From Lentilactobacillus parabuchneri DSM 5707 = NBRC 107865 (GTDB taxonomy: Bacteria; Bacillota; Bacilli; Lactobacillales; Lactobacillaceae), in NCBI RefSeq assembly GCF_001435315.1, contig NZ_AZGK01000001.1:249476-313475 (forward strand): a DNA stretch of 64,000 nucleotides. The letters run 5' to 3'. Below the pieces are notes generated by a model that was not told the origin of the DNA, did not search any database, and worked only from the letters and a program-made list of their open reading frames with translations. Positions within the stretch are counted from its first letter, which is position 1. Every line of letters begins with the position of its first letter. Made by a program: the position numbers and the translations under genes. Positions 1-64,000 of this stretch are shown here, one piece after another.

Positions 1-908
1 TTCGGCATGATATGGTTGAAGACATGTTGGCGGAGCGACGCGAACACGGGCCGTTTAAGAGTTTTCCGGATTTCTTAAGTCGTTTGGATGATAAATATCG
101 TAAGTCGGAACTCATTTCAGCGCTGATTTATTCCGGTGCGCTGGACGGCTTTTCATACAACCGGTCCGAACTGATTGCGGCGACGCCCGAATTTATCAGC
201 TCAGTTGAACTAAGCGGCAAGTCAATGAGCCTGTTTAAAGTGCTGGAGCCCAAGATGCCGCGGATGCCTGAGATGCCGTTAATGGACAAGCTGGAAAAGG
301 AAAATGAATACATTGGGGCTTATTTATCCGGACATCCAACCGAACGATTTGAGACGTTGGCCAACCAGTTAAATGCGCAAACAACCCAAACGATGGCAGT
401 GGGGATGAAAAATGTCTATTTGATTCTTTACGTCACCAAGGTGAAGATTATCCGCACCAAAACCGGCAAGCAGATGGCCTTTTTAGACGGCAACGATCAG
501 GTAGGCGAAACGTCGATTACGGTCTTTCCGAATCTGTTTTCCAAAACGCAATCTTGGCTGCATAAGGATATGGTGGTTTTGGTCAAGGGGAACGTTGAAA
601 AAACCAACGACATTCAGATGGTTGCTAATGACTTGCAGCCAGCGGCAAACGCACTACAAAGTTTAAAACGACAGAAGCCGTCTTCAAAATGGTATTTGCG
701 GATTGACGCTCAGCAGGATAAAAACGTTATCTTTCACAATCTGAATCAATTAAGCCGCCAATATCACGGAAACGTCCCCGTGATTGTCTTCGAGACAGAA
801 ACAAAAAAGACGTGGGCATTGGCTGAACAATTTTGGCTGACAGATTCGCCAAAATTAAAAGAACAATTAATCACAATCTTTGGCAATAATAATGTCGTGT
901 ATAAGTAA
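1..908 (+). CDS. dnaE: DNA polymerase III alpha subunit, C-terminal part
   Basis: This is the 3' end of the replicative polymerase gene; the reading frame is already open at base 3 and the start lies outside the window. About 301 residues are visible. They begin in the helix-hairpin-helix region (FPDFLSRL, then ALIYSGALDGF), typical of the DnaE tail. An OB-fold follows (VYLILYVTKVKIIRTKTGKQ, later VVLVKGNVEK), which in the family contacts single-stranded DNA. The frame ends in TAA at 906-908. The neighbour is pyk. In many Lactobacillales pfkA lies between dnaE and pyk, and here it is absent. No clear terminator follows dnaE. Identity is from recognised family sequence and context. Confidence 0.93.
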   Translation, partial: RHDMVEDMLAERREHGPFKSFPDFLSRLDDKYRKSELISALIYSGALDGFSYNRSELIAATPEFISSVELSGKSMSLFKVLEPKMPRMPEMPLMDKLEKENEYIGAYLSGHPTERFETLANQLNAQTTQTMAVGMKNVYLILYVTKVKIIRTKTGKQMAFLDGNDQVGETSITVFPNLFSKTQSWLHKDMVVLVKGNVEKTNDIQMVANDLQPAANALQSLKRQKPSSKWYLRIDAQQDKNVIFHNLNQLSRQYHGNVPVIVFETETKKTWALAEQFWLTDSPKLKEQLITIFGNNNVVYK

Positions 909-956
909 TTTTTTTCAGAAAAAAAGTTTAGTTTGGTAAAGGCTTTCATTTGCGGT

Positions 957-1010
957 AGGCCTAACTTTTTGGCTGTCGGCTTAAATCACAGACACTGATT
1001 TAGGCCTAAA
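957..1010. repeat. Twin TAGGCCTA palindromes upstream of the pyk promoter
   Basis: The 8-base palindrome TAGGCCTA occurs twice in the dnaE-pyk gap, the second time inside the 12-base palindrome TTTAGGCCTAAA at 999-1010. The copies are about 44 bases apart, and the second ends just upstream of the proposed pyk -35 box. They could be paired operator half-sites or two arms of a hairpin. No known regulator is recognised. Confidence 0.4.
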
Positions 1011-1016
1011 AGGTGG

Positions 1017-1045
1017 GCGACAATCCGTGTAAAAAGTGATAAAAT
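1017..1045 (+). promoter_or_regulatory. Predicted sigma-A promoter of pyk
   Basis: A weak -35 box GCGACA (1017-1022) is separated by 17 bases from a -10 box TAAAAT (1040-1045). It leaves a leader of about 95 bases before the pyk ATG, whose ribosome site is AAGGAGAG. The prediction rests on spacing and consensus only. Confidence 0.5.
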
Positions 1046-1146
1046 AACCGGTGAATCTAAAAGGATACCGATGCATGATTTGAGACGTTTTGTAGACGGT
1101 TCGAAAAAGCGTCGAGTGCCCAAAAACCGAAGGAGAGATTTTACTT

Positions 1147-2904
1147 ATGAAGAAAACTAAGATCGTAAGTACATTAGGCCCAGCAAGTACTGATGTAGAA
1201 ACAATTACTAAGTTGATTGAAGCTGGTGCTAATGTTTTCCGATTTAACTTTTCACATGGTGACCACCCTGAACATCTTGATCGTATGAACAAGGTTCACG
1301 AAGCTGAAAAGAAGACTGGTAAGACTGTTGGAATTATGCTCGATACTAAGGGTGCTGAAATTCGGACGACCGTTGAAAAAGACGGCAAGATTGAATTCCA
1401 CACTGGTGACGTATTCCGTATCTCAATGGACGCAAGTCTTGAGGGTACTAAAGAAAAGATTGCAGTTACTTACCCAGGACTCTTTGATGATGTTCATGAA
1501 GGCGGCCACGTTCTTTTTGACGATGGTTTGTTGGACACTGTTGTTACTAAAAAAGACGACGCTAATAAAGAATTAGTTGTGACTGTTCAAAACGACGGCA
1601 TTCTTGGTTCACGGAAGGGTGTTAACGCACCTGGTGTTTCCATTAACTTGCCTGGTATCACTGAAAAAGATTCAGATGATATTCTTTTTGGCTTGGACAA
1701 CGACATCGACTTTATTTCAGCTTCATTTGTTCGTAAACCACAAGATGTATTGGACATCCGTGAATTGCTTGAAGAAAAGCACATGGAACACGTTCAAATC
1801 TTCCCAAAGATCGAATCACAAGAAGGAATCAACAACTTTGACGATATCATCAAGGTATCTGATGGTTTGATGGTTGCTCGTGGTGACATGGGTGTTGAAA
1901 TTCCAGCCGAAAACGTTCCGTTGGTACAAAAGACTTTGATCAAGAAGTGTAACCAACTTGGCAAGCCTGTTATCACCGCTACTCAAATGCTTGATTCAAT
2001 GCAGGAAAACCCACGTCCAACTCGTGCCGAAGCTTCTGATGTTGCCAATGCCGTCTTTGATGGTACTGACGCAACCATGCTTTCAGGTGAAAGTGCCAAC
2101 GGTGACTACCCTGTTGAATCAGTTCAAACAATGGCTCGTATCGACGTTAAGGCTGAAAATGCATTTAGCGAATTCGGTACTCCACGTCCTGAGTTTGACT
2201 CAAGTGACGTTACTGAATCAATTGGTGACTCAGTTGCCCGTGTTGCCGAAGAATTAGGTGTTCACTGCATCGTTGCAGCCACCCGTTCAGGATACACTGC
2301 ACGTATGATTTCTAAGTATCATCCAGATGCTGACATCCTTGCCATCACATTTGACGAACGTACCCGTCGTGGTTTGATGGTTAACTGGGGTGTTCACCCA
2401 ATCTTGGTTGACGAAGTTAAGAGCACTGATGAAATCTTTGAATTAGCTTCAAAGAAGGCTCTCGAAACTGGTTTGGCTAAGGAAGGCGATTTAATTATCG
2501 TCACTGCCGGTGTTCCAGTTGGCGAAAGTGGCACGACTAACTTGATGAGAGTTCAATTGATCGGCTCAAAGTTGGTTCAAGGCCAAGGTGTTGGTGACAA
2601 GACTGTTATTGGTAAAGCTGTTGTTGCTAAGAACGCTGCTGATGCTAAGAGCAAGGTTACTGAAGGAAGCATCCTTGTAACCAAGTCAACTGACAAAGAA
2701 TATCTGCCAGCTATCGAAAAGGCAAGCGCCGTTGTTGTTGAAACAGGCGGTTTGACTTCACACGCAGCTGTTGTTGGTATTTCAATGGGAATCCCTGTTG
2801 TTGTCGGTGCTGCTGACGCAACTACCAAGATTTCTGACGGTGAATTGATTACTGTTGATTCACATCGTGGTGTCATTTATCACGGCGCATCATCATCAAT
2901 CTAA
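1147..2904 (+). CDS. pyk: Pyruvate kinase with C-terminal PEP-utilising domain
   Basis: Converts phosphoenolpyruvate and ADP to pyruvate and ATP in the last step of glycolysis or the phosphoketolase route. The 585-residue product shows the barrel motifs FRFNFSHGDH near residue 32, IFPKIESQEG near 218, MVARGDMGVEIP near 241 and TATQMLDSM near 277. A C-terminal extension ends in a PEP-utilising swivelling domain with GGLTSHAAV, whose histidine is residue 539; this extension is usual in Bacillus and Lactobacillus enzymes. Codon choice is strongly biased, as expected for a highly expressed gene. AAGGAGAG sits just upstream of the ATG. It follows dnaE without pfkA and is closed by its own terminator. 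Confidence 0.97.
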   Translation: MKKTKIVSTLGPASTDVETITKLIEAGANVFRFNFSHGDHPEHLDRMNKVHEAEKKTGKTVGIMLDTKGAEIRTTVEKDGKIEFHTGDVFRISMDASLEGTKEKIAVTYPGLFDDVHEGGHVLFDDGLLDTVVTKKDDANKELVVTVQNDGILGSRKGVNAPGVSINLPGITEKDSDDILFGLDNDIDFISASFVRKPQDVLDIRELLEEKHMEHVQIFPKIESQEGINNFDDIIKVSDGLMVARGDMGVEIPAENVPLVQKTLIKKCNQLGKPVITATQMLDSMQENPRPTRAEASDVANAVFDGTDATMLSGESANGDYPVESVQTMARIDVKAENAFSEFGTPRPEFDSSDVTESIGDSVARVAEELGVHCIVAATRSGYTARMISKYHPDADILAITFDERTRRGLMVNWGVHPILVDEVKSTDEIFELASKKALETGLAKEGDLIIVTAGVPVGESGTTNLMRVQLIGSKLVQGQGVGDKTVIGKAVVAKNAADAKSKVTEGSILVTKSTDKEYLPAIEKASAVVVETGGLTSHAAVVGISMGIPVVVGAADATTKISDGELITVDSHRGVIYHGASSSI

Positions 2905-2936
2905 ATTTAACTTGTGAGTAATCACAATTCATAAAG

Positions 2937-2974
2937 AACAGGTCCGGGCGGTTAATCCGTTCGGACCTGTTTGT
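2937..2974 (+). terminator. Rho-independent terminator of pyk
   Basis: The arms AACAGGTCCG and CGGACCTGTT flank a loop of about 15 bases and are followed by a T-containing run. It lies 33 bases after the pyk stop codon. Confidence 0.8.
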
Positions 2975-3050
2975 GATTTAAAGACTGAAGTCGAAATTTA
3001 GATTGAAAACGTGTAAAATGGTGACATGATGGATTAGATCGGAGACGAAC

Positions 3051-3911
3051 ATGAATAATATAATTGCGCAAGTTGTGACTGGAAAAGTCATTGATGAAAA
3101 TGATAAAGACTACTTTATTCAAATTGAGGGCGAAACATTTCTCCTTGATAAAGAGGAAGTCAAGAAGCCATTAAAAATTGGTGCCAGCTTTACTGGCTTT
3201 ACGTACGAAAATGAACAGCATAAAATGCAAATTACCAGAAACATTCCAGAAATCCGTAGAGACCATTACGGTTTTGCGACCGTTGTGAAGGAAAAGTTTG
3301 GCTTGGGTGTTTTTGTCGACATTGGACTGCCCAACAAGGACGTCGTCGTTTCAATTGACGAACTCCCAACTGTCCGTTCATTGTGGCCACAAGACGGCGA
3401 TCAACTTTTAATCGACTTGACGGTGGATAACAAGAACCGAATTTGGGGTCATTTGGCCGATGAAGAAATCTTCAGTGCCATTGCCAAACCCGCCAAGGAT
3501 GATTTGCAGAATAAGAATTTAAAAGCACGGGCCTACCGCCTTAAAATGTCTGGCACCCGCCTACTAACCGAAGACTATAACCTGGCATTTTTACATCCAG
3601 ATGAGCGATTAATGGAACCACGTTTGGGCGAAGAGGTCGAGGGTCGGGTAATCGGCATGTTACGCGATGGCAGCGTCAATATTTCGACCAAGCCCCGTGC
3701 TTACCAAGAAATTGGTGAGGACGCCCAGATGATTTTAGCGGCCATTGAACATACGGATGACAAACAGCTGGCTTTTAGCGACAAAAGCACACCGGATGCG
3801 ATTAAGGACTATTTTGGGATCAGCAAAGGGGCCTTTAAGCGGGCATTGGGTCACTTGCTCAAAGAAAATTTAATTGTTCAAGAGGACGGGCATATTTCGT
3901 TAAAAAAGTAG
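3051..3911 (+). CDS. cvfB: S1-like RNA-binding protein, CvfB/YitL family
   Basis: The 286-residue product resembles the CvfB/YitL family: tandem S1-type OB-folds followed by a C-terminal winged helix. The S1-like segment YGFATVVKEKFGLGVFVDIG lies near residues 70-90, and a second at about 200-220 begins LGEEVEGRVIGMLRDG. The C-terminal part (DYFGISKGAFKRALGHLLKE) is the winged helix. In Staphylococcus the family influences virulence gene expression through RNA binding; the role here is inferred to be RNA-related and is not proven. The ATG has a GGAGACG ribosome site. xerD follows after 9 bases, so co-transcription is likely. Confidence 0.8.
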   Translation: MNNIIAQVVTGKVIDENDKDYFIQIEGETFLLDKEEVKKPLKIGASFTGFTYENEQHKMQITRNIPEIRRDHYGFATVVKEKFGLGVFVDIGLPNKDVVVSIDELPTVRSLWPQDGDQLLIDLTVDNKNRIWGHLADEEIFSAIAKPAKDDLQNKNLKARAYRLKMSGTRLLTEDYNLAFLHPDERLMEPRLGEEVEGRVIGMLRDGSVNISTKPRAYQEIGEDAQMILAAIEHTDDKQLAFSDKSTPDAIKDYFGISKGAFKRALGHLLKENLIVQEDGHISLKK

Positions 3912-3920
3912 GTTAAAGCG

Positions 3921-4808
3921 ATGCACGAACAAATTGAGGATTATTTACATTATCTGCAGGTTGAACGAGGACTTTCAGCCAACACCATTCAAAGCTATCG
4001 CCAGGATTTACAAGAGGCTGATGCTTTTTTCAAAACCCAGACCAAGTCAATTGCCGAAATTGACCAGTTTGTCATTCTCAATTTTTTAGAGCAGCTTCAA
4101 CAACAACGTAAAGCCAGAAACACCGTAATCCGAGTTGTTTCAACACTGCGCCGCTTTTTTCAGTACCTGGTGCAATTTGGGGTCATCAAAGACGATCCAA
4201 TGTTGAAGGTTGACTCTCCCAAAAAGGCTCAAACCCTTCCCGATGTTCTGACGGTTGCTCAGGTTAACCAGCTGCTTTCAATGCCGAACACCAATCAGAA
4301 ATTAGGAATTCGGGATCGGGCAATCCTGGAGACCCTCTATGCCACTGGGCTTCGGGTTAGCGAACTGGTGAACTTAAAGCTGGGCGATCTGCATTTGCCG
4401 ATGAATTTATTGCAAACAATTGGTAAGGGCGATAAGGAACGGATCATTCCAATCAGTGACGTTGCGGTCGATTGGCTGAATCGATATCTGACCACCACCC
4501 GGGTCGCGTTGCTCGACGGAAAGCCAAATACCGAGTTTGTTTTTTTAAATGCTCACGGCAGACAATTGACTCGCCAGGCAATCTGGCTGATGATTAAGAA
4601 ATACGTCAATCAAGCCGGCATTAAACGCCACGTCACGCCCCATACGCTGCGCCATTCGTTTGCGACGCACCTGCTTGAAAACGGGGCGGATTTGCGAATT
4701 GTCCAAGAGCTGCTGGGGCATTCGGATATTTCGACCACCCAAATTTATACGCACGTTTCGCATCAGCACTTAACCGAGGTTTACAACAAATATCATCCAC
4801 GCGCGTAA
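3921..4808 (+). CDS. xerD: Tyrosine recombinase XerD
   Basis: Site-specific recombinase that, with a XerC partner, resolves chromosome dimers at dif. The 295-residue protein has the N-terminal SAM-like DNA-binding domain (residues 1-85) and the catalytic domain with Arg145 (ATGLRVSEL), the box HTLRHSFATHLLENG, the LGHSDISTTQIYTHV motif and Tyr276 as nucleophile. Length and sequence match housekeeping XerD rather than a phage integrase. The xerD-ribT-scpA-scpB-rluB order is conserved in Bacillus and Lactobacillus, which also argues against a mobile element. The ribosome site before its ATG is weak (GGTTAAAG), consistent with coupling to the gene ahead. Confidence 0.93.
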   Translation: MHEQIEDYLHYLQVERGLSANTIQSYRQDLQEADAFFKTQTKSIAEIDQFVILNFLEQLQQQRKARNTVIRVVSTLRRFFQYLVQFGVIKDDPMLKVDSPKKAQTLPDVLTVAQVNQLLSMPNTNQKLGIRDRAILETLYATGLRVSELVNLKLGDLHLPMNLLQTIGKGDKERIIPISDVAVDWLNRYLTTTRVALLDGKPNTEFVFLNAHGRQLTRQAIWLMIKKYVNQAGIKRHVTPHTLRHSFATHLLENGADLRIVQELLGHSDISTTQIYTHVSHQHLTEVYNKYHPRA

Positions 4809-4820
4809 GGAGTATAACTA

Positions 4821-5183
4821 ATGTTATATCAGTATCGAAAAGATTATGAAAAAATTGCCATGGGCCTGTTCTCCTTGGTAACGGAACTACAAAATATGGA
4901 TCTCGTCTCTCAGGAGATGAACTGGTATGCCAATAAGGAGAACCGCATTATCTATTTGTGGCGCGATCCGTCCAATAATTGGTCAGGATTAGTCGGCATC
5001 GAATTGCAGGACGATCAATTGCTGGTCCATCAGCTGGTCTTGACGCCGCAAAGTGTCAATCAAGCAAACTACAACCGAATTTTTGATGATTTACAGGATT
5101 TGTATCCAAAGTATAAAATCGTTGCCGGATTTGACAATAAATCCGCTTGGGAAAAATGGGAGAATTCACCTGATCATGCCTGA
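4821..5183 (+). CDS. ribT: RibT-like GNAT-fold protein
   Basis: A 120-residue protein resembling RibT, a small acetyltransferase-fold protein that lies between xerD or the riboflavin genes and scpA in Bacillus and lactobacilli. Visible are strand-like segments (GLVGIELQDDQLLVHQLVL) and the conserved end KIVAGFDNKSAWEKW. It has no catalytic signature that can be named with confidence. AAGGAGTATAACTA precedes the ATG. Its stop codon overlaps the scpA start by 8 bases. Its substrate is unknown, and assignment relies strongly on position. Confidence 0.7.
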   Translation: MLYQYRKDYEKIAMGLFSLVTELQNMDLVSQEMNWYANKENRIIYLWRDPSNNWSGLVGIELQDDQLLVHQLVLTPQSVNQANYNRIFDDLQDLYPKYKIVAGFDNKSAWEKWENSPDHA

Positions 5184-5925
5184 AACTATTCAACCTGAAT
5201 TACATTTAAATGATTTTGACGGCCCACTGGAAGTGTTGCTGCATCTAATTCAGGAATCCAAAATGGATATCTATGATATTCAGATTTCAACGATTACTGA
5301 ACAATATATGCAATATATTTACGATGCCCAACAGCTTAACTTGGAAATTGTCGGCGAATATTTTGTGATGGCCGCTAAGTTAATGGTCATTAAGTCGAAG
5401 ATGCTGCTGCCAAACGAGGTCGATGATGATTCCGATGACGAGCATGAAGATCCCCGAGAGGAATTAGTTTCACAGCTATTAAATTATAAGCGCTACAAAA
5501 TGGTTGCCCAAGACATGAAGCGCCGAGAAGCCTTTCGCCGCCAGAGTTTCACCAGGTCCGAACTGACGGTGCCGGCAACCAAGGATGAGTTGATTCAACC
5601 CTCTCCGTTTAACAGTGGCGACATCATGGCGAGTTACGTTGATGCGTTGAAACATTTTAAGTACAATCAACCAATGTCGACCGTCATTCACGAGTGGGCC
5701 TACACCATTGAGGGCCAGAGTCAAAAAGTGCGCGCCTTATTGAAACGGGACCACGCCAGGATTTCTTTTGACACGCTGGTCAACAAAGCCGACCAGCCGG
5801 AAGAAATTGTCACCGATTTTTTGGCGATTCTTGAAATGGCCAAATACAATGAAGTTGTTTTAAATCAATCCGATGCTGAGTCGGCAATTGAAATTAGAAG
5901 GGGGCCTGGATATATTGATCAGTAA
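5176..5925 (+). CDS. scpA: Segregation and condensation protein A
   Basis: ScpA is the kleisin subunit of the bacterial condensin SMC-ScpAB, which compacts and segregates chromosomes. The 249-residue product starts at the ATG inside the end of ribT; a longer in-frame extension exists upstream but is ribT sequence read in another frame. The family opening LHLNDFDGPLEVLLHLIQES is present, followed by DIYDIQISTITEQY, an acidic linker (DDDSDDEHEDPREE) and the C-terminal winged helix that binds the SMC head (FLAILEMAKYNEVVL). Overlaps with ribT (8 bases) and scpB (11 bases) imply translational coupling. Confidence 0.95.
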   Translation: MPETIQPELHLNDFDGPLEVLLHLIQESKMDIYDIQISTITEQYMQYIYDAQQLNLEIVGEYFVMAAKLMVIKSKMLLPNEVDDDSDDEHEDPREELVSQLLNYKRYKMVAQDMKRREAFRRQSFTRSELTVPATKDELIQPSPFNSGDIMASYVDALKHFKYNQPMSTVIHEWAYTIEGQSQKVRALLKRDHARISFDTLVNKADQPEEIVTDFLAILEMAKYNEVVLNQSDAESAIEIRRGPGYIDQ

Positions 5926-6496
5926 TTTAGCCAAAATCGAATCACTGCTTTATGCATCCGGCGACCAGGGAATCACCCTTCGACAAATTGCGCAGCGCAC
6001 CGCCCTGAGTGTCGCAGCTGTTCGCCAGCTGGTTGAAAAAATCATCGAAAAATACACCACTGATGAGAATTGTGGTTTGAAAGTTTTTGTCAGTGACGAC
6101 GTTTATCGATTGGGGACCAAAGAAGCGCTATCCGCGTTAGTCGGCGATTACATTAACGACGCCAAACCCCGAGTGCTTTCCGAAGCTGCCTTGGAAACCA
6201 TCTCAATTATTATGTACAACCAACCGATTACTCGAATCGAAATTGATCAGATTCGTGGTGTGAATAGTTCCGCACTCCTTCATCGATTGGTTAACCAGGA
6301 TTTAATCGAGGTGACCGGCGTCAAGGAAGAGGTTGGAAATCCCAAGCAGTATGGCATCACCAATTTCGGTCTGGATTATTTTGGCCTCAAGTCGTTGAAG
6401 GACTTACCCGAATTGCCGAAAGATGAAGTTTTGGATGATGATACCAGTGATTCACTCTTAACCAGATTTAACAAAGAAATAGACAAAGACCATTAG
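5915..6496 (+). CDS. scpB: Segregation and condensation protein B
   Basis: ScpB dimers bind the ScpA linker in the SMC condensin. The TTG at 5915 is chosen as start because AAGGGGG lies about 10 bases upstream and the product then begins ISNLAKIESLLYASGDQG, the usual ScpB N-terminus; the ORF extends further upstream without a better site. That gives 193 residues, normal for the family, with two winged-helix domains (about 1-80 and 90-165; VLSEAALETISIIMYNQPIT, and RIEIDQIRGV) and an acidic tail. It overlaps scpA by 11 bases and is followed by rluB 11 bases later. Confidence 0.93.
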   Translation: MISNLAKIESLLYASGDQGITLRQIAQRTALSVAAVRQLVEKIIEKYTTDENCGLKVFVSDDVYRLGTKEALSALVGDYINDAKPRVLSEAALETISIIMYNQPITRIEIDQIRGVNSSALLHRLVNQDLIEVTGVKEEVGNPKQYGITNFGLDYFGLKSLKDLPELPKDEVLDDDTSDSLLTRFNKEIDKDH

Positions 6497-6507
6497 GAGG
6501 TCGATTT

Positions 6508-7236
6508 ATGAACGAAGAACGGTTACAAAAGGTGATTGCCCACGCGGGCGTTGCCTCAAGACGAAAGGCTGAAACATTGATTTCAACCGGCCACGTCAAA
6601 GTCAACGGCCAAGTGGTGACGGAACTTGGAACCAAAGTTACCCCAAATGACGAAGTGAAAGTTGATGAGGTGCCAATTTCAAAAGAAGCACCTGTCTATT
6701 ATTTGCTGTATAAGCCCCGTGGGGTGATTACAGCGGTGAGTGACGATAAGCATCGAAAAACGGTGGTTGATATCCTTGATGAAGTCACTGAGCGTATCTA
6801 TCCCGTTGGTCGTTTGGATTATGATACTTCGGGGTTATTGCTCCTCACCAACGATGGCGATTTGGACAACAAATTAACCCATCCCAAGTATGAGGTTGAA
6901 AAGACTTACGTTGCCAAAGTAAAGGGGATTGTCACCAACGATGATTTGAAACACTTGAGAACGGGTGTCGTGATCGACCATCGAAAGACGGCTAAGGCGA
7001 AGACCAAACTCATCCGAACCAATAAGGATTCCTCGATTGTTCAGTTAACGATTCATGAGGGCCGTAACCACCAAGTTAAGAATATGTTCGAAAAGATCGG
7101 CCATCCGGTCGAAAAATTAAGTCGCGAAACATATGGCTTCTTAACCTTGAAGGGCTTACAACCTGGTGATTACCGACCACTTAAACCACATGAAGTTGAA
7201 GAGTTGAAAGAATTGACCGGAAAAACAAATCGTTGA
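6508..7236 (+). CDS. rluB: 23S rRNA pseudouridine synthase RluB type
   Basis: Isomerises a uridine of 23S rRNA to pseudouridine. The 242-residue protein has an N-terminal S4 RNA-binding domain (residues 1-60; RLQKVIAHAGVASRRKAE) and the RsuA/RluB catalytic domain, with motif GRLDYDTSGLLLLTNDG containing the catalytic Asp104, and the later motif EGRNHQVKNMF. AGGAGG precedes the ATG. Being last in the scp cluster is typical for rluB. The exact position modified is inferred from the family. A promoter for the next transcript overlaps its final codons. Confidence 0.92.
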   Translation: MNEERLQKVIAHAGVASRRKAETLISTGHVKVNGQVVTELGTKVTPNDEVKVDEVPISKEAPVYYLLYKPRGVITAVSDDKHRKTVVDILDEVTERIYPVGRLDYDTSGLLLLTNDGDLDNKLTHPKYEVEKTYVAKVKGIVTNDDLKHLRTGVVIDHRKTAKAKTKLIRTNKDSSIVQLTIHEGRNHQVKNMFEKIGHPVEKLSRETYGFLTLKGLQPGDYRPLKPHEVEELKELTGKTNR

Positions 7237-7260
7237 CTTTTAGTGAGTATTTGATATATT
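7233..7260 (+). promoter_or_regulatory. Predicted promoter of the riboflavin transporter transcript
   Basis: TTGACT (7233-7238) and TATATT (7255-7260) are separated by 16 bases and would start transcription near 7267, just ahead of the FMN riboswitch. The -35 box overlaps the stop codon of rluB. Confidence 0.6.
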
Positions 7261-7280
7261 TAAGTTAATTAAATTGGTTT

Positions 7281-7394
7281 ATCTTCAGGGCAGGGTGTGA
7301 TTCCCGACCGGCGGTGATAGTCCGCGACTCATGAGCGATCGTGATGAACTGGTGAAATTCCAGGACCGACAGTAAAGTCTGGTATGCAGAAGAT
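7281..7394 (+). ncRNA. FMN riboswitch (RFN element)
   Basis: The segment contains the conserved RFN blocks: CAGGGCAGGGTG near the 5' end, CCCGACCGGCGGTGATAG, GATGAACTGGTGAAATTCC, and GGACCGACAGTAAAGTCTGG. The outer helix is formed by ATCTTC (7281) with GAAGAT (ending 7394). It sits between a promoter and an intrinsic terminator ahead of the riboflavin transporter gene, so FMN binding is expected to favour termination. Ligand and logic are from the known family; the sequence match is strong. Confidence 0.95.
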
Positions 7395-7417
7395 TAAATT
7401 CTTACGATGCTTTTTAT

Positions 7418-7454
7418 AATGCCCTGACAAATTCTTTTTGTCAGGGCATTATTT
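7418..7454 (+). terminator. Riboswitch expression-platform terminator
   Basis: The hairpin arms AATGCCCTGACAAA and TTTGTCAGGGCATT have a very short loop and are followed by ATTTT. The left arm (GCCCTG) can alternatively pair with CAGGGC in the riboswitch aptamer, which gives a plausible antiterminated state. It lies 34 bases before the ribU start. Confidence 0.9.
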
Positions 7455-7487
7455 TGAAGATTGACCATTGGAGGAGAGGTTTTTTCA

Positions 7488-8069
7488 ATGGAAAATAGTA
7501 ATCACAAGCAGGTTTTAACCACTCGTTTGGTGGAGATGTCGATTTTGGCAGGGTGCTCTTATGTTTTGATGTTCCTGTCAGTTCCAATTATTCCGATTGT
7601 CCCATACATGAAGCTTGATTTAAGCGACATGCCAATCTTGATTGGAACGGTTATTTTTGGCCCCGTTGGTGGGATGACGATTGCCGGGTTAAAGGCGCTT
7701 CTTTATTGGGTCACCACTGGCGCATCGATTTTTGGCTTCATTGGGGTTGGGTCATCATTAATTTCATCACTGGTTCTGATTTGGAGCTATTACCTGGGTG
7801 AGCGGGCATTTTCGTTTACCAGCGGCCTGAAAAAGACGACGTTGGTGATCTTGACAATGGCAATCTCGTTGATGATCGTTATGTCGACCATTAACTGGTT
7901 GGGCGTCATTCCGCTTTACATGAACTTGATGAATATGAAGCTGGGCTTTCCACTTTCAACAGTCATCTTGTTTGGGGCAGTGCCGTTCAATCTGATTAAA
8001 GGCGTTGTCGTGGGCGGCGTTTTCTATGCGATCAAGGGCAGTTTCCTGCCGAGGTTGAAACTTCGATAA
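7488..8069 (+). CDS. ribU: Riboflavin ECF transporter S component RibU
   Basis: RibU is the substrate-binding membrane subunit of an energy-coupling-factor transporter that imports riboflavin using the shared EcfAA'T module. The ATG at 7488 follows GGAGGAGAGG; an upstream in-frame TTG at 7461 lies before this site and is unlikely. The 193-residue product is very hydrophobic with about six membrane segments. It carries the ECF-S feature PYMKLDLSDMPILIGTVIFG near residues 42-61 and GAVPFNLIKGVVVGG near the end. The FMN riboswitch upstream supports riboflavin as the substrate. Confidence 0.95.
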   Translation: MENSNHKQVLTTRLVEMSILAGCSYVLMFLSVPIIPIVPYMKLDLSDMPILIGTVIFGPVGGMTIAGLKALLYWVTTGASIFGFIGVGSSLISSLVLIWSYYLGERAFSFTSGLKKTTLVILTMAISLMIVMSTINWLGVIPLYMNLMNMKLGFPLSTVILFGAVPFNLIKGVVVGGVFYAIKGSFLPRLKLR

Positions 8070-8100
8070 GTTAAAGCATTTATAATTAACCAATTTCGTA

Positions 8101-8166
8101 TATAATTGAATAGTGAGTAATGTTAGAAGGCTAGAACGGACTTGCGGTTTGTTGCTAGCCTTTTGT
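8101..8166 (+). terminator. Hairpin after ribU, possibly a leader attenuator
   Basis: AAGGCTAG (8127-8134) pairs with CTAGCCTT (8155-8162), followed by a short T run, so it can terminate ribU transcripts. A good -10 box TATAAT at 8101-8106 lies just ahead of the hairpin, with no clear -35. Transcription from there would start about 15 bases before the hairpin, making it a candidate attenuator for ypbB-recQ instead. Confidence 0.6.
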
Positions 8167-8195
8167 AATGGCGTGAATTGGTTTTGGGGGATCTT

Positions 8196-9254
8196 ATGGA
8201 TTTAGAAACGCTTTGCCTCATCTTTGGAAGTTCAACGCAATACCGGCGGATTAAGGCCATGAAAAACGCACTGATTGGCAGACGAACGGTTTCTAATCTT
8301 TACTGGGCATTGCAGTACGACATGTTGGACTTTGTGGATAGCCTGCATGGCCAGCAATTTGGCGATGATCAACAAGTTGCCCTGAAACTTTCTCAAGCCG
8401 GTTTGATTGTGGTTGACGACCGTCTTCAGTTTAAATTAACAAAGAAGGGACAGGCGATCCACGATGACTACACGGCTCAATTATTGCCGCTGAAATACTT
8501 GGGAGTATCGTCACGGTTTGATGTCAATCGGTTTGCACAAAGGTTTGTTTTTGCTTCGCAGATCGTTTCGGAATACAGTTACGCCAATCATAAATACTAT
8601 CCCCAATCCCTTGGCTACTATGATGATCAACTTTTGAAACACTGGTTCATTGCGAATAAACGGCAGAACCTACCGAAGCAATTTCATGATTTGTTGAGGG
8701 GCTTTTTAAGCCGTTTAGATAATGACCAGCGCGCTGAAGTCTTTGTTCAGAGTTTAATTGGTCACCACTTTTCTGGTATGACTGAAGACCAGCTGGCTGA
8801 TTCACTCAAAACCAGGCCAGCCATTATCGAAATCCAGTGGCTGCAGCTTTACGGGATGTTATTATTGTTGATTCAAAAACATCCTCAACCCAACCCCTTC
8901 ATGCAATTAACGGCTGGATTGGAAAAACCGGTCATCTCGAATAGCGCTAAAAAAACGTTTGAATTATACCGCCGACAAATGGTGCCCAGCATTGACCAAA
9001 TCGTGGCACAACGGCGGATTAAGCAGACCACGGTTTATGAACACCTCATCGAAGCGGCCATTATGGCGCCGGTTGCCCAATTCCCATATCAATCATTAAT
9101 TCAGCCGAAAACATTTCAACAGCTCACTTTGACCCAACCCGATGATGTTGCCAACTGGGCGTTTGATCAAGCAGCCGAAGAAGTTCCCGGGTTAAGTTTC
9201 TTCGAATTTCGATTGTTTCAAATTTATAGGAGTAAAACAGCACATGATGACTGA
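8196..9254 (+). CDS. ypbB: Helix-turn-helix protein YpbB, partner gene of recQ
   Basis: A 352-residue protein of the YpbB family, found immediately upstream of recQ in Bacillus and lactobacilli. The ATG at 8196 is preceded by GGGGGATCTT; an in-frame TTG at 8178 lies ahead of that site. The C-terminal region (about 275-345), with RRIKQTTVYEHLIEAAIM, matches the helix-turn-helix/HRDC-like segment predicted for the family. No enzyme motif is seen. The reading frame overlaps recQ by 11 bases, so the products are probably made together and may act together in recombination repair. That functional link is inferred from context only. Confidence 0.75.
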   Translation: MDLETLCLIFGSSTQYRRIKAMKNALIGRRTVSNLYWALQYDMLDFVDSLHGQQFGDDQQVALKLSQAGLIVVDDRLQFKLTKKGQAIHDDYTAQLLPLKYLGVSSRFDVNRFAQRFVFASQIVSEYSYANHKYYPQSLGYYDDQLLKHWFIANKRQNLPKQFHDLLRGFLSRLDNDQRAEVFVQSLIGHHFSGMTEDQLADSLKTRPAIIEIQWLQLYGMLLLLIQKHPQPNPFMQLTAGLEKPVISNSAKKTFELYRRQMVPSIDQIVAQRRIKQTTVYEHLIEAAIMAPVAQFPYQSLIQPKTFQQLTLTQPDDVANWAFDQAAEEVPGLSFFEFRLFQIYRSKTAHDD

Positions 9255-10695
9255 TCTAAAAGTTGCCTTAAAAAAATATTTTGGTTTTGATCACTTTCGG
9301 CCTGGTCAAGAAGCGATCCTTCAGTATCTGTTAAATGGTCAAAATACGTTGGCGGTATTGCCGACAGGTGGTGGAAAGACCTTGCTGTATCAATTGTATG
9401 GTGCACTCACCCATCAGCGGGTGGTGATTGTCTCGCCTTTGATTTCGTTGATGCAAGATCAAGTCAGTCGGTTGCAATACCTGGGATCAAAGCGGGTGGT
9501 TGCGTTGACTTCGGCACTTGATTTTCACGAAAAGGCGGTCATTATCGACCACTTGAACCAGTATCAATTTATTTATGTTTCGCCGGAAATGCTGGCTCAC
9601 CCCGACATCTTAAACCGGATGGCCCACCTAAACGTTGGCCTGTTGGTGATTGATGAGGCCCACTGCATCTCAGAGTGGGGCCCGGATTTTCGACCTGACT
9701 ATTTAAAATTGGGGCAGGTTCGCCAAAAGCTCGGCCAACCGTTGACCTTGATGATGACCGCCACGGCCACGCCATTTGTCCGCCAAGATATTTTGAATCA
9801 TTTGAATTTTCAAACAGCCAAGCCCAAACAAGTCCTGCTGCCGATTAACCGCAAGAATATTTTTTTGAGTGCTCAAATTTGCCAGGACCAAAAACATAAG
9901 GATCAAACGCTGTTGGAGCTTGTCCAAACGTTAAACGGCGCAGGGATCATTTATTTTTCCAGTAAAAAGCAGGCCGAACAAGTTGCCGACATGCTGAATC
10001 AAAAAACCGATCGCAAAGTGATGGCTTACCATGGCGGAATGGATCATCAGCGCCGATTTCATATTCAACAACAGTTCATGGATGGCAATTTGGATATTGT
10101 CTGTGCGACGAGTGCTTTTGGAATGGGAATCGATAAGGACGACGTGCGGTTTGTTATTCATTATCATTTACCGGCCAATATTCAAAGTTATGTCCAAGAA
10201 ATTGGTCGCTGTGGGCGGGATCAAAAACCCAGTTTGGCCATTTTGTTGTATGAGCCAAATGACCGGTATTTACAGCTTAACCTGATTGACCATACCATTC
10301 CAGATATTGGGGTAGTTGACTACCTTTATCAACACCCCAAAGCGCTAAACGATGATGATCAGTTCAGAGTCATCAAGTATTATTTTGACAAGGGGCTTTC
10401 ATTTGAGTCGGTCCAGCGGGTATTTGATCAAGCTAAACGTCGCCGAATCGCCGAGCTTTCCGCAATGGTCAATTATGTTTATCATCCTGGTTGTCGGAGA
10501 ACGCAACTTTTAGATTACTTTGATGAAGACGTATCAGATAATGATCGGACCTTTTGTTGCGATCATGACTCGGATTTTTGGGGGGATTGGCGGAATTTTA
10601 ATCAAAAATACTTGAAAGTTTCTTCAACAACCGGGCCAATTCAATCAAAAGATTGGCGTCAAGTCATCGATCAGCTGTTTTTATTAAAAAATTAA
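9244..10695 (+). CDS. recQ: ATP-dependent DNA helicase RecQ (short form)
   Basis: A 3'-to-5' DNA helicase of superfamily 2. The 483-residue protein shows Walker A LPTGGGKTLLYQ (Lys45), motif Ia VVIVSPLISLMQDQ, the DEAH box VIDEAHCISEWG, motif III MTATATP, and motif VI EIGRCGRDQKPS. It ends soon after the RecQ-C-terminal zinc region and has no HRDC domain, like the short Bacillus form. In the zinc region one cysteine (GCRRTQLLDYF) is followed by FCCDHD rather than the usual C-x2-C-D-x-C, so the last ligand appears to be Asp. It overlaps ypbB by 11 bases. Confidence 0.93.
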   Translation: MMTDLKVALKKYFGFDHFRPGQEAILQYLLNGQNTLAVLPTGGGKTLLYQLYGALTHQRVVIVSPLISLMQDQVSRLQYLGSKRVVALTSALDFHEKAVIIDHLNQYQFIYVSPEMLAHPDILNRMAHLNVGLLVIDEAHCISEWGPDFRPDYLKLGQVRQKLGQPLTLMMTATATPFVRQDILNHLNFQTAKPKQVLLPINRKNIFLSAQICQDQKHKDQTLLELVQTLNGAGIIYFSSKKQAEQVADMLNQKTDRKVMAYHGGMDHQRRFHIQQQFMDGNLDIVCATSAFGMGIDKDDVRFVIHYHLPANIQSYVQEIGRCGRDQKPSLAILLYEPNDRYLQLNLIDHTIPDIGVVDYLYQHPKALNDDDQFRVIKYYFDKGLSFESVQRVFDQAKRRRIAELSAMVNYVYHPGCRRTQLLDYFDEDVSDNDRTFCCDHDSDFWGDWRNFNQKYLKVSSTTGPIQSKDWRQVIDQLFLLKN

Positions 10696-10759
10696 GATAA
10701 AATGATTGCAATTAATGATAAAATAAGTTTGTCTATATTCTGATCAAAGGGGGGTCAAT

Positions 10760-11395
10760 ATGAAGTCCAACGATGAACAACATAAAACCGATCAAGATCA
10801 ACCATGGAACCAAACGTTTTCTGAGGATCGTGATGAAAATGGTCATCTCTCTCGGGTTAAGCTGAGAAAGCAAAGCCAAAACCATCATTTAATTACCGTT
10901 GTTTTAGCCGCCCTGATTATTATTGTGGCGGTCGTCGCATTGGTTTACGGCCTGGTTCGCCAAAGTGCGATGGGAAATGATACCAAGAGTGCTGCCTCAT
11001 CATCCGTGACAGTTGTGCGACAGGATTCTGCAAAAAAAAAATCATCATCACCAAAAACGACAGCCAAGAAGGCTAAGTCTGATGTAAAGCAACCGAAAAA
11101 GGCCGCTGTGACTCAGTCGAAGTCTGCTTCAACAAGTCAGCAAACCGCTAAGCCGCGATCATCGTCGACAAGCCAGTCGAAAAGCAGCTTAACCGCTCAA
11201 AACCAGAAAACAACTTCAACAGCTAAAAAAGCGACTAGTTCGACCAGCGGCCACAAATACGTAACCGTTAAAGCAGGACAGGGGATGTTTCGGGTTGCTT
11301 ATAATAACGGCCTTACGACGGCTCAGTTAATGCAAATGAACGGGTTGACGTCAAGCTCTCAGCTTTATCCGGGCCAGCGGCTGCGGGTCAGGTAG
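10760..11395 (+). CDS. Membrane-anchored LysM protein, YpbE-like
   Basis: A 211-residue protein with a cytoplasmic polar N-terminus (1-40), one membrane segment near 41-65 (LITVVLAALIIIVAVVALVY), a long Ser/Lys/Thr/Gln-rich linker (about 72-162) and a C-terminal LysM domain (about 165-211, KYVTVKAGQGMFRVAYNNGL and LYPGQRLRV). It should sit in the membrane with the LysM domain binding cell-wall glycan. It occupies the place of B. subtilis ypbE, between recQ and cmk. AAGGGGGG precedes the ATG. No catalytic domain is present; the function is unknown beyond probable wall binding. Confidence 0.85.
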   Translation: MKSNDEQHKTDQDQPWNQTFSEDRDENGHLSRVKLRKQSQNHHLITVVLAALIIIVAVVALVYGLVRQSAMGNDTKSAASSSVTVVRQDSAKKKSSSPKTTAKKAKSDVKQPKKAAVTQSKSASTSQQTAKPRSSSTSQSKSSLTAQNQKTTSTAKKATSSTSGHKYVTVKAGQGMFRVAYNNGLTTAQLMQMNGLTSSSQLYPGQRLRVR

Positions 11396-11427
11396 TACAA
11401 ATAAATTGTTAGGTAAGGAATGTTAGA

Positions 11428-12105
11428 ATGCGAAAGAATGGATTACAAGTCGCCATTGATGGACCGGCATCTGCCGGTAAAAGTACAGTCGCCAAACGAG
11501 TGGCAAAACAATTTCATTATATTTACTGTGATACCGGCGCCATGTATCGGGCAATCACGCTAAAAGCGATCCGGTCCGGGGTTTCATTTGACGATGTCGA
11601 TGAAATCGCAAAAATTGTTAAGGCTTCCAAAATTACCTTTGAACCGGCAGACGACGGTCAGAAGGTTTTTATTGACGGCAAAGAAATTACCGAAGCGATC
11701 CGCCAAGAAGACGTGACCAACTCGGTATCGGCGGTCGCTGCAATTGCTGCCGTTCGAGAGGAACTGAGCGCACAACAACAAGCAATCGCCAAGGACGGTG
11801 GGATTGTAATGGATGGCCGGGATATCGGCACGTCTGTTTTACCAAATGCCGAAGTGAAGATCTTTTTGATTGCCAGTGTTGAAGAGCGCGCTCAACGACG
11901 ATATAAAGAAAACATTCAAAAAGGGATCAATACACCCCTTAATGAATTACAATTAGAGATAGAAGCAAGAGATTATAAAGATTCTCACAGAAAAATTTCA
12001 CCATTGACAAAAGCCGATGATGCTGTGGAGATTGATACAACCTCACTTTCTATCAATCAAGTTGTCGAAAAAATCGCTGAAGTTATAAATAAAACATTGA
12101 AATAG
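11428..12105 (+). CDS. cmk: Cytidylate kinase
   Basis: Phosphorylates CMP and dCMP to the diphosphates in pyrimidine metabolism. The 225-residue product has the P-loop IDGPASAGKSTVAKRVA near residues 10-26, the CMP-binding motif YCDTGAMYRAITL near 36-48, MDGRDIGTSVLPNAEVKIF near 128-147 and the lid segment AQRRYKENIQKG. Length is typical. It precedes rpsA, the same pairing as in Bacillus and Escherichia coli. A weak GTAAGGAATG site lies ahead of the ATG. Confidence 0.96.
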   Translation: MRKNGLQVAIDGPASAGKSTVAKRVAKQFHYIYCDTGAMYRAITLKAIRSGVSFDDVDEIAKIVKASKITFEPADDGQKVFIDGKEITEAIRQEDVTNSVSAVAAIAAVREELSAQQQAIAKDGGIVMDGRDIGTSVLPNAEVKIFLIASVEERAQRRYKENIQKGINTPLNELQLEIEARDYKDSHRKISPLTKADDAVEIDTTSLSINQVVEKIAEVINKTLK

Positions 12106-12120
12106 CAACTAATTGGTCAA

Positions 12121-12149
12121 TTGACTGGTAATATTGGTCGATTTAAGAT
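12121..12149 (+). promoter_or_regulatory. Predicted promoter of rpsA
   Basis: TTGACT (12121-12126) and TAAGAT (12144-12149) are separated by 17 bases, ahead of the strong ribosome site CAAGGAGG for rpsA. It suggests independent, high expression of rpsA from cmk. Confidence 0.6.
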
Positions 12150-12188
12150 AAAATTATGATTAGAGTTGTTTCAAGGAGGAATTGTTTG

Positions 12189-13433
12189 ATGAGTGAAAAT
12201 GCAAATAACGATAAGAACGATCTATTGAACGCTTTAAACAGCGTTAATGAAGTAAAAGTTGGTGACGTTGTAACTGGTGAAGTATTGGCCAAGGACGACA
12301 ACCAACAATTAATTGTGGGTATTGAAGGTTCAGGCGTTGAAGGCGTTGTGCCACCACGCGAACTGTCATCCTCACAAAATGTTGATGATATTAAGCAGGG
12401 CGACAAGTTGAAGCTGGTTGTAACTTCCCGTATCGGAAGCGACAAAGAAGGCGGAAGCTTCCTGCTTTCATCACGTCGTTTGGAAACCCGTAAAGTTTGG
12501 GACGAATTGGCTGAAAAGTCAAAGAACGACGAAACCATTACTGCCAAAGTCAGCCAAGCTGTTAAAGGCGGCTTGGTTGTTGACGCCGGCGTTCGTGGCT
12601 TCATCCCAGCTTCAATGATTTCCGACCATTATGTTGATGATTTGAATCAATTTAAAGGTCAAGAACTTGAGCTTAAGATTATTGAAATTGATCCAGTTGA
12701 AAACCGATTAATTCTTTCTCACAAGTCAATTGTTCAGGCTGAAAAGGCTGAAGAACGTGAGAAATTGATGGAGACGCTTCACGAAGGTGATGTTGTTGAA
12801 GGAACTGTTGCCCGTTTGACCAACTTTGGTGCCTTTGTGGACCTTGGTGGCATGGACGGATTGGTTCACGTTTCTCAAATCGCCTACGAACGAGTTGACA
12901 AGCCGTCAGATGTCCTTAAAGTTGGTCAACAAGTTAAGGTTAAGGTCTTGTCTGTTGACTTCGACCGTAACCGAATTTCACTTTCAATCAAACAAACTCT
13001 TCCAGAACCTTGGGACGGAATCGAAGAAAAAGCTCCTGTTGGCAGCGTTCTTGAGGGAACTGTTAAGCGCCTCGTTGACTTTGGTGCTTTCGTTGAAGTA
13101 TTCCCTGGTGTTGAAGGTTTAGTTCATATTTCTCAGATTGCTCATGAACACATTGACACACCTGCCGATGTTTTGAAGGTTGGCGAAAAGATTCAAGTTA
13201 AGGTTCTTGATGTTGATACCGACAGAAAGCGTTTGGCATTATCAATCAAGGCTTTGACTGATGCACCTGAAGAAGAATCCAAACCAAAGAAGTCTTCTAA
13301 CAAACGGCCATCACGTAAGTCTAACGACCGTTCAATCAGCAATGCACCTGAAGAAGAAACTGGCTTTACTTTAGGTGATCTCATTGGTGACGAATTGAAA
13401 AAATCCGGCAGCAATGATGACGATAACAAATAA
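12189..13433 (+). CDS. rpsA: 30S ribosomal protein S1 homologue
   Basis: RNA-binding protein of the S1 family, involved in mRNA engagement by the 30S subunit; the Firmicute form is shorter than in Proteobacteria. The ATG at 12189 is preceded by CAAGGAGG at the normal distance; an in-frame ATG upstream at 12156 lies before this site. The 414-residue product holds four S1 repeats, beginning near residues 20, 106, 194 and 279 (VGDVVTGEVLAKDD; ITAKVSQAVKGGLVVDAG; EGDVVEGTVARLTNFGAFVD; VGSVLEGTVKRLVDFGAFVE), then a basic and acidic tail. Codon bias is strong. Confidence 0.93.
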   Translation: MSENANNDKNDLLNALNSVNEVKVGDVVTGEVLAKDDNQQLIVGIEGSGVEGVVPPRELSSSQNVDDIKQGDKLKLVVTSRIGSDKEGGSFLLSSRRLETRKVWDELAEKSKNDETITAKVSQAVKGGLVVDAGVRGFIPASMISDHYVDDLNQFKGQELELKIIEIDPVENRLILSHKSIVQAEKAEEREKLMETLHEGDVVEGTVARLTNFGAFVDLGGMDGLVHVSQIAYERVDKPSDVLKVGQQVKVKVLSVDFDRNRISLSIKQTLPEPWDGIEEKAPVGSVLEGTVKRLVDFGAFVEVFPGVEGLVHISQIAHEHIDTPADVLKVGEKIQVKVLDVDTDRKRLALSIKALTDAPEEESKPKKSSNKRPSRKSNDRSISNAPEEETGFTLGDLIGDELKKSGSNDDDNK

Positions 13434-13452
13434 TTGAGACTTTAAATTTTGA

Positions 13453-13500
13453 AAAGGGGCTGGAAACAAAACGTAAGTTTTGTCCCAGCTCCTTTCTTTC
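13453..13500 (+). terminator. Terminator-like hairpin between rpsA and der
   Basis: The imperfect arms AAGGGGCTGGAAACAAAAC and GTTTTGTCCCAGCTCCTTT have the loop GTAA and are followed by CTTTCT. The GGGGCTGG...ACAAAA pattern recurs in other hairpins of this window, at 23383, 48871 and 49030 and more loosely at 37694, so it belongs to a repeated family. Confidence 0.75.
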
Positions 13501-13529
13501 TGAATTACTTAAGCAAAGGAGGGATTTAT

Positions 13530-14837
13530 ATGGCACTGCCTACAGTTGCATTTATTGGGCGCCCAAATGTCGGAAAATCGACCATTTTTAATCGAATTGC
13601 CGGCGACCGGATCTCAATTGTTGAAGATACCCCGGGTGTGACGCGTGACCGAATTTATTCACACGGTGAATGGCTCGCAACTAAATTTGCAATGATCGAC
13701 ACAGGGGGAATTCAAATTAGTGATGCCCCATTTAGTACACAAATTAAAAACCAGGCGGAGATTGCAATTGACGAAGCAGACGTCATTGTCTTTATCGTCA
13801 GTGGCAAAGAAGGCTTAACAGCCGATGATGAACAGGTTGCCAAGATTTTATATCGGAGCGATAAACCGGTTGTTCTAGCAGTCAATAAAGTCGACAACCC
13901 TGAAAGCCGAGAAGATATCTATGAATTTTACTCATTAGGTTTTGGTGATCCAATGCCCATTTCCGGTGTTCATGGTCTGGGATTGGGGGATTTGCTCGAT
14001 AAAGTTGTTGAGAAGTTTCCTAAAAATGAAGGCACACCAGAAAATGACGATATTCGCTTCAGTATTATCGGTCGGCCAAACGTCGGCAAATCATCGTTGG
14101 TGAATGCGATTCTCGGAGAAGACCGGGTAATTGTGTCAAACATTGCCGGAACTACCCGAGATGCGATCGACACGCGTTTTGAAGCAGACGGTATGAAGTT
14201 TACCATGGTCGATACTGCCGGAATTCGTAAGCGGGGCAAGGTTTACGAGAACACAGAACGTTATAGTGTCATGCGGGCAATGAAGGCAATTGATCAAAGC
14301 GACGTGATTTTATTTGTGATGAATGCTGAAGAAGGTATTCGTGAACAGGACAAAAAAGTTGCCGGGTATGCCCATGAAGCTGGTAAAGCGATTATTACCG
14401 TTGTGAACAAATGGGATACCTTGAAAAAGACCAACCATACCCAACAGGATTTTGAGACACTGATTCGAAACGAATTTCAATATATGGCCTATTCGCCAAT
14501 TATCTTTGTTTCGGCCGTCACCAAACAGCGAATTGAAAAGCTGCCGGCCTTAATCAAACAAGTTTATGATAATCACGAAAAGCGGGTTCAATCTTCTGCG
14601 TTGAACGATGTGATCATGGATGCCGTGTCGGTTCATCCAACGCCGACCGTAAATGGAAAACGACTGCGGATTTATTACGCCACTCAGGTGAAATCCGGGC
14701 CACCAACCTTTGTGGTGTTTGTCAATAATCCAGACTTGATGCATTTTTCTTATGTTCGGTTCCTGGAGAACCAAATTCGGGATAACTTTGACTTTACTGG
14801 AACGCCAATCAAAATCATCAAGCGAAGCCGAAAATAA
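13530..14837 (+). CDS. der: Ribosome-associated GTPase Der (EngA)
   Basis: Essential GTPase for 50S subunit maturation. The 435-residue protein contains two GTPase domains, each with G1 motif GRPNVGKS (near residues 10 and 181). Also visible are the G3 motifs DTGG and DTAG, NKVD and NKWD for guanine recognition, and the C-terminal KH-like domain (about 350-435, ending [12 protein letters not shown]). The ATG at 13530 follows AAAGGAGGG; the open frame extends upstream through the intergenic hairpin, which is not coding. It follows rpsA as in Bacillus. Confidence 0.96.
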
Positions 14838-14908
14838 GCCGATTTTGACCGATTCTTAACAAAATCTTGATTTTTCGGGGTTTATCGGCACTAAATTTGG
14901 CAAAAGCA

Positions 14909-15029
14909 TTGCAATGACAACGTTCTTATGCTATCTTTGAAAAAGAAATGATGCTTCAAAAAGGCGTTGTTTTAGCATTTTGAATTTGTGAGAATTTGAT
15001 TTGCAATGTTTTACATACCTATCTTTGAG
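14909..15029 (+). repeat. Imperfect direct repeat in the hup upstream region
   Basis: TTGCAATG followed about 16-20 bases later by CTATCTTTGA occurs at 14909-14940 and again at 15001-15029. The first copy resembles a promoter (TTGCAA, then TATGCT/TATCTT). The second copy ends at the hup ribosome site. It could be a duplicated promoter or a protein-binding repeat. Confidence 0.45.
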
Positions 15030-15045
15030 GGAGGTGAATACACTC

Positions 15046-15321
15046 ATGGCAAACAAAGCAGAATTAGTAACCGATGTTGCAGCTGCAACTGGTTTAACTA
15101 AAAAAGACGCTACATCAGCTGTGGATGCAGTATTTGAATCAATCCAAGCTAGTTTAGCAAAAGGTGACAAGGTTCAATTAATCGGTTTCGGTAACTTCGA
15201 AGTACGTCAACGTGCCGCTCGTAAGGGCCGTAACCCACAAACAGGTCAAGAAATTCAAATTCCTGCAAGCAAAGTACCAGCTTTCAAACCTGGTAAGGCG
15301 CTCAAGGATGCTGTTAAATAG
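15046..15321 (+). CDS. hup: DNA-binding protein HU
   Basis: Abundant nucleoid protein that bends DNA without strong sequence preference. The 91-residue product begins [20 protein letters not shown] and contains the family signature [20 protein letters not shown] near residues 46-65, and ends with [16 protein letters not shown]. The ATG at 15046 follows GGGAGGTG; the open frame upstream is leader sequence. Codon use is highly biased, fitting high expression. A terminator follows directly. Location after der is typical in the low-GC Gram-positives. Confidence 0.97.
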
Positions 15322-15329
15322 TATTCATC

Positions 15330-15369
15330 TGTTAAGCCAGAACGGCATTTGTCGGGCTGGCTTTTTTAT
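15330..15369 (+). terminator. Terminator of hup
   Basis: AAGCCAG and CTGGCTT arms enclose ACGGCATTTGTCGGG and are followed by six Ts. It starts about 12 bases after the hup stop codon. Confidence 0.8.
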
Positions 15370-15387
15370 TTACTTTGGAGGACAAAT

Positions 15388-16650
15388 ATGAGCTATTCAA
15401 AAACCGCGTTAGATCAACTTGAGGCTGGCCAAATCGATGATTACAAAGAATCATTGAAAAAAGCTTTGGCAAATGACTCCGATGATATGTTGTACTCGTT
15501 AGCTGAAGAAGTGTATTCACTGGGATTTTCAAAAGATGCCAGTACCATCTATGAACACCTGGCTCAAAAATATCCTGAAGACGATGGCTTAAAGATTAAC
15601 TTGGCTGAATTGGCAATCGATGATGATCACGATGATCAAGCACTCAACTATTTATCTCAAGTAGCCCCGGATTCGGACGAATATGTCCGTTCCTTGATGG
15701 TGGCGGCCGATTTGTACCAGACCCAGGGAATGTTTGAGATTAGTGAACAAAAGCTCTTGGCGGCCCAAAAATTGGCGCCTGACGAGGATGTCATTAAATT
15801 TGCTCTGGCAGAATTTTATTTCACGACCCGAAACTATCGTAAAGCAATCAATTTGTATCTGGATCTCATCAAATCCGGCACTTTGGAAATGTCTGCCGTG
15901 AATTTGATTGAGCGGCTTGGCGTTTCATATGCTGAAATCGGCAAGTTCGAGCAGGCTTTGGGGTACCTTGAACAGATCAAGCCAATTCACATGAATAGCG
16001 ATGTTAAATTTGAATTAGCATTTACTTATTTCAACCTCAAAGAGTATCAAAAAGCGATCAAGGCCTTCCAAGATCTACGCGACTCAGATCCGCAATACAG
16101 TTCACTTTATCCCTACTTGGCGGATGCCTATGTCAACTTAAAACGAGTTGACGAAGCTTTAAAGGCAATTCAAGAAGGCATTTCAATTGATCAGTTCAAC
16201 GAAAAAATTTGGCAGAAAGCGGGTCAAATTGCACTGATGGACAATGAGGACGAACTGGCTTTGACGTATTTCAAAAAAGGCCATGAAATCGCCCCTGAGG
16301 ACGTTGAACTGCTGACCTTACTATCTGACTGGTATATCGCTCACGAACGCTACAGCGACAATTTAGCGCTGTTAGAAGCAGTTTCCGATGAACACGTCGT
16401 CGACGCCCATCTTGCATACAACCTGGCACAATCATATCAAGATGCCGGAAACATCAAAAAAGCCGACCAAAACTATGAACTAGCGGCTCATGAATTAAGC
16501 GACAATCCTGACTTTTTAAAGCACGCCGCGCTGTTTTATCGTGAAGCGGGGCAATTAGAACCCGAACGAAAATACCTGAAGAAGTATTTGGACCTGGTTC
16601 CAGGCGATATTGAAATGGCTTCAATGTATGAAGAAGACCAAGACTTGTAA
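15388..16650 (+). CDS. Tetratricopeptide-repeat protein, YpiA-like
   Basis: A 420-residue acidic protein made almost entirely of TPR-type helical pairs; repeats such as YRKAINLYLDLIKSG, FEQALGYLEQIKPIH, YQKAIKAFQDLRDSD and VDEALKAIQEGISID are spaced about 34 residues apart. There is no signal peptide or membrane segment, so it is probably cytoplasmic and mediates protein contacts. Its position after hup matches ypiA of B. subtilis. The ATG at 15388 follows TTGGAGGAC; the upstream open frame crosses the hup terminator. Partners are unknown. Confidence 0.85.
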   Translation: MSYSKTALDQLEAGQIDDYKESLKKALANDSDDMLYSLAEEVYSLGFSKDASTIYEHLAQKYPEDDGLKINLAELAIDDDHDDQALNYLSQVAPDSDEYVRSLMVAADLYQTQGMFEISEQKLLAAQKLAPDEDVIKFALAEFYFTTRNYRKAINLYLDLIKSGTLEMSAVNLIERLGVSYAEIGKFEQALGYLEQIKPIHMNSDVKFELAFTYFNLKEYQKAIKAFQDLRDSDPQYSSLYPYLADAYVNLKRVDEALKAIQEGISIDQFNEKIWQKAGQIALMDNEDELALTYFKKGHEIAPEDVELLTLLSDWYIAHERYSDNLALLEAVSDEHVVDAHLAYNLAQSYQDAGNIKKADQNYELAAHELSDNPDFLKHAALFYREAGQLEPERKYLKKYLDLVPGDIEMASMYEEDQDL

Positions 16651-16728
16651 AGATGAAAACAGAACGGGGAAACGACGATTGGACATGGAAGTCATCGTGG
16701 CCCACACTCTGACTAACTTAAAAGATAA

Positions 16729-16778
16729 AACAAAGGATCTGATCCCACGGCAAGCGCGTGAACCAGATCCTTTTTCAA
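16729..16778. terminator. Bidirectional terminator between TPR gene and yitT
   Basis: AAAGGATCTG and CAGATCCTTTTT form a strong stem with A-rich and T-rich flanks on both sides. The two neighbouring genes converge on it, so it can serve both strands. Confidence 0.8.
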
Positions 16779-16781
16779 CGT

Positions 16782-17672
16782 CTATAATAATTTAAAGCGT
16801 TTCGGTCGTTTATACGTGAATCCTTCACCAATCGCTTCGTTGACCTCGATAATTGAAATAAAGGCTTCTTCATCGATGGACTCGACTAATTTTTTGAGGG
16901 TATGCAGTTCGCTTGGGGAAACCACACAGTAAACGACCTGCTTTGATTTGTGTGAATAGCCGCCTTCAGCATTCAGAAACGTCACGCCGCGGCTGAGTTC
17001 GTCTTGAATGGCGGTTGAAATTCGCTCCGATTCATTACTGATAATCAAGATTCCGCGGGCTGTGTAGGCACCACGTTGGGTAAAGTTGACAATCATTGAA
17101 AAAATCCAAACATAAATCAAGGTGTAGGCCATTTGGCGGACGTTTAGATAAATGAGTGACGACAACAGTACCAAGACATCAATCGTTAACAGGGTCTGTC
17201 CCATTTGAACGCCTTTGAAACGTTCAAACAGCCGGGCAACAATGTCAACACCACCAGTGGTACCGCCGAACCGGTAAACAATGCCACAGCCAAAGCCGCC
17301 AAACAAGCCGGCACCGATCGCTGAAAGCAACAGATCATGATCAAGATTAATGACGATGGGGACCCGCTGCCAGATCCAAAGAAAAACCGCCAACACAATG
17401 GTTCCGTACAAAGTATAAAACATATCTTTTTTTCCTAAAAATCGGTAGCCAATCGCAAACAAGGGAATATTGACCAGGATGGTTGAATAAGCCGGGTCAA
17501 TGTGAAATAACGCTCGCAGGATCAGCGTAATACCCGTAACGCCACCATCGGCCAAGTGATTATAAATGTTAAAAAAGACGATTCCAAATGAATAAATTGC
17601 CGTCCCGGCCGCAATGACCAGCAGATCAACGATTGAAATATCAAGGTTGAAGCGGCTTTGTTTTTTCTCCAT
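16782..17672 (-). CDS. YitT/YpjC-family membrane protein (DUF2179)
   Basis: The 296-residue product has about five to six membrane segments in its first 200 residues (for example LVIAAGTAIYSFGIVFFNIY, then the GGVTGITLILRAL and GGFGCGIVYRFGGTTGGVDI motifs of the family). A soluble C-terminal DUF2179 domain follows (YSHKSKQVVYCVVSPSELHT). The start at 17672 follows GGGAGGTAAC; an in-frame ATG 12 codons upstream lies before this site. The transport or signalling role of the family is not established. It is transcribed away from cca. Confidence 0.85.
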   Translation of the reverse strand: MEKKQSRFNLDISIVDLLVIAAGTAIYSFGIVFFNIYNHLADGGVTGITLILRALFHIDPAYSTILVNIPLFAIGYRFLGKKDMFYTLYGTIVLAVFLWIWQRVPIVINLDHDLLLSAIGAGLFGGFGCGIVYRFGGTTGGVDIVARLFERFKGVQMGQTLLTIDVLVLLSSLIYLNVRQMAYTLIYVWIFSMIVNFTQRGAYTARGILIISNESERISTAIQDELSRGVTFLNAEGGYSHKSKQVVYCVVSPSELHTLKKLVESIDEEAFISIIEVNEAIGEGFTYKRPKRFKLL

Positions 17673-17801
17673 CGTGTTACCTCCCGCGTTTATCTGACAA
17701 CTTATCATATCAATTGTACTTCAGGATTGGCAATGATTGTGGTGATCTTTTTCTTTCACTGCAAATTCTGTTAGAATTGTCAGAGGATAAACTAAAAATG
17801 G

Positions 17802-19013
17802 ATGGCGATGATTGTGCGAATAGTAGAAATTCCCACAGAATTCAAGGAAGCATTACCAATTTTACAAAAGATTGAAGCAGCCGGCTACGAAGCTTATTTC
17901 GTTGGCGGGTCTGTTCGAGATACCATCTTAAAGCGGCCGATTCATGACGTGGACATTGCGACCAGTGCCTATCCAAGTGAAGTTAAGGAACTGTTCAAGA
18001 AGACTGTTGACACTGGAATTGAGCACGGAACCGTGATGATTTTGGACCATGGGACCGGCTATGAAGTGACAACTTTTCGAACCGAATCCGGTTATCAGGA
18101 TTACCGACGGCCGGACAAAGTTACGTTTGTTCGCTCACTTAAAGAAGATCTTAAACGACGTGATTTTACAATTAATGCGCTGGCCCTTTCTGAAAGCGGC
18201 CAGGTTTTTGATCTGTTTGGCGGCTTGGCCGATATGCAACACCACATTATCAAAGCGGTGGGCGATCCCAACGAGCGCTTTAACGAAGATGCGTTGCGAA
18301 TGATGCGGGCAGTTCGGTTTGCAAGTCAATTAGATTTTCAAATTGAATCTGAGACGCTGCAGGGAATTGCCAGGCACAGTCGGTTACTTGAAAAAATCGC
18401 CGTTGAGCGCTGTCATTCAGAATTCGTTAAAATGATGCTGGGTGTTGCTGCCCAAAATGGCTTGAATGTGATGCTGGATACCGGATTGGACCGACACGTC
18501 CCGGTCCTTGGTGAACACGAACAAGCGCTTAAACAGTTGGCAAACAGCCCGTTAAGCTTGCAAAATGAGGTTCAGGTATGGTCGCTTCTAGCCTTTACGT
18601 TTGGTTTTTCGCGCGGTCAGATTTCGTCATTTTTAAAAAAGTGGAAGACGGCCAATAAAATAATTAATGATGTTATACTTACCACTGAATTACTTTTTGC
18701 GATTAAAAAACAGCAGGTCACAAATTGGCTGTTGTATCAAACGGGAGCAGCCAACATCACGAACGCAATTGATGTGTTTGGCCCTCTGCCTGAAACACAG
18801 ACACTGATGTCCAGATATGCCGAACTTCCAATTAAAACTAAGAAGCAGCTACAAATTACCGGTGGGCAATTGATCCAACAGGGGGTATTACAACCCGGAC
18901 CCGAACTTGGCAAGATTTTGGATTATCTTGAACGGGCAGTTGTTGACGGCCAAATTCCAAACAATTTTGATGATTTAAAAGCGGCTGCTGTAAATTTTCT
19001 AAATGAGGACTGA
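17802..19013 (+). CDS. cca: CCA-adding tRNA nucleotidyltransferase
   Basis: Builds or repairs the 3' CCA end of tRNAs using CTP and ATP. The 403-residue protein shows the class II nucleotidyltransferase core: GGSVRDTIL at residues 35-43, the metal-binding DVD at 49-51, then FRTESGYQDYRRPD, the flexible-loop/motif C region (RRDFTINALAL) and RFNEDALRMMRAVRFASQLDF. Several closely spaced ATGs (17802, 17808) make the exact start uncertain; only a weak AGAGGAT site is present. The downstream ABC-F gene begins 8 bases after its stop codon. Confidence 0.94.
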   Translation: MAMIVRIVEIPTEFKEALPILQKIEAAGYEAYFVGGSVRDTILKRPIHDVDIATSAYPSEVKELFKKTVDTGIEHGTVMILDHGTGYEVTTFRTESGYQDYRRPDKVTFVRSLKEDLKRRDFTINALALSESGQVFDLFGGLADMQHHIIKAVGDPNERFNEDALRMMRAVRFASQLDFQIESETLQGIARHSRLLEKIAVERCHSEFVKMMLGVAAQNGLNVMLDTGLDRHVPVLGEHEQALKQLANSPLSLQNEVQVWSLLAFTFGFSRGQISSFLKKWKTANKIINDVILTTELLFAIKKQQVTNWLLYQTGAANITNAIDVFGPLPETQTLMSRYAELPIKTKKQLQITGGQLIQQGVLQPGPELGKILDYLERAVVDGQIPNNFDDLKAAAVNFLNED

Positions 19014-19020
19014 TAACTGA

Positions 19021-20943
19021 ATGGAAACAATGCGAGTTGAAAACTTAGCAAAGACGTACGGTGAAAAGACGCTGTTTGATAAGCTGAATTTTATCATAAA
19101 TGAACATGATCGAATCGGATTAATTGGCACGAATGGAACCGGAAAGACTTCTCTGCTGAATGCATTGGCAGGAATTGATCAAGACTCTACCGGAGACATT
19201 ATTACGTCAAAAACATACTCGATCGGCTATTTGAAGCAGGACCCGGAACTTGACGACCAATTATCCATTATGGATGCCGTTTTTTCGGGTTCCCAAGACG
19301 TTTATCAAACGATTCGAAATTATGAGGCTGCTTTAAAAGAGTTTTCTGCCCATCCTGAAGACGAGCAGGCCACTAAACGTTACACCAAGGCTGAAGCCAG
19401 GATGAACGAAGAAGACGCTTGGAATGCCCAAAACGATGTCAAGACCATCTTAAATCAGTTAAAAATAACTGATTACAACCAAAAAGTCGCTGACCTGTCA
19501 GGTGGGCAAAGGCGCCGGGTCGGCTTAGCCCAAGTGTTGATTCAGGCACCAAGTTTACTGCTTTTAGACGAGCCGACCAACCACTTGGATTTTGACTCAA
19601 TTGACTGGTTGGAAAACTACTTGGCCGCTTATAAGGGGTCCCTAATTGTTGTGACCCATGATCGTTACTTCTTGGATCACGTTGCCAACAAGATTTGGGA
19701 GTTGTCGTTTGGAAAGCTGTACCAATACGACGGTAATTACCAGGATTACGTCCAACAAAAGGCGACCCGCGTTGAGGGTGAAATTCAAGCAGAACATAAG
19801 ACCCAACAGCTGTATAAAAAGGAGTTGGCGTGGATGAAAACCGGAGCCAAGGCGCGATCCACGAAGCAGCAAGCCAGAATCAACCGATTTAATGATTTGA
19901 AACAAAACGTTGGGACCCTTCAAGTTGATCAGGACGTCAACATCTCACTGGGTCAAACCCGGTTGGGCAAAGAAGTGCTCAAAATGAAGGATGCTAATTT
20001 AACAATTGATGGCAAGACCATTTTGAAGGATTTCAATATCTTAATTCAGCCGAATGAAAGAATTGGCATCAGCGGTGAAAACGGGGCCGGAAAAACCAGC
20101 CTCTTAAACGTCATTGCCGGCAGATTGAAACTCGATTCAGGCATCATTAAGATTGGCGAAACGGTTAAATTAGCGTATTATACCCAGTTAACCGAACCGA
20201 TTCCCGAAGATAAACGGGTGATCAGTTATCTGAGTGAAGTCGGCCAGCAGGTGACCGATAACACCGGAAACAAGATTAGTGTCACTGAATTGCTTGAAGA
20301 ATTTCTTTTTCCGCGGTTTATGCACGGGACGTTGATTCGCAAACTTTCAGGTGGTGAAAAGCGACGGTTATATTTGCTGAAACTACTCATGCAACAACCA
20401 AACGTGTTATTGCTGGATGAGCCGACCAACGATTTGGATATTGCCACGTTAACGGTTCTGGAAGATTACATTTCCAAGTTCCAAGGAACGGTTATAACGG
20501 TCTCTCATGACCGGTATTTCCTGGATAAAGTGGCCGATCGCCTCTTGATTTTCCAAGGAAACGGCGTGATTGAAGAACATCGTGGCCGGTTCACGGACTA
20601 TCTGGCATCATTAAAAGATCAGCCCAAGCAAAGTCAAAATTCGACCAAGCAAGATTCGGCGGATACTGCGGTAGCCGCGGATTCAAGTGATAAGCGTGAA
20701 GTCGATAATGACCAGTCACAGGCGAAAAAGAAGCTGACGTATTCTGAAAAGATTGAATACGCCCACATCGAAGACGAAATTGAATCCCTTGAGTCTCAAG
20801 TTGAAGAGATTGATCAACAAATGCAGACCAACGGCTCGGACTATGATAAACTGGCCGACCTGCAGGCACAAAAGGACAAGTTGTCAGCCGAAGCCGACAA
20901 GAAGATGCAACGCTGGGAATATTTGAGTGAATATGCTGAATAA
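19021..20943 (+). CDS. ABC-F family ATPase (YfmR/Uup-like)
   Basis: A 640-residue soluble protein with two ABC ATPase domains and no membrane segments. Walker A motifs are GTNGTGKTSL (near 38) and GENGAGKTSL (near 356); signatures are LSGGQRRRVGLA and LSGGEKRRLYLL, with Walker B LLLDEPTNHLD and LLLDEPTNDLD. The segment between them is the ABC-F linker, rich in Arg/Lys (TGAKARSTKQQARINRF). The C-terminal 110 residues include a charged linker and a coiled coil, as in Uup/YfmR. Such proteins act on the ribosome E site. Whether this one affects antibiotic tolerance cannot be told. Confidence 0.9.
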   Translation: METMRVENLAKTYGEKTLFDKLNFIINEHDRIGLIGTNGTGKTSLLNALAGIDQDSTGDIITSKTYSIGYLKQDPELDDQLSIMDAVFSGSQDVYQTIRNYEAALKEFSAHPEDEQATKRYTKAEARMNEEDAWNAQNDVKTILNQLKITDYNQKVADLSGGQRRRVGLAQVLIQAPSLLLLDEPTNHLDFDSIDWLENYLAAYKGSLIVVTHDRYFLDHVANKIWELSFGKLYQYDGNYQDYVQQKATRVEGEIQAEHKTQQLYKKELAWMKTGAKARSTKQQARINRFNDLKQNVGTLQVDQDVNISLGQTRLGKEVLKMKDANLTIDGKTILKDFNILIQPNERIGISGENGAGKTSLLNVIAGRLKLDSGIIKIGETVKLAYYTQLTEPIPEDKRVISYLSEVGQQVTDNTGNKISVTELLEEFLFPRFMHGTLIRKLSGGEKRRLYLLKLLMQQPNVLLLDEPTNDLDIATLTVLEDYISKFQGTVITVSHDRYFLDKVADRLLIFQGNGVIEEHRGRFTDYLASLKDQPKQSQNSTKQDSADTAVAADSSDKREVDNDQSQAKKKLTYSEKIEYAHIEDEIESLESQVEEIDQQMQTNGSDYDKLADLQAQKDKLSAEADKKMQRWEYLSEYAE

Positions 20944-20970
20944 TGCACGATCATTAAAGGAGAAATTGCC

Positions 20971-21921
20971 ATGTTAGAAGACGCTTACTTAAACCTTGAA
21001 CGATACGTTTTAGAAAATGGCCATAAAAAGACCGACCGCACGCATACCGGTACTTTGAGTACGTTTGGCTATCAGATGCGCTTTGATCTATCAAAGGGAT
21101 TTCCACTTCTGACCACCAAGAAAGTCCCGTTTGGGCTGATTAAAAGTGAACTTTTGTGGTTCTTAAAGGGTGATACCAATATCCGATTTTTGCTCGAACA
21201 CAAGAATCATATTTGGGATGAGTGGCCATTTAAACGGTTCACTGAATCCAAAGACTACACTGGTCCTGACATGACAGATTTTGCTCACCGTGCTGAAAGA
21301 GACCCCGAGTTCAACAAAATCTACCAGGAACAAAAGAAATTGTTCTGTCAACGAATTTTGGAAGACGATGCGTTTGCGCAACAATATGGCGATCTTGGGT
21401 TGGTATATGGCAGTCAATGGCGCGCCTGGAAGACGTCTAATGGCCAAACGATTGACCAAATTCAAAATGTAATCGAAACGATTAAGACGCACCCTGATTC
21501 AAGACGGATGATTGTTTCTGCTTGGAATCCGGAAGATGTGCCTTCAATGGCGCTGCCACCATGTCACACAATGTTTCAATTTTATGTGAACGATGGAAAG
21601 CTCAGCTGTCAGTTATATCAGCGATCCGGCGACATTTTCTTGGGCGTGCCGTATAATATTGCCAGCTACTCATTGTTAACGTCAATGATTGCCCATGAAT
21701 GTGGGCTTGAGGTCGGCGATTTTGTACACACGCTTGGCGATGCTCATATTTACTTAAATCATATTGAGCAGGTAAAAGAGCAACTTACCCGAAAGCCACG
21801 TCAGGCACCAGAATTGTGGTTAAATCCCGACAAGCAGAATCTGGATGACTTTTCGATGGCGGATATTAAAGTGAAAAACTACGATCCTTATCCCGTTATC
21901 AAAGCACCGGTTGCGGTTTAG
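20971..21921 (+). CDS. thyA: Thymidylate synthase
   Basis: Methylates dUMP to dTMP with methylene-tetrahydrofolate. The 316-residue enzyme shows [18 protein letters not shown] near 24, the nucleophile motif [10 protein letters not shown] (Cys198) and [19 protein letters not shown] near 217. It has the extra segment of about 50 residues (near 85-140) typical of lactobacillus ThyA. AAAGGAG precedes the ATG. It is followed by dfrA after 10 bases, which regenerates the folate cofactor, and the pairing is conserved. Confidence 0.97.
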
Positions 21922-21931
21922 GAGGGCAGTC

Positions 21932-22429
21932 ATGTTAGCTTTTATTTGGGCTGAAGATTCACACGGCTTAATTGGCCAAAATGGCACGCTTCCCTGGCAT
22001 CTTCCAGATGACATGCACTATTTTAAGAAAACAACGATGGGCAATACGATTATCTCCGGATCGCGGACTTTTCGAAGTTATAACAAGCCGCTTCCCGGAA
22101 GAGAAAACATTGTGATTTCCAGTCAAAGTGACTTCCCGGCCGGCGTTCATGTTGTGCCCTCGATTGACCGACTTTGTGAACTGGTGGCAGAAAATCCCAC
22201 CAAGGAATATATTGTGACCGGTGGCGCCAACCTGTTCTCACAACTGTTAACCCGGGTTGATCGGCTCTATCGAACTAAAATTGAGGGGACGTTTGTGGGC
22301 GATACCTATATGCCGCCAATTGATTATTCTCAGTTTGCTTTGGTTAAATCAATCCCAGGCATTGTCGATGAAAAAAACAAGTATCCCCATACATTTGAAG
22401 TTTATGAAAGAAGGCAATTCCATTCATAA
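21932..22429 (+). CDS. dfrA: Dihydrofolate reductase
   Basis: Reduces dihydrofolate to tetrahydrofolate with NADPH, recycling the product of ThyA. The ATG at 21932 follows GGAGGGCAG and gives 165 residues, the normal length; an upstream in-frame start lies inside the thyA end. Motifs seen are AFIWAEDSHGLIGQNGTLPWHLPDD (read in two parts: HGLIGQNGTLPWHLPDD near residues 10-27), GNTIISGSRTF near 43, and EYIVTGGANLFSQLL near 92. It forms an operon with thyA. This is a chromosomal housekeeping copy; nothing suggests a mobile trimethoprim-resistance gene. Confidence 0.95.
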   Translation: MLAFIWAEDSHGLIGQNGTLPWHLPDDMHYFKKTTMGNTIISGSRTFRSYNKPLPGRENIVISSQSDFPAGVHVVPSIDRLCELVAENPTKEYIVTGGANLFSQLLTRVDRLYRTKIEGTFVGDTYMPPIDYSQFALVKSIPGIVDEKNKYPHTFEVYERRQFHS

Positions 22430-22514
22430 ATGGTGTCCGTTCATCTAAATTTTGATATAATTATCGATGGACTATCAATTATTTAATAATTTTGTAAAGA
22501 AACGAGTGGCGGAA

Positions 22515-23363
22515 ATGGCAAAAGTAAAAATTGTGACGGATTCATCTGCTCAATTAACCGATGAAGAACTTGAACAATATGACATTACAATGGTTCCACT
22601 AACGGTGATGATTGATAACACAGTCTATGTTGACCATGATACAATCACCAACGAAACGTTTGTTCCCAAAATGTTGGCAGCTCATGATCTGCCAAAGACG
22701 AGTCAACCGCCTGTTGGCAAGTTTGTCGAAGCGTTTGATCAACTGGGTGAGGACGGCAGCGAAATTCTGTGCCTCAATATGCTTGAAGCAATTAGTGGGA
22801 CTGTTCATGCAGCTGAACAGGCAGCGACGATCAGTAAGAGCAATGTGACCGTTGTGGATAGTCAAAGCACTGACCGGGGTCTGGGCTTCCAAGTTTTGGA
22901 GGCTGCCAAGCTCGCGCAACAAGGTGCTGATTTACAAACCATCTTAAAGCGGGTTGATAAAGTCCGCAGCAACACAAAGTTATATCTTTGTGTGATGACA
23001 CTGGACAATATCGTCAAAGGCGGGCGGCTTCCCGCATTTGCCGGGGCAATTACTAATTTTTTGAATATTAAATTAGGCCTTCAGGTGACGGGTGGTAAAC
23101 TTAAAATTATTTCTAAAGGTCGCGGCGATAAGTCGCTTCGAAAATTTTTCAATGGTATCATTGACGAAATGAAGCAAACACCTTCAATCAAGTCAATTGG
23201 TATTTCATATGTGACCGAGACCGAAATTTTGAAAGAAACGGTCCAAAAGCTCAAAGACGATTTTCCGAACGCATCGCTTCTTGAGCGCGTCACATCACCG
23301 ACGATTTCTACCCATACCGGAAAGGGTGCTTTCGCGTTAATTTATTTCAGTGATCCTGATTAA
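22515..23363 (+). CDS. DegV family fatty-acid-binding protein
   Basis: Members bind fatty acids (FakB-type) and hand them to the kinase FakA. The 282-residue protein opens with KIVTDSSAQLTDEEL and holds the family motifs KTSQPPVGKF near 76, LCLNMLEAISGT near 95, VTVVDSQSTDRGLGF near 117 and LYLCVMTLDNIVKGGRLP near 156. The start is placed at ATG 22515 because a -10 box TATAAT at 22456-22461 would begin transcription near 22468, making the upstream ATG at 22467 unlikely. The ribosome site is weak. The specific ligand is not predictable. Confidence 0.88.
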   Translation: MAKVKIVTDSSAQLTDEELEQYDITMVPLTVMIDNTVYVDHDTITNETFVPKMLAAHDLPKTSQPPVGKFVEAFDQLGEDGSEILCLNMLEAISGTVHAAEQAATISKSNVTVVDSQSTDRGLGFQVLEAAKLAQQGADLQTILKRVDKVRSNTKLYLCVMTLDNIVKGGRLPAFAGAITNFLNIKLGLQVTGGKLKIISKGRGDKSLRKFFNGIIDEMKQTPSIKSIGISYVTETEILKETVQKLKDDFPNASLLERVTSPTISTHTGKGAFALIYFSDPD

Positions 23364-23382
23364 ATCAACACAGAGATTTGTA

Positions 23383-23424
23383 TGAAGGGGCGAGACAACG
23401 TTTGTTTGTCGTAACCCCTTTTAG
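23383..23424 (+). terminator. Terminator after the DegV gene
   Basis: AAGGGGCGAGACAACG pairs imperfectly with TGTCGTAACCCCTTTT, followed by A-rich DNA. It shares the GGGGC-GACAA theme with several other hairpins in the window. Confidence 0.75.
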
Positions 23425-23450
23425 ATTTCAATATTTGAGGAGTTTTTTGT

Positions 23451-24377
23451 TTGAGCAAAAATAAACATGTCAAAAGTCATCAGCATTCGTTTCGCTGGGG
23501 CGGTTGGCTGATTGGGTTGGTCGTTCTTGTTGCCTTGGGATTTGCCGGTTTCCGGTATTTTCACCAGGGATCAACGCAACGGCCACGAGAAATCCGCTTG
23601 ACCGCTGTTGGCGATTCTTTGACCCAAGGAGTGGGGGATCCCACCAATAAAGGCGGTTACACCAATTTAATTCGTAAAAAGGTGAACGCCAAGAATCCCA
23701 ATGTCCGAATGTCGACGGCAAATTACGGTATTTCGGGGGAAACCACCGATCAGATTAATCATCGGGTGGTTTCTTCAAAACGCCTTCAAACGAGCTTACG
23801 GCATGCGGATGTGATCACCGTGACCACGGGCGGCAATGACCTGCTCAAATTTTTAAAGGCCAACGTGGTGGCGTCCAACCAAAAGATTTTGGATACCAAG
23901 TTGAATCAATACTGCCTGATTTATCAGCAGCGAGTGGCTCGGCTATTTCGAAACATTCGCCGGCTTAATTCCCGCGCGCCAATCTTTGTCTTTGGGATCT
24001 ACAACCCGGTTTACGTCTACTTTCCGCAGGTTTCATACATTAACGACACGGTTGCTCAAACCAACCAGATAACCAAGAAGGTCAGCCAGCAACAACACGG
24101 GATTTACTTTGTGTCGATCAACAAGCAATTGACGGACGGACAGTTTAAGACCGCTAAAGAACGAAAGAGCCTTGAAAAGAAGGCTGGCGCCAGCAATTTT
24201 AGCGGCAACCAAAGTTCACCGGCTGATATTGAACGGATCCTAAACGGCCAATCCGCCCAGTCCAATCAATATTTATCAAACAATGATCATTTTCACCCTA
24301 ATTTAACCGGGTACAAGATTATGACCGATCAACTGTATCAGCAGATGGTGAAGCATACAACTTGGGCAAAGGAGTGA
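23451..24377 (+). CDS. SGNH/GDSL hydrolase, YpmR-like, membrane-anchored
   Basis: A 308-residue secreted or anchored esterase of the SGNH fold. One N-terminal membrane segment (about 16-35, WGGWLIGLVVLVALGFAGF) is followed by the catalytic block I LTAVGDSLTQGVGD, block III VTTGGNDLL with the conserved Gly and Asn, and block V DHFHPNLTGYKIM with Asp and His. The start is TTG at 23451 behind TTGAGGAG. Its position before a YpmS-like gene mirrors B. subtilis ypmR-ypmS. The natural substrate is unknown; a cell-envelope lipid or ester is a reasonable inference. Confidence 0.88.
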   Translation: MSKNKHVKSHQHSFRWGGWLIGLVVLVALGFAGFRYFHQGSTQRPREIRLTAVGDSLTQGVGDPTNKGGYTNLIRKKVNAKNPNVRMSTANYGISGETTDQINHRVVSSKRLQTSLRHADVITVTTGGNDLLKFLKANVVASNQKILDTKLNQYCLIYQQRVARLFRNIRRLNSRAPIFVFGIYNPVYVYFPQVSYINDTVAQTNQITKKVSQQQHGIYFVSINKQLTDGQFKTAKERKSLEKKAGASNFSGNQSSPADIERILNGQSAQSNQYLSNNDHFHPNLTGYKIMTDQLYQQMVKHTTWAKE

Positions 24378-24384
24378 TTTGAAG

Positions 24385-25002
24385 ATGAGACAAGACAAGC
24401 AATCAGTTAAGCGGCGCAATCCCTGGAAGTTGGCCTTTATTTCGTTGATTGGACTTTTGGTCGTGGCAATTTTGGGAATGTGGGCAGCCGTTCAATCGTC
24501 ATCTTCATTGACCAAATCTGCCGATAAGCAGGTCACGTCTTCCTCGCAGCCGGTTTCAGTTTCAATTAACAAGGCACAACTGAATCAACTATCGAGCTAT
24601 TACCTGGGGCGCCTGCAAAAAGACAGCCAAAACAAGTATCACTTTGAGGTCGGAGACGAAGGCATTGTCTACGGGACGTTGAAGTTACTGGGGTCAAACG
24701 TGGACTATTCACTTACCTTTGACCCAAAGGTGATGGCCAATGGGAACGTGACGCTTCATGCCAACAAGCTTGCATTAGGCAAGTTTCCGGTACCAATTAG
24801 TTTTGTTCTACTTTACGTTAAACAAAATTATAAGTTGCCAAAGTGGGTTCAGCTCGATCCCAAGAATAAACTCATCAAACTTGATATTATTCACATGAAT
24901 GGCAAGCATGGGATCAATTATCGTGCCAAAACCATTGATATGAATGGCAAGGGCAGGTTTGCCTTTGAGATCATTTTACCGCCAGCAACCGAGGTGAACT
25001 AA
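24385..25002 (+). CDS. YpmS family membrane-anchored protein
   Basis: A 205-residue protein with a single N-terminal membrane segment (about 15-37, LAFISLIGLLVVAILGMWAA) and an extracellular domain of the YpmS/DUF2140 family (YHFEVGDEGIVYGTLKLLG and ALGKFPVPISFVLLYVKQNY). The ATG at 24385 is preferred over the TTG two codons upstream because AAAGGAG is then at proper spacing. It follows the SGNH hydrolase closely, suggesting a joint envelope role, which is inference. No catalytic motif was seen. Confidence 0.82.
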   Translation: MRQDKQSVKRRNPWKLAFISLIGLLVVAILGMWAAVQSSSSLTKSADKQVTSSSQPVSVSINKAQLNQLSSYYLGRLQKDSQNKYHFEVGDEGIVYGTLKLLGSNVDYSLTFDPKVMANGNVTLHANKLALGKFPVPISFVLLYVKQNYKLPKWVQLDPKNKLIKLDIIHMNGKHGINYRAKTIDMNGKGRFAFEIILPPATEVN

Positions 25003-25004
25003 CC

Positions 25005-25223
25005 ATGCATAAAACGTTCTACCAATTTTTAATGACCAAACGAAACCCCGGCAGCACCGATCCGGTGGCAGAGTTTGCCAACAACGCATTTTACGATCAG
25101 TCATTTCCCAAGCAGGAAGATGAGTTTGACGCGCTTTCCAAATACTTGGAAGAAAACGCGACATATCTGCCAACAATGGAAATCTTTGATTCAGTCTGGA
25201 CCGAATATCAAGAAAGCTTTTAG
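25005..25223 (+). CDS. YozE-like small protein
   Basis: A 72-residue acidic protein beginning MHKTFYQFLMTKRNPGSTDP and ending with ATYLPTMEIFDSVWTEYQES, matching the YozE SAM-like family (UPF0346). It is only two bases after the preceding stop codon and therefore translationally coupled. The function of the family is not known. Confidence 0.85.
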   Translation: MHKTFYQFLMTKRNPGSTDPVAEFANNAFYDQSFPKQEDEFDALSKYLEENATYLPTMEIFDSVWTEYQESF

Positions 25224-25234
25224 GAAGTGAAAAA

Positions 25235-26107
25235 ATGGCAGTAACAATTCAGTGGTTCCCAGGACATATGGCCAAGGCCATTCGACAATTCGAGGAAAAT
25301 TTATCCTTGGTTGACATTGTTTTTGAGGTGATTGATGCAAGAATTCCGTTGACCTCTCAAAATCCGGAAATAAGGCGAATTAGCGCTCAAAAACCGCATT
25401 TATATATTATGACCAAACGTGACTTGGCAGATCCCAAGCTCACCAATCAATGGTTAAACTATTTTGCCGAACATCATCAACCGGCAATCGCCATTGATGC
25501 AAAGACGAAATTTGGAATCAACAACGTCATTTCCGTTATTTCGCCAATTTTGCGCGAAAAATTGCAACGCGAACAGGATAAGGGGATGAAAAAACGTCCC
25601 ATTCGCGCGATTAGTGTCGGTGTACCCAACGTTGGTAAGTCGACGGTGCTTAACCGCCTGGTGAACAGACGGGCTGCCCAGGTTGGTAACCGACCAGGGG
25701 TAACCAAAGGACAGCAGTGGTTAAAGTCAGACGATAAGCTTGAATTGCTGGACACGCCAGGAATCCTCTGGCCCAAGTTTTCAAGTCAGGAGGTTGCTGA
25801 TAAGCTGGCATTGACTGGTGCCATTAAGGAAAGCGTCTTCGCCAGCGATGACGTTGCCTTGTTTGGACTCGGGCGATTACGACTGCTTAATCCAAACGGG
25901 TTAAAAGAACGCTATCATTTGACGGATGCCGACTTTGATTTATCCGATGTTGATTTACTACTCGAAATTACCAAAAAAGTTGGGATGAGAGACGATTATG
26001 AACGGGGGTCCAACCGGATTATTCAGGACTTCCGGTCAGGAAAAATTGGCCGCTTTACGTTAGACAATCCAGAAATGGTGGAAGATGATGCGCAAACAAA
26101 CAATTAG
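25235..26107 (+). CDS. rbgA: Ribosome biogenesis GTPase RbgA (YlqF)
   Basis: A circularly permuted GTPase needed for late 50S assembly. In the 290-residue product the guanine motif comes first (MTKRDLAD near 56), followed by G1 GVPNVGKSTVLNRL near 129 and G3 DTPGILWP near 172. The N-terminal IQWFPGHMAKAIRQF is the family hallmark. The C-terminal helical domain binds rRNA. Its 3' end overlaps rnhB by 23 bases, the same rbgA-rnhB pairing found in Bacillus. Confidence 0.95.
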   Translation: MAVTIQWFPGHMAKAIRQFEENLSLVDIVFEVIDARIPLTSQNPEIRRISAQKPHLYIMTKRDLADPKLTNQWLNYFAEHHQPAIAIDAKTKFGINNVISVISPILREKLQREQDKGMKKRPIRAISVGVPNVGKSTVLNRLVNRRAAQVGNRPGVTKGQQWLKSDDKLELLDTPGILWPKFSSQEVADKLALTGAIKESVFASDDVALFGLGRLRLLNPNGLKERYHLTDADFDLSDVDLLLEITKKVGMRDDYERGSNRIIQDFRSGKIGRFTLDNPEMVEDDAQTNN

Positions 26108-26861
26108 TGAGATTAAACAATTGTTAAGGGATGTGACAGCCGTCAGCGACCCGCTATTTACCCAGCTTAAAAACGATCCCAGAAAGGGTGTCCAAACAGC
26201 CCTTCATGCTGCAGCCGCTCGCATTCATAAACAGCAGGCCGCGGTCGTCGCATTTGAACACCGATTTGAATATGAGCGTCACTTCTGGCAACAGGGGATT
26301 GACTATATTGCCGGGGTTGACGAGGTTGGTCGAGGACCATTGGCCGGTCCGGTCGTTTCAGCTGCCGTCATTTTGCCGAAGGACTTTGATTTGGTTCAGG
26401 TCAATGACTCTAAACAATTAACACCGGCTGTCCGCGCTGAATTGGCGCCGAAGATTCAACAAGTTGCCATTAGTATCGGTATCGGATTGGTTGATAATCA
26501 AGGGATTGACGAACTCAATATTTATCAAGCAACTCGAGTCGCCATGAAACAAGCCGTTGAGAAATTGGATCCGCAACCAGAAGAAATTATTGTCGATGCC
26601 ATGCAGATTCCCGTGCCAATCAAACAAACGCGGTTGATCAAGGGGGACGCCAAGAGCATCAGTGTTTCTGCTGCAAGCATCATCGCCAAGGTGTATCGTG
26701 ATCACTTAATGGATGAATATGCCAAGCAATATCCGGCTTACGATTTTCCTCATAACGCCGGGTATGGGACAGCAAAGCATTTGGCTGCCCTAAAGGCGTA
26801 CGGGCCAACCCCAATTCACCGGATGACTTTTTCGCCGGTTGAAAAATTTCGCAAAAATTAA
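26085..26861 (+). CDS. rnhB: Ribonuclease HII
   Basis: Cleaves RNA in RNA-DNA hybrids and misincorporated ribonucleotides. The 258-residue protein has an N-terminal extension of about 70 residues found in Firmicute RNase HII. The catalytic block follows: YIAGVDEVGRGPLAGPVV (Asp, Glu), VNDSKQLTPAVR, EIIVDAMQIP (Asp) and GDAKSISVSAASIIAKVYRD (Asp). It starts inside the rbgA end, so translation is coupled. The gene ahead and dprA and topA after it form the usual cluster. Confidence 0.95.
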   Translation: MMRKQTISEIKQLLRDVTAVSDPLFTQLKNDPRKGVQTALHAAAARIHKQQAAVVAFEHRFEYERHFWQQGIDYIAGVDEVGRGPLAGPVVSAAVILPKDFDLVQVNDSKQLTPAVRAELAPKIQQVAISIGIGLVDNQGIDELNIYQATRVAMKQAVEKLDPQPEEIIVDAMQIPVPIKQTRLIKGDAKSISVSAASIIAKVYRDHLMDEYAKQYPAYDFPHNAGYGTAKHLAALKAYGPTPIHRMTFSPVEKFRKN

Positions 26862-26899
26862 ATTTAATGACGTATATACTCTTAAAAGGATGGATAAAA

Positions 26900-27778
26900 A
26901 TGCTTTTAAGAGATTTTTTATTGCGGATTCATTTATGTAACGGAATTGGAATAATTGGCAAGGCGAAGGTATACGCTTGGCTAAAACAATCTGAGTGGTC
27001 AAACACCCAATTACCACCGGTTGAACTGTTGGCGAACGTCGCCGGAATCAATCAGCACAACTTTGCCGCCTTTTCTAAAAGCTATCATCAACTGCTTCAA
27101 GATACACGGTTAGTTGAAAAATTAGTGGCCGGTGAAAAGTGGCTTTCGATCTGTGATCCGGACTATCCGGTCGCCTTGAGGGAAGCATTCGCACCGCCGT
27201 TGATTTTGTTTTATCGGGGCCGGCTGCCACTTTTATCAAGGCCGCTACTTGGCGTCGTCGGTGCCCGTGACTGCACAAATTATTCGTTTGAGGTTATGAA
27301 AAAGTTGATTCCTGGCACAGTTTCCAATACAATGGCTATTGTATCCGGACTTGCTAAAGGCGTCGACACTCTTGCTCACCAATGCGCAATTGCCAGCGGT
27401 GGCTCGACTATTGCGGTCATTGGGACTGGATTGGACATCGAATATCCAGCGGCCAACAGACCCCTGCAGCAACAAATTGGCCAAACACAACTGTTGATTT
27501 CTGAATATCCCAATCATACCAAGGGCTATCGCAGCCATTTTCCGGAACGAAATCGCATTATTGCCGGTCTTGTTCAAAGCATCTTAGTGACTGAGGCGAA
27601 GCAGCACTCCGGAAGTTTAATTACTGCAAACTTGGCGCTTCAAAACAATCGGAATGTCTTAGCAGTTCCCGGTCCGATCAACAGCCCGCTATCAGTTGGT
27701 ACGAATGAATTAATCGCGGCTGGCGCCAAGCCGATTTTGCAAGCCGATGATATCGTCGAAGAGTTCTATCAAATCTGA
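26900..27778 (+). CDS. dprA: DNA-processing protein DprA (Smf)
   Basis: Loads RecA onto incoming single-stranded DNA during transformation. The 292-residue protein has an N-terminal SAM-like region (about 1-65) and the Rossmann fold with PLLGVVGARDCTNYS, IVSGLAKGVDTLAHQCAI, GGSTIAVIGTGLD, SEYPNHTKG and the ending SLITANLALQNNRNVLAVPG. ATG 26900 is chosen after AAAAGGATGG; an in-frame ATG at 26867 lies before this site. Presence does not prove natural competence, because the gene is widely kept in lactobacilli. Confidence 0.93.
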   Translation: MLLRDFLLRIHLCNGIGIIGKAKVYAWLKQSEWSNTQLPPVELLANVAGINQHNFAAFSKSYHQLLQDTRLVEKLVAGEKWLSICDPDYPVALREAFAPPLILFYRGRLPLLSRPLLGVVGARDCTNYSFEVMKKLIPGTVSNTMAIVSGLAKGVDTLAHQCAIASGGSTIAVIGTGLDIEYPAANRPLQQQIGQTQLLISEYPNHTKGYRSHFPERNRIIAGLVQSILVTEAKQHSGSLITANLALQNNRNVLAVPGPINSPLSVGTNELIAAGAKPILQADDIVEEFYQI

Positions 27779-27795
27779 ATTTGAAAGTGCATGAG

Positions 27796-27824
27796 TTGAC
27801 ACTTCAAAATTCCTGCAATATGAT
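27796..27824 (+). promoter_or_regulatory. Consensus promoter of topA
   Basis: TTGACA (27796-27801), 17 bases, TATGAT (27819-27824): a near-perfect sigma-A promoter. The -35 box sits in an imperfect inverted repeat, AATTTGAAAGTG and CACTTCAAAATT, spanning about 27777-27812. That could be an operator or the dprA terminator. AATTCCTGCAATA and AATTCCTACAATA are repeated downstream at 27809 and 27845. Confidence 0.75.
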
Positions 27825-27894
27825 GTGGTAGATTTGTAATAAAAATTCCTACAATAATATGAATACAAAAGTAGCACTTTCGAAGGGAGAAATA

Positions 27895-30027
27895 ATGGCA
27901 ACTTCTACTAAACCAAAACCAAAAGCCAAATCTAAACCAAAAGCGAAGACAAAACGGAAATCACCTAAAAAGACACTCGTGATTGTAGAGTCTCCAGCTA
28001 AGGCCAAAACAATTGAAAAATATCTTGGCCGATCGTACAAGGTTGTCGCCAGTAAAGGTCACGTCCGTGATTTGCCAAAGAGTAAGATGGGCGTTGATAT
28101 CGACCATGATTACGAACCGCATTACATTTCGATTCGTGGCAAAGGCGATACAATCAAGGAATTACGTTCTGCAGCCAAAAAAGCTAAAAAAGTTTATCTC
28201 GCAGCCGATCCGGACCGTGAAGGCGAATCAATTGCTTGGCACCTGCAACACATTTTAGACCTTGATCCAAACGATGATAATCGGGTTGTCTTCAACGAAA
28301 TTACAAAGGATGCGGTTAAAGAATCTTTTAAGCATCCCCGAAACATTGACATGAACCTGGTAGATGCCCAACAGGCACGGCGAATTCTTGACCGCCTTGT
28401 AGGGTATTCGATTTCACCGCTATTATGGCAAAAAGTCAAAAAAGGTCTTAGTGCCGGTCGGGTGCAGTCAATTGCACTTTGGCTGATTATTGAGCGTGAA
28501 AAAGCAATTAAGAATTTCACTCCTGAAGAATACTGGTCCATTGATTCTGAATTTAAAAAGGGTCGCAGTAAATTTAAGGCGGCGTTTTATGGCGTGAACG
28601 GCAAGAAAAAAGAACTGCCTAACAATGAAGCCGTTCAAGCTATTTTAAAACAGCTTGATCCAAAGGGTGATTTTGACATTACCAAAGTGACCCGACGTGA
28701 ACGTAAGCGCCAGCCGCAGCCACCATTTACGACCAGTACGATGCAACAGGAAGCTAACCGGAAGTTGAATTTCCGGACTCGAAAAACAATGATGGCCGCT
28801 CAACAGCTGTATGAAGGAATCAACATTGGTAAAGAGGGCAGCCAAGGCTTAATCACCTATATGCGGACGGATTCAACCCGAATTTCCGTTATTGCCAAGC
28901 ATGAAGCTTCCAAGTTCTTACACGAAGAATACGGGGAAGAATATGCGGCCACCAAGCCAATCAAAGGTAAATTGCCTGAAGGCGCCCAGGATGCCCATGA
29001 GGCGATTCGGCCAACATCAGTCTTTCGAACACCGGCAAGTCTCAAGAAATATTTGACCCGTGACCAGTTCCGCTTGTACCAAATGGTTTGGTCAAGATTT
29101 CTTGCCAGTCAAATGACACCGGCAATTATGGATACCATGGCGGTCACGATTGAACAAAATAACGTGATTTTTAAAGCCAACGGGTCAAAGATGAAATTTG
29201 ATGGGTTCTTGAAGGTATACGGTGATACCAAAGAAAAGGATAATTTACTTCCTGATCTTGAAACCGGCGACGTGGTTTCACTGGTTAAGAACAACCCTGA
29301 TCAACATTTCACCCAGCCACCAGCCCGTTACAGTGAAGCAACCTTGATTAAGGCGCTGGAAGAAAAGGGTGTTGGACGTCCTTCCACCTATTCACCAACC
29401 ATTGACACCATCCAACGGCGTTATTACGTCAAGGAAGTCGGTCGTCGATTTGAACCGACTGAATTAGGCGAAATTGTTAACAAGATTATCGTCGAATACT
29501 TCCCGGATGTGGTTAACATTGACTTTACGGCTAATTTAGAAGGCAAGCTTGACCAAGTTGAAGAGGGTAAGGAAAACTGGATCAAGTTGGTTGATACTTT
29601 TTACAAGCCGTTCTCAGACGAGGTCGAGTCGGCCACAAAGAACATGGAAAAGGTCCAAATCAAAGACGAACCAGCCGGATTTAACTGTGATATCTGCGGG
29701 GCACCGATGGTCATTAAAATGGGACGCTACGGCAAGTTCAACGCTTGTTCGCGGTTCCCTGACTGTCGAAATACCAAACCAATTGTTAAAGAAATTGGCG
29801 TTATTTGTCCGAAGTGTCATGAAGGCCAGGTCATTGAACGAAAATCAAGAAAGAACCGAATCTTCTATGGTTGCTCGAGATTTCCCGACTGTGACTTTGT
29901 TTCATGGGATAAACCAATCGGCCGTGACTGTCCAAAGGATGGCCACTTCCTGGTTGAAAAACGGGTAAAGGGCGGCACCCAAGTGGTCTGTCCAAATGGT
30001 GATTATGAAGAACCGGCACAAAAATAA
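27895..30027 (+). CDS. topA: DNA topoisomerase I
   Basis: Relaxes negatively supercoiled DNA by type IA strand passage. The 710-residue product has an unusual Lys/Pro-rich N-terminus (about 1-22) ahead of the Toprim domain ([34 protein letters not shown]). The catalytic motif [12 protein letters not shown] contains the active tyrosine. The C-terminus has two four-cysteine zinc fingers (CDICGAPMV...CSRFPDC and CPKCHEGQV...CSRFPDC) and a third, degenerate one with two cysteines. ATG 27895 follows GAAGGGAG; the frame extends upstream without a ribosome site. The last codons lie in a tandem repeat. Confidence 0.96.
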
Positions 30028-30076
30028 TGATTAACCGGCACAAAAATAATGATTAACCGGCACAAAAATAATGATT
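30011..30076 (+). repeat. 22-bp tandem repeat, three copies, at the end of topA
   Basis: A 22-base unit starting AACCGGCACAAAAATAATG occurs three times without mismatch, at 30011-30032, 30033-30054 and 30055-30076. The first copy contains the last five codons and the stop codon of topA; the others are in the 3' untranslated region. Each copy repeats the in-frame CAA AAA TAA. It probably arose by slippage or unequal exchange and is likely unstable between strains. Confidence 0.95.
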
Positions 30077-30110
30077 TACCCTTAAGTGGCTTTGTCACTG
30101 AACGAAAATG

Positions 30111-30152
30111 ACCGATTGGAAAACGCAACTTGTTTTCCAATCGGTTTTTATT
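30111..30152 (+). terminator. Terminator of topA
   Basis: ACCGATTGGAAAAC and GTTTTCCAATCGGT form a perfect 14-base stem with the loop GCAACTT, followed by TTTTATTTT. It lies after the tandem repeat. Confidence 0.9.
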
Positions 30153-30274
30153 TTGTCAAAAGCGTTTGTTTGCAGTGATGCCTTCATATGTGACCGATTT
30201 CACGCTCTTTTCTTCCACTCCAGTCAAAAGGGTGTAAAATCAAGGTGATAGGAAGATAAAGGGGAGGCTTTAAA

Positions 30275-31702
30275 ATGTTTTCATCAAAACACAGTAGTTG
30301 TACGACGATTTTAGTTGGTAAGAAGGCCAGTTACGACGGGTCAACGCTCATTGCCAGAAACGAAGACGCGGGCGATGCCGTTAACCCTAAGAAGTTTGTG
30401 GTCGTCGAACCTGAAGACCAACCAAGGGACTATCACGCACAATTAACGAAATTTGCTGTTAAATTGCCAGACAATCCACTGAGATATACCTCAGTGCCCG
30501 ATGCTGTCCCTGGAAAGGGCGTTTGGGGAGAAGCTGGTATAAATGCCCATAATGTGGCGATGAGCGCCACAGAGACGATTACGACCAATTCCAGGGTGAT
30601 GGGTGCTGATCCATTTGAGCCCAATGGACTGGGTGAAGAAGATTTACTGACAATCACGCTGCCATATATTGATTCTGCCAAGCAAGGCGTTCAACGAGTG
30701 GGTGAACTGCTTGAGAAGTATGGGACCTACGAATCAAACGGAATTATCTTTTCTGACGTTAACGAAATTTGGTATATGGAGACTGCCGGCGGCCATCACT
30801 GGGTTGCCCAACGGATTCCGGATGACGCTTATGTTATCGCGCCAAACCAGACCGGCATTCAAGAAATCGACTTCGATGATCCGGACAGCTTTATGTATTC
30901 CAAGGATTTACGTAAATTTGCCCGTGACAACCACTTGAATTTAACCAATCACTTTAATTTTAGAAAGATCTTTGGTTCGGACACCCAGTTGGATCGCCAT
31001 TACAACACACCACGGGCATGGTATGGCCAACGTTACTTTGATCCTGAATCCGTTAAGGATAAGTCACCGATGAGGAACGACCTGCCGTTTATTTGCCACG
31101 CCAATCGAAAAATCACCATTGAGGATATCAAATTTGTCTTGAGCTCTCATTACGAGGACACGCCTTACGATCCGTTTGCGCCAGGAGCAGATTACAAAAC
31201 AGTGCCTTATCGGCCAATTGGGATTAACCGTAACCAGCAATTATCCATCTTGCAGTTGCGGCCTAACATGCCGTCGGCTTATTCAGCGATTCAGTGGATC
31301 ACGTTTGCGTCCAACCCGTTTAATGTCTTAACGCCGTTTTACACCAACGTCATCAACACACCGGATTGCTACCGGGATACGACGGAAACTTTGGATAGTC
31401 ATAACGCCTATTGGGCAAATCGGTTGATTTCACTGATTGCTGCCGACCATTATCAGGCATTAATGGCTGATATTGAAGATTATCAACTAAAAGAAATGGG
31501 TTATGCCCATGAACGAATTGCCCAGGTTGATAAGCGGATTTCCGAAAAAGAAGCGGCTGGTTCACACATTGTCCGAGCACTTGGCCAAGCCAATGCCAGA
31601 ACGGCCGATCACATGATGAAAGCCACTGAAGACCTGTTGACCAAGCTGGTTGTTAAAGCCAGTCAGGATGTTCCAGGTTCGTTTACCAGAGAACATTATT
31701 AA
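30275..31702 (+). CDS. C69 family dipeptidase (PepD-like), paralogue 1
   Basis: An N-terminal-nucleophile hydrolase releasing amino acids from dipeptides. The 475-residue protein opens MFSSKHSSCTTILVGKKAS, where Cys9 is the expected nucleophile exposed by processing. It continues with DGSTLIARNEDAG, NVAMSATETI, EANGI-type motif YESNGIIFSDVNEIWYMET and GGHHWVAQRIPDD, all typical of lactobacillus PepD. AAGGGGAGG precedes the ATG. A closely related paralogue lies convergent next door. Both probably act in the cytoplasm on imported peptides; exact specificity cannot be assigned. Confidence 0.92.
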   Translation: MFSSKHSSCTTILVGKKASYDGSTLIARNEDAGDAVNPKKFVVVEPEDQPRDYHAQLTKFAVKLPDNPLRYTSVPDAVPGKGVWGEAGINAHNVAMSATETITTNSRVMGADPFEPNGLGEEDLLTITLPYIDSAKQGVQRVGELLEKYGTYESNGIIFSDVNEIWYMETAGGHHWVAQRIPDDAYVIAPNQTGIQEIDFDDPDSFMYSKDLRKFARDNHLNLTNHFNFRKIFGSDTQLDRHYNTPRAWYGQRYFDPESVKDKSPMRNDLPFICHANRKITIEDIKFVLSSHYEDTPYDPFAPGADYKTVPYRPIGINRNQQLSILQLRPNMPSAYSAIQWITFASNPFNVLTPFYTNVINTPDCYRDTTETLDSHNAYWANRLISLIAADHYQALMADIEDYQLKEMGYAHERIAQVDKRISEKEAAGSHIVRALGQANARTADHMMKATEDLLTKLVVKASQDVPGSFTREHY

Positions 31703-31718
31703 AATATGGTAATCAAAA

Positions 31719-31758
31719 ATGAGCAATCTACCAGGACGGCAGGTTGCTCATTTTTTAG
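31719..31758. terminator. Bidirectional terminator between the two dipeptidase genes
   Basis: AAAAATGAGCAATCTACC is mirrored by GGCAGGTTGCTCATTTTTT, giving an A-rich and a T-rich side. Both flanking genes converge here. Confidence 0.85.
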
Positions 31759-31760
31759 TG

Positions 31761-33194
31761 CTACAGGTTAACGTCTTGTTTAAAATTAATTGGTGAAAAA
31801 TCAGTTGAATGGGTAATCAGGTCGGAGATAAGCTTGTTGTAAGCGGTCAGCCCGGTTTTAGCATTTTCGAAATTAACTTTGGTGAGAAAATCCGCTAATT
31901 CGACATTTGATAAGCCACCGACGGCCGCATCGGCCTTCTTAACAGCTTGTTGAAAGGCAACCCGCAGATCGGCTCTGGTATCGTTTAACTTCGGCCCAAA
32001 CGAAACGTAGTGCGGATCTACCAGGACGCCGGCTAATTTGTACGTCCAATAAGCTTGATTTGGTGCATAAGTGCCACTGGCATGTTGGTATTCGGTTGGA
32101 GTGTCGGTTGCACCGGCGTAAAATGGCACAAAGCTGCTTTGTGCGGCAACCCCCATTGCCAACCACTGGATCCCTGCGGCAGGAGTGGGCATATTTGGCC
32201 GTATTTGGAGGATATGGGCCTCTTGTGTCTTGGCGAGACTAATTGGTCGGAAGTGGTGCCTGTCGTGCTCAGAGCCCTCGCCAATGGGGTCATACGCAGT
32301 CCCTTGATAATGTGATCCAAGAAAATCCTGGACATCAAAGAGACTCAATTTTCGGTTGGCCTGATTAATAAACGGCATATTTTGGCTAGTTGGGTCAAAT
32401 TCGAGGTCGGGCGAGAACATCCGCAGGCCATACCAAACCCGCGGCGTATTGTAATAGGTATCCGATAAGTCGGCGGTACCAAAAATCTGCCGGAAGTTAA
32501 ATGAATGACCGGATGGGTCGGGGTTCAAATGGTTGTCGGCGACAAATTTGCGAATGTTTGTTGACCACATGAAGTGTTTCGGATCATCAAAATCAATTTC
32601 TTGAATGGCACTTTGGTTTGCAATCACGGCATAGCTGTCGTCAGGAATTCGTTGCGCCACCCAGTGATGACCGCCACCGGTTTCCATGTACCAAGCTTCA
32701 TTTTGATCGGCAAACAAAATCCCGTTTGATTCTGACGTGCCGTAGTACTCAACAATTTGTCCCAAACGCTGGACGCCTTCACGGGCGGTTTTGACGTAGG
32801 GTAAAACGACGGTAATCATGGCTTCTTCACCAATGCCGTCTTCTACGAGTGGATCGGCACCCAAAGCCAGCTTGTTGGTGTAGGTACTTTCAGTGGCGCT
32901 CATGGCAACGCCGTATTCATTAAAGCCGTCTTCTTCAAACAAGCCGAATTTATCCGTCCATTCGGGAGTCGCTGAATACTTGGCGCGAATGGTTGGCAGA
33001 CTGATCTTAAAGCCATTATCGTTGGAAGAAAATTCCTGGGGCTGGTCAAATTCTTCGTGAGGATGGATTACGTAATTCTTAGGCCAGGATGCCTTACTGT
33101 CTTCGTTTCGAGCGATCATGATCGACCCATCGATACTGGCATTCTTTCCCACAATCATACTGGTGCAGGCTGAAAAGTTTTTAGTTGGTATCAT
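31761..33194 (-). CDS. C69 family dipeptidase (PepD-like), paralogue 2
   Basis: A 477-residue paralogue of the preceding dipeptidase, in the opposite direction. It opens MIPTKNFSACTSMIVGKNAS with the presumed nucleophile Cys10, then DGSIMIARNEDSK, GVAMSATESTYTN, SNGILFADQNEAWYMETGGG and HHWVAQRIPDDSYAV. The two proteins keep the same motifs, but much of the rest differs, so duplication is old rather than recent. The start has the ribosome site TAGGAGAT. The C-terminal region past residue 400 differs most between the pair, which may reflect different substrates; this is inferred. Confidence 0.92.
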   Translation of the reverse strand: MIPTKNFSACTSMIVGKNASIDGSIMIARNEDSKASWPKNYVIHPHEEFDQPQEFSSNDNGFKISLPTIRAKYSATPEWTDKFGLFEEDGFNEYGVAMSATESTYTNKLALGADPLVEDGIGEEAMITVVLPYVKTAREGVQRLGQIVEYYGTSESNGILFADQNEAWYMETGGGHHWVAQRIPDDSYAVIANQSAIQEIDFDDPKHFMWSTNIRKFVADNHLNPDPSGHSFNFRQIFGTADLSDTYYNTPRVWYGLRMFSPDLEFDPTSQNMPFINQANRKLSLFDVQDFLGSHYQGTAYDPIGEGSEHDRHHFRPISLAKTQEAHILQIRPNMPTPAAGIQWLAMGVAAQSSFVPFYAGATDTPTEYQHASGTYAPNQAYWTYKLAGVLVDPHYVSFGPKLNDTRADLRVAFQQAVKKADAAVGGLSNVELADFLTKVNFENAKTGLTAYNKLISDLITHSTDFSPINFKQDVNL

Positions 33195-33278
33195 GTTTAA
33201 AAATCTCCTATCGTAAACGTTGCTTGCAACATTGTATCATTTTTTGCCCCAAAACGGTTGGCGGGCGTTCAAATGTGA

Positions 33279-33307
33279 TTGCAGGCGAAAAACTTTTAGG
33301 GTATACT
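33279..33307 (+). promoter_or_regulatory. Promoter of the tautomerase gene
   Basis: TTGCAG (33279-33284), 17 bases, TATACT (33302-33307). It leaves a short leader with the ribosome site ATGGAGGAA ahead of the gene. Confidence 0.65.
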
Positions 33308-33339
33308 TTTTGCATTCAAAAAAATGGAGGAATTAGTTT

Positions 33340-33528
33340 ATGCCAATCGTAGATATTCATTTAATTGCCGGTCGTTCACAGGATCAATTGAAGGGACTCG
33401 TTGAAGACGTCACCGCAGCCGTTGTTAAAAACACTGGCGCACCCGCAGAACACGTTCACGTTATTTTAAGTGAAATGCAAACAAACCGTTACAGCGTTGG
33501 CGGCGTTTTAAAGAGTGACGAAAAGTAG
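33340..33528 (+). CDS. 4-oxalocrotonate tautomerase family protein
   Basis: A 62-residue protein of the tautomerase superfamily, in which the amino-terminal proline acts as the catalytic base after removal of Met. It starts MPIVDIHLIAGRSQDQLKGL, so Pro2 is present, and it includes the family segment VHVILSEMQTNRYSVGGVL with an Arg. Length is standard for the 4-OT subunit, which forms hexamers. It is monocistronic, with its own promoter and a hairpin afterwards. The physiological substrate in lactobacilli is not known. Confidence 0.9.
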   Translation: MPIVDIHLIAGRSQDQLKGLVEDVTAAVVKNTGAPAEHVHVILSEMQTNRYSVGGVLKSDEK

Positions 33529-33538
33529 ACTTTTAGTC

Positions 33539-33577
33539 ATGTTAAGCTCACAATCTCAGGGTTGCGGGCTTTTTCTT
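33539..33577 (+). terminator. Weak terminator after the tautomerase gene
   Basis: AAGCTCACAA pairs imperfectly with TTGCGGGCTT around an 8-base loop and is followed by TTTCTTT. There are mismatches or G-U pairs in the stem. Confidence 0.55.
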
Positions 33578-33601
33578 TCGATAGCGTCTATTATTTTCTA
33601 A

Positions 33602-35206
<1,605 letters not shown>

Positions 35207-35225
35207 TTGAACGCAACTCTGTTTT

Positions 35226-35276
35226 TGAACGTACCTGTGGCTGACGATCATTGTTTGCTTTACCAGGTGCGTTTTT
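35226..35276 (+). terminator. Terminator of glpK
   Basis: GAACGTACCTG and CAGGTGCGTTT pair around a long loop and are followed by TTGG. The stretch from 35277 to 35375 before the next gene holds no recognisable feature. Confidence 0.6.
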
Positions 35277-35375
35277 GGTTGGGATTCAAGGCGATGAGGG
35301 ATGCCATTGATTTTCCATCATGAAATGCATGCCAACAAAAAAACCAAACAACACTGAGGTGTCATTTGGCCATTA

Positions 35376-36200
35376 TTATTCTCCAACCGCGATATCCATT
35401 CGGTCTTGTAAGTATCGGGCCACGCCATCATCGTCGTTGGAAAAGTCCGTCACGTCATTGGCAAATTCTTTGATTTTGTCAATGGCGTTTTTCATTGCGA
35501 CGCCGGTACCAGCGTATTGCATCATGGTGACATCATTTCCTTCGTCGCCGAAGGCAATAATGTCTTTTTGAAGAATGCCATAATAGTCCGCCAAGAATTT
35601 CAAGCCAGTGGACTTATGGACGCCCTTGGTCGCTATTTCGACAATCGAATGAGGGCCGCCCCAAGGGGACACTTCGACTTGATCGCCAAATTGGTTTTGA
35701 AGGAAGTCGATTAAGCCGGCTTTGAGTTCCGGTTCCACCTGTACCGTAATACTGATGGGGTTGTCCCGCAGGCTTTGTTGACTGAGAACTTGGTCGGTTT
35801 CTAACGTACTGGGGAAAAAGCCAAAACCGGCGTTATTTTTGACGCCATGGTTGGCGAGAAACATATCCCGGCCTTCAACGGCGATCAGAGATAAGCCCAG
35901 TGACTTGCTTTTTGCCAGCAGTTCCGCCACGATTTCCTTATCAATTGTGTACTGGTATTCACGATTCCACGCTTGATGTGGTAAAATGCCAAGGTTGCCA
36001 TTAAAATTAATCATGGGTGTATTTAAATGTAAATCATCATAAAAGTTTTCAGAAAGTCTGTTCGGACGACCGGTCACAATACTGACCAAGTAGCCTTGTT
36101 TCACTGCAGCCCGAATGGTTGCGGCAGTTTGGCTGCTGATTTTGCTATCGTTGTTTAACGTCGTCCCATCCAGGTCGAGTGCGATGAGTTTTCTTGTAAT
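35376..36200 (-). CDS. HAD-superfamily Cof-type phosphatase, probable ATT start
   Basis: A cytoplasmic sugar-phosphate phosphatase-like protein of the Cof/YidA group. Visible are the nucleophile motif LIALDLDGTTLNND, SIVTGRP (motif II), the lysine region ATKGVHKSTGLKFL and FGDEGNDVTMMQYAG (motif IV). The longest reading frame starts at GTG 36209, but that GTG is the end of the only ribosome site, AAGGAG. The next suitably spaced codon is ATT at 36200, eight bases after it; this gives 274 residues. ATT starts are rare, so the exact start needs experiment. The substrate is unknown. Confidence 0.85.
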   Translation of the reverse strand: MTRKLIALDLDGTTLNNDSKISSQTAATIRAAVKQGYLVSIVTGRPNRLSENFYDDLHLNTPMINFNGNLGILPHQAWNREYQYTIDKEIVAELLAKSKSLGLSLIAVEGRDMFLANHGVKNNAGFGFFPSTLETDQVLSQQSLRDNPISITVQVEPELKAGLIDFLQNQFGDQVEVSPWGGPHSIVEIATKGVHKSTGLKFLADYYGILQKDIIAFGDEGNDVTMMQYAGTGVAMKNAIDKIKEFANDVTDFSNDDDGVARYLQDRMDIAVGE

Positions 36201-36286
36201 TGTAATCACTCCTTACCAACATATCCATTTATAGTATCTGAAAACGGTCAAAACGTCAATTATTCATCATAACAAGGGAGATTAGA

Positions 36287-37651
36287 ATGAACCTACCAAC
36301 CGATTTCATCACCAAATATCAAAAATTAATGGGCGAAGAGCAGGCAGCGGCTTTTATTGCCAGTTTTTCCCAACCCAGTACGCCAGGCTTTCGAGTGAAC
36401 CCGCTGAAGGTCAGTCAGCCTGAGGACCTTGACTTGACGCATCCCACAGCTCACTGTCAGTTTGGCTATCATGGCCAGGTTAGCGGTAAAACCGTCGATC
36501 ACCAAAGTGGCGCGGTGTACAGTCAAGAACCAAGTGCCATGTACGTTGGGGAAGTTGCTGCACCCAAACGAAACGAGAAAGTCTTGGACTTATGCGCGGC
36601 TCCGGGTGGTAAAACCACGCATTTGGGGAGTTATCTGGGTAATACCGGGCTGCTAATCGCAAATGAAATCGACAGTAAACGGGCCAAAGTTTTGGTTGAA
36701 AATGTCGAGCGGTTTGGGCTGACCAACACAATTGTCACCAATACCGATCCAGACAGAATGGCCGCTCAACTTCCGGCATTTTTTGATCGGGTGTTGGTGG
36801 ACGCGCCATGTTCAGGAGAAGGGATGTTTCGAAAGGATCCAGATGCCATGCAGTATTGGAATTTGGCTTACCCGAAAGAATGCAGCACCCGTCAGCGAAC
36901 CATTCTCACACAAGCGGTCAAAAACCTAAAGCCCGGCGGCGAGTTGATCTATTCAACCTGTACCTTTGCGCCGGAAGAAGATGAGCAGATTATTGCCTGG
37001 CTGGTGGAGACGTTTGGATTTGAAATTTTACCGGTCAAAAAGTACCCGGGAATGGATTCGGGCATCCCAGAATGGGCGAACGGCAATCCGGATTTGAAAA
37101 ACTGTGTGAGAATTTTCCCCCATCATTTTGACGGTGAGGGCCACTTCATTGCCAAACTCAAGAAGCCGGAAACCGGCGAACCTGATCCAAAGCCAAAACG
37201 GTTCCGTGGAATCGGGCGCAATATTGAGATGCCCACCAAAGACGAAAATGTGTTATTAAATCAATTTAAAGATGACACCTTAACGGATGTTAATTTCAAA
37301 AAACTGGTGGTCTTTAAAGATCACTTGTATTCGGTTCCCGAAGAAACGCCTAATTTATCGGGCATCAAAATTGTTCGCCTGGGGTTGGAAATTGGCACCT
37401 TCAAAAAGAACCGCTTTGAGCCCAGCTACGCGTTAGCACTGGCACTTCATGCTGATCAAGTTAAACGCCAAGTCGTCATTGACCAACTTCAGTGGGCCAA
37501 GTATGTTCACGGGGATACGTTTACGGTTGAACCGAGTTTGTCAAAGGGCTGGTATTTGTTAGTTTGCGCCAACCAACCCGTCGGCTTTGCCAAAGTGGTT
37601 AACGGCACAGCGAAAAACTTCTTTCCAAAAGGGCTGCGATTTATCGTTTAG
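36287..37651 (+). CDS. rsmF: rRNA m5C methyltransferase, RsmF/NOP2-Sun family
   Basis: Methylates cytosine at C5 in rRNA. The 454-residue protein shows the SAM-binding motif KVLDLCAAPGGKTTHLGSYL near 98, and VLVDAPCSGEGMFRKDP with the Pro-Cys motif near 175. It also has LIYSTCTFAPEEDEQ with the catalytic Thr-Cys near 222, and a C-terminal RsmF/PUA-like part (about 300-454). AAGGGAG precedes the ATG. It is transcribed divergently from the HAD gene. The exact target base is inferred from the family and may differ. Confidence 0.92.
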   Translation: MNLPTDFITKYQKLMGEEQAAAFIASFSQPSTPGFRVNPLKVSQPEDLDLTHPTAHCQFGYHGQVSGKTVDHQSGAVYSQEPSAMYVGEVAAPKRNEKVLDLCAAPGGKTTHLGSYLGNTGLLIANEIDSKRAKVLVENVERFGLTNTIVTNTDPDRMAAQLPAFFDRVLVDAPCSGEGMFRKDPDAMQYWNLAYPKECSTRQRTILTQAVKNLKPGGELIYSTCTFAPEEDEQIIAWLVETFGFEILPVKKYPGMDSGIPEWANGNPDLKNCVRIFPHHFDGEGHFIAKLKKPETGEPDPKPKRFRGIGRNIEMPTKDENVLLNQFKDDTLTDVNFKKLVVFKDHLYSVPEETPNLSGIKIVRLGLEIGTFKKNRFEPSYALALALHADQVKRQVVIDQLQWAKYVHGDTFTVEPSLSKGWYLLVCANQPVGFAKVVNGTAKNFFPKGLRFIV

Positions 37652-37693
37652 ATTGTGTCCGAAATACGCGGGCGAATTACGTACCAATACACA

Positions 37694-37742
37694 AATAAGG
37701 CTGAGACACGAGTGATCTGCTCGTTTCTCAGCCTTGTTTGGT
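37694..37742. terminator. Terminator between rsmF and the mevalonate operon
   Basis: AAGGCTGAGACACGAG and CTCGTTTCTCAGCCTT form a stem with the loop TGATCTG and T-rich flanks. It can serve both rsmF and fni, which converge. Confidence 0.8.
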
Positions 37743-37749
37743 TCATATC

Positions 37750-38781
37750 CTAATAGTCAATCTGTCGCTGTTTTAAATAATCTCTAAGTTCGGGTTTCAA
37801 AATTAATTTTTGCTTCTGTAAATCCGCAATCGTCTGACAGTTTAACATCACCATGATGGCTTTTAACCCGTATTTCCAGTTGTTAATGTCGGAAATCACG
37901 GCCTCATCTTTTTGGTGAATCAAGGCGTGAAGAAAATAGCCGGCAACGCCCACCGCAGAAGCTCCAAGTGCCAAGCTTTTGGCAACGGCCATGGGGGATT
38001 GAATCCCACCGGACGCAAAGACGGTCATATGCTTTTGGAATGGGCGGCTTTCCAGCAGCGATTCAACAGTCGTCAATCCCCAATTTTCCAAATAGGTCAT
38101 CTCTTTATCGGGCCGGCGAAAATTCTCAATTGTTGCAAAATTTGTTCCGCCACGCCCAGAGACGTTGATGTATTGAACGCCCAACTCCTGGAGCTCTTTG
38201 ATGATGTCTTGACTCATCCCAAATCCGACTTCTTTAACGATCACGGGGACGTTAACGGCCTTAACAATCGATTCAATGTGATTGATGAACGAAAATGTCC
38301 GGTCACCTTCCGGCATGACCAGTTCCTGAGCAGCGTTGATATGGAGTTCCAACGCGTTGGCTTTCAATTGGTCAACGGCCCGTTTGGCATCGTCGGCATT
38401 GTGATTGGCACCAATGTTGGCAAAAATCAGGCCACTCGGATTAACTTCTCTGACAATCGTAAACGAATCACTCACTGATGGATCACTTAGGCCAACACTC
38501 TGCGAGCCAACGGCCATAGCTAAGCCGGTTTCTTTGGCAATTTCAGCCAGTCGCCGATTAATGTCCTTCGTTCGCGGGCTGCCGCCTGACATTGCCTCAA
38601 TATAAAAAGGGGTCTCAAATTGAAGCCGGCCAGCCGTCGTTGAAATGTCAATTTGATTCAGCGACGTTTTTGGCAGACCGTTTGGTATAAAGCGAACGGC
38701 GTCAAAAAATGAGTTGGGTTGATAAAATTTTTCGGCTAGTGAAACGTGCTCGTCTTTTCGGTGTGAATGGTTTGAAATCAT
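37750..38781 (-). CDS. fni: Isopentenyl-diphosphate delta-isomerase, type 2
   Basis: Interconverts IPP and DMAPP with FMN and NADPH. The 343-residue protein carries the type 2 signatures RKDEHVSLAEKFYQ near 7, FYIEAMSGGSPRTKDINRRL near 57, LAMAVGSQSVGL near 91, NINAAQE-like LHINAAQELVMPEGDR, VPVIVKEVGFGMS and INVSGRGGTNFATIE for FMN binding. It is last in the operon mvk-mvaD-mvaK2-fni, with two bases between it and mvaK2. Lactobacilli make isoprenoids for the undecaprenyl carrier through this pathway. Confidence 0.95.
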   Translation of the reverse strand: MISNHSHRKDEHVSLAEKFYQPNSFFDAVRFIPNGLPKTSLNQIDISTTAGRLQFETPFYIEAMSGGSPRTKDINRRLAEIAKETGLAMAVGSQSVGLSDPSVSDSFTIVREVNPSGLIFANIGANHNADDAKRAVDQLKANALELHINAAQELVMPEGDRTFSFINHIESIVKAVNVPVIVKEVGFGMSQDIIKELQELGVQYINVSGRGGTNFATIENFRRPDKEMTYLENWGLTTVESLLESRPFQKHMTVFASGGIQSPMAVAKSLALGASAVGVAGYFLHALIHQKDEAVISDINNWKYGLKAIMVMLNCQTIADLQKQKLILKPELRDYLKQRQIDY

Positions 38782-38783
38782 AG

Positions 38784-39869
38784 TTACTCCTTATCAAGGT
38801 CAATCACGGGATGGACTTGAAGTGACAATTGCTTGATACCGTTTTGTTTCCAGCCTTGAATCATTGACTCAATATCGGTGTTTTCATCCGCGACAACAAT
38901 TCCGCAATCGCCGCCGCCAGCGCCTGACGACTTGGCTGCTGCGGAATGTGCCACCGCAATATCACACATTTGTTTTAAAATCGGTGTCTCGATCGGGACT
39001 TTGGTAAATTCAGCCAGGTGTTGAAGAATTTCCCGGTTTCGCAAGATGCCGCGCTTGATAACCGAAAGGCTGCCAGTTTTAAAGCCGTCAATTAATTCAT
39101 CGAGGCAATCTTTACTGTCCTTTAAAAATTGCGTGTAGGTGGCGTGTTGATGGCTTTTTTGGACCGCCACTTTATCAACCAAATGAGAGGTTGAAGCGGG
39201 CGATCCGGTCCAGCCAATAATCAATTTCAACTCTTTAGGCGGCGTCAGTTGGGTAATCATAAGATGCGGCCAAGTCTTATTGACGAGCTCGGTCAAATTT
39301 TCCTGTCTGCGGGCAGCCATTAACCAGTTTCGGTCAAACGAACGGTAGGCGATCCAGCCGCCGTATACGCTGGCGGCAATATCTCCCAAAGATCCGTTCC
39401 CCTGAACATCGAGGTGGGCAATCGCCGAAAGTTTGAAGAGTTTACTCTTGGTTAACGGCAATTTGTAAAACTGGCAGAGTGCCTTAACCGTCGCGACGGT
39501 CACTGCCGCAGAGGATCCTAAACCATACTTCTTCCCGTTTGGACTGTCCAGATCACTATTGATCCGCAAATCATAGACTTCCATTTGGCGGCCGAGGGAT
39601 TGGGCATATTCTTCAGTCAGCTGAATGGCTGAAATTATGTAATTAAAAGTATTATCCCGATTGTCCAGAATCATTTGATCCCCGCGGCGCCGCCAGTACA
39701 CGGAATCCTCACGGTATTGTTTGGAAACGATACTGCCATAAGATTCGCTCCGGGAAATCTGGACGGTCACAAACTGATTTAATGCAACAATAATAGAGGG
39801 GTAGCCGGTCTCGACTACCGCATATTCTCCGGCGATATAAAGTTTTCCTGGCGCTTTAACCGTAATCAA
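38784..39869 (-). CDS. mvaK2: Phosphomevalonate kinase
   Basis: GHMP-family kinase making mevalonate diphosphate. The 361-residue protein has the N-terminal APGKLYIAGEYAVVETGYPS near 5, the ATP loop KYGLGSSAAVTVATVKALC near 114 and the C-terminal KSSGAGGGDCGIVVAD near 314. These three GHMP motifs, and the position between mvaD and fni, identify the enzyme. It begins 20 bases after mvaD and ends two bases before fni. Confidence 0.94.
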   Translation of the reverse strand: MITVKAPGKLYIAGEYAVVETGYPSIIVALNQFVTVQISRSESYGSIVSKQYREDSVYWRRRGDQMILDNRDNTFNYIISAIQLTEEYAQSLGRQMEVYDLRINSDLDSPNGKKYGLGSSAAVTVATVKALCQFYKLPLTKSKLFKLSAIAHLDVQGNGSLGDIAASVYGGWIAYRSFDRNWLMAARRQENLTELVNKTWPHLMITQLTPPKELKLIIGWTGSPASTSHLVDKVAVQKSHQHATYTQFLKDSKDCLDELIDGFKTGSLSVIKRGILRNREILQHLAEFTKVPIETPILKQMCDIAVAHSAAAKSSGAGGGDCGIVVADENTDIESMIQGWKQNGIKQLSLQVHPVIDLDKE

Positions 39870-39889
39870 CGGATCATTTCCTTTCCTGA

Positions 39890-40876
39890 TTAAAGATACT
39901 TAATTCCGGGGCCCGGCTTTGCTACCGTCACTTTTTCCGGACCCAATATTTTTGAAAATGTGTTGGCAATTGTGTCAACGTTCTTGGTTTGGCAGATGAC
40001 TTTGACATTTGGCCCCGCGTCAACTGTATAGTAACACTCAACCCCAGCATGCCGAAGCCGCTTGACTTCGTTCATGGCATCCAACGTCATTCCGTTAAAA
40101 TACAGGAAGTCGGGATTGGCGCTAAGCGTTAACGCGTGCATCCGCATGGCGTTAAATTCACTAATTGCACCGAACTTGGCGAAATCATTTTGGCTGATGG
40201 CTGATTTGATTTCTTTTAGATCCGACTCAACCACTTTCACCCAAGTTGGGTAATAGGGCGAAGTCGTCACTGAACGTTCCATCCCCTGACGACTGGAAAT
40301 TGGTTTTTGGTGGGTCTCGATGGTCAAAGCAACAATTCGAATGTCCTTTAAGTTTGGATTTTCAATTGGAACCGCATAGGAATCCGTATCATCGGATCCT
40401 CGCTGCCACTCGACAAAGCCACCGTATATTGAACGACAAGCGGATCCCGAACCACGGCGGGCAAGTCGGGATAAGTCCCGCTCATTTAAATCCATTCCGG
40501 AAGCTTTGCTGGCCGCAGCGGCCAATGCAGCAAAGGCGGAAGCCGATGAAGCCAGTCCTGCTGCGGTCGGAACGTGATTGTCAGAAATGACCCGAGCGTT
40601 TTCGGTGATCCCGGACTGCTGCCGAACCAAATTCAAAAAATCGTGGACCCGCTGCCAGCTCTTATCCGTGACAGCTTGTTCGTTAATTAAGAGGGTATCT
40701 TGTTCAAGTTGCCGGTCAAACGACACCTGGGTCTTGGTATAAAATTGATCCAGGGTGAGTGACAGGCTTCCCGTGTAGGGGATAATTAAATCTGCATTTT
40801 TCTTTCCCCAGTATTTAATCAGGGCAATATTGGTGTGGGCCAAGGCAGTAGCTGAGTTATTGGACGAGGTTGTCAT
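39890..40876 (-). CDS. mvaD: Diphosphomevalonate decarboxylase
   Basis: Converts mevalonate diphosphate to isopentenyl diphosphate with ATP. The 328-residue product shows AHTNIALIKYWGKKNADLIIP near 13 (read as two parts), SLSLTLDQFYTKTQV, the ATP loop TAAGLASSASAFAALAAAA near 108, RRGSGSACRSIYGGFVEW near 140 and VDAGPNVKVIC near 286. Its start lies 20 bases inside the 3' end of mvk, so the two are translationally coupled. Confidence 0.95.
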   Translation of the reverse strand: MTTSSNNSATALAHTNIALIKYWGKKNADLIIPYTGSLSLTLDQFYTKTQVSFDRQLEQDTLLINEQAVTDKSWQRVHDFLNLVRQQSGITENARVISDNHVPTAAGLASSASAFAALAAAASKASGMDLNERDLSRLARRGSGSACRSIYGGFVEWQRGSDDTDSYAVPIENPNLKDIRIVALTIETHQKPISSRQGMERSVTTSPYYPTWVKVVESDLKEIKSAISQNDFAKFGAISEFNAMRMHALTLSANPDFLYFNGMTLDAMNEVKRLRHAGVECYYTVDAGPNVKVICQTKNVDTIANTFSKILGPEKVTVAKPGPGIKYL

Positions 40877-41858
40877 GTGCTTCTCCTGTCGAAAATTGAT
40901 AATTCTTGAATGATTGAATCCAAGTTTGAGTGGCGCCTGCTTTTCGAAGTGCCGTTGAAATTTGTTGGGCGTCCGCCTGGTTCTTGGCTAGTGCGATGAC
41001 ACAGCCGCCTAAGCCGCTTCCCGTCAATTTGGCGCCCAAAGCGTGATTTTGGCAGGCGACTTGGCAAAACGTATCGAGGGTGTGATTGCTGACACCTAAC
41101 TGTGCGAGATTTTGCTGGGATTGGGTCATTAATTTACCTAATGTCTCGTCGTCAGCTTCCGCCAGCGCTTGACGGGCAGTTTCTGCAATTGTGCCCAATT
41201 GTTGGATTAGGGGGTCAGCCATTTCCGGTTGGTCGACTAAATTACTATGAACCAACGAAACAGCCTCGGACGTCTTACCCTTAATGCCACTATCGGCAAT
41301 CACCAGCGATGAAGTTGGCAAATTAAAATCAATCTGTTCGTTGATTTCATTTTTGATAAACCAGATCGGCATACTCGAGCTGGCGGTTGCCGAATCCAAG
41401 CCGCTTGGATTGCCGTGGGTAATTTTTTCCTCAATTTCTGCGAGCTTTAGCAGCATGTCGCGCGTTAAACTCACTTCAAAAAAGGCAAAAAAAGCTCTGA
41501 TGACAGCAATGGCCGTTGCCGCAGACGAGCCCATTCCCCGTTCGGAGGGCAATTTGCTTTCAATCGTCAGGTCAAAGGCAACGTCTTTTGCGCCCAATAA
41601 GTTGGTTAAATGATCAATCAGGGTCTTAATTCCCCGCAGGTTTTCGGCCATTTGATCAACCGGGCCGTCAAAGTAGCGACAATGGATATTTTGGCCAGCA
41701 TTGATGCGTCGGATCGTCGCTGTAACGTCAACCGAGTAGATTGGGATGGCAATGGCCGGCTTGCCGTAAACGACGCTGTGCTCGCCAAACCAAATAATTT
41801 TTGCATAACTTTTTCCAGTTGCTTTTTCTTTCAACTTTATCCGCTCACTTTCAAACAT
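40857..41858 (-). CDS. mvk: Mevalonate kinase
   Basis: Phosphorylates mevalonate in the first kinase step. The 333-residue GHMP kinase shows KIIWFGEHSVVYGKPAIAIP near 20, SERGMGSSAATAIAVIRAFF near 104, HGNPSGLDSATASS near 149 and KLTGSGLGGCVIALA near 278. It is the first gene of the operon. No ribosome site is seen ahead of the ATG; a -10-like TAAAAT ends only a few bases upstream, so the message might be nearly leaderless or use the internal TTG eight codons in. Confidence 0.94.
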   Translation of the reverse strand: MFESERIKLKEKATGKSYAKIIWFGEHSVVYGKPAIAIPIYSVDVTATIRRINAGQNIHCRYFDGPVDQMAENLRGIKTLIDHLTNLLGAKDVAFDLTIESKLPSERGMGSSAATAIAVIRAFFAFFEVSLTRDMLLKLAEIEEKITHGNPSGLDSATASSSMPIWFIKNEINEQIDFNLPTSSLVIADSGIKGKTSEAVSLVHSNLVDQPEMADPLIQQLGTIAETARQALAEADDETLGKLMTQSQQNLAQLGVSNHTLDTFCQVACQNHALGAKLTGSGLGGCVIALAKNQADAQQISTALRKAGATQTWIQSFKNYQFSTGEAHDNLVQ

Positions 41859-42032
41859 TCCAATTTTATCATAGTTCCTTGTATCCAGAACGTTTTAAAG
41901 ATATTTTTAGAGATTCTTCAAGATTTCGACTTTACTTTCCATGGTAGATTATCATATCTTGCTTGTAGTATGATTAAAGTTAGTGAATTATTAAGAAAAA
42001 AGTCAGCTCATAAACAGATTGGTGAATGACAG

Positions 42033-44870
42033 ATGAATTCAAAAACTACCTTCGCAGTGGTTGATATCGAAACCACCGGAACGGATCTTTCCGCAGATAA
42101 TCGGACCATCCAGTTCAGCTGCTGCCTTGTTTCCAACAATCAAATTATTAAAACATACGTAACGGATATCAATCCGCAGCGTGAAGTTCCCAACCGCATT
42201 GTTCAGTTAACCGGGATTTCCAATGAACGGCTTAAAAAAGCGAAAACGTTCGATCAGGTTGCACCGGAACTGTATCAACTGTTAAATAATACTGTATTTG
42301 TCGCTCATAATGTTAATTTTGACTTTCCGTTTATCAATGCGGAATTTCAGCGGGTCGGTTATCCTGAACTTCAGATCGAAGCCATTGACACGGTTACTTT
42401 GAGCCAGATTTTACTACCGACACTCGCCAGTTATCGGCTTCAGGATTTAAGTGCTTATTTTAACATTGAACACGACCATCCGCACACCGCAGACAGCGAC
42501 GCCAAGGCGACCGCCAAATTACTGTTGATTTTGCTTCGTCAGATTCAAACGTTGCCAAGAACGACCCTTGAACAAATTATCAGCGTCAATCCATCGCTGC
42601 CACAAGATACGATGCAGGTATTTTTGGATGCGGATGAACGCAATCGACACCAAGCCCACACCCCGAAATTAGCTGATCAGCTGCGGGTGTCGTCTGGCTT
42701 AGTATTGCGCAAACACGATGATTTGAAGAACCTGCCTCCAGTTGATAAACAGCAGTTTCATTATCCCAAGACAAAAAAAGCCAAACAACGGATTTTACCT
42801 GACAATTTGGAATCCAGGCTGGAACAAAACAAGATGATGAATCTCATTTATAACAATTATGCCGACCCCAGCCATCACGAGGCCAAAACGTTGCTGATTG
42901 AAGCACCAACCGGAATTGGGAAAAGCCTCGGGTACTGTCTGCCGCTAAGTTATTTGGTTTCATCAAAAAAGCCCACTGTAATCAGTACGTCAACAACTTA
43001 TCTTCAGTTTCAGCTGCAAAATCAAACGCTGCCAATGCTCAATCAGGGGTTGCCCTTCAAAATTCACAGTGTCATCTTGAAAGGGGCCAGTCATTACATC
43101 GATTTGTACAAGTTCCGCAATCTGTTGTTTGTCCCGGACAATTCCAGTCAAACAGCCTTTATCAAGGCCCAGATTCTGGTTTGGCTGACCGTCACGACCA
43201 CCGGAGATTTGGACGAATTGCATTTAAATGTCGACCAAACCCCGTTTGTTTGGAAAATTCAGCACACCGGCGTTAAATGGCTGGATCCCAATGAGCCATT
43301 TTATGACGATGATTTTTTACGATACAATTTGAAGAAGGCGGAAAATGCCGATTTCATCATTGTCAATCACAGTTATCTAATTAAGAACTGGCAATACTTC
43401 AAGGCGCTTTCGGTGAAGCCCTACCTTCTGATTGATGAAACCCAGCAGTTTGCAGAGACTGCCATTCGAAATAATCAGGAAAAAATTAATCCCTTGGGAT
43501 TGATTACCACCATCAACAAGCTTTTGGGCAATATCAATCAAACCCACGAGGCCAACATTCGAGAAATTGTTGGCGATGATGCCATTTTGGCCAATGCGGT
43601 TAACGAAATGGACACCCAATTAAAGCAGGTTAAAGACTTGGTTTCAGAACTGATTCAAACCATTTTTGAGCAGGTGGTTAAGGGTAAGAAATTGCACCGC
43701 AACAGTGCGTTTTTCGAGCGGTTAATCCCGATCACTGAAATGAAGTCGATGGTGTCCGCTGATCAACCAATCATTCAACAAATCGGTGCCATTCACGACC
43801 AGCTGGATTCGCTGTTGGTCACGTTGAATACGCAAATTGATCATAATACCGATGTTTATACGAATCACGACTTCATGAGTATCTATTCGTTTTTCGAAAA
43901 TTATAACGAATTCAATCACCTCCTGCGCCTATTGCTTTCGATCGTTGACGTGGATGACCAAGCCATCGAACAACACGTGACCTGGGTGACGATTAACCAC
44001 GTAAAAGACGTTAACAGTTTAAGTTTGAACCGCGGAATTTTGAAGACAGAAGATTATCTGCGCGAGCATCTGTATTCGGTCTTTGAACCCGTTACTTTTA
44101 CCGGAGCGACGATCTTTTCATCCCGCCGGTCGCAATTTATTTATAACCTGCTGGGGATTGACCGTGACCAGTCCTCAATTAAGCGACTGAAAAGCGACTT
44201 TAATCCACAGGACCAGGCGCGCCTTTATTTGGTGACCGATAAGGATGATCAAAAGTTCGCGACCAATTCGGATGCCTACTTAAAACGAGTTGCTGAAGAC
44301 ATTCAGGCCATTTACAAGAATGAGCCAAGACAGACGTTGGTCCTGTTTAACTCCCTGAATGCCATCGAACGGATTTATCAAATGCTTCAGGAAAGTGGAT
44401 TTACCGCCACTCATTTCGTCTTGGCGCAGGGCGTCCATGGCACGGCTTCAAAAATCAGCAAGCAGTTTATTCACCATGAGCCCGCGATTTTGTTGGGCGC
44501 CAATACGTTTTGGCAGGGCGTTGATTTTCCGCACAGCCTCTTGGAAAACCTGATTGTGGCCCAGCTGCCGTTTGACACGCCGTCAGACCCTTATAATCAC
44601 GCGCTGTACTCCATTGAACGCAGCAAAGGTAAGAATCCCTTTTACAGCATTACACTGCCCAAAGCGACGCTCAGATTGCGTCAGGGGATGGGACGGCTTT
44701 TGAGGACCAAAGATGATTATGGCACCATTTTTATTTTGGATCCCCGTTTGCTGACTAAACGCTATGGCAGTACAATTCTGGCAAATCTGCGCAACGAAAT
44801 TCCAATTATCAAGGGCGATATTAGCGACTGTATCCTTGACATGGTTAAGTTTTTTGAAAGCAGGAATTAA
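42033..44870 (+). CDS. dinG: DinG-family exonuclease/helicase-like protein
   Basis: A 945-residue protein with an N-terminal DEDD 3'-5' exonuclease domain (FAVVDIETTGTDLSADN at 8-24, FVAHNVNFDFPFINAEFQRV near 90, HTADSDAKATAKLLL near 151). A superfamily 2 helicase-like region follows (Walker A EAPTGIGKSLGYCLP near 290, Walker B LLIDETQQF, QGMGRLLRT motif VI near 884). Firmicute DinG acts mainly as a nuclease. It lacks the four-cysteine iron-sulphur cluster region of E. coli DinG as far as can be seen. It starts the conserved series dinG-ypmB-aspB-asnS-dnaD. Confidence 0.92.
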   Translation: MNSKTTFAVVDIETTGTDLSADNRTIQFSCCLVSNNQIIKTYVTDINPQREVPNRIVQLTGISNERLKKAKTFDQVAPELYQLLNNTVFVAHNVNFDFPFINAEFQRVGYPELQIEAIDTVTLSQILLPTLASYRLQDLSAYFNIEHDHPHTADSDAKATAKLLLILLRQIQTLPRTTLEQIISVNPSLPQDTMQVFLDADERNRHQAHTPKLADQLRVSSGLVLRKHDDLKNLPPVDKQQFHYPKTKKAKQRILPDNLESRLEQNKMMNLIYNNYADPSHHEAKTLLIEAPTGIGKSLGYCLPLSYLVSSKKPTVISTSTTYLQFQLQNQTLPMLNQGLPFKIHSVILKGASHYIDLYKFRNLLFVPDNSSQTAFIKAQILVWLTVTTTGDLDELHLNVDQTPFVWKIQHTGVKWLDPNEPFYDDDFLRYNLKKAENADFIIVNHSYLIKNWQYFKALSVKPYLLIDETQQFAETAIRNNQEKINPLGLITTINKLLGNINQTHEANIREIVGDDAILANAVNEMDTQLKQVKDLVSELIQTIFEQVVKGKKLHRNSAFFERLIPITEMKSMVSADQPIIQQIGAIHDQLDSLLVTLNTQIDHNTDVYTNHDFMSIYSFFENYNEFNHLLRLLLSIVDVDDQAIEQHVTWVTINHVKDVNSLSLNRGILKTEDYLREHLYSVFEPVTFTGATIFSSRRSQFIYNLLGIDRDQSSIKRLKSDFNPQDQARLYLVTDKDDQKFATNSDAYLKRVAEDIQAIYKNEPRQTLVLFNSLNAIERIYQMLQESGFTATHFVLAQGVHGTASKISKQFIHHEPAILLGANTFWQGVDFPHSLLENLIVAQLPFDTPSDPYNHALYSIERSKGKNPFYSITLPKATLRLRQGMGRLLRTKDDYGTIFILDPRLLTKRYGSTILANLRNEIPIIKGDISDCILDMVKFFESRN

Positions 44871-44934
44871 TGTGCTTCAGGACAGGCGTTTATTTGCTAT
44901 AATGAGAAATAACGAAATTTGAGAGGAAAATTAC

Positions 44935-45441
44935 ATGCAACGGCAACGAAGAATCAAAAAGCAGTCAAACGTTAAAATCTCATGGATCTTGATTTCGATT
45001 ATCCTGATTATTGCTTTTACGGCGTTTATCATTTTGCATACTGCGGAACGGCCAATGACAATTGCGCGCGGGCAAACGGAAACAATTGCCAAGAAGTATG
45101 CCGGCATAAAGGATGTGAATTCCTTTTACACCTCGAATTTGGGTAAGACCTACTATTCCGTTTCCGGCGTCGATAACAAAAATAAAAGCGTGTACGTCAT
45201 CGTTGCCAAGAAGGGCGGAACGGTCACTATTATCAACAGTAGTAGTGGGATCAGTGAGCAGCAGGCCAAAAACGTCGTGACGCAAAGAAAAAAGCCGAAA
45301 AAAATTAACGGCATTGGTTTGACGCTGATTAAGTCGAAGCCTTATTGGGTTGTGAGCTACATGAACGCCAAGAACAATCTGTGTTTTGCAACCATTAGCT
45401 TTAAAAACGGCACCATTTATCAATCGATTGAAAATATATAG
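44935..45441 (+). CDS. YpmB-like membrane-anchored protein (DUF5590)
   Basis: A 168-residue protein with one membrane segment (about 14-36, SWILISIILIIAFTAFIILH) and an extracellular part resembling DUF5590/PepSY-like folds (VYVIVAKKGGTVTIINSSSG, then KPYWVVSYMNAKNNLCFATI). It sits between dinG and aspB exactly as ypmB does in Bacillus. The ribosome site GAGAGGAAA precedes the ATG. The function is unknown. Confidence 0.82.
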   Translation: MQRQRRIKKQSNVKISWILISIILIIAFTAFIILHTAERPMTIARGQTETIAKKYAGIKDVNSFYTSNLGKTYYSVSGVDNKNKSVYVIVAKKGGTVTIINSSSGISEQQAKNVVTQRKKPKKINGIGLTLIKSKPYWVVSYMNAKNNLCFATISFKNGTIYQSIENI

Positions 45442-45459
45442 ACATGAAAGGATAGCTTG

Positions 45460-46680
45460 ATGAAATTTTCTGACAGGGCAATGAATGTTGAACCATCCGC
45501 GACCGTCAAAGTCTCTAATACCGCCAAAGCCATGATTCGTAAAGGAATCGATGTGATCAATTTAGGAATTGGCGAACCGGATTTTACGACGCCTCAATTG
45601 ATTGCTGATGCAGCGATTAAAGCAATTAAAAGTGGTAAAACAAGTTTTTACACACCAGCCAGTGGCTTGCCGCAACTTAAAGAGGCCATTGCTGAGCGGA
45701 TTAAAAAAGATTACGGGGTCATTTACCCAATCGATCAAATTAGTGTCACGAACGGGGCAAAAATGGCCCTTTATGTGCTGATGCAGGCATTGGTTGATCC
45801 AGGGGTCGAAGTGTTGCTGCCACGGCCAAGTTGGGTCAGCTACAAGCAGCAGGTTTTGTTGGCGGGTGGCAAGCCGGTGATTGTCGAAACCGGGGATGAT
45901 TTTAAGATCACCACCGATGGGCTGGACGATGCTGTCAACCACAACACCAAGGTGCTTGTGATCAACTCACCACAAAATCCAACCGGGACCATCTACTCAA
46001 AAGAAGAGCTGGAAGCAATTGGTAATTGGGCGGTTTTGCACAACGTTATCTTAATTGCCGACGATATTTACGGCAAGTTGGTTTACAATCAAAACCAGTT
46101 TTATTCACTTGTCCAAATCAATGACAGGATTGCGGCCTCAACGATTTTGGTTAACGGCGTCTCCAAAGCGTACTCAATGACTGGTTGGCGAATCGGTTAC
46201 GTTGCCGGAGCGCCGGAGCTGATCAGCAAAGTCAATTCGATTTTGTCTCATACGACTGGCAATCCAGCAACCGTCAGTCAGTATGCAGCAATTGCCGCTC
46301 TTGAATCGGACCAATCAGAAGTGGAAACGATGCGGCAGGCATTTGAACAACGGTTGAATACGATTTACCCGCTGGTTGAAAAAATTCCCGGCTTCAAGTT
46401 GCGTGCCAAGCCTGAGGGAGCCTTTTATTTGTTCCCAGATGTGAGTGCCGCCATTCAACTCGCCGGCGTTCAGTCATCGGGCGAACTCGTTGACCGTCTA
46501 CTACAGGAGGCCCACGTAGCTGTCGTGGATGGCGCTGCGTTTGGGATGCCCGGTTATTTGCGGATGAGTTATGCAACGAGTTTGGAAGACTTGTCCACTG
46601 CTGTTGAACGGATCACCGCTTTTATGAATCAATTTTTAGAAAAACAAGTATCTGGAGGAATTGGAATTGAAACAGATTAA
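45460..46680 (+). CDS. aspB: Aspartate aminotransferase (class I)
   Basis: PLP-dependent transfer between aspartate and 2-oxoglutarate. The 406-residue product has [20 protein letters not shown] near 28, the substrate region [18 protein letters not shown] near 167, [12 protein letters not shown] and the PLP lysine Lys236 in [19 protein letters not shown] 45460 is favoured over the adjacent TTG because GAAAGGAT is then correctly spaced. The downstream asnS starts within its last codons. Making aspartate next to asparaginyl-tRNA synthetase is a conserved arrangement. Confidence 0.93.
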
Positions 46681-47962
46681 CATGGTCGATGCACCCAAAT
46701 ACGTCAATGAAAAAGTTAAAATCGGCGTATGGCTTACCAACAAACGATCCAGTGGTAAAATCGCCTTTTTGCAACTACGTGATGGAACAGCTTTCTTTCA
46801 AGGTGTTGTTGTTAAAAATAACGTAACCCCTGAAACGTTTGAGTTAGCAAAAGAGGTTAAGCAGGAAACAAGTATGTGGGTCACTGGGATTATTCATGAG
46901 GATGCCCGGTCTAAATTTGGTTATGAAATTGAAGTTGAAACCATTGAGGTCATTTCTGAAACCCATGATTATCCCATTACGCCTAAGGAGCACGGTGTCG
47001 ATTTCTTGATGGACCACCGTCACTTGTGGTTACGTTCCAGTCGACCACACGCTGTGATGCGCATTCGAAATGAAGTCATCAAAGCAACCTATGATTTCTT
47101 TAATGACGAGGGCTTTATCAAAATTGACTCACCAATTCTAACGGGTAGTGCCCCTGAAGGTACCACAACGCTGTTTCATACCGAGTATTTTGACCGGGAT
47201 GCCTACTTGTCACAAAGTGGGCAACTGTATGAAGAAGCCGGTGCGGAGGCATTTGGCAAGGTCTTTTCATTTGGACCGACCTTTAGAGCTGAAAAATCAA
47301 AGACGCGTCGTCATTTGATCGAATTTTGGATGATTGAACCTGAAATGGCCTTCATGCACCAAGAAGAAAGCTTGGAAATTCAGGAACGCTATATCGCCTA
47401 CTTGGTTCAGCGAGTGTTGGATAATTGTGAAATGGAATTAAAGACCCTTGGACGTGATCCTGAGATTTTAAAGAAGTACACCGTTTTACCTTATCCTCGA
47501 ATCAGCTATGATGAAGCGATCGAAATGCTCAAAAAGGGTGGCTTTGATCTCGAGTGGGGCGTTGACTTTGGCTCTCCTGAGGAAACCTTCTTAGCTGACC
47601 AATTTAATCAACCGGTGTTCGTGATTAACTATCCAAAAGCCATTAAGCCATTTTACATGAAGCCACATCCAACTCGTGATGACGTTGTGATTTGTGCCGA
47701 CTTATTGGCACCTGAAGGATACGGGGAAATTATTGGTGGCTCTGAGCGGGCAACTGATTATGATTATTTGTATGACCAGATTGTTAAGGCAGGACTGGAT
47801 CCAAAAGAATATTCCTGGTATTTGGACCTTCGTAAATACGGCAGTGTTCCTCATTCAGGGTTTGGACTTGGACTCGAACGGGCTTTAACTTGGCTCACAG
47901 GCGAGGACCATGTTCGTGAGGCGATTCCATTCCCAAGATTGCTTAACCGAATTTACCCATAA
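46667..47962 (+). CDS. asnS: Asparaginyl-tRNA synthetase
   Basis: Charges tRNA-Asn. The start is placed at the TTG 46667, eight bases after GGAGG, which gives the N-terminus [20 protein letters not shown] that resembles the Bacillus protein; a TTG two codons earlier and an ATG at 46682 are alternatives. The 431-residue enzyme has the OB-fold ([20 protein letters not shown]), class II motif 2 [20 protein letters not shown] and motif 3 [15 protein letters not shown]. It overlaps aspB by 14 bases. No T-box leader is present. Confidence 0.95.
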
Positions 47963-48002
47963 ATCAATCTGTTTTCGTGTCAATCATTTGTAAGGATCAG
48001 AG

Positions 48003-48725
48003 GTGATTGAATTGGATGATTATGCCCACAAGATCTTGGATCAGGGACAGACGACAATCAGTAACTATTTGCTGAAACATTACCGTGAAATTGGGATCAG
48101 TAATCAAGAATTGTTTATTTACCTGCTGATCAAAAAAGATCATGATCTGGTCGTTCCCATGCCTGAAATGGCTGAACTGGCGCACCAGACCGGATACAAT
48201 GAGCAACAGTTATTCGCGTTATTTCATCAGTTGATTGAAAAAAAGCTCGCGAAAATTACGCGGGTCACCATTGAGGGTCAGCCGGTAGACGCATACGACT
48301 TTACGTCGCTGTACGAAAAGCTGTCTCTGGTCAAGGATACCCAAGTAGAGACGCGTCCGGAGCTCTCCAACACCAATCAACCAGTTGACAGCACCCAACG
48401 CCAAGCCGTCTTTGAGAGTATCGAAAAAGAGTTTGGCAGGACGCTGTCACCGTTGGAAATGGAAATGATTAGCCAGTGGTTGGATATTGATCACTACTCA
48501 GCGGAAATGATTCGATTGGCTTTAAAGGAAACCGTCTTAAATCAAGTATATAGTTTGAAATACATGGACCGAATTTTGATTAACTGGAAGAAGAAAAATC
48601 TCCAATCAGCTCATCAAATTGAAGCCTACAACAAGAACCGAAACATTGGGAAAGCGGACGATGGTGCGGGTGAGTACCACGGACCGGATATCCCATTTAT
48701 CAATCTATCGGGTGAGGATCATTAA
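48003..48725 (+). CDS. dnaD: DNA replication protein DnaD
   Basis: Primosomal protein for loading the replicative helicase in Firmicutes. The 240-residue product has the N-terminal winged helix (about 15-100, ISNQELFIYLLIKKDHDL) and the DnaD C-terminal domain (about 130-205, FGRTLSPLEMEMISQWLD and the YxxxIxxW-like segment YMDRILINWKKKNL). The start is GTG 48003 after AAGGAT, or possibly TTG 48012 after AGAGG. In most relatives nth follows dnaD; here a 366-base gap with hairpins follows instead. Confidence 0.9.
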   Translation: MIELDDYAHKILDQGQTTISNYLLKHYREIGISNQELFIYLLIKKDHDLVVPMPEMAELAHQTGYNEQQLFALFHQLIEKKLAKITRVTIEGQPVDAYDFTSLYEKLSLVKDTQVETRPELSNTNQPVDSTQRQAVFESIEKEFGRTLSPLEMEMISQWLDIDHYSAEMIRLALKETVLNQVYSLKYMDRILINWKKKNLQSAHQIEAYNKNRNIGKADDGAGEYHGPDIPFINLSGEDH

Positions 48726-48738
48726 ATAATTAAAGGGA

Positions 48739-48848
48739 GTGTGCCAAAAGGCGGGTTTGCTTCCGTAGCATAACCTAGAATGACTTTTTGAGCTGAAAGC
48801 TCGGAAAGTTATTCGTAGTTATGCCTAGGAAGCGGCCTTTTGGCACAC
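48739..48848. repeat. 110-bp long imperfect inverted repeat
   Basis: The outer arms GTGTGCCAAAAGGC and GCCTTTTGGCACAC match perfectly over 14 bases. Inner parts also pair with gaps: GCTTCC with GGAAGC, and GCATAAC with GTTATGC. The centre holds AGCTGAAAGCT. The whole would fold into one long RNA hairpin or a DNA cruciform. It has no ORF. It may be a terminator-like element, a small mobile (MITE-like) element or a structured RNA. Confidence 0.8.
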
Positions 48849-48870
48849 GTTCCGGCTATATAAAAATTGA

Positions 48871-48926
48871 AAAAACAAGGGGCTGTCGGCAAAATGTTAG
48901 TTTTGCCACAGCCCCTTGTTTCGTAT
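48871..48926. terminator. Strong terminator-like hairpin
   Basis: AAACAAGGGGCTGT and ACAGCCCCTTGTTT form a perfect outer stem, with GGCAAAA and TTTTGCC inside. T- and A-rich flanks would allow use in both directions. The same pattern, with changes, occurs at 49030-49080 and 13453-13500. Confidence 0.85.
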
Positions 48927-49029
48927 CTATTAATTGACGATGGAAAGGCGGGTCTGGAACCAATTTTGATTTGACTCTAAGGTATAAGTCAATTTTCCAA
49001 ACATCCCAGCTTGACTGATTTTTATATAA

Positions 49030-49080
49030 CAAAAAGATGCCGGAGCAAAACAGTTAATTTTGCCCCGACATCTCGTTTTC
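49030..49080. terminator. Terminator-like hairpin downstream of pbp1A
   Basis: GATGCCGGAGCAAAA and TTTTGCCCCGACATC pair across the loop CAGTTAA, followed by TCGTTTTC. It lies just after the stop codon of the reverse-strand pbp1A gene. Between 48927 and 49029 there is no recognisable gene. Confidence 0.8.
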
Positions 49081-49091
49081 TAGTCAATCAT

Positions 49092-51422
49092 TTATTGAGT
49101 TTCATCAGTCGTTCCGCCATTATTGTCGTTACCACCGTTGGTTGTGTTGCCGCCATTATCGGTCGCATTATTATTATCATTGCCACTGTTATCCGTTGAA
49201 CTGGCGCTTGACGAGTTATCGTCAGATCCGTTATTGCCACCATCACCACTTGGCTTTTGCTCTGAGGGAGTAGATGCTGAAGATTCGCTAGAGCTTTCAG
49301 CACTACTTGAACTTTCGCTTCCACGAGGCTGAGTGACAACTGCTGAACTCGAACTGCTATCAGTGGTATAACCGCTGGTTGTTTGGTTGGAGCTATTATC
49401 AGTGACAGTTCCCGGATAGCCGGCAACGTAGTATTCCGTTTGGCCGCCGCGCTCCGTTGAAACAACATCACTTGGCTGAACCCAGTCTTGGTTTGGTTTG
49501 TCTTGGGAAATGTAACTCATGACGTTTTTATAAATTTGCTGGGCAATCGTTGTTTGAGCAGACGTGACGTAAGAATTTGCCTTAAATTGATGATCGTAGC
49601 CGGTCCAAACTGCCAGCGAGTAGTTTCTAGTGTAACCAGAGAACCACGAATCCATGGTCGACATTGCAGGGACTTTATTTAAGTAGTCATCCGGGTACTG
49701 GGTCGTACCGGTCTTACCAGCTTCGTAGAGCCCTGAAATTTTTGCGGCAGTTCCTGAACCATTACTGCTGTTCATGACCCCTTTAAGCATATTGGTAATC
49801 ATAAACGCGGTTGCAGGAGACATTGCCCGTTTGCCTTTGGATTTATAAGTGTGCGTAACGCCGTTGTTTTGAACAATCTTATTAATCAGATACGGCTTAT
49901 AATAAGTACCGCCATTTGAGAAGGCAGCGTAGGAAGCAGCCAGCTGTTCGGAAGAAATATATAAGCCGATTCCGTTTTGAATCTCCAAGGGTTTACTGAA
50001 AGTCATCCCAAGGTTCTTCAGGAAGCTTGTTGCCTTTGGAACACCGACGTTTTCCAACGTTCGAATTGCCGGAATGTTTCGTGACTCAACCAGTGCTTTT
50101 CGCATGGTAATGGTCCCTTGGTATTTATTATCAAAATCATAAACGGACTTATCGGTGCCGGGATAAACGTAAGGGGTATCCTTGACGGGTTGATAAGTTG
50201 GGTATTTTAAATATTGAATGGCAGGGCCATAATCCATGATTGGCTTAGCCGTTGACCCTGATGACCGCCCGGTTTGTACAGCTCGGTTCAAGCCAAACGC
50301 AACCTTGGTCTTTCGACTTCCCTGCATTGCGACAACTTTACCGTTATTCACATTGACGATAGTTGCACCGACTTGGAACCGGTTATTCGGATACGCAATC
50401 GTGGGGTCGTTGTTGCTGACGTTGTACAACTTCTTTTGCGCCGACATATCGAGATTGGTGTAGACTTTCAAGCCACTGTTGGCTTTGTAGCCCTTTTCTT
50501 CAAGTTCTTCAATCGACTGTTTTAAATATGAGTCAATGTATTTCGATGTTTTTTCAGACGTTCGTGCCTTCGCGTGTGTTTTTGAAAGGTGCGCTTTAAC
50601 ACTGGTATTCTTTGCGGACTGTGCCTGCTGTTCAGTAATGGCCTTATTTTTAACCATTGCATCAAGCACTTCATTGCGGCGCTTGGTTGCGTACTGCGGA
50701 TATTTATAAGGGTTATAAAGCGTTGGCGACTGCGGCATTCCGGCCAATAATGCAAATTGGGGGAGCGTCAAGTGATTGAGTGTCTTGTTGTAATAAAATT
50801 CCGCTGCCGTTTGCATCCCATAGACGCCGTTTCCCATGTAGACCTTGTTAATATAAAATTCCAAGATCTGACTCTTGGAATATCGATTTTCAACTTTAAT
50901 TGCCAGCCAAGCTTCCTGAGCCTTTCGTTTAAGGGTTCGATCACTGGCTGCCGTTGAGAATACCGACAATTTAACCAGTTGTTGGGTTAACGTACTTCCG
51001 CCTTGAAGGCCAAGCGACGATCCGGTGAGGTTAGACACTGCGGCACCCATGATTCGGATCGGATCGACACCATGATGTTTATAAAATCGGCGGTCTTCGA
51101 TGGAGACGACAGCTCGTTTGAGGGTTCGTGGAATATTCTTTGATTTGACATAATCCCGATTTTGACTGCCCAAACGTGAAATGACTTTGCCATTTGTATC
51201 GTAAAACTTAGTCGAATTATCACTGGTTAGCGCGGAACGGGTAATCTGCGGTGCACTGGCCGCGTAATACGTAAATAAACCGGCGCCAAAAATAAACAGG
51301 GCACCTAAAAGGATCAGTCCATACTTCAAAATTCTTCGGAATGGGCCTTTTTTCTTGGTATTGCTGAATTGTCGCCCACGCCTAACTTGTGCACGTGAGT
51401 TTTGAGGACTGTTCTGTGACAT
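49092..51422 (-). CDS. pbp1A: Class A penicillin-binding protein PBP1A
   Basis: Bifunctional peptidoglycan glycosyltransferase and transpeptidase. The 776-residue protein has a basic cytoplasmic N-terminus and one membrane segment (about 33-53, YGLILLGALFIFGAGLFTYY). The glycosyltransferase follows (VVSIEDRRFYKHHGVDPIRI, LQGGSTLTQQLVKLS), then the transpeptidase with SxxK in SSGSTAKPIMDYG, SNG and the KTG box in EAGKTGTTQYP. The last 100 residues are Ser/Asn/Gly-rich low-complexity sequence, probably an extracellular spacer. Two other frames are open over this tail, as often happens with repeats. It is followed by recU in the conserved pair. Confidence 0.95.
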   Translation of the reverse strand: MSQNSPQNSRAQVRRGRQFSNTKKKGPFRRILKYGLILLGALFIFGAGLFTYYAASAPQITRSALTSDNSTKFYDTNGKVISRLGSQNRDYVKSKNIPRTLKRAVVSIEDRRFYKHHGVDPIRIMGAAVSNLTGSSLGLQGGSTLTQQLVKLSVFSTAASDRTLKRKAQEAWLAIKVENRYSKSQILEFYINKVYMGNGVYGMQTAAEFYYNKTLNHLTLPQFALLAGMPQSPTLYNPYKYPQYATKRRNEVLDAMVKNKAITEQQAQSAKNTSVKAHLSKTHAKARTSEKTSKYIDSYLKQSIEELEEKGYKANSGLKVYTNLDMSAQKKLYNVSNNDPTIAYPNNRFQVGATIVNVNNGKVVAMQGSRKTKVAFGLNRAVQTGRSSGSTAKPIMDYGPAIQYLKYPTYQPVKDTPYVYPGTDKSVYDFDNKYQGTITMRKALVESRNIPAIRTLENVGVPKATSFLKNLGMTFSKPLEIQNGIGLYISSEQLAASYAAFSNGGTYYKPYLINKIVQNNGVTHTYKSKGKRAMSPATAFMITNMLKGVMNSSNGSGTAAKISGLYEAGKTGTTQYPDDYLNKVPAMSTMDSWFSGYTRNYSLAVWTGYDHQFKANSYVTSAQTTIAQQIYKNVMSYISQDKPNQDWVQPSDVVSTERGGQTEYYVAGYPGTVTDNSSNQTTSGYTTDSSSSSAVVTQPRGSESSSSAESSSESSASTPSEQKPSGDGGNNGSDDNSSSASSTDNSGNDNNNATDNGGNTTNGGNDNNGGTTDETQ

Positions 51423-51440
51423 AGAGGTCTCCTTCGTAAC

Positions 51441-52040
51441 TTATTCAATGAATGAATCAACCGCAGTGAGATAGGGGAGCAGTGGGTTGATCCGATACGC
51501 AATCAAAAAGCCGTCTTTTTCAATGACTTTTCTTGGGATTGACTTGCGACCGCCAGTTTCCTGTTGATCCCAGTAGTCGATCAGATCGGTGGCTTTTAAA
51601 AGGTAAACTGACTGGTCGGAAATGAACTTGATGATCGCAAAGCAGATTCCCTGTTGCTTTAAACATTGTCTCATATGTTCAACCTGATGTTTATGAAAGT
51701 TTTTTAAAGGAAAAGAAGTTTTGCTTTTGGTTTCCTTTGCATCAAAGTCGATATATTTTCCCTTATAAACGCCATTGTAATCTGTCGTCGACGCCTTACG
51801 AAAATAAGCCTCTTTAATTCTGGCCGCACTTCGTTTGGGATAATCGACCGAGACAATTTGAATTGGCGTTGGCTTTTTATGGATCACCGCAATCCCATTT
51901 TTTAAGTAGTACTGATTGCTTTTATTGATCTCGTCTTCCAACGTCATTCCCCGATTGGAGAAGTCAATCGAATCGTTGTGCGTGTTTGAAGAGGCTGGTT
52001 GTTCGTAAAACTGATTTCCATTAGGGTATCTAATCGTCAT
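51441..52040 (-). CDS. recU: Holliday junction resolvase RecU
   Basis: Resolves recombination junctions in Firmicutes. ATG 52040 is chosen because AAAAGGAAG lies eight bases upstream; the longer frame begins before the ribosome site. The 199-residue protein opens MTIRYPNGNQFYEQP and has NRGMTLEDEINKSNQYYLKN near 33, YKGKYIDFDAKETKSKTSFP with the nuclease D-E-K residues near 99, and FLIAYRINPLLPYLTAVD at the end. The recU-pbp1A order matches Bacillus. ypsA is transcribed divergently from it. Confidence 0.94.
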   Translation of the reverse strand: MTIRYPNGNQFYEQPASSNTHNDSIDFSNRGMTLEDEINKSNQYYLKNGIAVIHKKPTPIQIVSVDYPKRSAARIKEAYFRKASTTDYNGVYKGKYIDFDAKETKSKTSFPLKNFHKHQVEHMRQCLKQQGICFAIIKFISDQSVYLLKATDLIDYWDQQETGGRKSIPRKVIEKDGFLIAYRINPLLPYLTAVDSFIE

Positions 52041-52164
52041 GAACGGAAGCTTCCTTTTTTGTGAATAGTTATATTGTACTTCATTTAAGTAAACAATAAC
52101 CACAATAATGTTATTATAGCAAGTGGAGTGTCTATTGAAAATAATTAATCGTTAGGGTGATATC

Positions 52165-52737
52165 ATGAGCCGTTTGTGGGTAACCGGCTATCGCAGCTAT
52201 GAACTCGGCATTTTTAAGGATGATGATCCAAAGCGCAAGGTGCTTGATACTGTTTTAAAGAATGAACTTGTCCAAGCGATCGTCGATGGAACCGACTGGA
52301 TTATTTCTGGCGGTCAGTTGGGGATCGAACAGTGGTCGCTCGAAGTGGCACTTAGTCTAAAAGATAATTATCCGGGTGAGTTTCAAACAGCAATGATGCT
52401 GCCATTTGCGGAGTTCGGCAATAACTGGAACGAGAATAATCAAACGAAGTTGCAAACATTGAAGGCCAAGGTTGACTTTTCTGCGTCAGTGTCCGAGAAG
52501 CCGTATCAATCACCGCAACAGTTAAGAAATTACCAAGAATTCATGCTAAACCATACGGATCAGGCATTATTGATATATGATTTAGATAATCCAGGAAAAT
52601 CGCAATACGATTACGATAAAATAAACAAATTTGCAGAGACCCATCCCTATCCCTATAAGCTCATTACGTTTGATGATTTACAGAGTGCAGCGGATGAATA
52701 TCAGGAAAACTTGAATAATAGTTTTCAAGATGATTAA
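52165..52737 (+). CDS. ypsA: YpsA family protein (DUF1273)
   Basis: A 190-residue protein of the SLOG-type Rossmann fold. Seen are LWVTGYRSYELGIF near 4, WIISGGQLGIEQWSLEVAL near 48 with the glycine-rich loop, MMLPFAEFGNNWNENNQTKL and the end PYPYKLITFDDLQ. In Bacillus YpsA has been linked to cell division with GpsB, its neighbour here too. AGGGTGATATC precedes the ATG. The molecular activity is not established. Confidence 0.88.
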   Translation: MSRLWVTGYRSYELGIFKDDDPKRKVLDTVLKNELVQAIVDGTDWIISGGQLGIEQWSLEVALSLKDNYPGEFQTAMMLPFAEFGNNWNENNQTKLQTLKAKVDFSASVSEKPYQSPQQLRNYQEFMLNHTDQALLIYDLDNPGKSQYDYDKINKFAETHPYPYKLITFDDLQSAADEYQENLNNSFQDD

Positions 52738-52794
52738 TATATGATATTATTCTAATTGGTTTGTTGCAAATTAATGATGAGGTGTAACCAATAA

Positions 52795-53172
52795 ATGGAA
52801 AACATTAATTATACTCCGAAGGATATTCTTCAAAAAGAGTTCAAACAAAAGATGCGTGGCTATGATCCCAATGATGTTGACAGCTTTTTGGATGACATCA
52901 TCAAGGATTATGAAACCTTCAATAAGGAACTCCAATCCCTCAGTGATGAAAATGAACGGTTAAAAGTCCAAGTGGATGAATTGAACAAGCAGATTGCTGT
53001 ATCCGGCTCCCAACCGATGCCATCAGCTGGTGTTACACCAACTCGAACAGCTCCCAGCCAACCAATGTCCAGTGCAACCAACATGGATATCTTAAAGCGT
53101 TTGTCAAATCTCGAGCGACGGGTATTCGGATCACAGCTTGATAACAATACCAATGATTCACACAGGCTTTAG
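52795..53172 (+). CDS. gpsB: Cell division protein GpsB
   Basis: DivIVA-related coiled-coil protein that ties cell-wall synthesis to division and binds class A PBPs. The 125-residue product has [20 protein letters not shown] near 6 and [17 protein letters not shown], a coiled coil to about 70, a Pro/Ser/Thr linker and the C-terminal trimerising helix ([20 protein letters not shown]). A GAGGTGTAACC site precedes the ATG. It lies between ypsA and the RNase P RNA gene, as in Bacillus. Confidence 0.95.
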
Positions 53173-53190
53173 GCTTGCGTAACTAATAAT

Positions 53191-53580
53191 GGTGTAAATT
53201 CTGAGTAATTGCGGTCGTATTTTTACGGCTGAGGAAAGTCCATTCTCGCACGGGCTGAGATGCCCGTAGTGATCGTGCTCGGTGAAAAAATAAGCCGGGG
53301 GACTCTTTGTGAGTTACGGCGGATATTAAGGCTAAGGCTTTGCTATGCTTTAATTCCCTAAGGTGCCACAGTGACGAACAGTGAGGGAAACTTCACTGAT
53401 GGAACGCGGTAAACCCCTCGAGCGGGAAACCCAAACTTTTGGTAGGGGAGCTTCACACACGGTAAATGAACCAAGTGTGGGGGAGAGATACTTCGGTATT
53501 TCTCAGATAGATGATTACTACTTGTTACATCGTCCTGGGATGTAAGAAGCACAAAACATGGCTTACAGGGATTTACACCA
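53191..53580 (+). ncRNA. rnpB: RNase P RNA (type B)
   Basis: The catalytic RNA that trims tRNA 5' leaders. The ends GGTGTAAAT (53191) and ATTTACACC (ending 53579) pair as helix P1. Conserved features include GAGGAAAGTCCATTCTCGCA near the 5' end, the GAGGGAAAC/GTGAGGGAAA segment, the GGAACGCGGTAAACCCC region, and the 3' block ACAAAACATGGCTTACAG. Type B architecture fits Firmicutes. It lies between gpsB and the RlmL-like gene, its usual place. Confidence 0.96.
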
Positions 53581-53590
53581 AACAGGTTGG

Positions 53591-53617
53591 GTGGGAGCTT
53601 GCTCCCACTTTTTTGTT
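53591..53617 (+). terminator. Terminator of rnpB
   Basis: GTGGGAGC and GCTCCCAC form a perfect stem with a two-base loop, followed by TTTTTTG. Confidence 0.93.
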
Positions 53618-53646
53618 ACCCAGAAATATGAAATGAGATGGAATTT

Positions 53647-54807
53647 ATGAAATATAATTTAATGGCCACTTGTGCCGCCGGAATTGAAGCCCTTGTTGGC
53701 AAAGAAATGCGTGATTTAGGTTATGAAGTTGAAGTCGAAAACGGCCGGGTCCGTTTTACCGGTACCGAAGAAGATATTATTAAAACTAATCTATGGCTTA
53801 GAACAGCTGACAGAATCAAAATTATCGTCGATGAATTTGATGCCACCACATTTGATGAGTTATTTGAACAGACAACCGCGATTGCTTGGGACAAAATGTT
53901 GCCAATGGACGCGGCCTTTCCGGTTGAAGGGCGTTCACGCAACTCTAAACTTCACAGCGTCCCTGATTCACAAGCCATTGTCAAAAAAGCGATTGTGAAT
54001 GAGTTGAGCACGGCTTATCACCGTCACACACGGTTACCGGAAACTGGCGCTACTTTCCCACTAGAAGTCGCCATTAACAAGGACCACGTGATGCTGACCA
54101 TGGACACAACCGGGTCGAGTCTATTCAAACGGGGCTACCGAGTCGAAAAAGGAACGGCACCATTAAAGGAAAACATGGCCGCCGCACTTGTTTTATTGAC
54201 CAGTTGGTATCCTGATATGCCGTTTGTCGATCCATTCTGTGGTTCGGGTACGATTCCAATTGAAGCTGCCATGATTGGTCGTAACATTGCGCCTGGCTTT
54301 AACCGCGATTTTATTTGCGAACAATGGCCTTTCATTGACGGGGATATGGTTCAACGTGTCCGCGACGAAGCGGATTCAAAGGCTGATTACGATGTTGAAC
54401 TTGATATTTCAGCAAGTGATATTGACGGCAACATGATCGAAATTTCCAAGCGCAACGCTGAAGAAGTCGGGCTGGTTGACGATATTCAGTTTAAACAATT
54501 GGCCGTAGCTGATTTCAAGACCGACAAGGTAAACGGCGTCATTGTCGGCAACCCACCATATGGACAGCGAATGAGTGATGCCGAACATGCGCACGAGCTT
54601 TATCGTCAAATGGGCAAAGTCTTCAACCCACTCACGAGCTGGTCGAAGTACTTCTTAACCTCTGATCTCGATTTTGAAAAATACTATGGTCAAAAGGCCA
54701 CTAAACGACGAAAACTTTATAACGGTTCGATAAGAACGGACTATTTCCAATTTTGGGGTAAAAAAGTTCGAGATTTACGCAGTTTGAACCAATATAACGA
54801 TAAATAA
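53647..54807 (+). CDS. THUMP-domain 23S rRNA methyltransferase, RlmL/YpsC family
   Basis: Predicted N2-guanine methyltransferase of 23S rRNA. The protein of about 386 residues opens MKYNLMATCAAGIEALVGKE, has the THUMP domain (about 1-155) and then the Rossmann methyltransferase with VDPFCGSGTIPIEAAMIGRN near 195, DIDGNMIEISKRNAEE and the catalytic NPPYGQRM near 300. Start codons at 53638 and 53647 are both possible; neither has a strong ribosome site. Position after rnpB matches ypsC of B. subtilis. Confidence 0.9.
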   Translation: MKYNLMATCAAGIEALVGKEMRDLGYEVEVENGRVRFTGTEEDIIKTNLWLRTADRIKIIVDEFDATTFDELFEQTTAIAWDKMLPMDAAFPVEGRSRNSKLHSVPDSQAIVKKAIVNELSTAYHRHTRLPETGATFPLEVAINKDHVMLTMDTTGSSLFKRGYRVEKGTAPLKENMAAALVLLTSWYPDMPFVDPFCGSGTIPIEAAMIGRNIAPGFNRDFICEQWPFIDGDMVQRVRDEADSKADYDVELDISASDIDGNMIEISKRNAEEVGLVDDIQFKQLAVADFKTDKVNGVIVGNPPYGQRMSDAEHAHELYRQMGKVFNPLTSWSKYFLTSDLDFEKYYGQKATKRRKLYNGSIRTDYFQFWGKKVRDLRSLNQYNDK

Positions 54808-54858
54808 TTCACGATTCTATGGTAAAATAAGAACGACTTGGTAGAAAGAAGTGAGTGA

Positions 54859-55971
54859 ATGGTTAAACAAGTTGCAATCATAGGTGGCGGCATCATTGGT
54901 GCAACTGCAGCTTTTTATTTGAGTTACTTAAAGGGACATGAGTCGGTGGCAGTCACGTTGTTTGACGAAGATACCGGCCAAGCAACCAAAGCAGCCTCAG
55001 GTATCATTTCACCGTGGCTCTCAAAGCGACGAAACAAGCGCTGGTACGCTTTGGCAAAGCAGGGTGCGGAATTATACCAACAACTGGTAAACGACGCTCA
55101 GCTGTCCGCAAATGCCTATTGTCGAACCGGAACGATTGTCACCCGAAAAGACCACGCTGATTTATTAGACTTGTATCATGAGGCGGAAATTAAAGCAGCC
55201 CAGACGCCGGCAATGGGGAACGTTGAATTATTGAGTTCAGCGGAAGTCAAACGACGGATGCCAATTTTGACAAATCCGCCGGAAGGGGTCTTCGTCAGTG
55301 GTGGCGCCCGGATTGATGGCCAGCATTTTGTCGCTGAACTATTAGCCAACGCTCAGCAGGAAAATCTGGCAGTTGTTAACCAGCGGGTTTCCCTCGACGG
55401 TTCGGGTCGAGTTTTGACCGAACAAGGGCCTCGACAGTTTGATCGCATCATCGTCGCGACCGGTGCCTGGATGCACGAAACGCTGAAACCGTTGGGGCTT
55501 TCCTTAAAGGTCCGACCGCAAAAGGGCCAACTAATTGATTTGCTGGTCGATATGCCGGCATCCTGGGACAATATGCCAGTAATGATGCCTGAAAGTATGA
55601 GCGATATCATTCCATTTAATCATGGCAAACTAGTCGTTGGGGCAACCCATGAAAATGACGGCGGCTTTGATTTAACGCCTAAAGAAGCGGCCAAAAATCA
55701 GTTGTTTGAGAACGCCCAATATTTTATTGAGCAGTTATCAAAAGCCCAAATTACCGATATGCGTGTTGGTACCAGGGCTTACACAGACGACTTTTCGCCC
55801 TTCTTTGGTATTTTGCCTACGATGCCATCGATTTTAGTTGGCGGCGGGCTGGGCTCATCGGGGTTAACGACTGGGCCAATGATTGGCTATCATTTAGCGC
55901 AATCGATTCTTTCCAGCCATTTGGTTGACTGGAATCACTACACCAAACCGATTGGCACTTATATCAGTTAG
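54859..55971 (+). CDS. FAD-dependent D-amino-acid oxidase-like oxidoreductase
   Basis: A 370-residue flavoprotein of the DAO/DadA fold. The FAD dinucleotide motif VAIIGGGIIGATAAFYLS is at residues 5-22, followed by AASGIISPWLSKRRN near 46. RIIVATGAWM near 195 and a late motif VGGGLGSSGLTTGPMIGYHL near 334 complete the FAD site. Related enzymes act on glycine, D-amino acids or sarcosine; the substrate here cannot be named. It begins about 50 bases after the methyltransferase and converges with the RNase HI-like gene, whose end overlaps it by eight bases. Confidence 0.85.
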   Translation: MVKQVAIIGGGIIGATAAFYLSYLKGHESVAVTLFDEDTGQATKAASGIISPWLSKRRNKRWYALAKQGAELYQQLVNDAQLSANAYCRTGTIVTRKDHADLLDLYHEAEIKAAQTPAMGNVELLSSAEVKRRMPILTNPPEGVFVSGGARIDGQHFVAELLANAQQENLAVVNQRVSLDGSGRVLTEQGPRQFDRIIVATGAWMHETLKPLGLSLKVRPQKGQLIDLLVDMPASWDNMPVMMPESMSDIIPFNHGKLVVGATHENDGGFDLTPKEAAKNQLFENAQYFIEQLSKAQITDMRVGTRAYTDDFSPFFGILPTMPSILVGGGLGSSGLTTGPMIGYHLAQSILSSHLVDWNHYTKPIGTYIS

Positions 55972-56365
55972 CTCCGTGGAGGGCCTGCAATGCTAAAGTG
56001 TGAGCGCCCATGTTTTGGGAATCGGGAATCCATGTGTTCACAACGGTGGTGAATTTCGATTGAAGTGCTAAAAGCGTGTCAACATCATCTTCAAAGTGTT
56101 TGGCGTATTGCTTGTTTAGACTGTCAACGACAATTTTACTGTCAGTATAAAAAAAGATCAGTTCGGCCGGATTGATCTGCAGTTTGATGAGTTGTTGAAA
56201 TCCAATAATCGCTGCTTTAAATTCGGCACGATGGTTGTTCATCGGTTCAATGACTTTCTTTAATTGGATTTGTTTTCCGTCATGAACAATTAACAATCCG
56301 ATTGCTGTGTGGCCGGTATGTTGATTTACTGCTGCGTCACTGTATAATTTAATCAATTCAAACAC
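55964..56365 (-). CDS. RNase HI-like protein
   Basis: A protein of about 133 residues with the RNase H fold. The catalytic carboxylates appear in KLYSDAAVN (Asp), NNHRAEFKAAI (Glu) and IFFYTDSKIVVDSL (Asp). At the place of the fourth Asp the sequence reads NMGAHTLALQ, with His; this is seen in some Firmicute relatives, so activity is uncertain. The start is not clear: GTG 56365 is chosen, because the longer frame would overlap the divergent EbsA-like gene. The gene lies between the oxidoreductase (convergent) and ebsA (divergent). Confidence 0.8.
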   Translation of the reverse strand: MFELIKLYSDAAVNQHTGHTAIGLLIVHDGKQIQLKKVIEPMNNHRAEFKAAIIGFQQLIKLQINPAELIFFYTDSKIVVDSLNKQYAKHFEDDVDTLLALQSKFTTVVNTWIPDSQNMGAHTLALQALHGAN

Positions 56366-56386
56366 ACTTTCTTTAAGGAGTTTATT

Positions 56387-56773
56387 ATGGTAACTCAAAA
56401 ACGTCACTTTTTTTATCAGCCAAGTCCGTTAAGTAGCATTATTTGTTGGAGCTGGACGCTGGTCATCTTTTTTGTCGGCGTCATCATTTGGCTTGAGATT
56501 ACGCATTTTCAGTGGATTACGTTATTTTTCTTCGTGCTGTTTGCGGTCGTCACTTGGGCGGAGATTCATTTTCGAAGCATCATCGTCCATGATCATCAAT
56601 TAGTCGTCAGCCGGATTACCAATCCTCATTGGTTAACCGTTGATTTAGACCAAATTTCAAACGTGACCACCGCAAAGTACCAACTGGCATTTGTTGCAAA
56701 CACCAAGATCTATAGTTTCATTTTACCTGCAAATTCCGTAATTGAAATAAAGGAATTGATTACCAACAAATAA
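56387..56773 (+). CDS. EbsA-like small membrane protein
   Basis: A 128-residue protein with two membrane segments near residues 20-38 and 44-62 ([35 protein letters not shown]) and a C-terminal soluble part of about 65 residues. This resembles the EbsA family of Enterococcus and lactobacilli, sometimes annotated as pore-forming, which often neighbours an RNase HI gene. AAGGAG precedes the ATG. The function is unknown and the family assignment rests on topology, sequence flavour and position. Confidence 0.65.
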
Positions 56774-56822
56774 TTTTGTCCTGTTGTCTGTCGATTGTTA
56801 TTTTAGGAGGATCATAATCATT

Positions 56823-58484
56823 ATGAAGAGCGATGTTGAAATTTCTCAAGAAACTGTTATGGAACCAATTACCAAAATTGCCGGCAAACTCGGAATTAGC
56901 GAAGATCAGATCGAACAATACGGGCATTACAAGGCCAAAGTCAACTTTGATCCAACGACTGAAAAGCCAAACGGAAAGTTGATTTTAGTGACATCAATTA
57001 ATCCAACGGCTGCCGGTGAAGGGAAGACCACCGTTACTGTTGGATTAGGCGATGCATTAAACGAATTACATAAAAAAGTGGTGTTGGCACTTCGTGAGCC
57101 TTCACTCGGACCTGTTATGGGAATGAAGGGTGGCGCGACCGGCGGCGGCTACGCTCAGGTTGTTCCGATGGACGATATCAATCTGCATTTCACCGGTGAC
57201 TTTGATGCCCTGACGGAGGCCAATAACACATTGGCTGCGTTGATTGACAATCATATTCAACATGGTAACTCACTTAATATCGATCCCCGCCAAATTACTT
57301 GGAAACGGGTAATGGATGTTAACGACCGTGAATTACGGCAAGTGGTCGTTGGCTTGGGTGGCCGAACATCAGGCGTTCCCCGTCAGGATGGCTTTGATAT
57401 TACCGTTGCCAGTGAACTGATGGCCATCTTGTGTCTGGCAACCAGCTTACAGGATCTCAAAAAACGAATTGGTAAAATGCTCATTGGCTATACTTACGAT
57501 AGAAAGCCGGTTCTGGTTTCCGATCTGCACGTAGAGGGTGCTTTAACACTGCTGCTTAAAGATGCCATTAAGCCGAATCTGGTTCAAACCATCGAACATA
57601 CGCCAGCCTTTATCCACGGTGGCCCATTTGCCAATATTGCCCATGGCTGTAACAGTATTTTGGCAACCCAAGCAGCGCTTCACTTTGGCGATTATGCGAT
57701 TACTGAGGCCGGATTTGGTTCCGATCTCGGTGCTGAAAAGTTCATGGACATCGTGACGCCACGCTTGAACCAGTCTCCAGATTGTGTCGTTGTGGTGGCG
57801 ACAGTGCGGGCACTGAAGTTAAATGGCGGTGCCGACAAAAAAACGCTGAACGAAGAAAACCTGGCTGCACTCAAAGCGGGCGTTGTTAACCTGAAACGAC
57901 ATGTTGAAGGCATGCAACGTTATGGTAAACCAGTGGTTGTTGCAATTAATAAATTTGCAAGTGATACCGACGACGAATTAACTTATTTGCAAAACTACGT
58001 TACGAATGATCTTCAAGTAACGGGGACCATTATCAATAGTTGGGCTGAAGGCGGTAAAGGGGCCATCGAACTTGCCAAGGAAGTGGTCTCCGCCTGTGAT
58101 CACCCTAGCGAATTTCATTCATTATACTCAAATGAAGATTCATTAACGGATAAAATCAAGAAGATTGTCACCCAAATCTACGGTGGCAATGATATTGAAC
58201 TGTCTAACAAGGCTAAGAATGCTCTGAAGCGGATTGAAAAGATGGGCTATGGTAATTTGCCGGTCTGCATGGCTAAGACTCAATATTCATTCACTGACGA
58301 TGCCAAGCAACTCGGTGCTCCTGAGGACTTCAATATTCACGTTTCAGATTTACAGTTAAAATTAGGTGCTGGTTTTATCGTCGCGCTTACAGGAAAGATT
58401 CTAACCATGCCCGGCCTGCCAACTCATCCGGCTGCATTGGACATGGACATCGACGAACAAGGACGAATTACCGGCTTGTTCTAA
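56823..58484 (+). CDS. fhs: Formate-tetrahydrofolate ligase
   Basis: Joins formate to tetrahydrofolate with ATP, feeding one-carbon units to purine and formyl-Met synthesis. The 553-residue enzyme shows the P-loop region [20 protein letters not shown] near 60, [20 protein letters not shown] near 95, [17 protein letters not shown] near 118 and the motif [15 protein letters not shown] near 265. ATG 56823 follows AGGAGGATC; the open frame upstream lies before the ribosome site. It is followed by lspA 14 bases later. Confidence 0.95.
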
Positions 58485-58498
58485 AAGGGGATATTTGA

Positions 58499-58939
58499 AT
58501 GCCAGTATTGTACGTAATCGGAATCATTTTGCTGATCGGGCTGGATCAGTTGGTTAAACATTGGGTTGTCGCCTCGCTTGCTTTGGGGCAATCCTTTTCA
58601 GTCGTTGACGGGATCTTATCAATTACACGAATTAACAATACGGGTGCAGCGTGGAGTATTCTTTCCGGCCATCAATTTGTTTTCGTGATTATTGCAATTC
58701 TGGCTGCAATTTTGGTCACGTACTTTATTGTGACGTACTGGTCCAATGTGCCTTACCGAATTGGATTAGGCCTGCTGTTGGCGGGAACATTGGGTAATGT
58801 GATTGATCGGATCTTTAACAATCACGTTGTCGATATGTTCCAACTGGATTTTATTAACTTCCCAATCTTTAATTGTGCCGATATGTACCTGACCTTTGGC
58901 ATTTTAATTTTGGCGATCGCGATCATTCGCGAAAAGTAG
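58499..58939 (+). CDS. lspA: Lipoprotein signal peptidase
   Basis: Aspartyl protease that removes signal peptides from diacylglyceryl-lipoproteins. The 146-residue protein has four membrane segments, LDQLVKHWVV near 18, the family motif INNTGAAWSI near 44, and the catalytic aspartates in NVIDRIFNNHVVDMF near 100 and FNCADMYLTFGI near 123. The ribosome site is GGGGATATTTG. The next gene starts 13 bases on, the lspA-rluD order being common in Firmicutes. Confidence 0.95.
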   Translation: MPVLYVIGIILLIGLDQLVKHWVVASLALGQSFSVVDGILSITRINNTGAAWSILSGHQFVFVIIAILAAILVTYFIVTYWSNVPYRIGLGLLLAGTLGNVIDRIFNNHVVDMFQLDFINFPIFNCADMYLTFGILILAIAIIREK

Positions 58940-58952
58940 GAGGCGACTACTT

Positions 58953-59861
58953 GTGAAAAAATATACCGTCACCGACCAAACCGGGCGGCTGGATAAAGTG
59001 ATTTCCGACCTGGATACCGCCATCAGTCGCTCCCGTGCCAAATCTTTAATTGATGACGGCCGGATTCGTGTAAACGACGAGCCTGCCAAGCCAAAGTACC
59101 ATGTTCAATCGGGAGATAAAATTGTGGTGGACGACGTTTTGCCGCAGCCCATCAGTTTAACTCCTGAGGATATTCCGTTGGATATCGTTTATGAAGACAA
59201 CGATGTGATCGTTGTCAATAAACCACAGGGAATGGTGGTTCACCCATCACCGGGGCATCCTGACCACACGCTTGTCAACGCCCTGCTATTTCACAGCCCA
59301 CTTTCGACGATTAATGGCGAATTTCGCCCTGGAATCGTCCATCGGATCGATAAGGATACATCCGGGCTATTGATGGTGGCTAAAAATGATGCGGCCCACC
59401 AATTTCTGTCACAGCAACTCAAAGAACAGAAAAGCTTACGAAAGTATGTCGCACTGGTTCATGGTAGAATTGGGGAAGATTCAGGTGTGATTAATGCACC
59501 GATTGGCCGTTCGCCAAAAGATCGTAAGAAGCAAGCGATTGTTGCTGATGGGCGTCCGGCGGTCACACATTTTGAAGTTCTCGAACGATTTGCCGATTAT
59601 ACCCTGGTTAGTTGCCGCTTGGAAACGGGCCGGACACACCAAATCCGGGTCCATATGAAATATATTCATCATCCAATTGTAGGCGACCCACTCTATGGTC
59701 CCCGCAAGACCATTTCTGGGCACGGACAATTTCTGCATGCCCAAGAACTGGGATTTGAGCACCCCAAAACACATGAATTGATGATTTTTTCGGCACCATT
59801 ACCAAAGATATTTGAAGATACATTAAATAATTTACGAGTAAACAACGCTTTAGGATCTTGA
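58953..59861 (+). CDS. RluA/RluD-family pseudouridine synthase
   Basis: A 302-residue rRNA or tRNA pseudouridine synthase. An S4-like domain (about 1-75, RLDKVISDLDTAISRSRAKS) precedes the catalytic domain with NKPQGMVVHPSPGH near 90 and GIVHRIDKDTSGLLMVAKND near 127, which includes the catalytic Asp. The final motif RLETGRTHQIRVHMKYI lies near 227. The start is GTG 58953 after AGGAGGC. Its stop codon overlaps the -35 box of the next promoter. In Bacillus the equivalent gene (ylyB) also lies just before pyrR. The modified base is not predictable. Confidence 0.93.
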   Translation: MKKYTVTDQTGRLDKVISDLDTAISRSRAKSLIDDGRIRVNDEPAKPKYHVQSGDKIVVDDVLPQPISLTPEDIPLDIVYEDNDVIVVNKPQGMVVHPSPGHPDHTLVNALLFHSPLSTINGEFRPGIVHRIDKDTSGLLMVAKNDAAHQFLSQQLKEQKSLRKYVALVHGRIGEDSGVINAPIGRSPKDRKKQAIVADGRPAVTHFEVLERFADYTLVSCRLETGRTHQIRVHMKYIHHPIVGDPLYGPRKTISGHGQFLHAQELGFEHPKTHELMIFSAPLPKIFEDTLNNLRVNNALGS

Positions 59862-59886
59862 CAATCCGGCGCTGTTTTCATATTCT
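59858..59886 (+). promoter_or_regulatory. Promoter of the pyrR-carA-like-carB-like operon
   Basis: TTGACA (59858-59863), 17 bases, TATTCT (59881-59886), with a perfect -35 that overlaps the TGA stop codon of the RluD-type gene. The leader to the pyrR ATG is about 60 bases. It contains no terminator hairpin or visible PyrR-binding stem-loop, unlike typical pyr attenuators. Confidence 0.75.
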
Positions 59887-59951
59887 GAAGTGGTGTAACA
59901 TTTTTATACGGGTTAAAGTACAAATGTGACTCAATTAAGGAGCTTTTACTA

Positions 59952-60485
59952 ATGGGAAAGATAATACTAGACAAAATGGCGATGCAACGCGCCTTGACAC
60001 GGATTACGTATGAAATCGTTGAAAAAAATAAGGGTGTTGAAGATTTAGTTTTGATCGGGATTAAAACCCGCGGCATTTTCTTGGCAAATCGAATTGCTGA
60101 TCGGCTTCAACAGTTGGAAAATGTCTCAATTCCCGTCGGTGAGTTGGATATTACCAACTATCGTGACGATATTGAACACGATGCGATGAGCAGCGACGTT
60201 AAAATGTCGAACAACAAAATCAACTTTTCCATTGAAGGAAAGCGGGTTATTTTAGTCGACGATGTTTTATATACCGGAAGAACGGTTCGGGCGGCTTTGT
60301 CAGCTGTTATGGATCTTGGCAGACCCAAGAGTATCAATTTAGCTGTGTTGGTTGATCGTGGCCACCGAGAATTACCAATTCGGGCAGACTTTGTTGGTAA
60401 AAACATTCCAAGTTCGCAAAAAGAAAAAATTAAAGTGTACGTATCAGAGATTGATGATAAGGATGCTGTTGAACTCATCAAATAG
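59952..60485 (+). CDS. pyrR: PyrR regulator/uracil phosphoribosyltransferase
   Basis: PyrR binds pyr mRNA in response to UMP and has weak uracil phosphoribosyltransferase activity. The 177-residue protein has the PRPP motif [20 protein letters not shown] near 97 and [20 protein letters not shown] near 130. Compared with B. subtilis PyrR, the Thr and Arg of the RNA-binding N-terminal helix are kept (ALTRITYE), while the His and Arg at 22 and 27 are Tyr and Lys. AAGGAGC precedes the ATG. It heads an operon whose next two genes are CPS-like but degenerate, and no pyrB or pyrC follows in the window. Confidence 0.93.
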
Positions 60486-60507
60486 CGCTTATTAACGAGG
60501 AGTCAGC

Positions 60508-61599
60508 ATGACGGAAAGATATTTAATTTTAGAAGATGGATCCGCATATGCTGGAAAGGCATTTGGATCGCTTGCCACCACAACGGGTGAAATTGTGGCC
60601 AACTCAACGATGAATGGGTATCAAGAAATTATCTCCAATCAAATTTATCATAACCAAATCATTGTTTTCACCCAGTCATCTATAGGAAATACCGGACTCG
60701 ACCAAAATGCGTACGAGTCCATTTTGCCGACTGCAAAAGGGGTCATTGTCCGGGAATATGAAAATCTTGCGACCGATCATTTTAAACGCATATCGTTAGA
60801 CCGTTATTTAAAGCAACATAAGATTCCTGGCATCTATGATGTTGATACTCGGGAAATTCGTCATCATCTTCAACGGCGGGGCAATATGAAAGCCAGTATT
60901 GTGGATGTTGCCGATGATCATGCTTTTGACCAGCTTCATGCCACGGTGCTGACAAATCAGCAGGTGGCTCAAGTTGCCACGCCCAAGCCATTTCCCAACC
61001 CGGATGAGGGTGCAAACGTTGTTGTGGTCGATTTTGGCTTAAAGAGCGGGATTTTACGCGAATTATCCCATCGTAACTGCAACGTGACCGTCGTCCCGTG
61101 GAATTTTACCTCCGAGCAGATCCTTGATCTTGATCCGGATGGAATTGTGTTGTCAACCGGTCCTGGTTCACCCGCCAATCTGCCGCAATCTGTATTAACA
61201 ATGATTACCGAAGTCCAGACTCAAGCGCCGTTATTTGCAATTGGTTTGGGCCATGAATTGTTTGCATTAGCCAATAATGCCAAAGTTTATAAATTAGCTG
61301 TTGAGCACCATGGCAGCAACCATCCGATCCGTGAAATCATTACCAACGAAATCTTTTTTTCTGGTCAAGAACAAGGTTACGCGGTTGATCCAAAATCCAT
61401 CGATCATGCCAGTCTATTTATTACGCATGTCGATTTAGTTAACGGAACGGTTCAAGGTCTTCGTCACCGGGATTACCCTGCTTTTTCAGTGCAGTTTTCT
61501 CCAGATGGCGCTCCCGGGCCCAAGGACAGCGTCGGCTTGTTTGATGACTTCATGGAATTCATGTCAAGAAGGAGTGACAACAATGACGATAGATATTAA
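60508..61599 (+). CDS. CarA-like protein lacking the glutaminase triad
   Basis: A 363-residue homologue over the full length of carbamoyl-phosphate synthetase small subunit: the N-terminal domain (RYLILEDGSAYAGKAFGS, IPGIYDVDTREIRHHL) and the glutaminase-fold domain (VVVDFGLKSGILRELSHRNC, GIVLSTGPGSP). The active site is replaced. Where the family has GICLGHQ this reads AIGLGHE, so the nucleophilic Cys is Gly246 and the glutamine-binding Gln is Glu250. Where it has HPEA this reads SPDG, so His and Glu are Ser331 and Asp333. QNHGF reads QEQGY. It cannot act as a normal glutaminase. It overlaps the next gene by 17 bases. Confidence 0.9.
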   Translation: MTERYLILEDGSAYAGKAFGSLATTTGEIVANSTMNGYQEIISNQIYHNQIIVFTQSSIGNTGLDQNAYESILPTAKGVIVREYENLATDHFKRISLDRYLKQHKIPGIYDVDTREIRHHLQRRGNMKASIVDVADDHAFDQLHATVLTNQQVAQVATPKPFPNPDEGANVVVVDFGLKSGILRELSHRNCNVTVVPWNFTSEQILDLDPDGIVLSTGPGSPANLPQSVLTMITEVQTQAPLFAIGLGHELFALANNAKVYKLAVEHHGSNHPIREIITNEIFFSGQEQGYAVDPKSIDHASLFITHVDLVNGTVQGLRHRDYPAFSVQFSPDGAPGPKDSVGLFDDFMEFMSRRSDNNDDRY

Positions 61600-64000
61600 A
61601 AAAGTTCTCCTCCTCGGCGGTGGGCCGACCAATATTGGACACGAAAACGAATTGGATGCTGCTGCATTTGAGCGGTTAATGGCCCTTAAAAAAACAGGTG
61701 CCAAAATTATTTATGTTGATAACAATCCATTTTCGGTCACCAGCGAAGAAATTCAGCCAGCGAACGTCTATGTTCAAGAAGTCAATTTTCAAAATGTGAT
61801 CAACATCATTGATAAAGAAAAGCCTGATGCCATTATGGCAACCCAGGGTGGCCTTAACGCGATGCAAATTGCTTGGCAGCTTGCGGAAAGCGGGATCCTT
61901 GCATCCAACAACATTTCCTTATTAGGGATTAAACCAGCTGATTTGAGAAAAGTCATTGATAATCAAAAGCTGCGAGATTTACTCACCGAAATTGATGAGA
62001 AAGTGATTGCGTCAAAGATTGTTGCCGATGACGACGAGGCGATGGATTTCGTTAGGGAAGTTGGCTTTCCGGTCATTGTTAAACCAATGTCGGCAAGTCA
62101 TGATACCAGCCGTTTTATTTGTAATAATACCGATGAATTGGAAGATGCCCTTGATGTCAGCTTTAAGCGGACCTATATCAAACGGTGTTCAATTGAGCAA
62201 AGCATTGTCGGCTACAAAGAAATTGAAATGGTGGGGATTCGAGACGCTAATGGCAACAAGATTTTGATTTCCGGAATGGAAGATATGGATCCGATTGGGA
62301 TTCATTCCGGCGATTCGATTATTTTTGCGCCCACGCAAACTTTAATTAACGAGGAATACCAGGCGCTTCGGACTGCAACCTTTAGAATTATGGATGCACT
62401 CAATGTCACTGGGACTTGCCATGTGCAATTTGCCCAGAGTCGAACGGATGCGAATTACTTTGTAACCAAAGTGAGTCCGTTTTTCACGCGGAATACTATT
62501 TTAGCTGCCAAGTCGACAGGCTATCCCTTAACGTACGTGTCGAGTTTTTTGGAGTTGGGGTATAATCTTACCGAAATCAAATTACCAAGCAAATACAGCA
62601 AGTTTTTAGCCTTTATGGAGCCGACTATGGACCACGTGGTCGTTAAGATCCCACTATGGCCATTTCGAGACATTACCGACGTCGATCAACATTTGAATAC
62701 TTTGATGAAATCCGTGGGATCAACCATTGGGGTGGGCCGCACGGTTGAAGAAGCGATTATTAAAGCAATGCACAGTTCCCAATTTTCACCACGGGACATT
62801 TTGCCAAGTGTTTCTAAAGTCAATGATGATGACGTCATCAATCAACTGATTCATCCGTTGGCGAGTCGGATTCTGATTTTAATGGAAGCACTTCGGCGGG
62901 GATTTTCGATTGATGAATTATCTGAATTAACTCAAATTGATCGGTTCTACTTTTACAAATTAAATCAATTGCTGCGCGCTCAAGACTATGTGGTTAACAA
63001 TCCGTTGTCGCCACAATCAGTTGAAATCGGGCATAAATACGGTTTTGGTGATGGTATGCTGGCCGAACTTTGGCAAGTGAATATTTCAACCATTCAGCGC
63101 ATGAATCATAATGTCAAAAATCAAGTCACTTACAAAGCCATTGAACCAAGTGCTGGTGAATTCATGGAAGCAACCAATATTTTCTATAGCAGCTACGAAC
63201 TCGAAAATGAAAGTAAGCCGTTTGCTGAAAAAAGTGCATTGGTGATTGGTCGTGGGGGCAATCAACTGGGCCCCAACTCAGCAGCGGATTATTATACTGC
63301 TCAGGTATTGATTTCGCTTCATAAAGCTGGTTACAAAACCATTATTATGAATACCAATCCAAACGCGGTGTCATTGACGCCCCAGTTGAGTGATAAAGAA
63401 TATATCGAACCGATTCAGCTTGGAAATATTTTAAACATTGTCGATTTAGAGAAGCCGGACATTGTATTTTTGCCTGGCAACCGGCACTATTTATCTGAAC
63501 AGCTCAAACAATTTGAAGATTTGAATATTGTGGTGTTGCCGCCAGACCAGAAGGTTGCTACATACAACCAAAAAAAGGCGACGACCGCCGTCGATCTCTT
63601 TATTGAAGGAGATGAAGTCTTGCCAGTTGCAACCATTTCTTTTGTTGGCAAGGATCAACGCACTGATTTGCGACTCATTAATGACTACAAAGAACCGATG
63701 GATCATTGGCAAACCGATGAGGCTGATTTAATCGCTGATGCGGTAAAAAAGGTCGATTCCAGCAAATGGCAGGGACTCGTCCAAATATTGTATAATACAA
63801 CTGGTGATTCAAACTACGAGATGACCGGTATTCGGCCCGTTAGAATTACAGAAACGGCTTTTTTAACCAAGACGACTGGAATTAATTGGGTCCGTGTGTT
63901 GGTGCGAAAGTATTTGGGTATTTTGGATATGAAGTCACTTCGAGAGCAACTGACGCCAACGCAACATCAACGCTCTTCGACGATGATTGCCAAATTTCCG
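61583..64000 (+). CDS. CarB-like protein with degenerate ATP-grasp sites (partial)
   Basis: 806 codons are open to the window end; the gene continues. It begins KKVLLLGGGPTNIGHENELD after AAGAAGGAG and follows CarB through GYKEIEMVGIRD, GIHSGDSIIFAPTQTL, HVQFAQ and MKSVGSTIGVGRT. In the first ATP-grasp fold, however, the loop RPSFTMGGSGGG is replaced by KPMSASHDTSRF (from Lys167), Glu208 by Gln206, and the metal-binding Glu299, Asn301 and Arg303 by Lys296, Ser298 and Phe300. The second half starts near 552 (LVIGRGGNQLG). It lacks most of the ATP-grasp A-subdomain and has GIRPV in place of EVNPR near 749. Catalysis seems impossible. Confidence 0.88.
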   Translation, partial: MTIDIKKVLLLGGGPTNIGHENELDAAAFERLMALKKTGAKIIYVDNNPFSVTSEEIQPANVYVQEVNFQNVINIIDKEKPDAIMATQGGLNAMQIAWQLAESGILASNNISLLGIKPADLRKVIDNQKLRDLLTEIDEKVIASKIVADDDEAMDFVREVGFPVIVKPMSASHDTSRFICNNTDELEDALDVSFKRTYIKRCSIEQSIVGYKEIEMVGIRDANGNKILISGMEDMDPIGIHSGDSIIFAPTQTLINEEYQALRTATFRIMDALNVTGTCHVQFAQSRTDANYFVTKVSPFFTRNTILAAKSTGYPLTYVSSFLELGYNLTEIKLPSKYSKFLAFMEPTMDHVVVKIPLWPFRDITDVDQHLNTLMKSVGSTIGVGRTVEEAIIKAMHSSQFSPRDILPSVSKVNDDDVINQLIHPLASRILILMEALRRGFSIDELSELTQIDRFYFYKLNQLLRAQDYVVNNPLSPQSVEIGHKYGFGDGMLAELWQVNISTIQRMNHNVKNQVTYKAIEPSAGEFMEATNIFYSSYELENESKPFAEKSALVIGRGGNQLGPNSAADYYTAQVLISLHKAGYKTIIMNTNPNAVSLTPQLSDKEYIEPIQLGNILNIVDLEKPDIVFLPGNRHYLSEQLKQFEDLNIVVLPPDQKVATYNQKKATTAVDLFIEGDEVLPVATISFVGKDQRTDLRLINDYKEPMDHWQTDEADLIADAVKKVDSSKWQGLVQILYNTTGDSNYEMTGIRPVRITETAFLTKTTGINWVRVLVRKYLGILDMKSLREQLTPTQHQRSSTMIAKFP

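Follow-up and report, generated by a model that had tools for sequence, protein, structure and literature searches.

A conserved carbamoyl-phosphate synthetase pair with dismantled catalytic sites behind pyrR in Lactobacillaceae

Results and discussion

Two homologues of the subunits of carbamoyl-phosphate synthetase (CPS), designated carA* and carB*, follow pyrR in a tight operon of Lentilactobacillus parabuchneri of which carB* is the last gene. carB* is an intact gene for a CarB homologue in which the active site of the first ATP-grasp domain (D1) is dismantled, the second ATP-grasp domain (D2) is truncated and the MGS domain is missing; the glutaminase site of CarA* is also dead. Sequence comparisons indicate that both genes are under purifying selection. 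On a slight balance of probability, CarA*B* is a catalytically inactive CPS heterodimer in the service of PyrR or the PyrR regulon.

The pyrR-carA*-carB* operon

The operon lies at the end of the window (the whole 64,000-nucleotide stretch of DNA that was analysed), on the + strand. The pyrR gene (59952..60485, 177 aa) is the only PyrR match in the source genome (G000); its product scores 267.5 bits against the PyrR family model NF003548 (cut-off 218), with the PRPP-loop and other conserved motifs intact. carA* (60508..61599, 363 aa) overlaps carB* by 17 nt, and carB* (834 aa) extends from 61583 through the window end at 64000 to the window-equivalent position 64087. Upstream on the same strand are lspA (58499..58939) and a gene for an RluD-type pseudouridine synthase (58953..59861), which have the same place in many relatives. 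A promoter-like TTGACA-17-TATTCT (59858..59886, + strand; 3334-3362 of locus L008) overlaps the end of rluD on the 5′ side of pyrR and is a consensus match only; the promoter scan as a whole gave eight sites, with no excess over shuffled sequences (mean 10.9). No PyrR-binding RNA leader (RF00515) was found at the source locus (L008 2300-5100, E up to 1), nor at the gathering score in eight other loci, a strict threshold that many leaders in this genus do not reach. The second, intact carAB for which the earlier sequence-only reading of this DNA had suggested a search is present on contig C5 of the source genome.

The carB* gene

From its ATG at 61583, carB* stays open for 806 codons up to the end of the window, and the stop lies 87 bases (28 codons) further. 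When carB* is aligned to E. coli CarB, the Gly-rich loop of D1 has changed from RPSFTMGGSGGG to KPMSASHDTSRF (residues 167-179, 62081..62119, + strand; near-invariant Arg177 included), and at the former metal site (residues 296-300, 62468..62482, + strand) Glu299 has become Lys296, Asn301 Ser298 and Arg303 Phe300; Arg129 is also gone (Asn127). The positions come from the alignment itself, and the E. coli residue numbers are the usual names of the active-site residues. In D2, 83 alignment columns are missing and the canonical EVNPR reads GIRPV (63827..63841, + strand), so that two intact ATP-grasp sites, with Gly loops and E-x-N-P-R, are not found in carB*. The sequence-only reading had described these losses, Arg129 apart, with an estimate of about 70-90 residues for D2, together with 806 open codons and the retention of GIHSGDS, HVQFA and MKSVG, all three of which are present. 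CarB* scores 546.6 bits against TIGR01369, below the curated cut-off of 1027. The D3 oligomerisation domain (PF02787; residues 421-497, 62843..63073, + strand) is kept, and the overall CPS fold is preserved: the AF2 model of CarB* (pLDDT 85.6) has CPS entries as its best PDB matches (1jdb_B, TM 0.88 over the query).

The C-terminal MGS domain, the site of UMP and ornithine binding that had been expected past the window, is not encoded in the 28 remaining codons. A domain search found none in the full 834 aa of CarB*, with a control in which the domain was found in the canonical CarB of L070 and not in that of the source genome (L009), and the family profile, built from 15 members, spans only 833 positions. 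Since CarB* has no MGS domain, the idea of a UMP sensor is unsupported, and UMP or ornithine sensing by CarB* is rejected; the UMP-responsive part of the system would be PyrR, not CarB.

Among 26 audited carB* members, picked to exclude near-copies, Glu299 is replaced by Lys or Arg and Arg303 by Tyr or Phe in every one, and Gly179 of D1 by Arg (Arg177 of carB*) in 25. Other D1 residues are kept (Glu215 and Gly241 in 26/26, His243 in 24/26, Gln285 in 21/26), and the remodelled ones are nearly fixed across genera.

The carA* gene

In carA*, Gly246 (codon 61243..61245, + strand) replaces the glutaminase nucleophile Cys269, and Ser331 (codon 61498..61500, + strand) replaces the catalytic His353. 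The nucleophile is Gly in all 46 main-clade CarA* rows, and the His has given way to Ser (22), Phe (21) or Leu (3), leaving no row with either the Cys or the His of class I glutaminases (0/46), whereas canonical CarA keeps the Cys in 25 of 26 rows (the exception is L103); L042 and L173 are one main-clade gene, and L045 and L160 one canonical gene. The CPSase_sm_chain domain is kept. CarA* clears both TIGR01368 (352.8 bits, cut-off 307.35) and PRK12838 (404.2 bits, cut-off 221), and automatic annotation would therefore call the gene carA; acceptance as a CPS subunit by a curated model may mislead metabolic models of species that have no CPS. The dead partner subunit and the position of the pair behind a PyrR with intact motifs are additions to the sequence-only reading.

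Distribution, ancestry and selection

The carB* gene is present in 24/24 genomes of the same genus at 63-100% identity and is therefore not a product of chance or frameshift, nor a pseudogene. Profile scores place it in 174 of the 301 Lactobacillaceae genomes sampled, from 21 of 40 genera, so that the dead CPS pair spans about half of the sampled lactobacilli genera. The main clade is supported by SH-aLRT values of 99 for CarB (33 rows) and 99 for CarA (30 rows), and its CarB* members have new residues in common (Arg in the Gly loop, Lys/Arg at the metal site, Tyr/Phe at Arg303). In other genera the full operon reads lspA-rluD-pyrR-pyrB-pyrC-carA-carB, and carA*-carB* occupy the place of its carAB. 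Two genomes of g38 are canonical at 17/17 audited D1 residues and dead in CarA and D2. An AU test of one shared origin for all Gly-CarA forms (those of the main clade, g38, g39, g4 and g9), run without L177 (g10) and L103, gave a borderline p of 0.0438. A second CarB match is found in 138 of the 174 carriers; 34 have no canonical CarB match, among them 13 of the 14 Levilactobacillus genomes (g32), and pyrB is missing in the five genomes of the source genus that have no carAB. The audit of loci covered 12 carA*-carB* loci among 80, and part of the remaining 68.

Over unsaturated pairs (four for CarA*, one for CarB*), dN/dS is 0.013-0.039, though saturation of dS makes this a weak absolute measure; the usable pairs number 14 for PyrR, 11 for canonical CarB and five for canonical CarA. 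In 120/120 matched pairs from the same 16 genomes, dN is lower for CarA* than for canonical CarA (medians 0.081 versus 0.128). CarB* changes faster than canonical CarB (median dN 0.157 versus 0.094). CarA*B* thus combines loss of catalytic residues with a kept fold and purifying selection, as in a pseudo-enzyme. Neither an absence of conserved relatives nor downstream frameshifts, which together would have told against the sequence-only reading, were found; its proposal of a conserved pseudo-enzyme is strongly supported, although the UMP sensing that it attached to the CarB C-terminus is not. A pseudogene or assembly error is rejected by the presence in every genome of the genus, the spread through the family and the constraint. 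That the pair is a relic losing its function and leaving the genome is hardly credible: shorter forms at the same locus in other lineages (802, 661 and 643 aa) indicate further decay, CarB* evolves faster, and a TAG lies within the carB* match of G205, a carrier with a fragmented assembly, but among the listed matches the frame is interrupted in one or two at most (in G030 a TAA occurs solely in the longer match, the shorter having no stop), and the constraint is strong, with near-invariant residues specific to the lineage.

The tie to PyrR and the proposed role

Inspection of 51 distinct loci showed pyrR next to the pair in 45; all six exceptions belong to one genus (g3), in which the pair has no adjacent pyrR in 6/6 examined genomes and PyrR stands before pyrB. 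The pair would also stand beside pyrR if it had simply descended from the old operon. The 11 genomes that lack a PyrR match (E 1e-25), seven of which are in one genus, all fall outside the 174 carriers, an association uncorrected for kinship. The 34 carriers without canonical CarB still keep carB* along with a PyrR, and in carriers without CPS the PyrR leaders stand mostly ahead of permeases and salvage genes; the leader search gave none in two of these (G020 and G104). The operon PyrR differs from other PyrRs at only three weakly diagnostic positions, and distance correlation gave no PyrR-specific signal (0.91 for carB-pyrR versus 0.96 for carB-rqcH).

Under the preferred reading, carA*-carB* would derive from the carAB of a full pyr operon, and CarA* and CarB* would still pair but no longer synthesise carbamoyl phosphate. 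The pair would be an accessory of PyrR or its regulon, altering how PyrR reads RNA leaders. The remodelled D1 pocket (Arg177, Lys296, Tyr/Phe300, His280) would be the likely site for reading either a novel anionic ligand or contact with a protein; alternatively, within the same reading, the pair may be a ligand-free structural partner. We infer the direct contact with PyrR and whatever sensing CarA*B* may carry out.

Two genomes of g55, which is probably Lactiplantibacillus, have two PyrRs each (62.6 and 63.2% identical), one before pyrB-pyrC and the other directly before carA*-carB*. L. plantarum likewise has a second PyrR, PyrR2 (lp_1782; PMC7911632), which very probably heads the same carA*-carB* operon; the accounts of PyrR2, in the parts accessible to us, name PyrR2 alone, with no dead CPS beside it. 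According to PMC3582564, whose reference list includes a 2006 paper with a title to the same effect, PyrR1 and PyrR2 of L. plantarum respond to pyrimidines and inorganic carbon. CarA*B* is a concrete molecular candidate for the CO2 response of the pyrimidine genes of L. plantarum. It is conceivable, though unlikely, that both CPS subunits, a whole enzyme, have become a sensor dedicated to reporting a metabolite to the RNA-binding regulator PyrR, and that in Lactiplantibacillus this sensor gives the inorganic-carbon response of the pyrimidine genes; if the pair rather than PyrR2 alone gives this response, the published pyrR2 phenotype needs re-reading. The pair would bind CO2, bicarbonate or a derived anion and in this way allow PyrR2 to tune pyr transcription, a mechanism that we regard as doubtful. 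It draws on the reported carbon response, on the second PyrR ahead of the pair in g55 and on the canonical D1, the bicarbonate half, in the two g38 genomes. Against it, the pair is retained in genomes from which both carAB and pyrB are missing, so that supplying carbon to CPS is no longer an issue there, and Arg303 is Tyr or Phe in all 26 main-clade members. In biotin carboxylase the presumed counterpart of this residue is the Arg that binds bicarbonate.

The near fixation of the new D1 residues and the retention of Glu215, Gly241, His243 and Gln285 could also reflect a new enzyme whose remodelled D1 pocket runs a different reaction. This is improbable, as no replacement catalytic set was recognised; Mg-ATP chemistry of the ATP-grasp type is unlikely because the metal Glu has given way to a basic residue and the Gly-rich loop has been lost. 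The retained D3 oligomerisation and CPSase_sm_chain domains, with the second CarB match in most carriers, would suit CarA*B* mixing into canonical CarAB oligomers and altering their activity, which is nevertheless very improbable given the carriers with no canonical CarB match, nearly all of g32 included. As a general role, partnership with canonical CPS is rejected on the same ground (34/174 carriers).

Comparison with known systems

CarA*B* shares with CarAB (TIGR01368, TIGR01369; PDB 1jdb, 1bxr) the fold, the D1-D3 order, the carA-carB gene order and, in other genera, the position in the pyr operon; unlike CarAB, it has no glutaminase Cys and His, no D1 ATP and metal residues, only part of D2 and no MGS domain. 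Regulating dead paralogues are already a known kind. A literature search, in which most subscription papers were outside reach, turned up no PyrR-linked CPS heterodimer with both subunits dead. After CPS, the next best fold matches of the CarB* model are biotin carboxylase and other ATP-grasp carboxylases, which share its ATP-grasp architecture and which keep the metal and bicarbonate residues that are missing from CarB*. CPS1 resembles CarA* in that its kept CarA-like domain has lost the glutaminase nucleophile; it is an active, ammonia-dependent enzyme that keeps both ATP-grasp sites.

A dismantled carbamoyl-phosphate synthase adjoining pyrR

The carB-like reading frame picked out by the sequence-only reading is real and intact: it begins with ATG at 61583, stays open through the window end and reaches its stop at window-equivalent position 64087, giving 834 aa. 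This gene, carB* (61583-64087), is the last of a tight run that starts with pyrR (59952-60485) and has carA* (60508-61599) in the middle, the asterisks marking homologues of the large and small subunits of carbamoyl-phosphate synthase (CPS) with dismantled catalytic sites. The spacing between pyrR and carA* is 22 nt, and carA* and carB* overlap by 17 nt. A promoter-like TTGACA-17-TATTCT, a mere consensus match, is located close to the end of rluD. Directly 3′ of carB*, ahead of a convergent rqcH-like gene, an inverted repeat with T's was found by eye; it is not among the sites listed by a terminator scan. A THF riboswitch lies past the window end, downstream of the locus (L008:10875-10989), and loci L049 and L050 have one too.

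Alignment with E. coli CarB bears out the claimed loss of the glycine-rich loop, Glu299, Asn301 and Arg303 from the first ATP-grasp domain (D1) of carB*; Arg129 is likewise gone, and Glu215, Gly241-Ile242-His243 and Gln285 are still present, all of these being active-site residues. The second ATP-grasp domain (D2) lacks 83 alignment columns and its EVNPR has become GIRPV, also as first described. A C-terminal allosteric (MGS-like) domain, sought in the rest of the gene, is absent: in Pfam carB* has CPS D1, D2 and D3 (oligomerisation) domains only, plus weaker matches to related ATP-grasp models, and the same kind of search detected MGS in canonical Pediococcus CarB. The CarA* partner is predicted to be dead as well, because Gly replaces the nucleophile Cys and Ser replaces the catalytic His. 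In NCBIfam, carA* scores above CPS cut-offs and carB* far under its own. An AF2 model of the first 806 aa of CarB* (43-row alignment) has a pLDDT of 85.6 and CPS as its best structural match; the predicted model of CarA* is weaker (pLDDT 78.8).

The pair is a conserved, catalytically dismantled CPS adjoining PyrR, for which we infer a regulatory, non-enzymatic role. If that role were plain sensing of bicarbonate, the loss of Arg303 from CarB* would be hard to accommodate, and sensing of glutamine is made less likely by the loss from CarA* of glutamine-contacting residues: Glu replaces Gln273 in 42 of 46 rows, and none of the 46 retains Asn311.

Distribution and constraint

All 24 genomes of the genus possess carB* (63-100% identity), with carA* and pyrR upstream in each. 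Among the best 80 loci of a genome-contig scan, at least 12 are carA*-carB* loci, and pyrR-carA*-carB* order is kept in 12 of 12 (Secundilactobacillus oryzae, S. malefermentans, Levilactobacillus lindianensis, Fructilactobacillus sanfranciscensis, Periweissella ghanensis, Furfurilactobacillus siliginis, Pediococcus acidilactici, Fructobacillus durionis, three Weissella and one uncultured Lactobacillus). Carriers, called by E value (best E < 1e-220) with the sequence itself read for part of them, make up 174 of 301 sampled Lactobacillaceae genomes and occur in 21 of 40 genera; the weakest carrier has E 4.0e-224 (genome G073, read as locus L170) and the best non-carrier 1.2e-209. Carrier genera are nearly saturated (174/176), the two misses being a 76%-complete assembly and a 7%-contaminated one. 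An order-wide sample of 395 genomes, whose non-Lactobacillaceae share is not listed, gave 38 matches at E 1e-212, all in Lactobacillaceae.

Within the genus the pair is strongly constrained. The few unsaturated pairs (four for CarA*, one for CarB*) give dN/dS of 0.013-0.039; across the same 16 genomes, dN of CarA* is below that of canonical CarA in 120 of 120 pairs (medians 0.081 vs 0.128). For the large subunit it is the canonical protein that is better conserved (0.094, against 0.157 for CarB*). Residues were audited in 26 members of the main clade, the group that includes the window's pair, near-copies being avoided. In CarB*, the former loop Gly179 is Arg in 25 of 26, Glu299 is Lys or Arg and Arg303 is Tyr or Phe in all 26; in CarA*, Cys to Gly and one canonical Glu to Gln are both fixed (26/26). 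The pair looks remodelled rather than drifting.

Association with PyrR rather than with CPS

PyrR adjoins the pair in 45 of 51 distinct inspected loci: 24 from the genus, 12 from the scan of genome contigs, L043, L044, L046, L168-L172 and L208 (L209, the same DNA as L049 with 100% identity over 8001 bases, was not recounted). The six exceptions (L042, which L173 duplicates, and L203-L207) all belong to genus g3, where the lone PyrR sits ahead of pyrB. The 11 genomes that gave no PyrR match are all non-carriers (Fisher p 5.8e-5, kinship ignored), and 15 of 15 genomes of the window's genus in that sample have exactly one match. The pyrR-carA*-carB* operon has no recognisable PyrR-binding leader (RF00515) at the window locus at E up to 1 or, at the gathering score, a strict threshold that many leaders of the genus miss, at eight others; the sole leader above the Rfam cut-off in the window's genome is upstream of pyrB.

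A single CarB match was found in 36 of the 174 carriers. When these and genome G020 were searched for canonical CarB, fragments appeared in two (G065, G205), which leaves 35 without any, namely 34 carriers and G020. Thirteen of the 34 CPS-less carriers are in genus g32, which includes Levilactobacillus lindianensis (L209, identical to L049), and the five genomes of the window's genus without carAB also lack pyrB. PyrR leaders were read at 29 loci in CPS-less genomes, G020 and G104 having no match; most of the ORFs behind them we take to encode uracil permeases, NCS1 transporters or a nucleoside deoxyribosyltransferase, with single leaders presumably ahead of upp, pyrE, pyrF, a pyrB-like ORF, what may be an MFS transporter, and an ABC-type binding protein. 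The pair thus accompanies PyrR, not carbamoyl-phosphate synthesis.

In G236 (genus g6) a leader precedes a pyrB-like ORF, though no canonical CarB was found. In G023, of the window's genus, an assembly that is 83% complete and 7% contaminated, pyrB is split by TGA and the matches to canonical carB fall in several pieces, with carB* still open; the de novo route may have been lost recently there. The intact canonical CarB sought elsewhere in the window's genome exists (L009:11362-14424, contig C5, 1021 aa); unlike Pediococcus CarB, it has no MGS domain in Pfam at E 0.001, and its allosteric control may have been lost or changed.

A probable link to PyrR2 of Lactobacillus plantarum

Two closely inspected genomes of genus g55 have two PyrRs each (62.6 and 63.2% identical), one heading pyrB-pyrC and the other carA*-carB*. 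The former arrangement is that of the L. plantarum operon pyrR1-B-C-Aa1-Ab1-D-F-E, as given in an excerpt of PMC6044075; pyrR1 is lp_2704 and pyrR2 lp_1782 in an excerpt of PMC7911632, and PyrR1 and PyrR2 both respond to pyrimidines and inorganic carbon according to an excerpt of PMC3582564, which cites a 2006 paper. Genus g55 is probably Lactiplantibacillus; if so, the carbon response reported for PyrR2 is tied to an operon in which a dead CPS accounts for the two remaining genes.

Origin and other dead forms

In other genera the lspA-rluD-pyrR site holds pyrB, pyrC, carA and carB (L160, L161, L164, L165, L166, L176). The main dead clade is a single group in both the CarB tree (33 rows, SH-aLRT 99) and the CarA tree (30 rows, SH-aLRT 99). 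Other dead carB forms occupy the same locus: 802 aa in genera g4 and g9, 661 aa in g10, 643 aa in one g39 genome and 1054 aa in two g38 genomes, the last with canonical D1 letters and destroyed D2 motifs. CarA Cys to Gly recurs in 7 of 7 rows of these forms, and the AU test for a common origin of the main clade and the g4, g9, g38 and g39 forms was borderline (p 0.0438). The most decayed is L177 (G032, g10), with a CarB-like protein of 661 aa, a CarA-like protein of 355 aa and a PyrR that is both shortened and changed in its motifs, the gene order still being kept. The PyrR-linked CPS of the g38 loci L162 (G066) and L175 (G102), with dead CarA and D2 motifs, canonical residues at 17 of 17 audited D1 positions and, in L162, a weak MGS match, is a possible candidate for a bicarbonate-half enzyme. 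In Allobacillus halotolerans (L103), CarA has Cys to Gly and His to Gln, the neighbouring CarB is full-length, and pyr genes surround them; this CPS is possibly ammonia-dependent.
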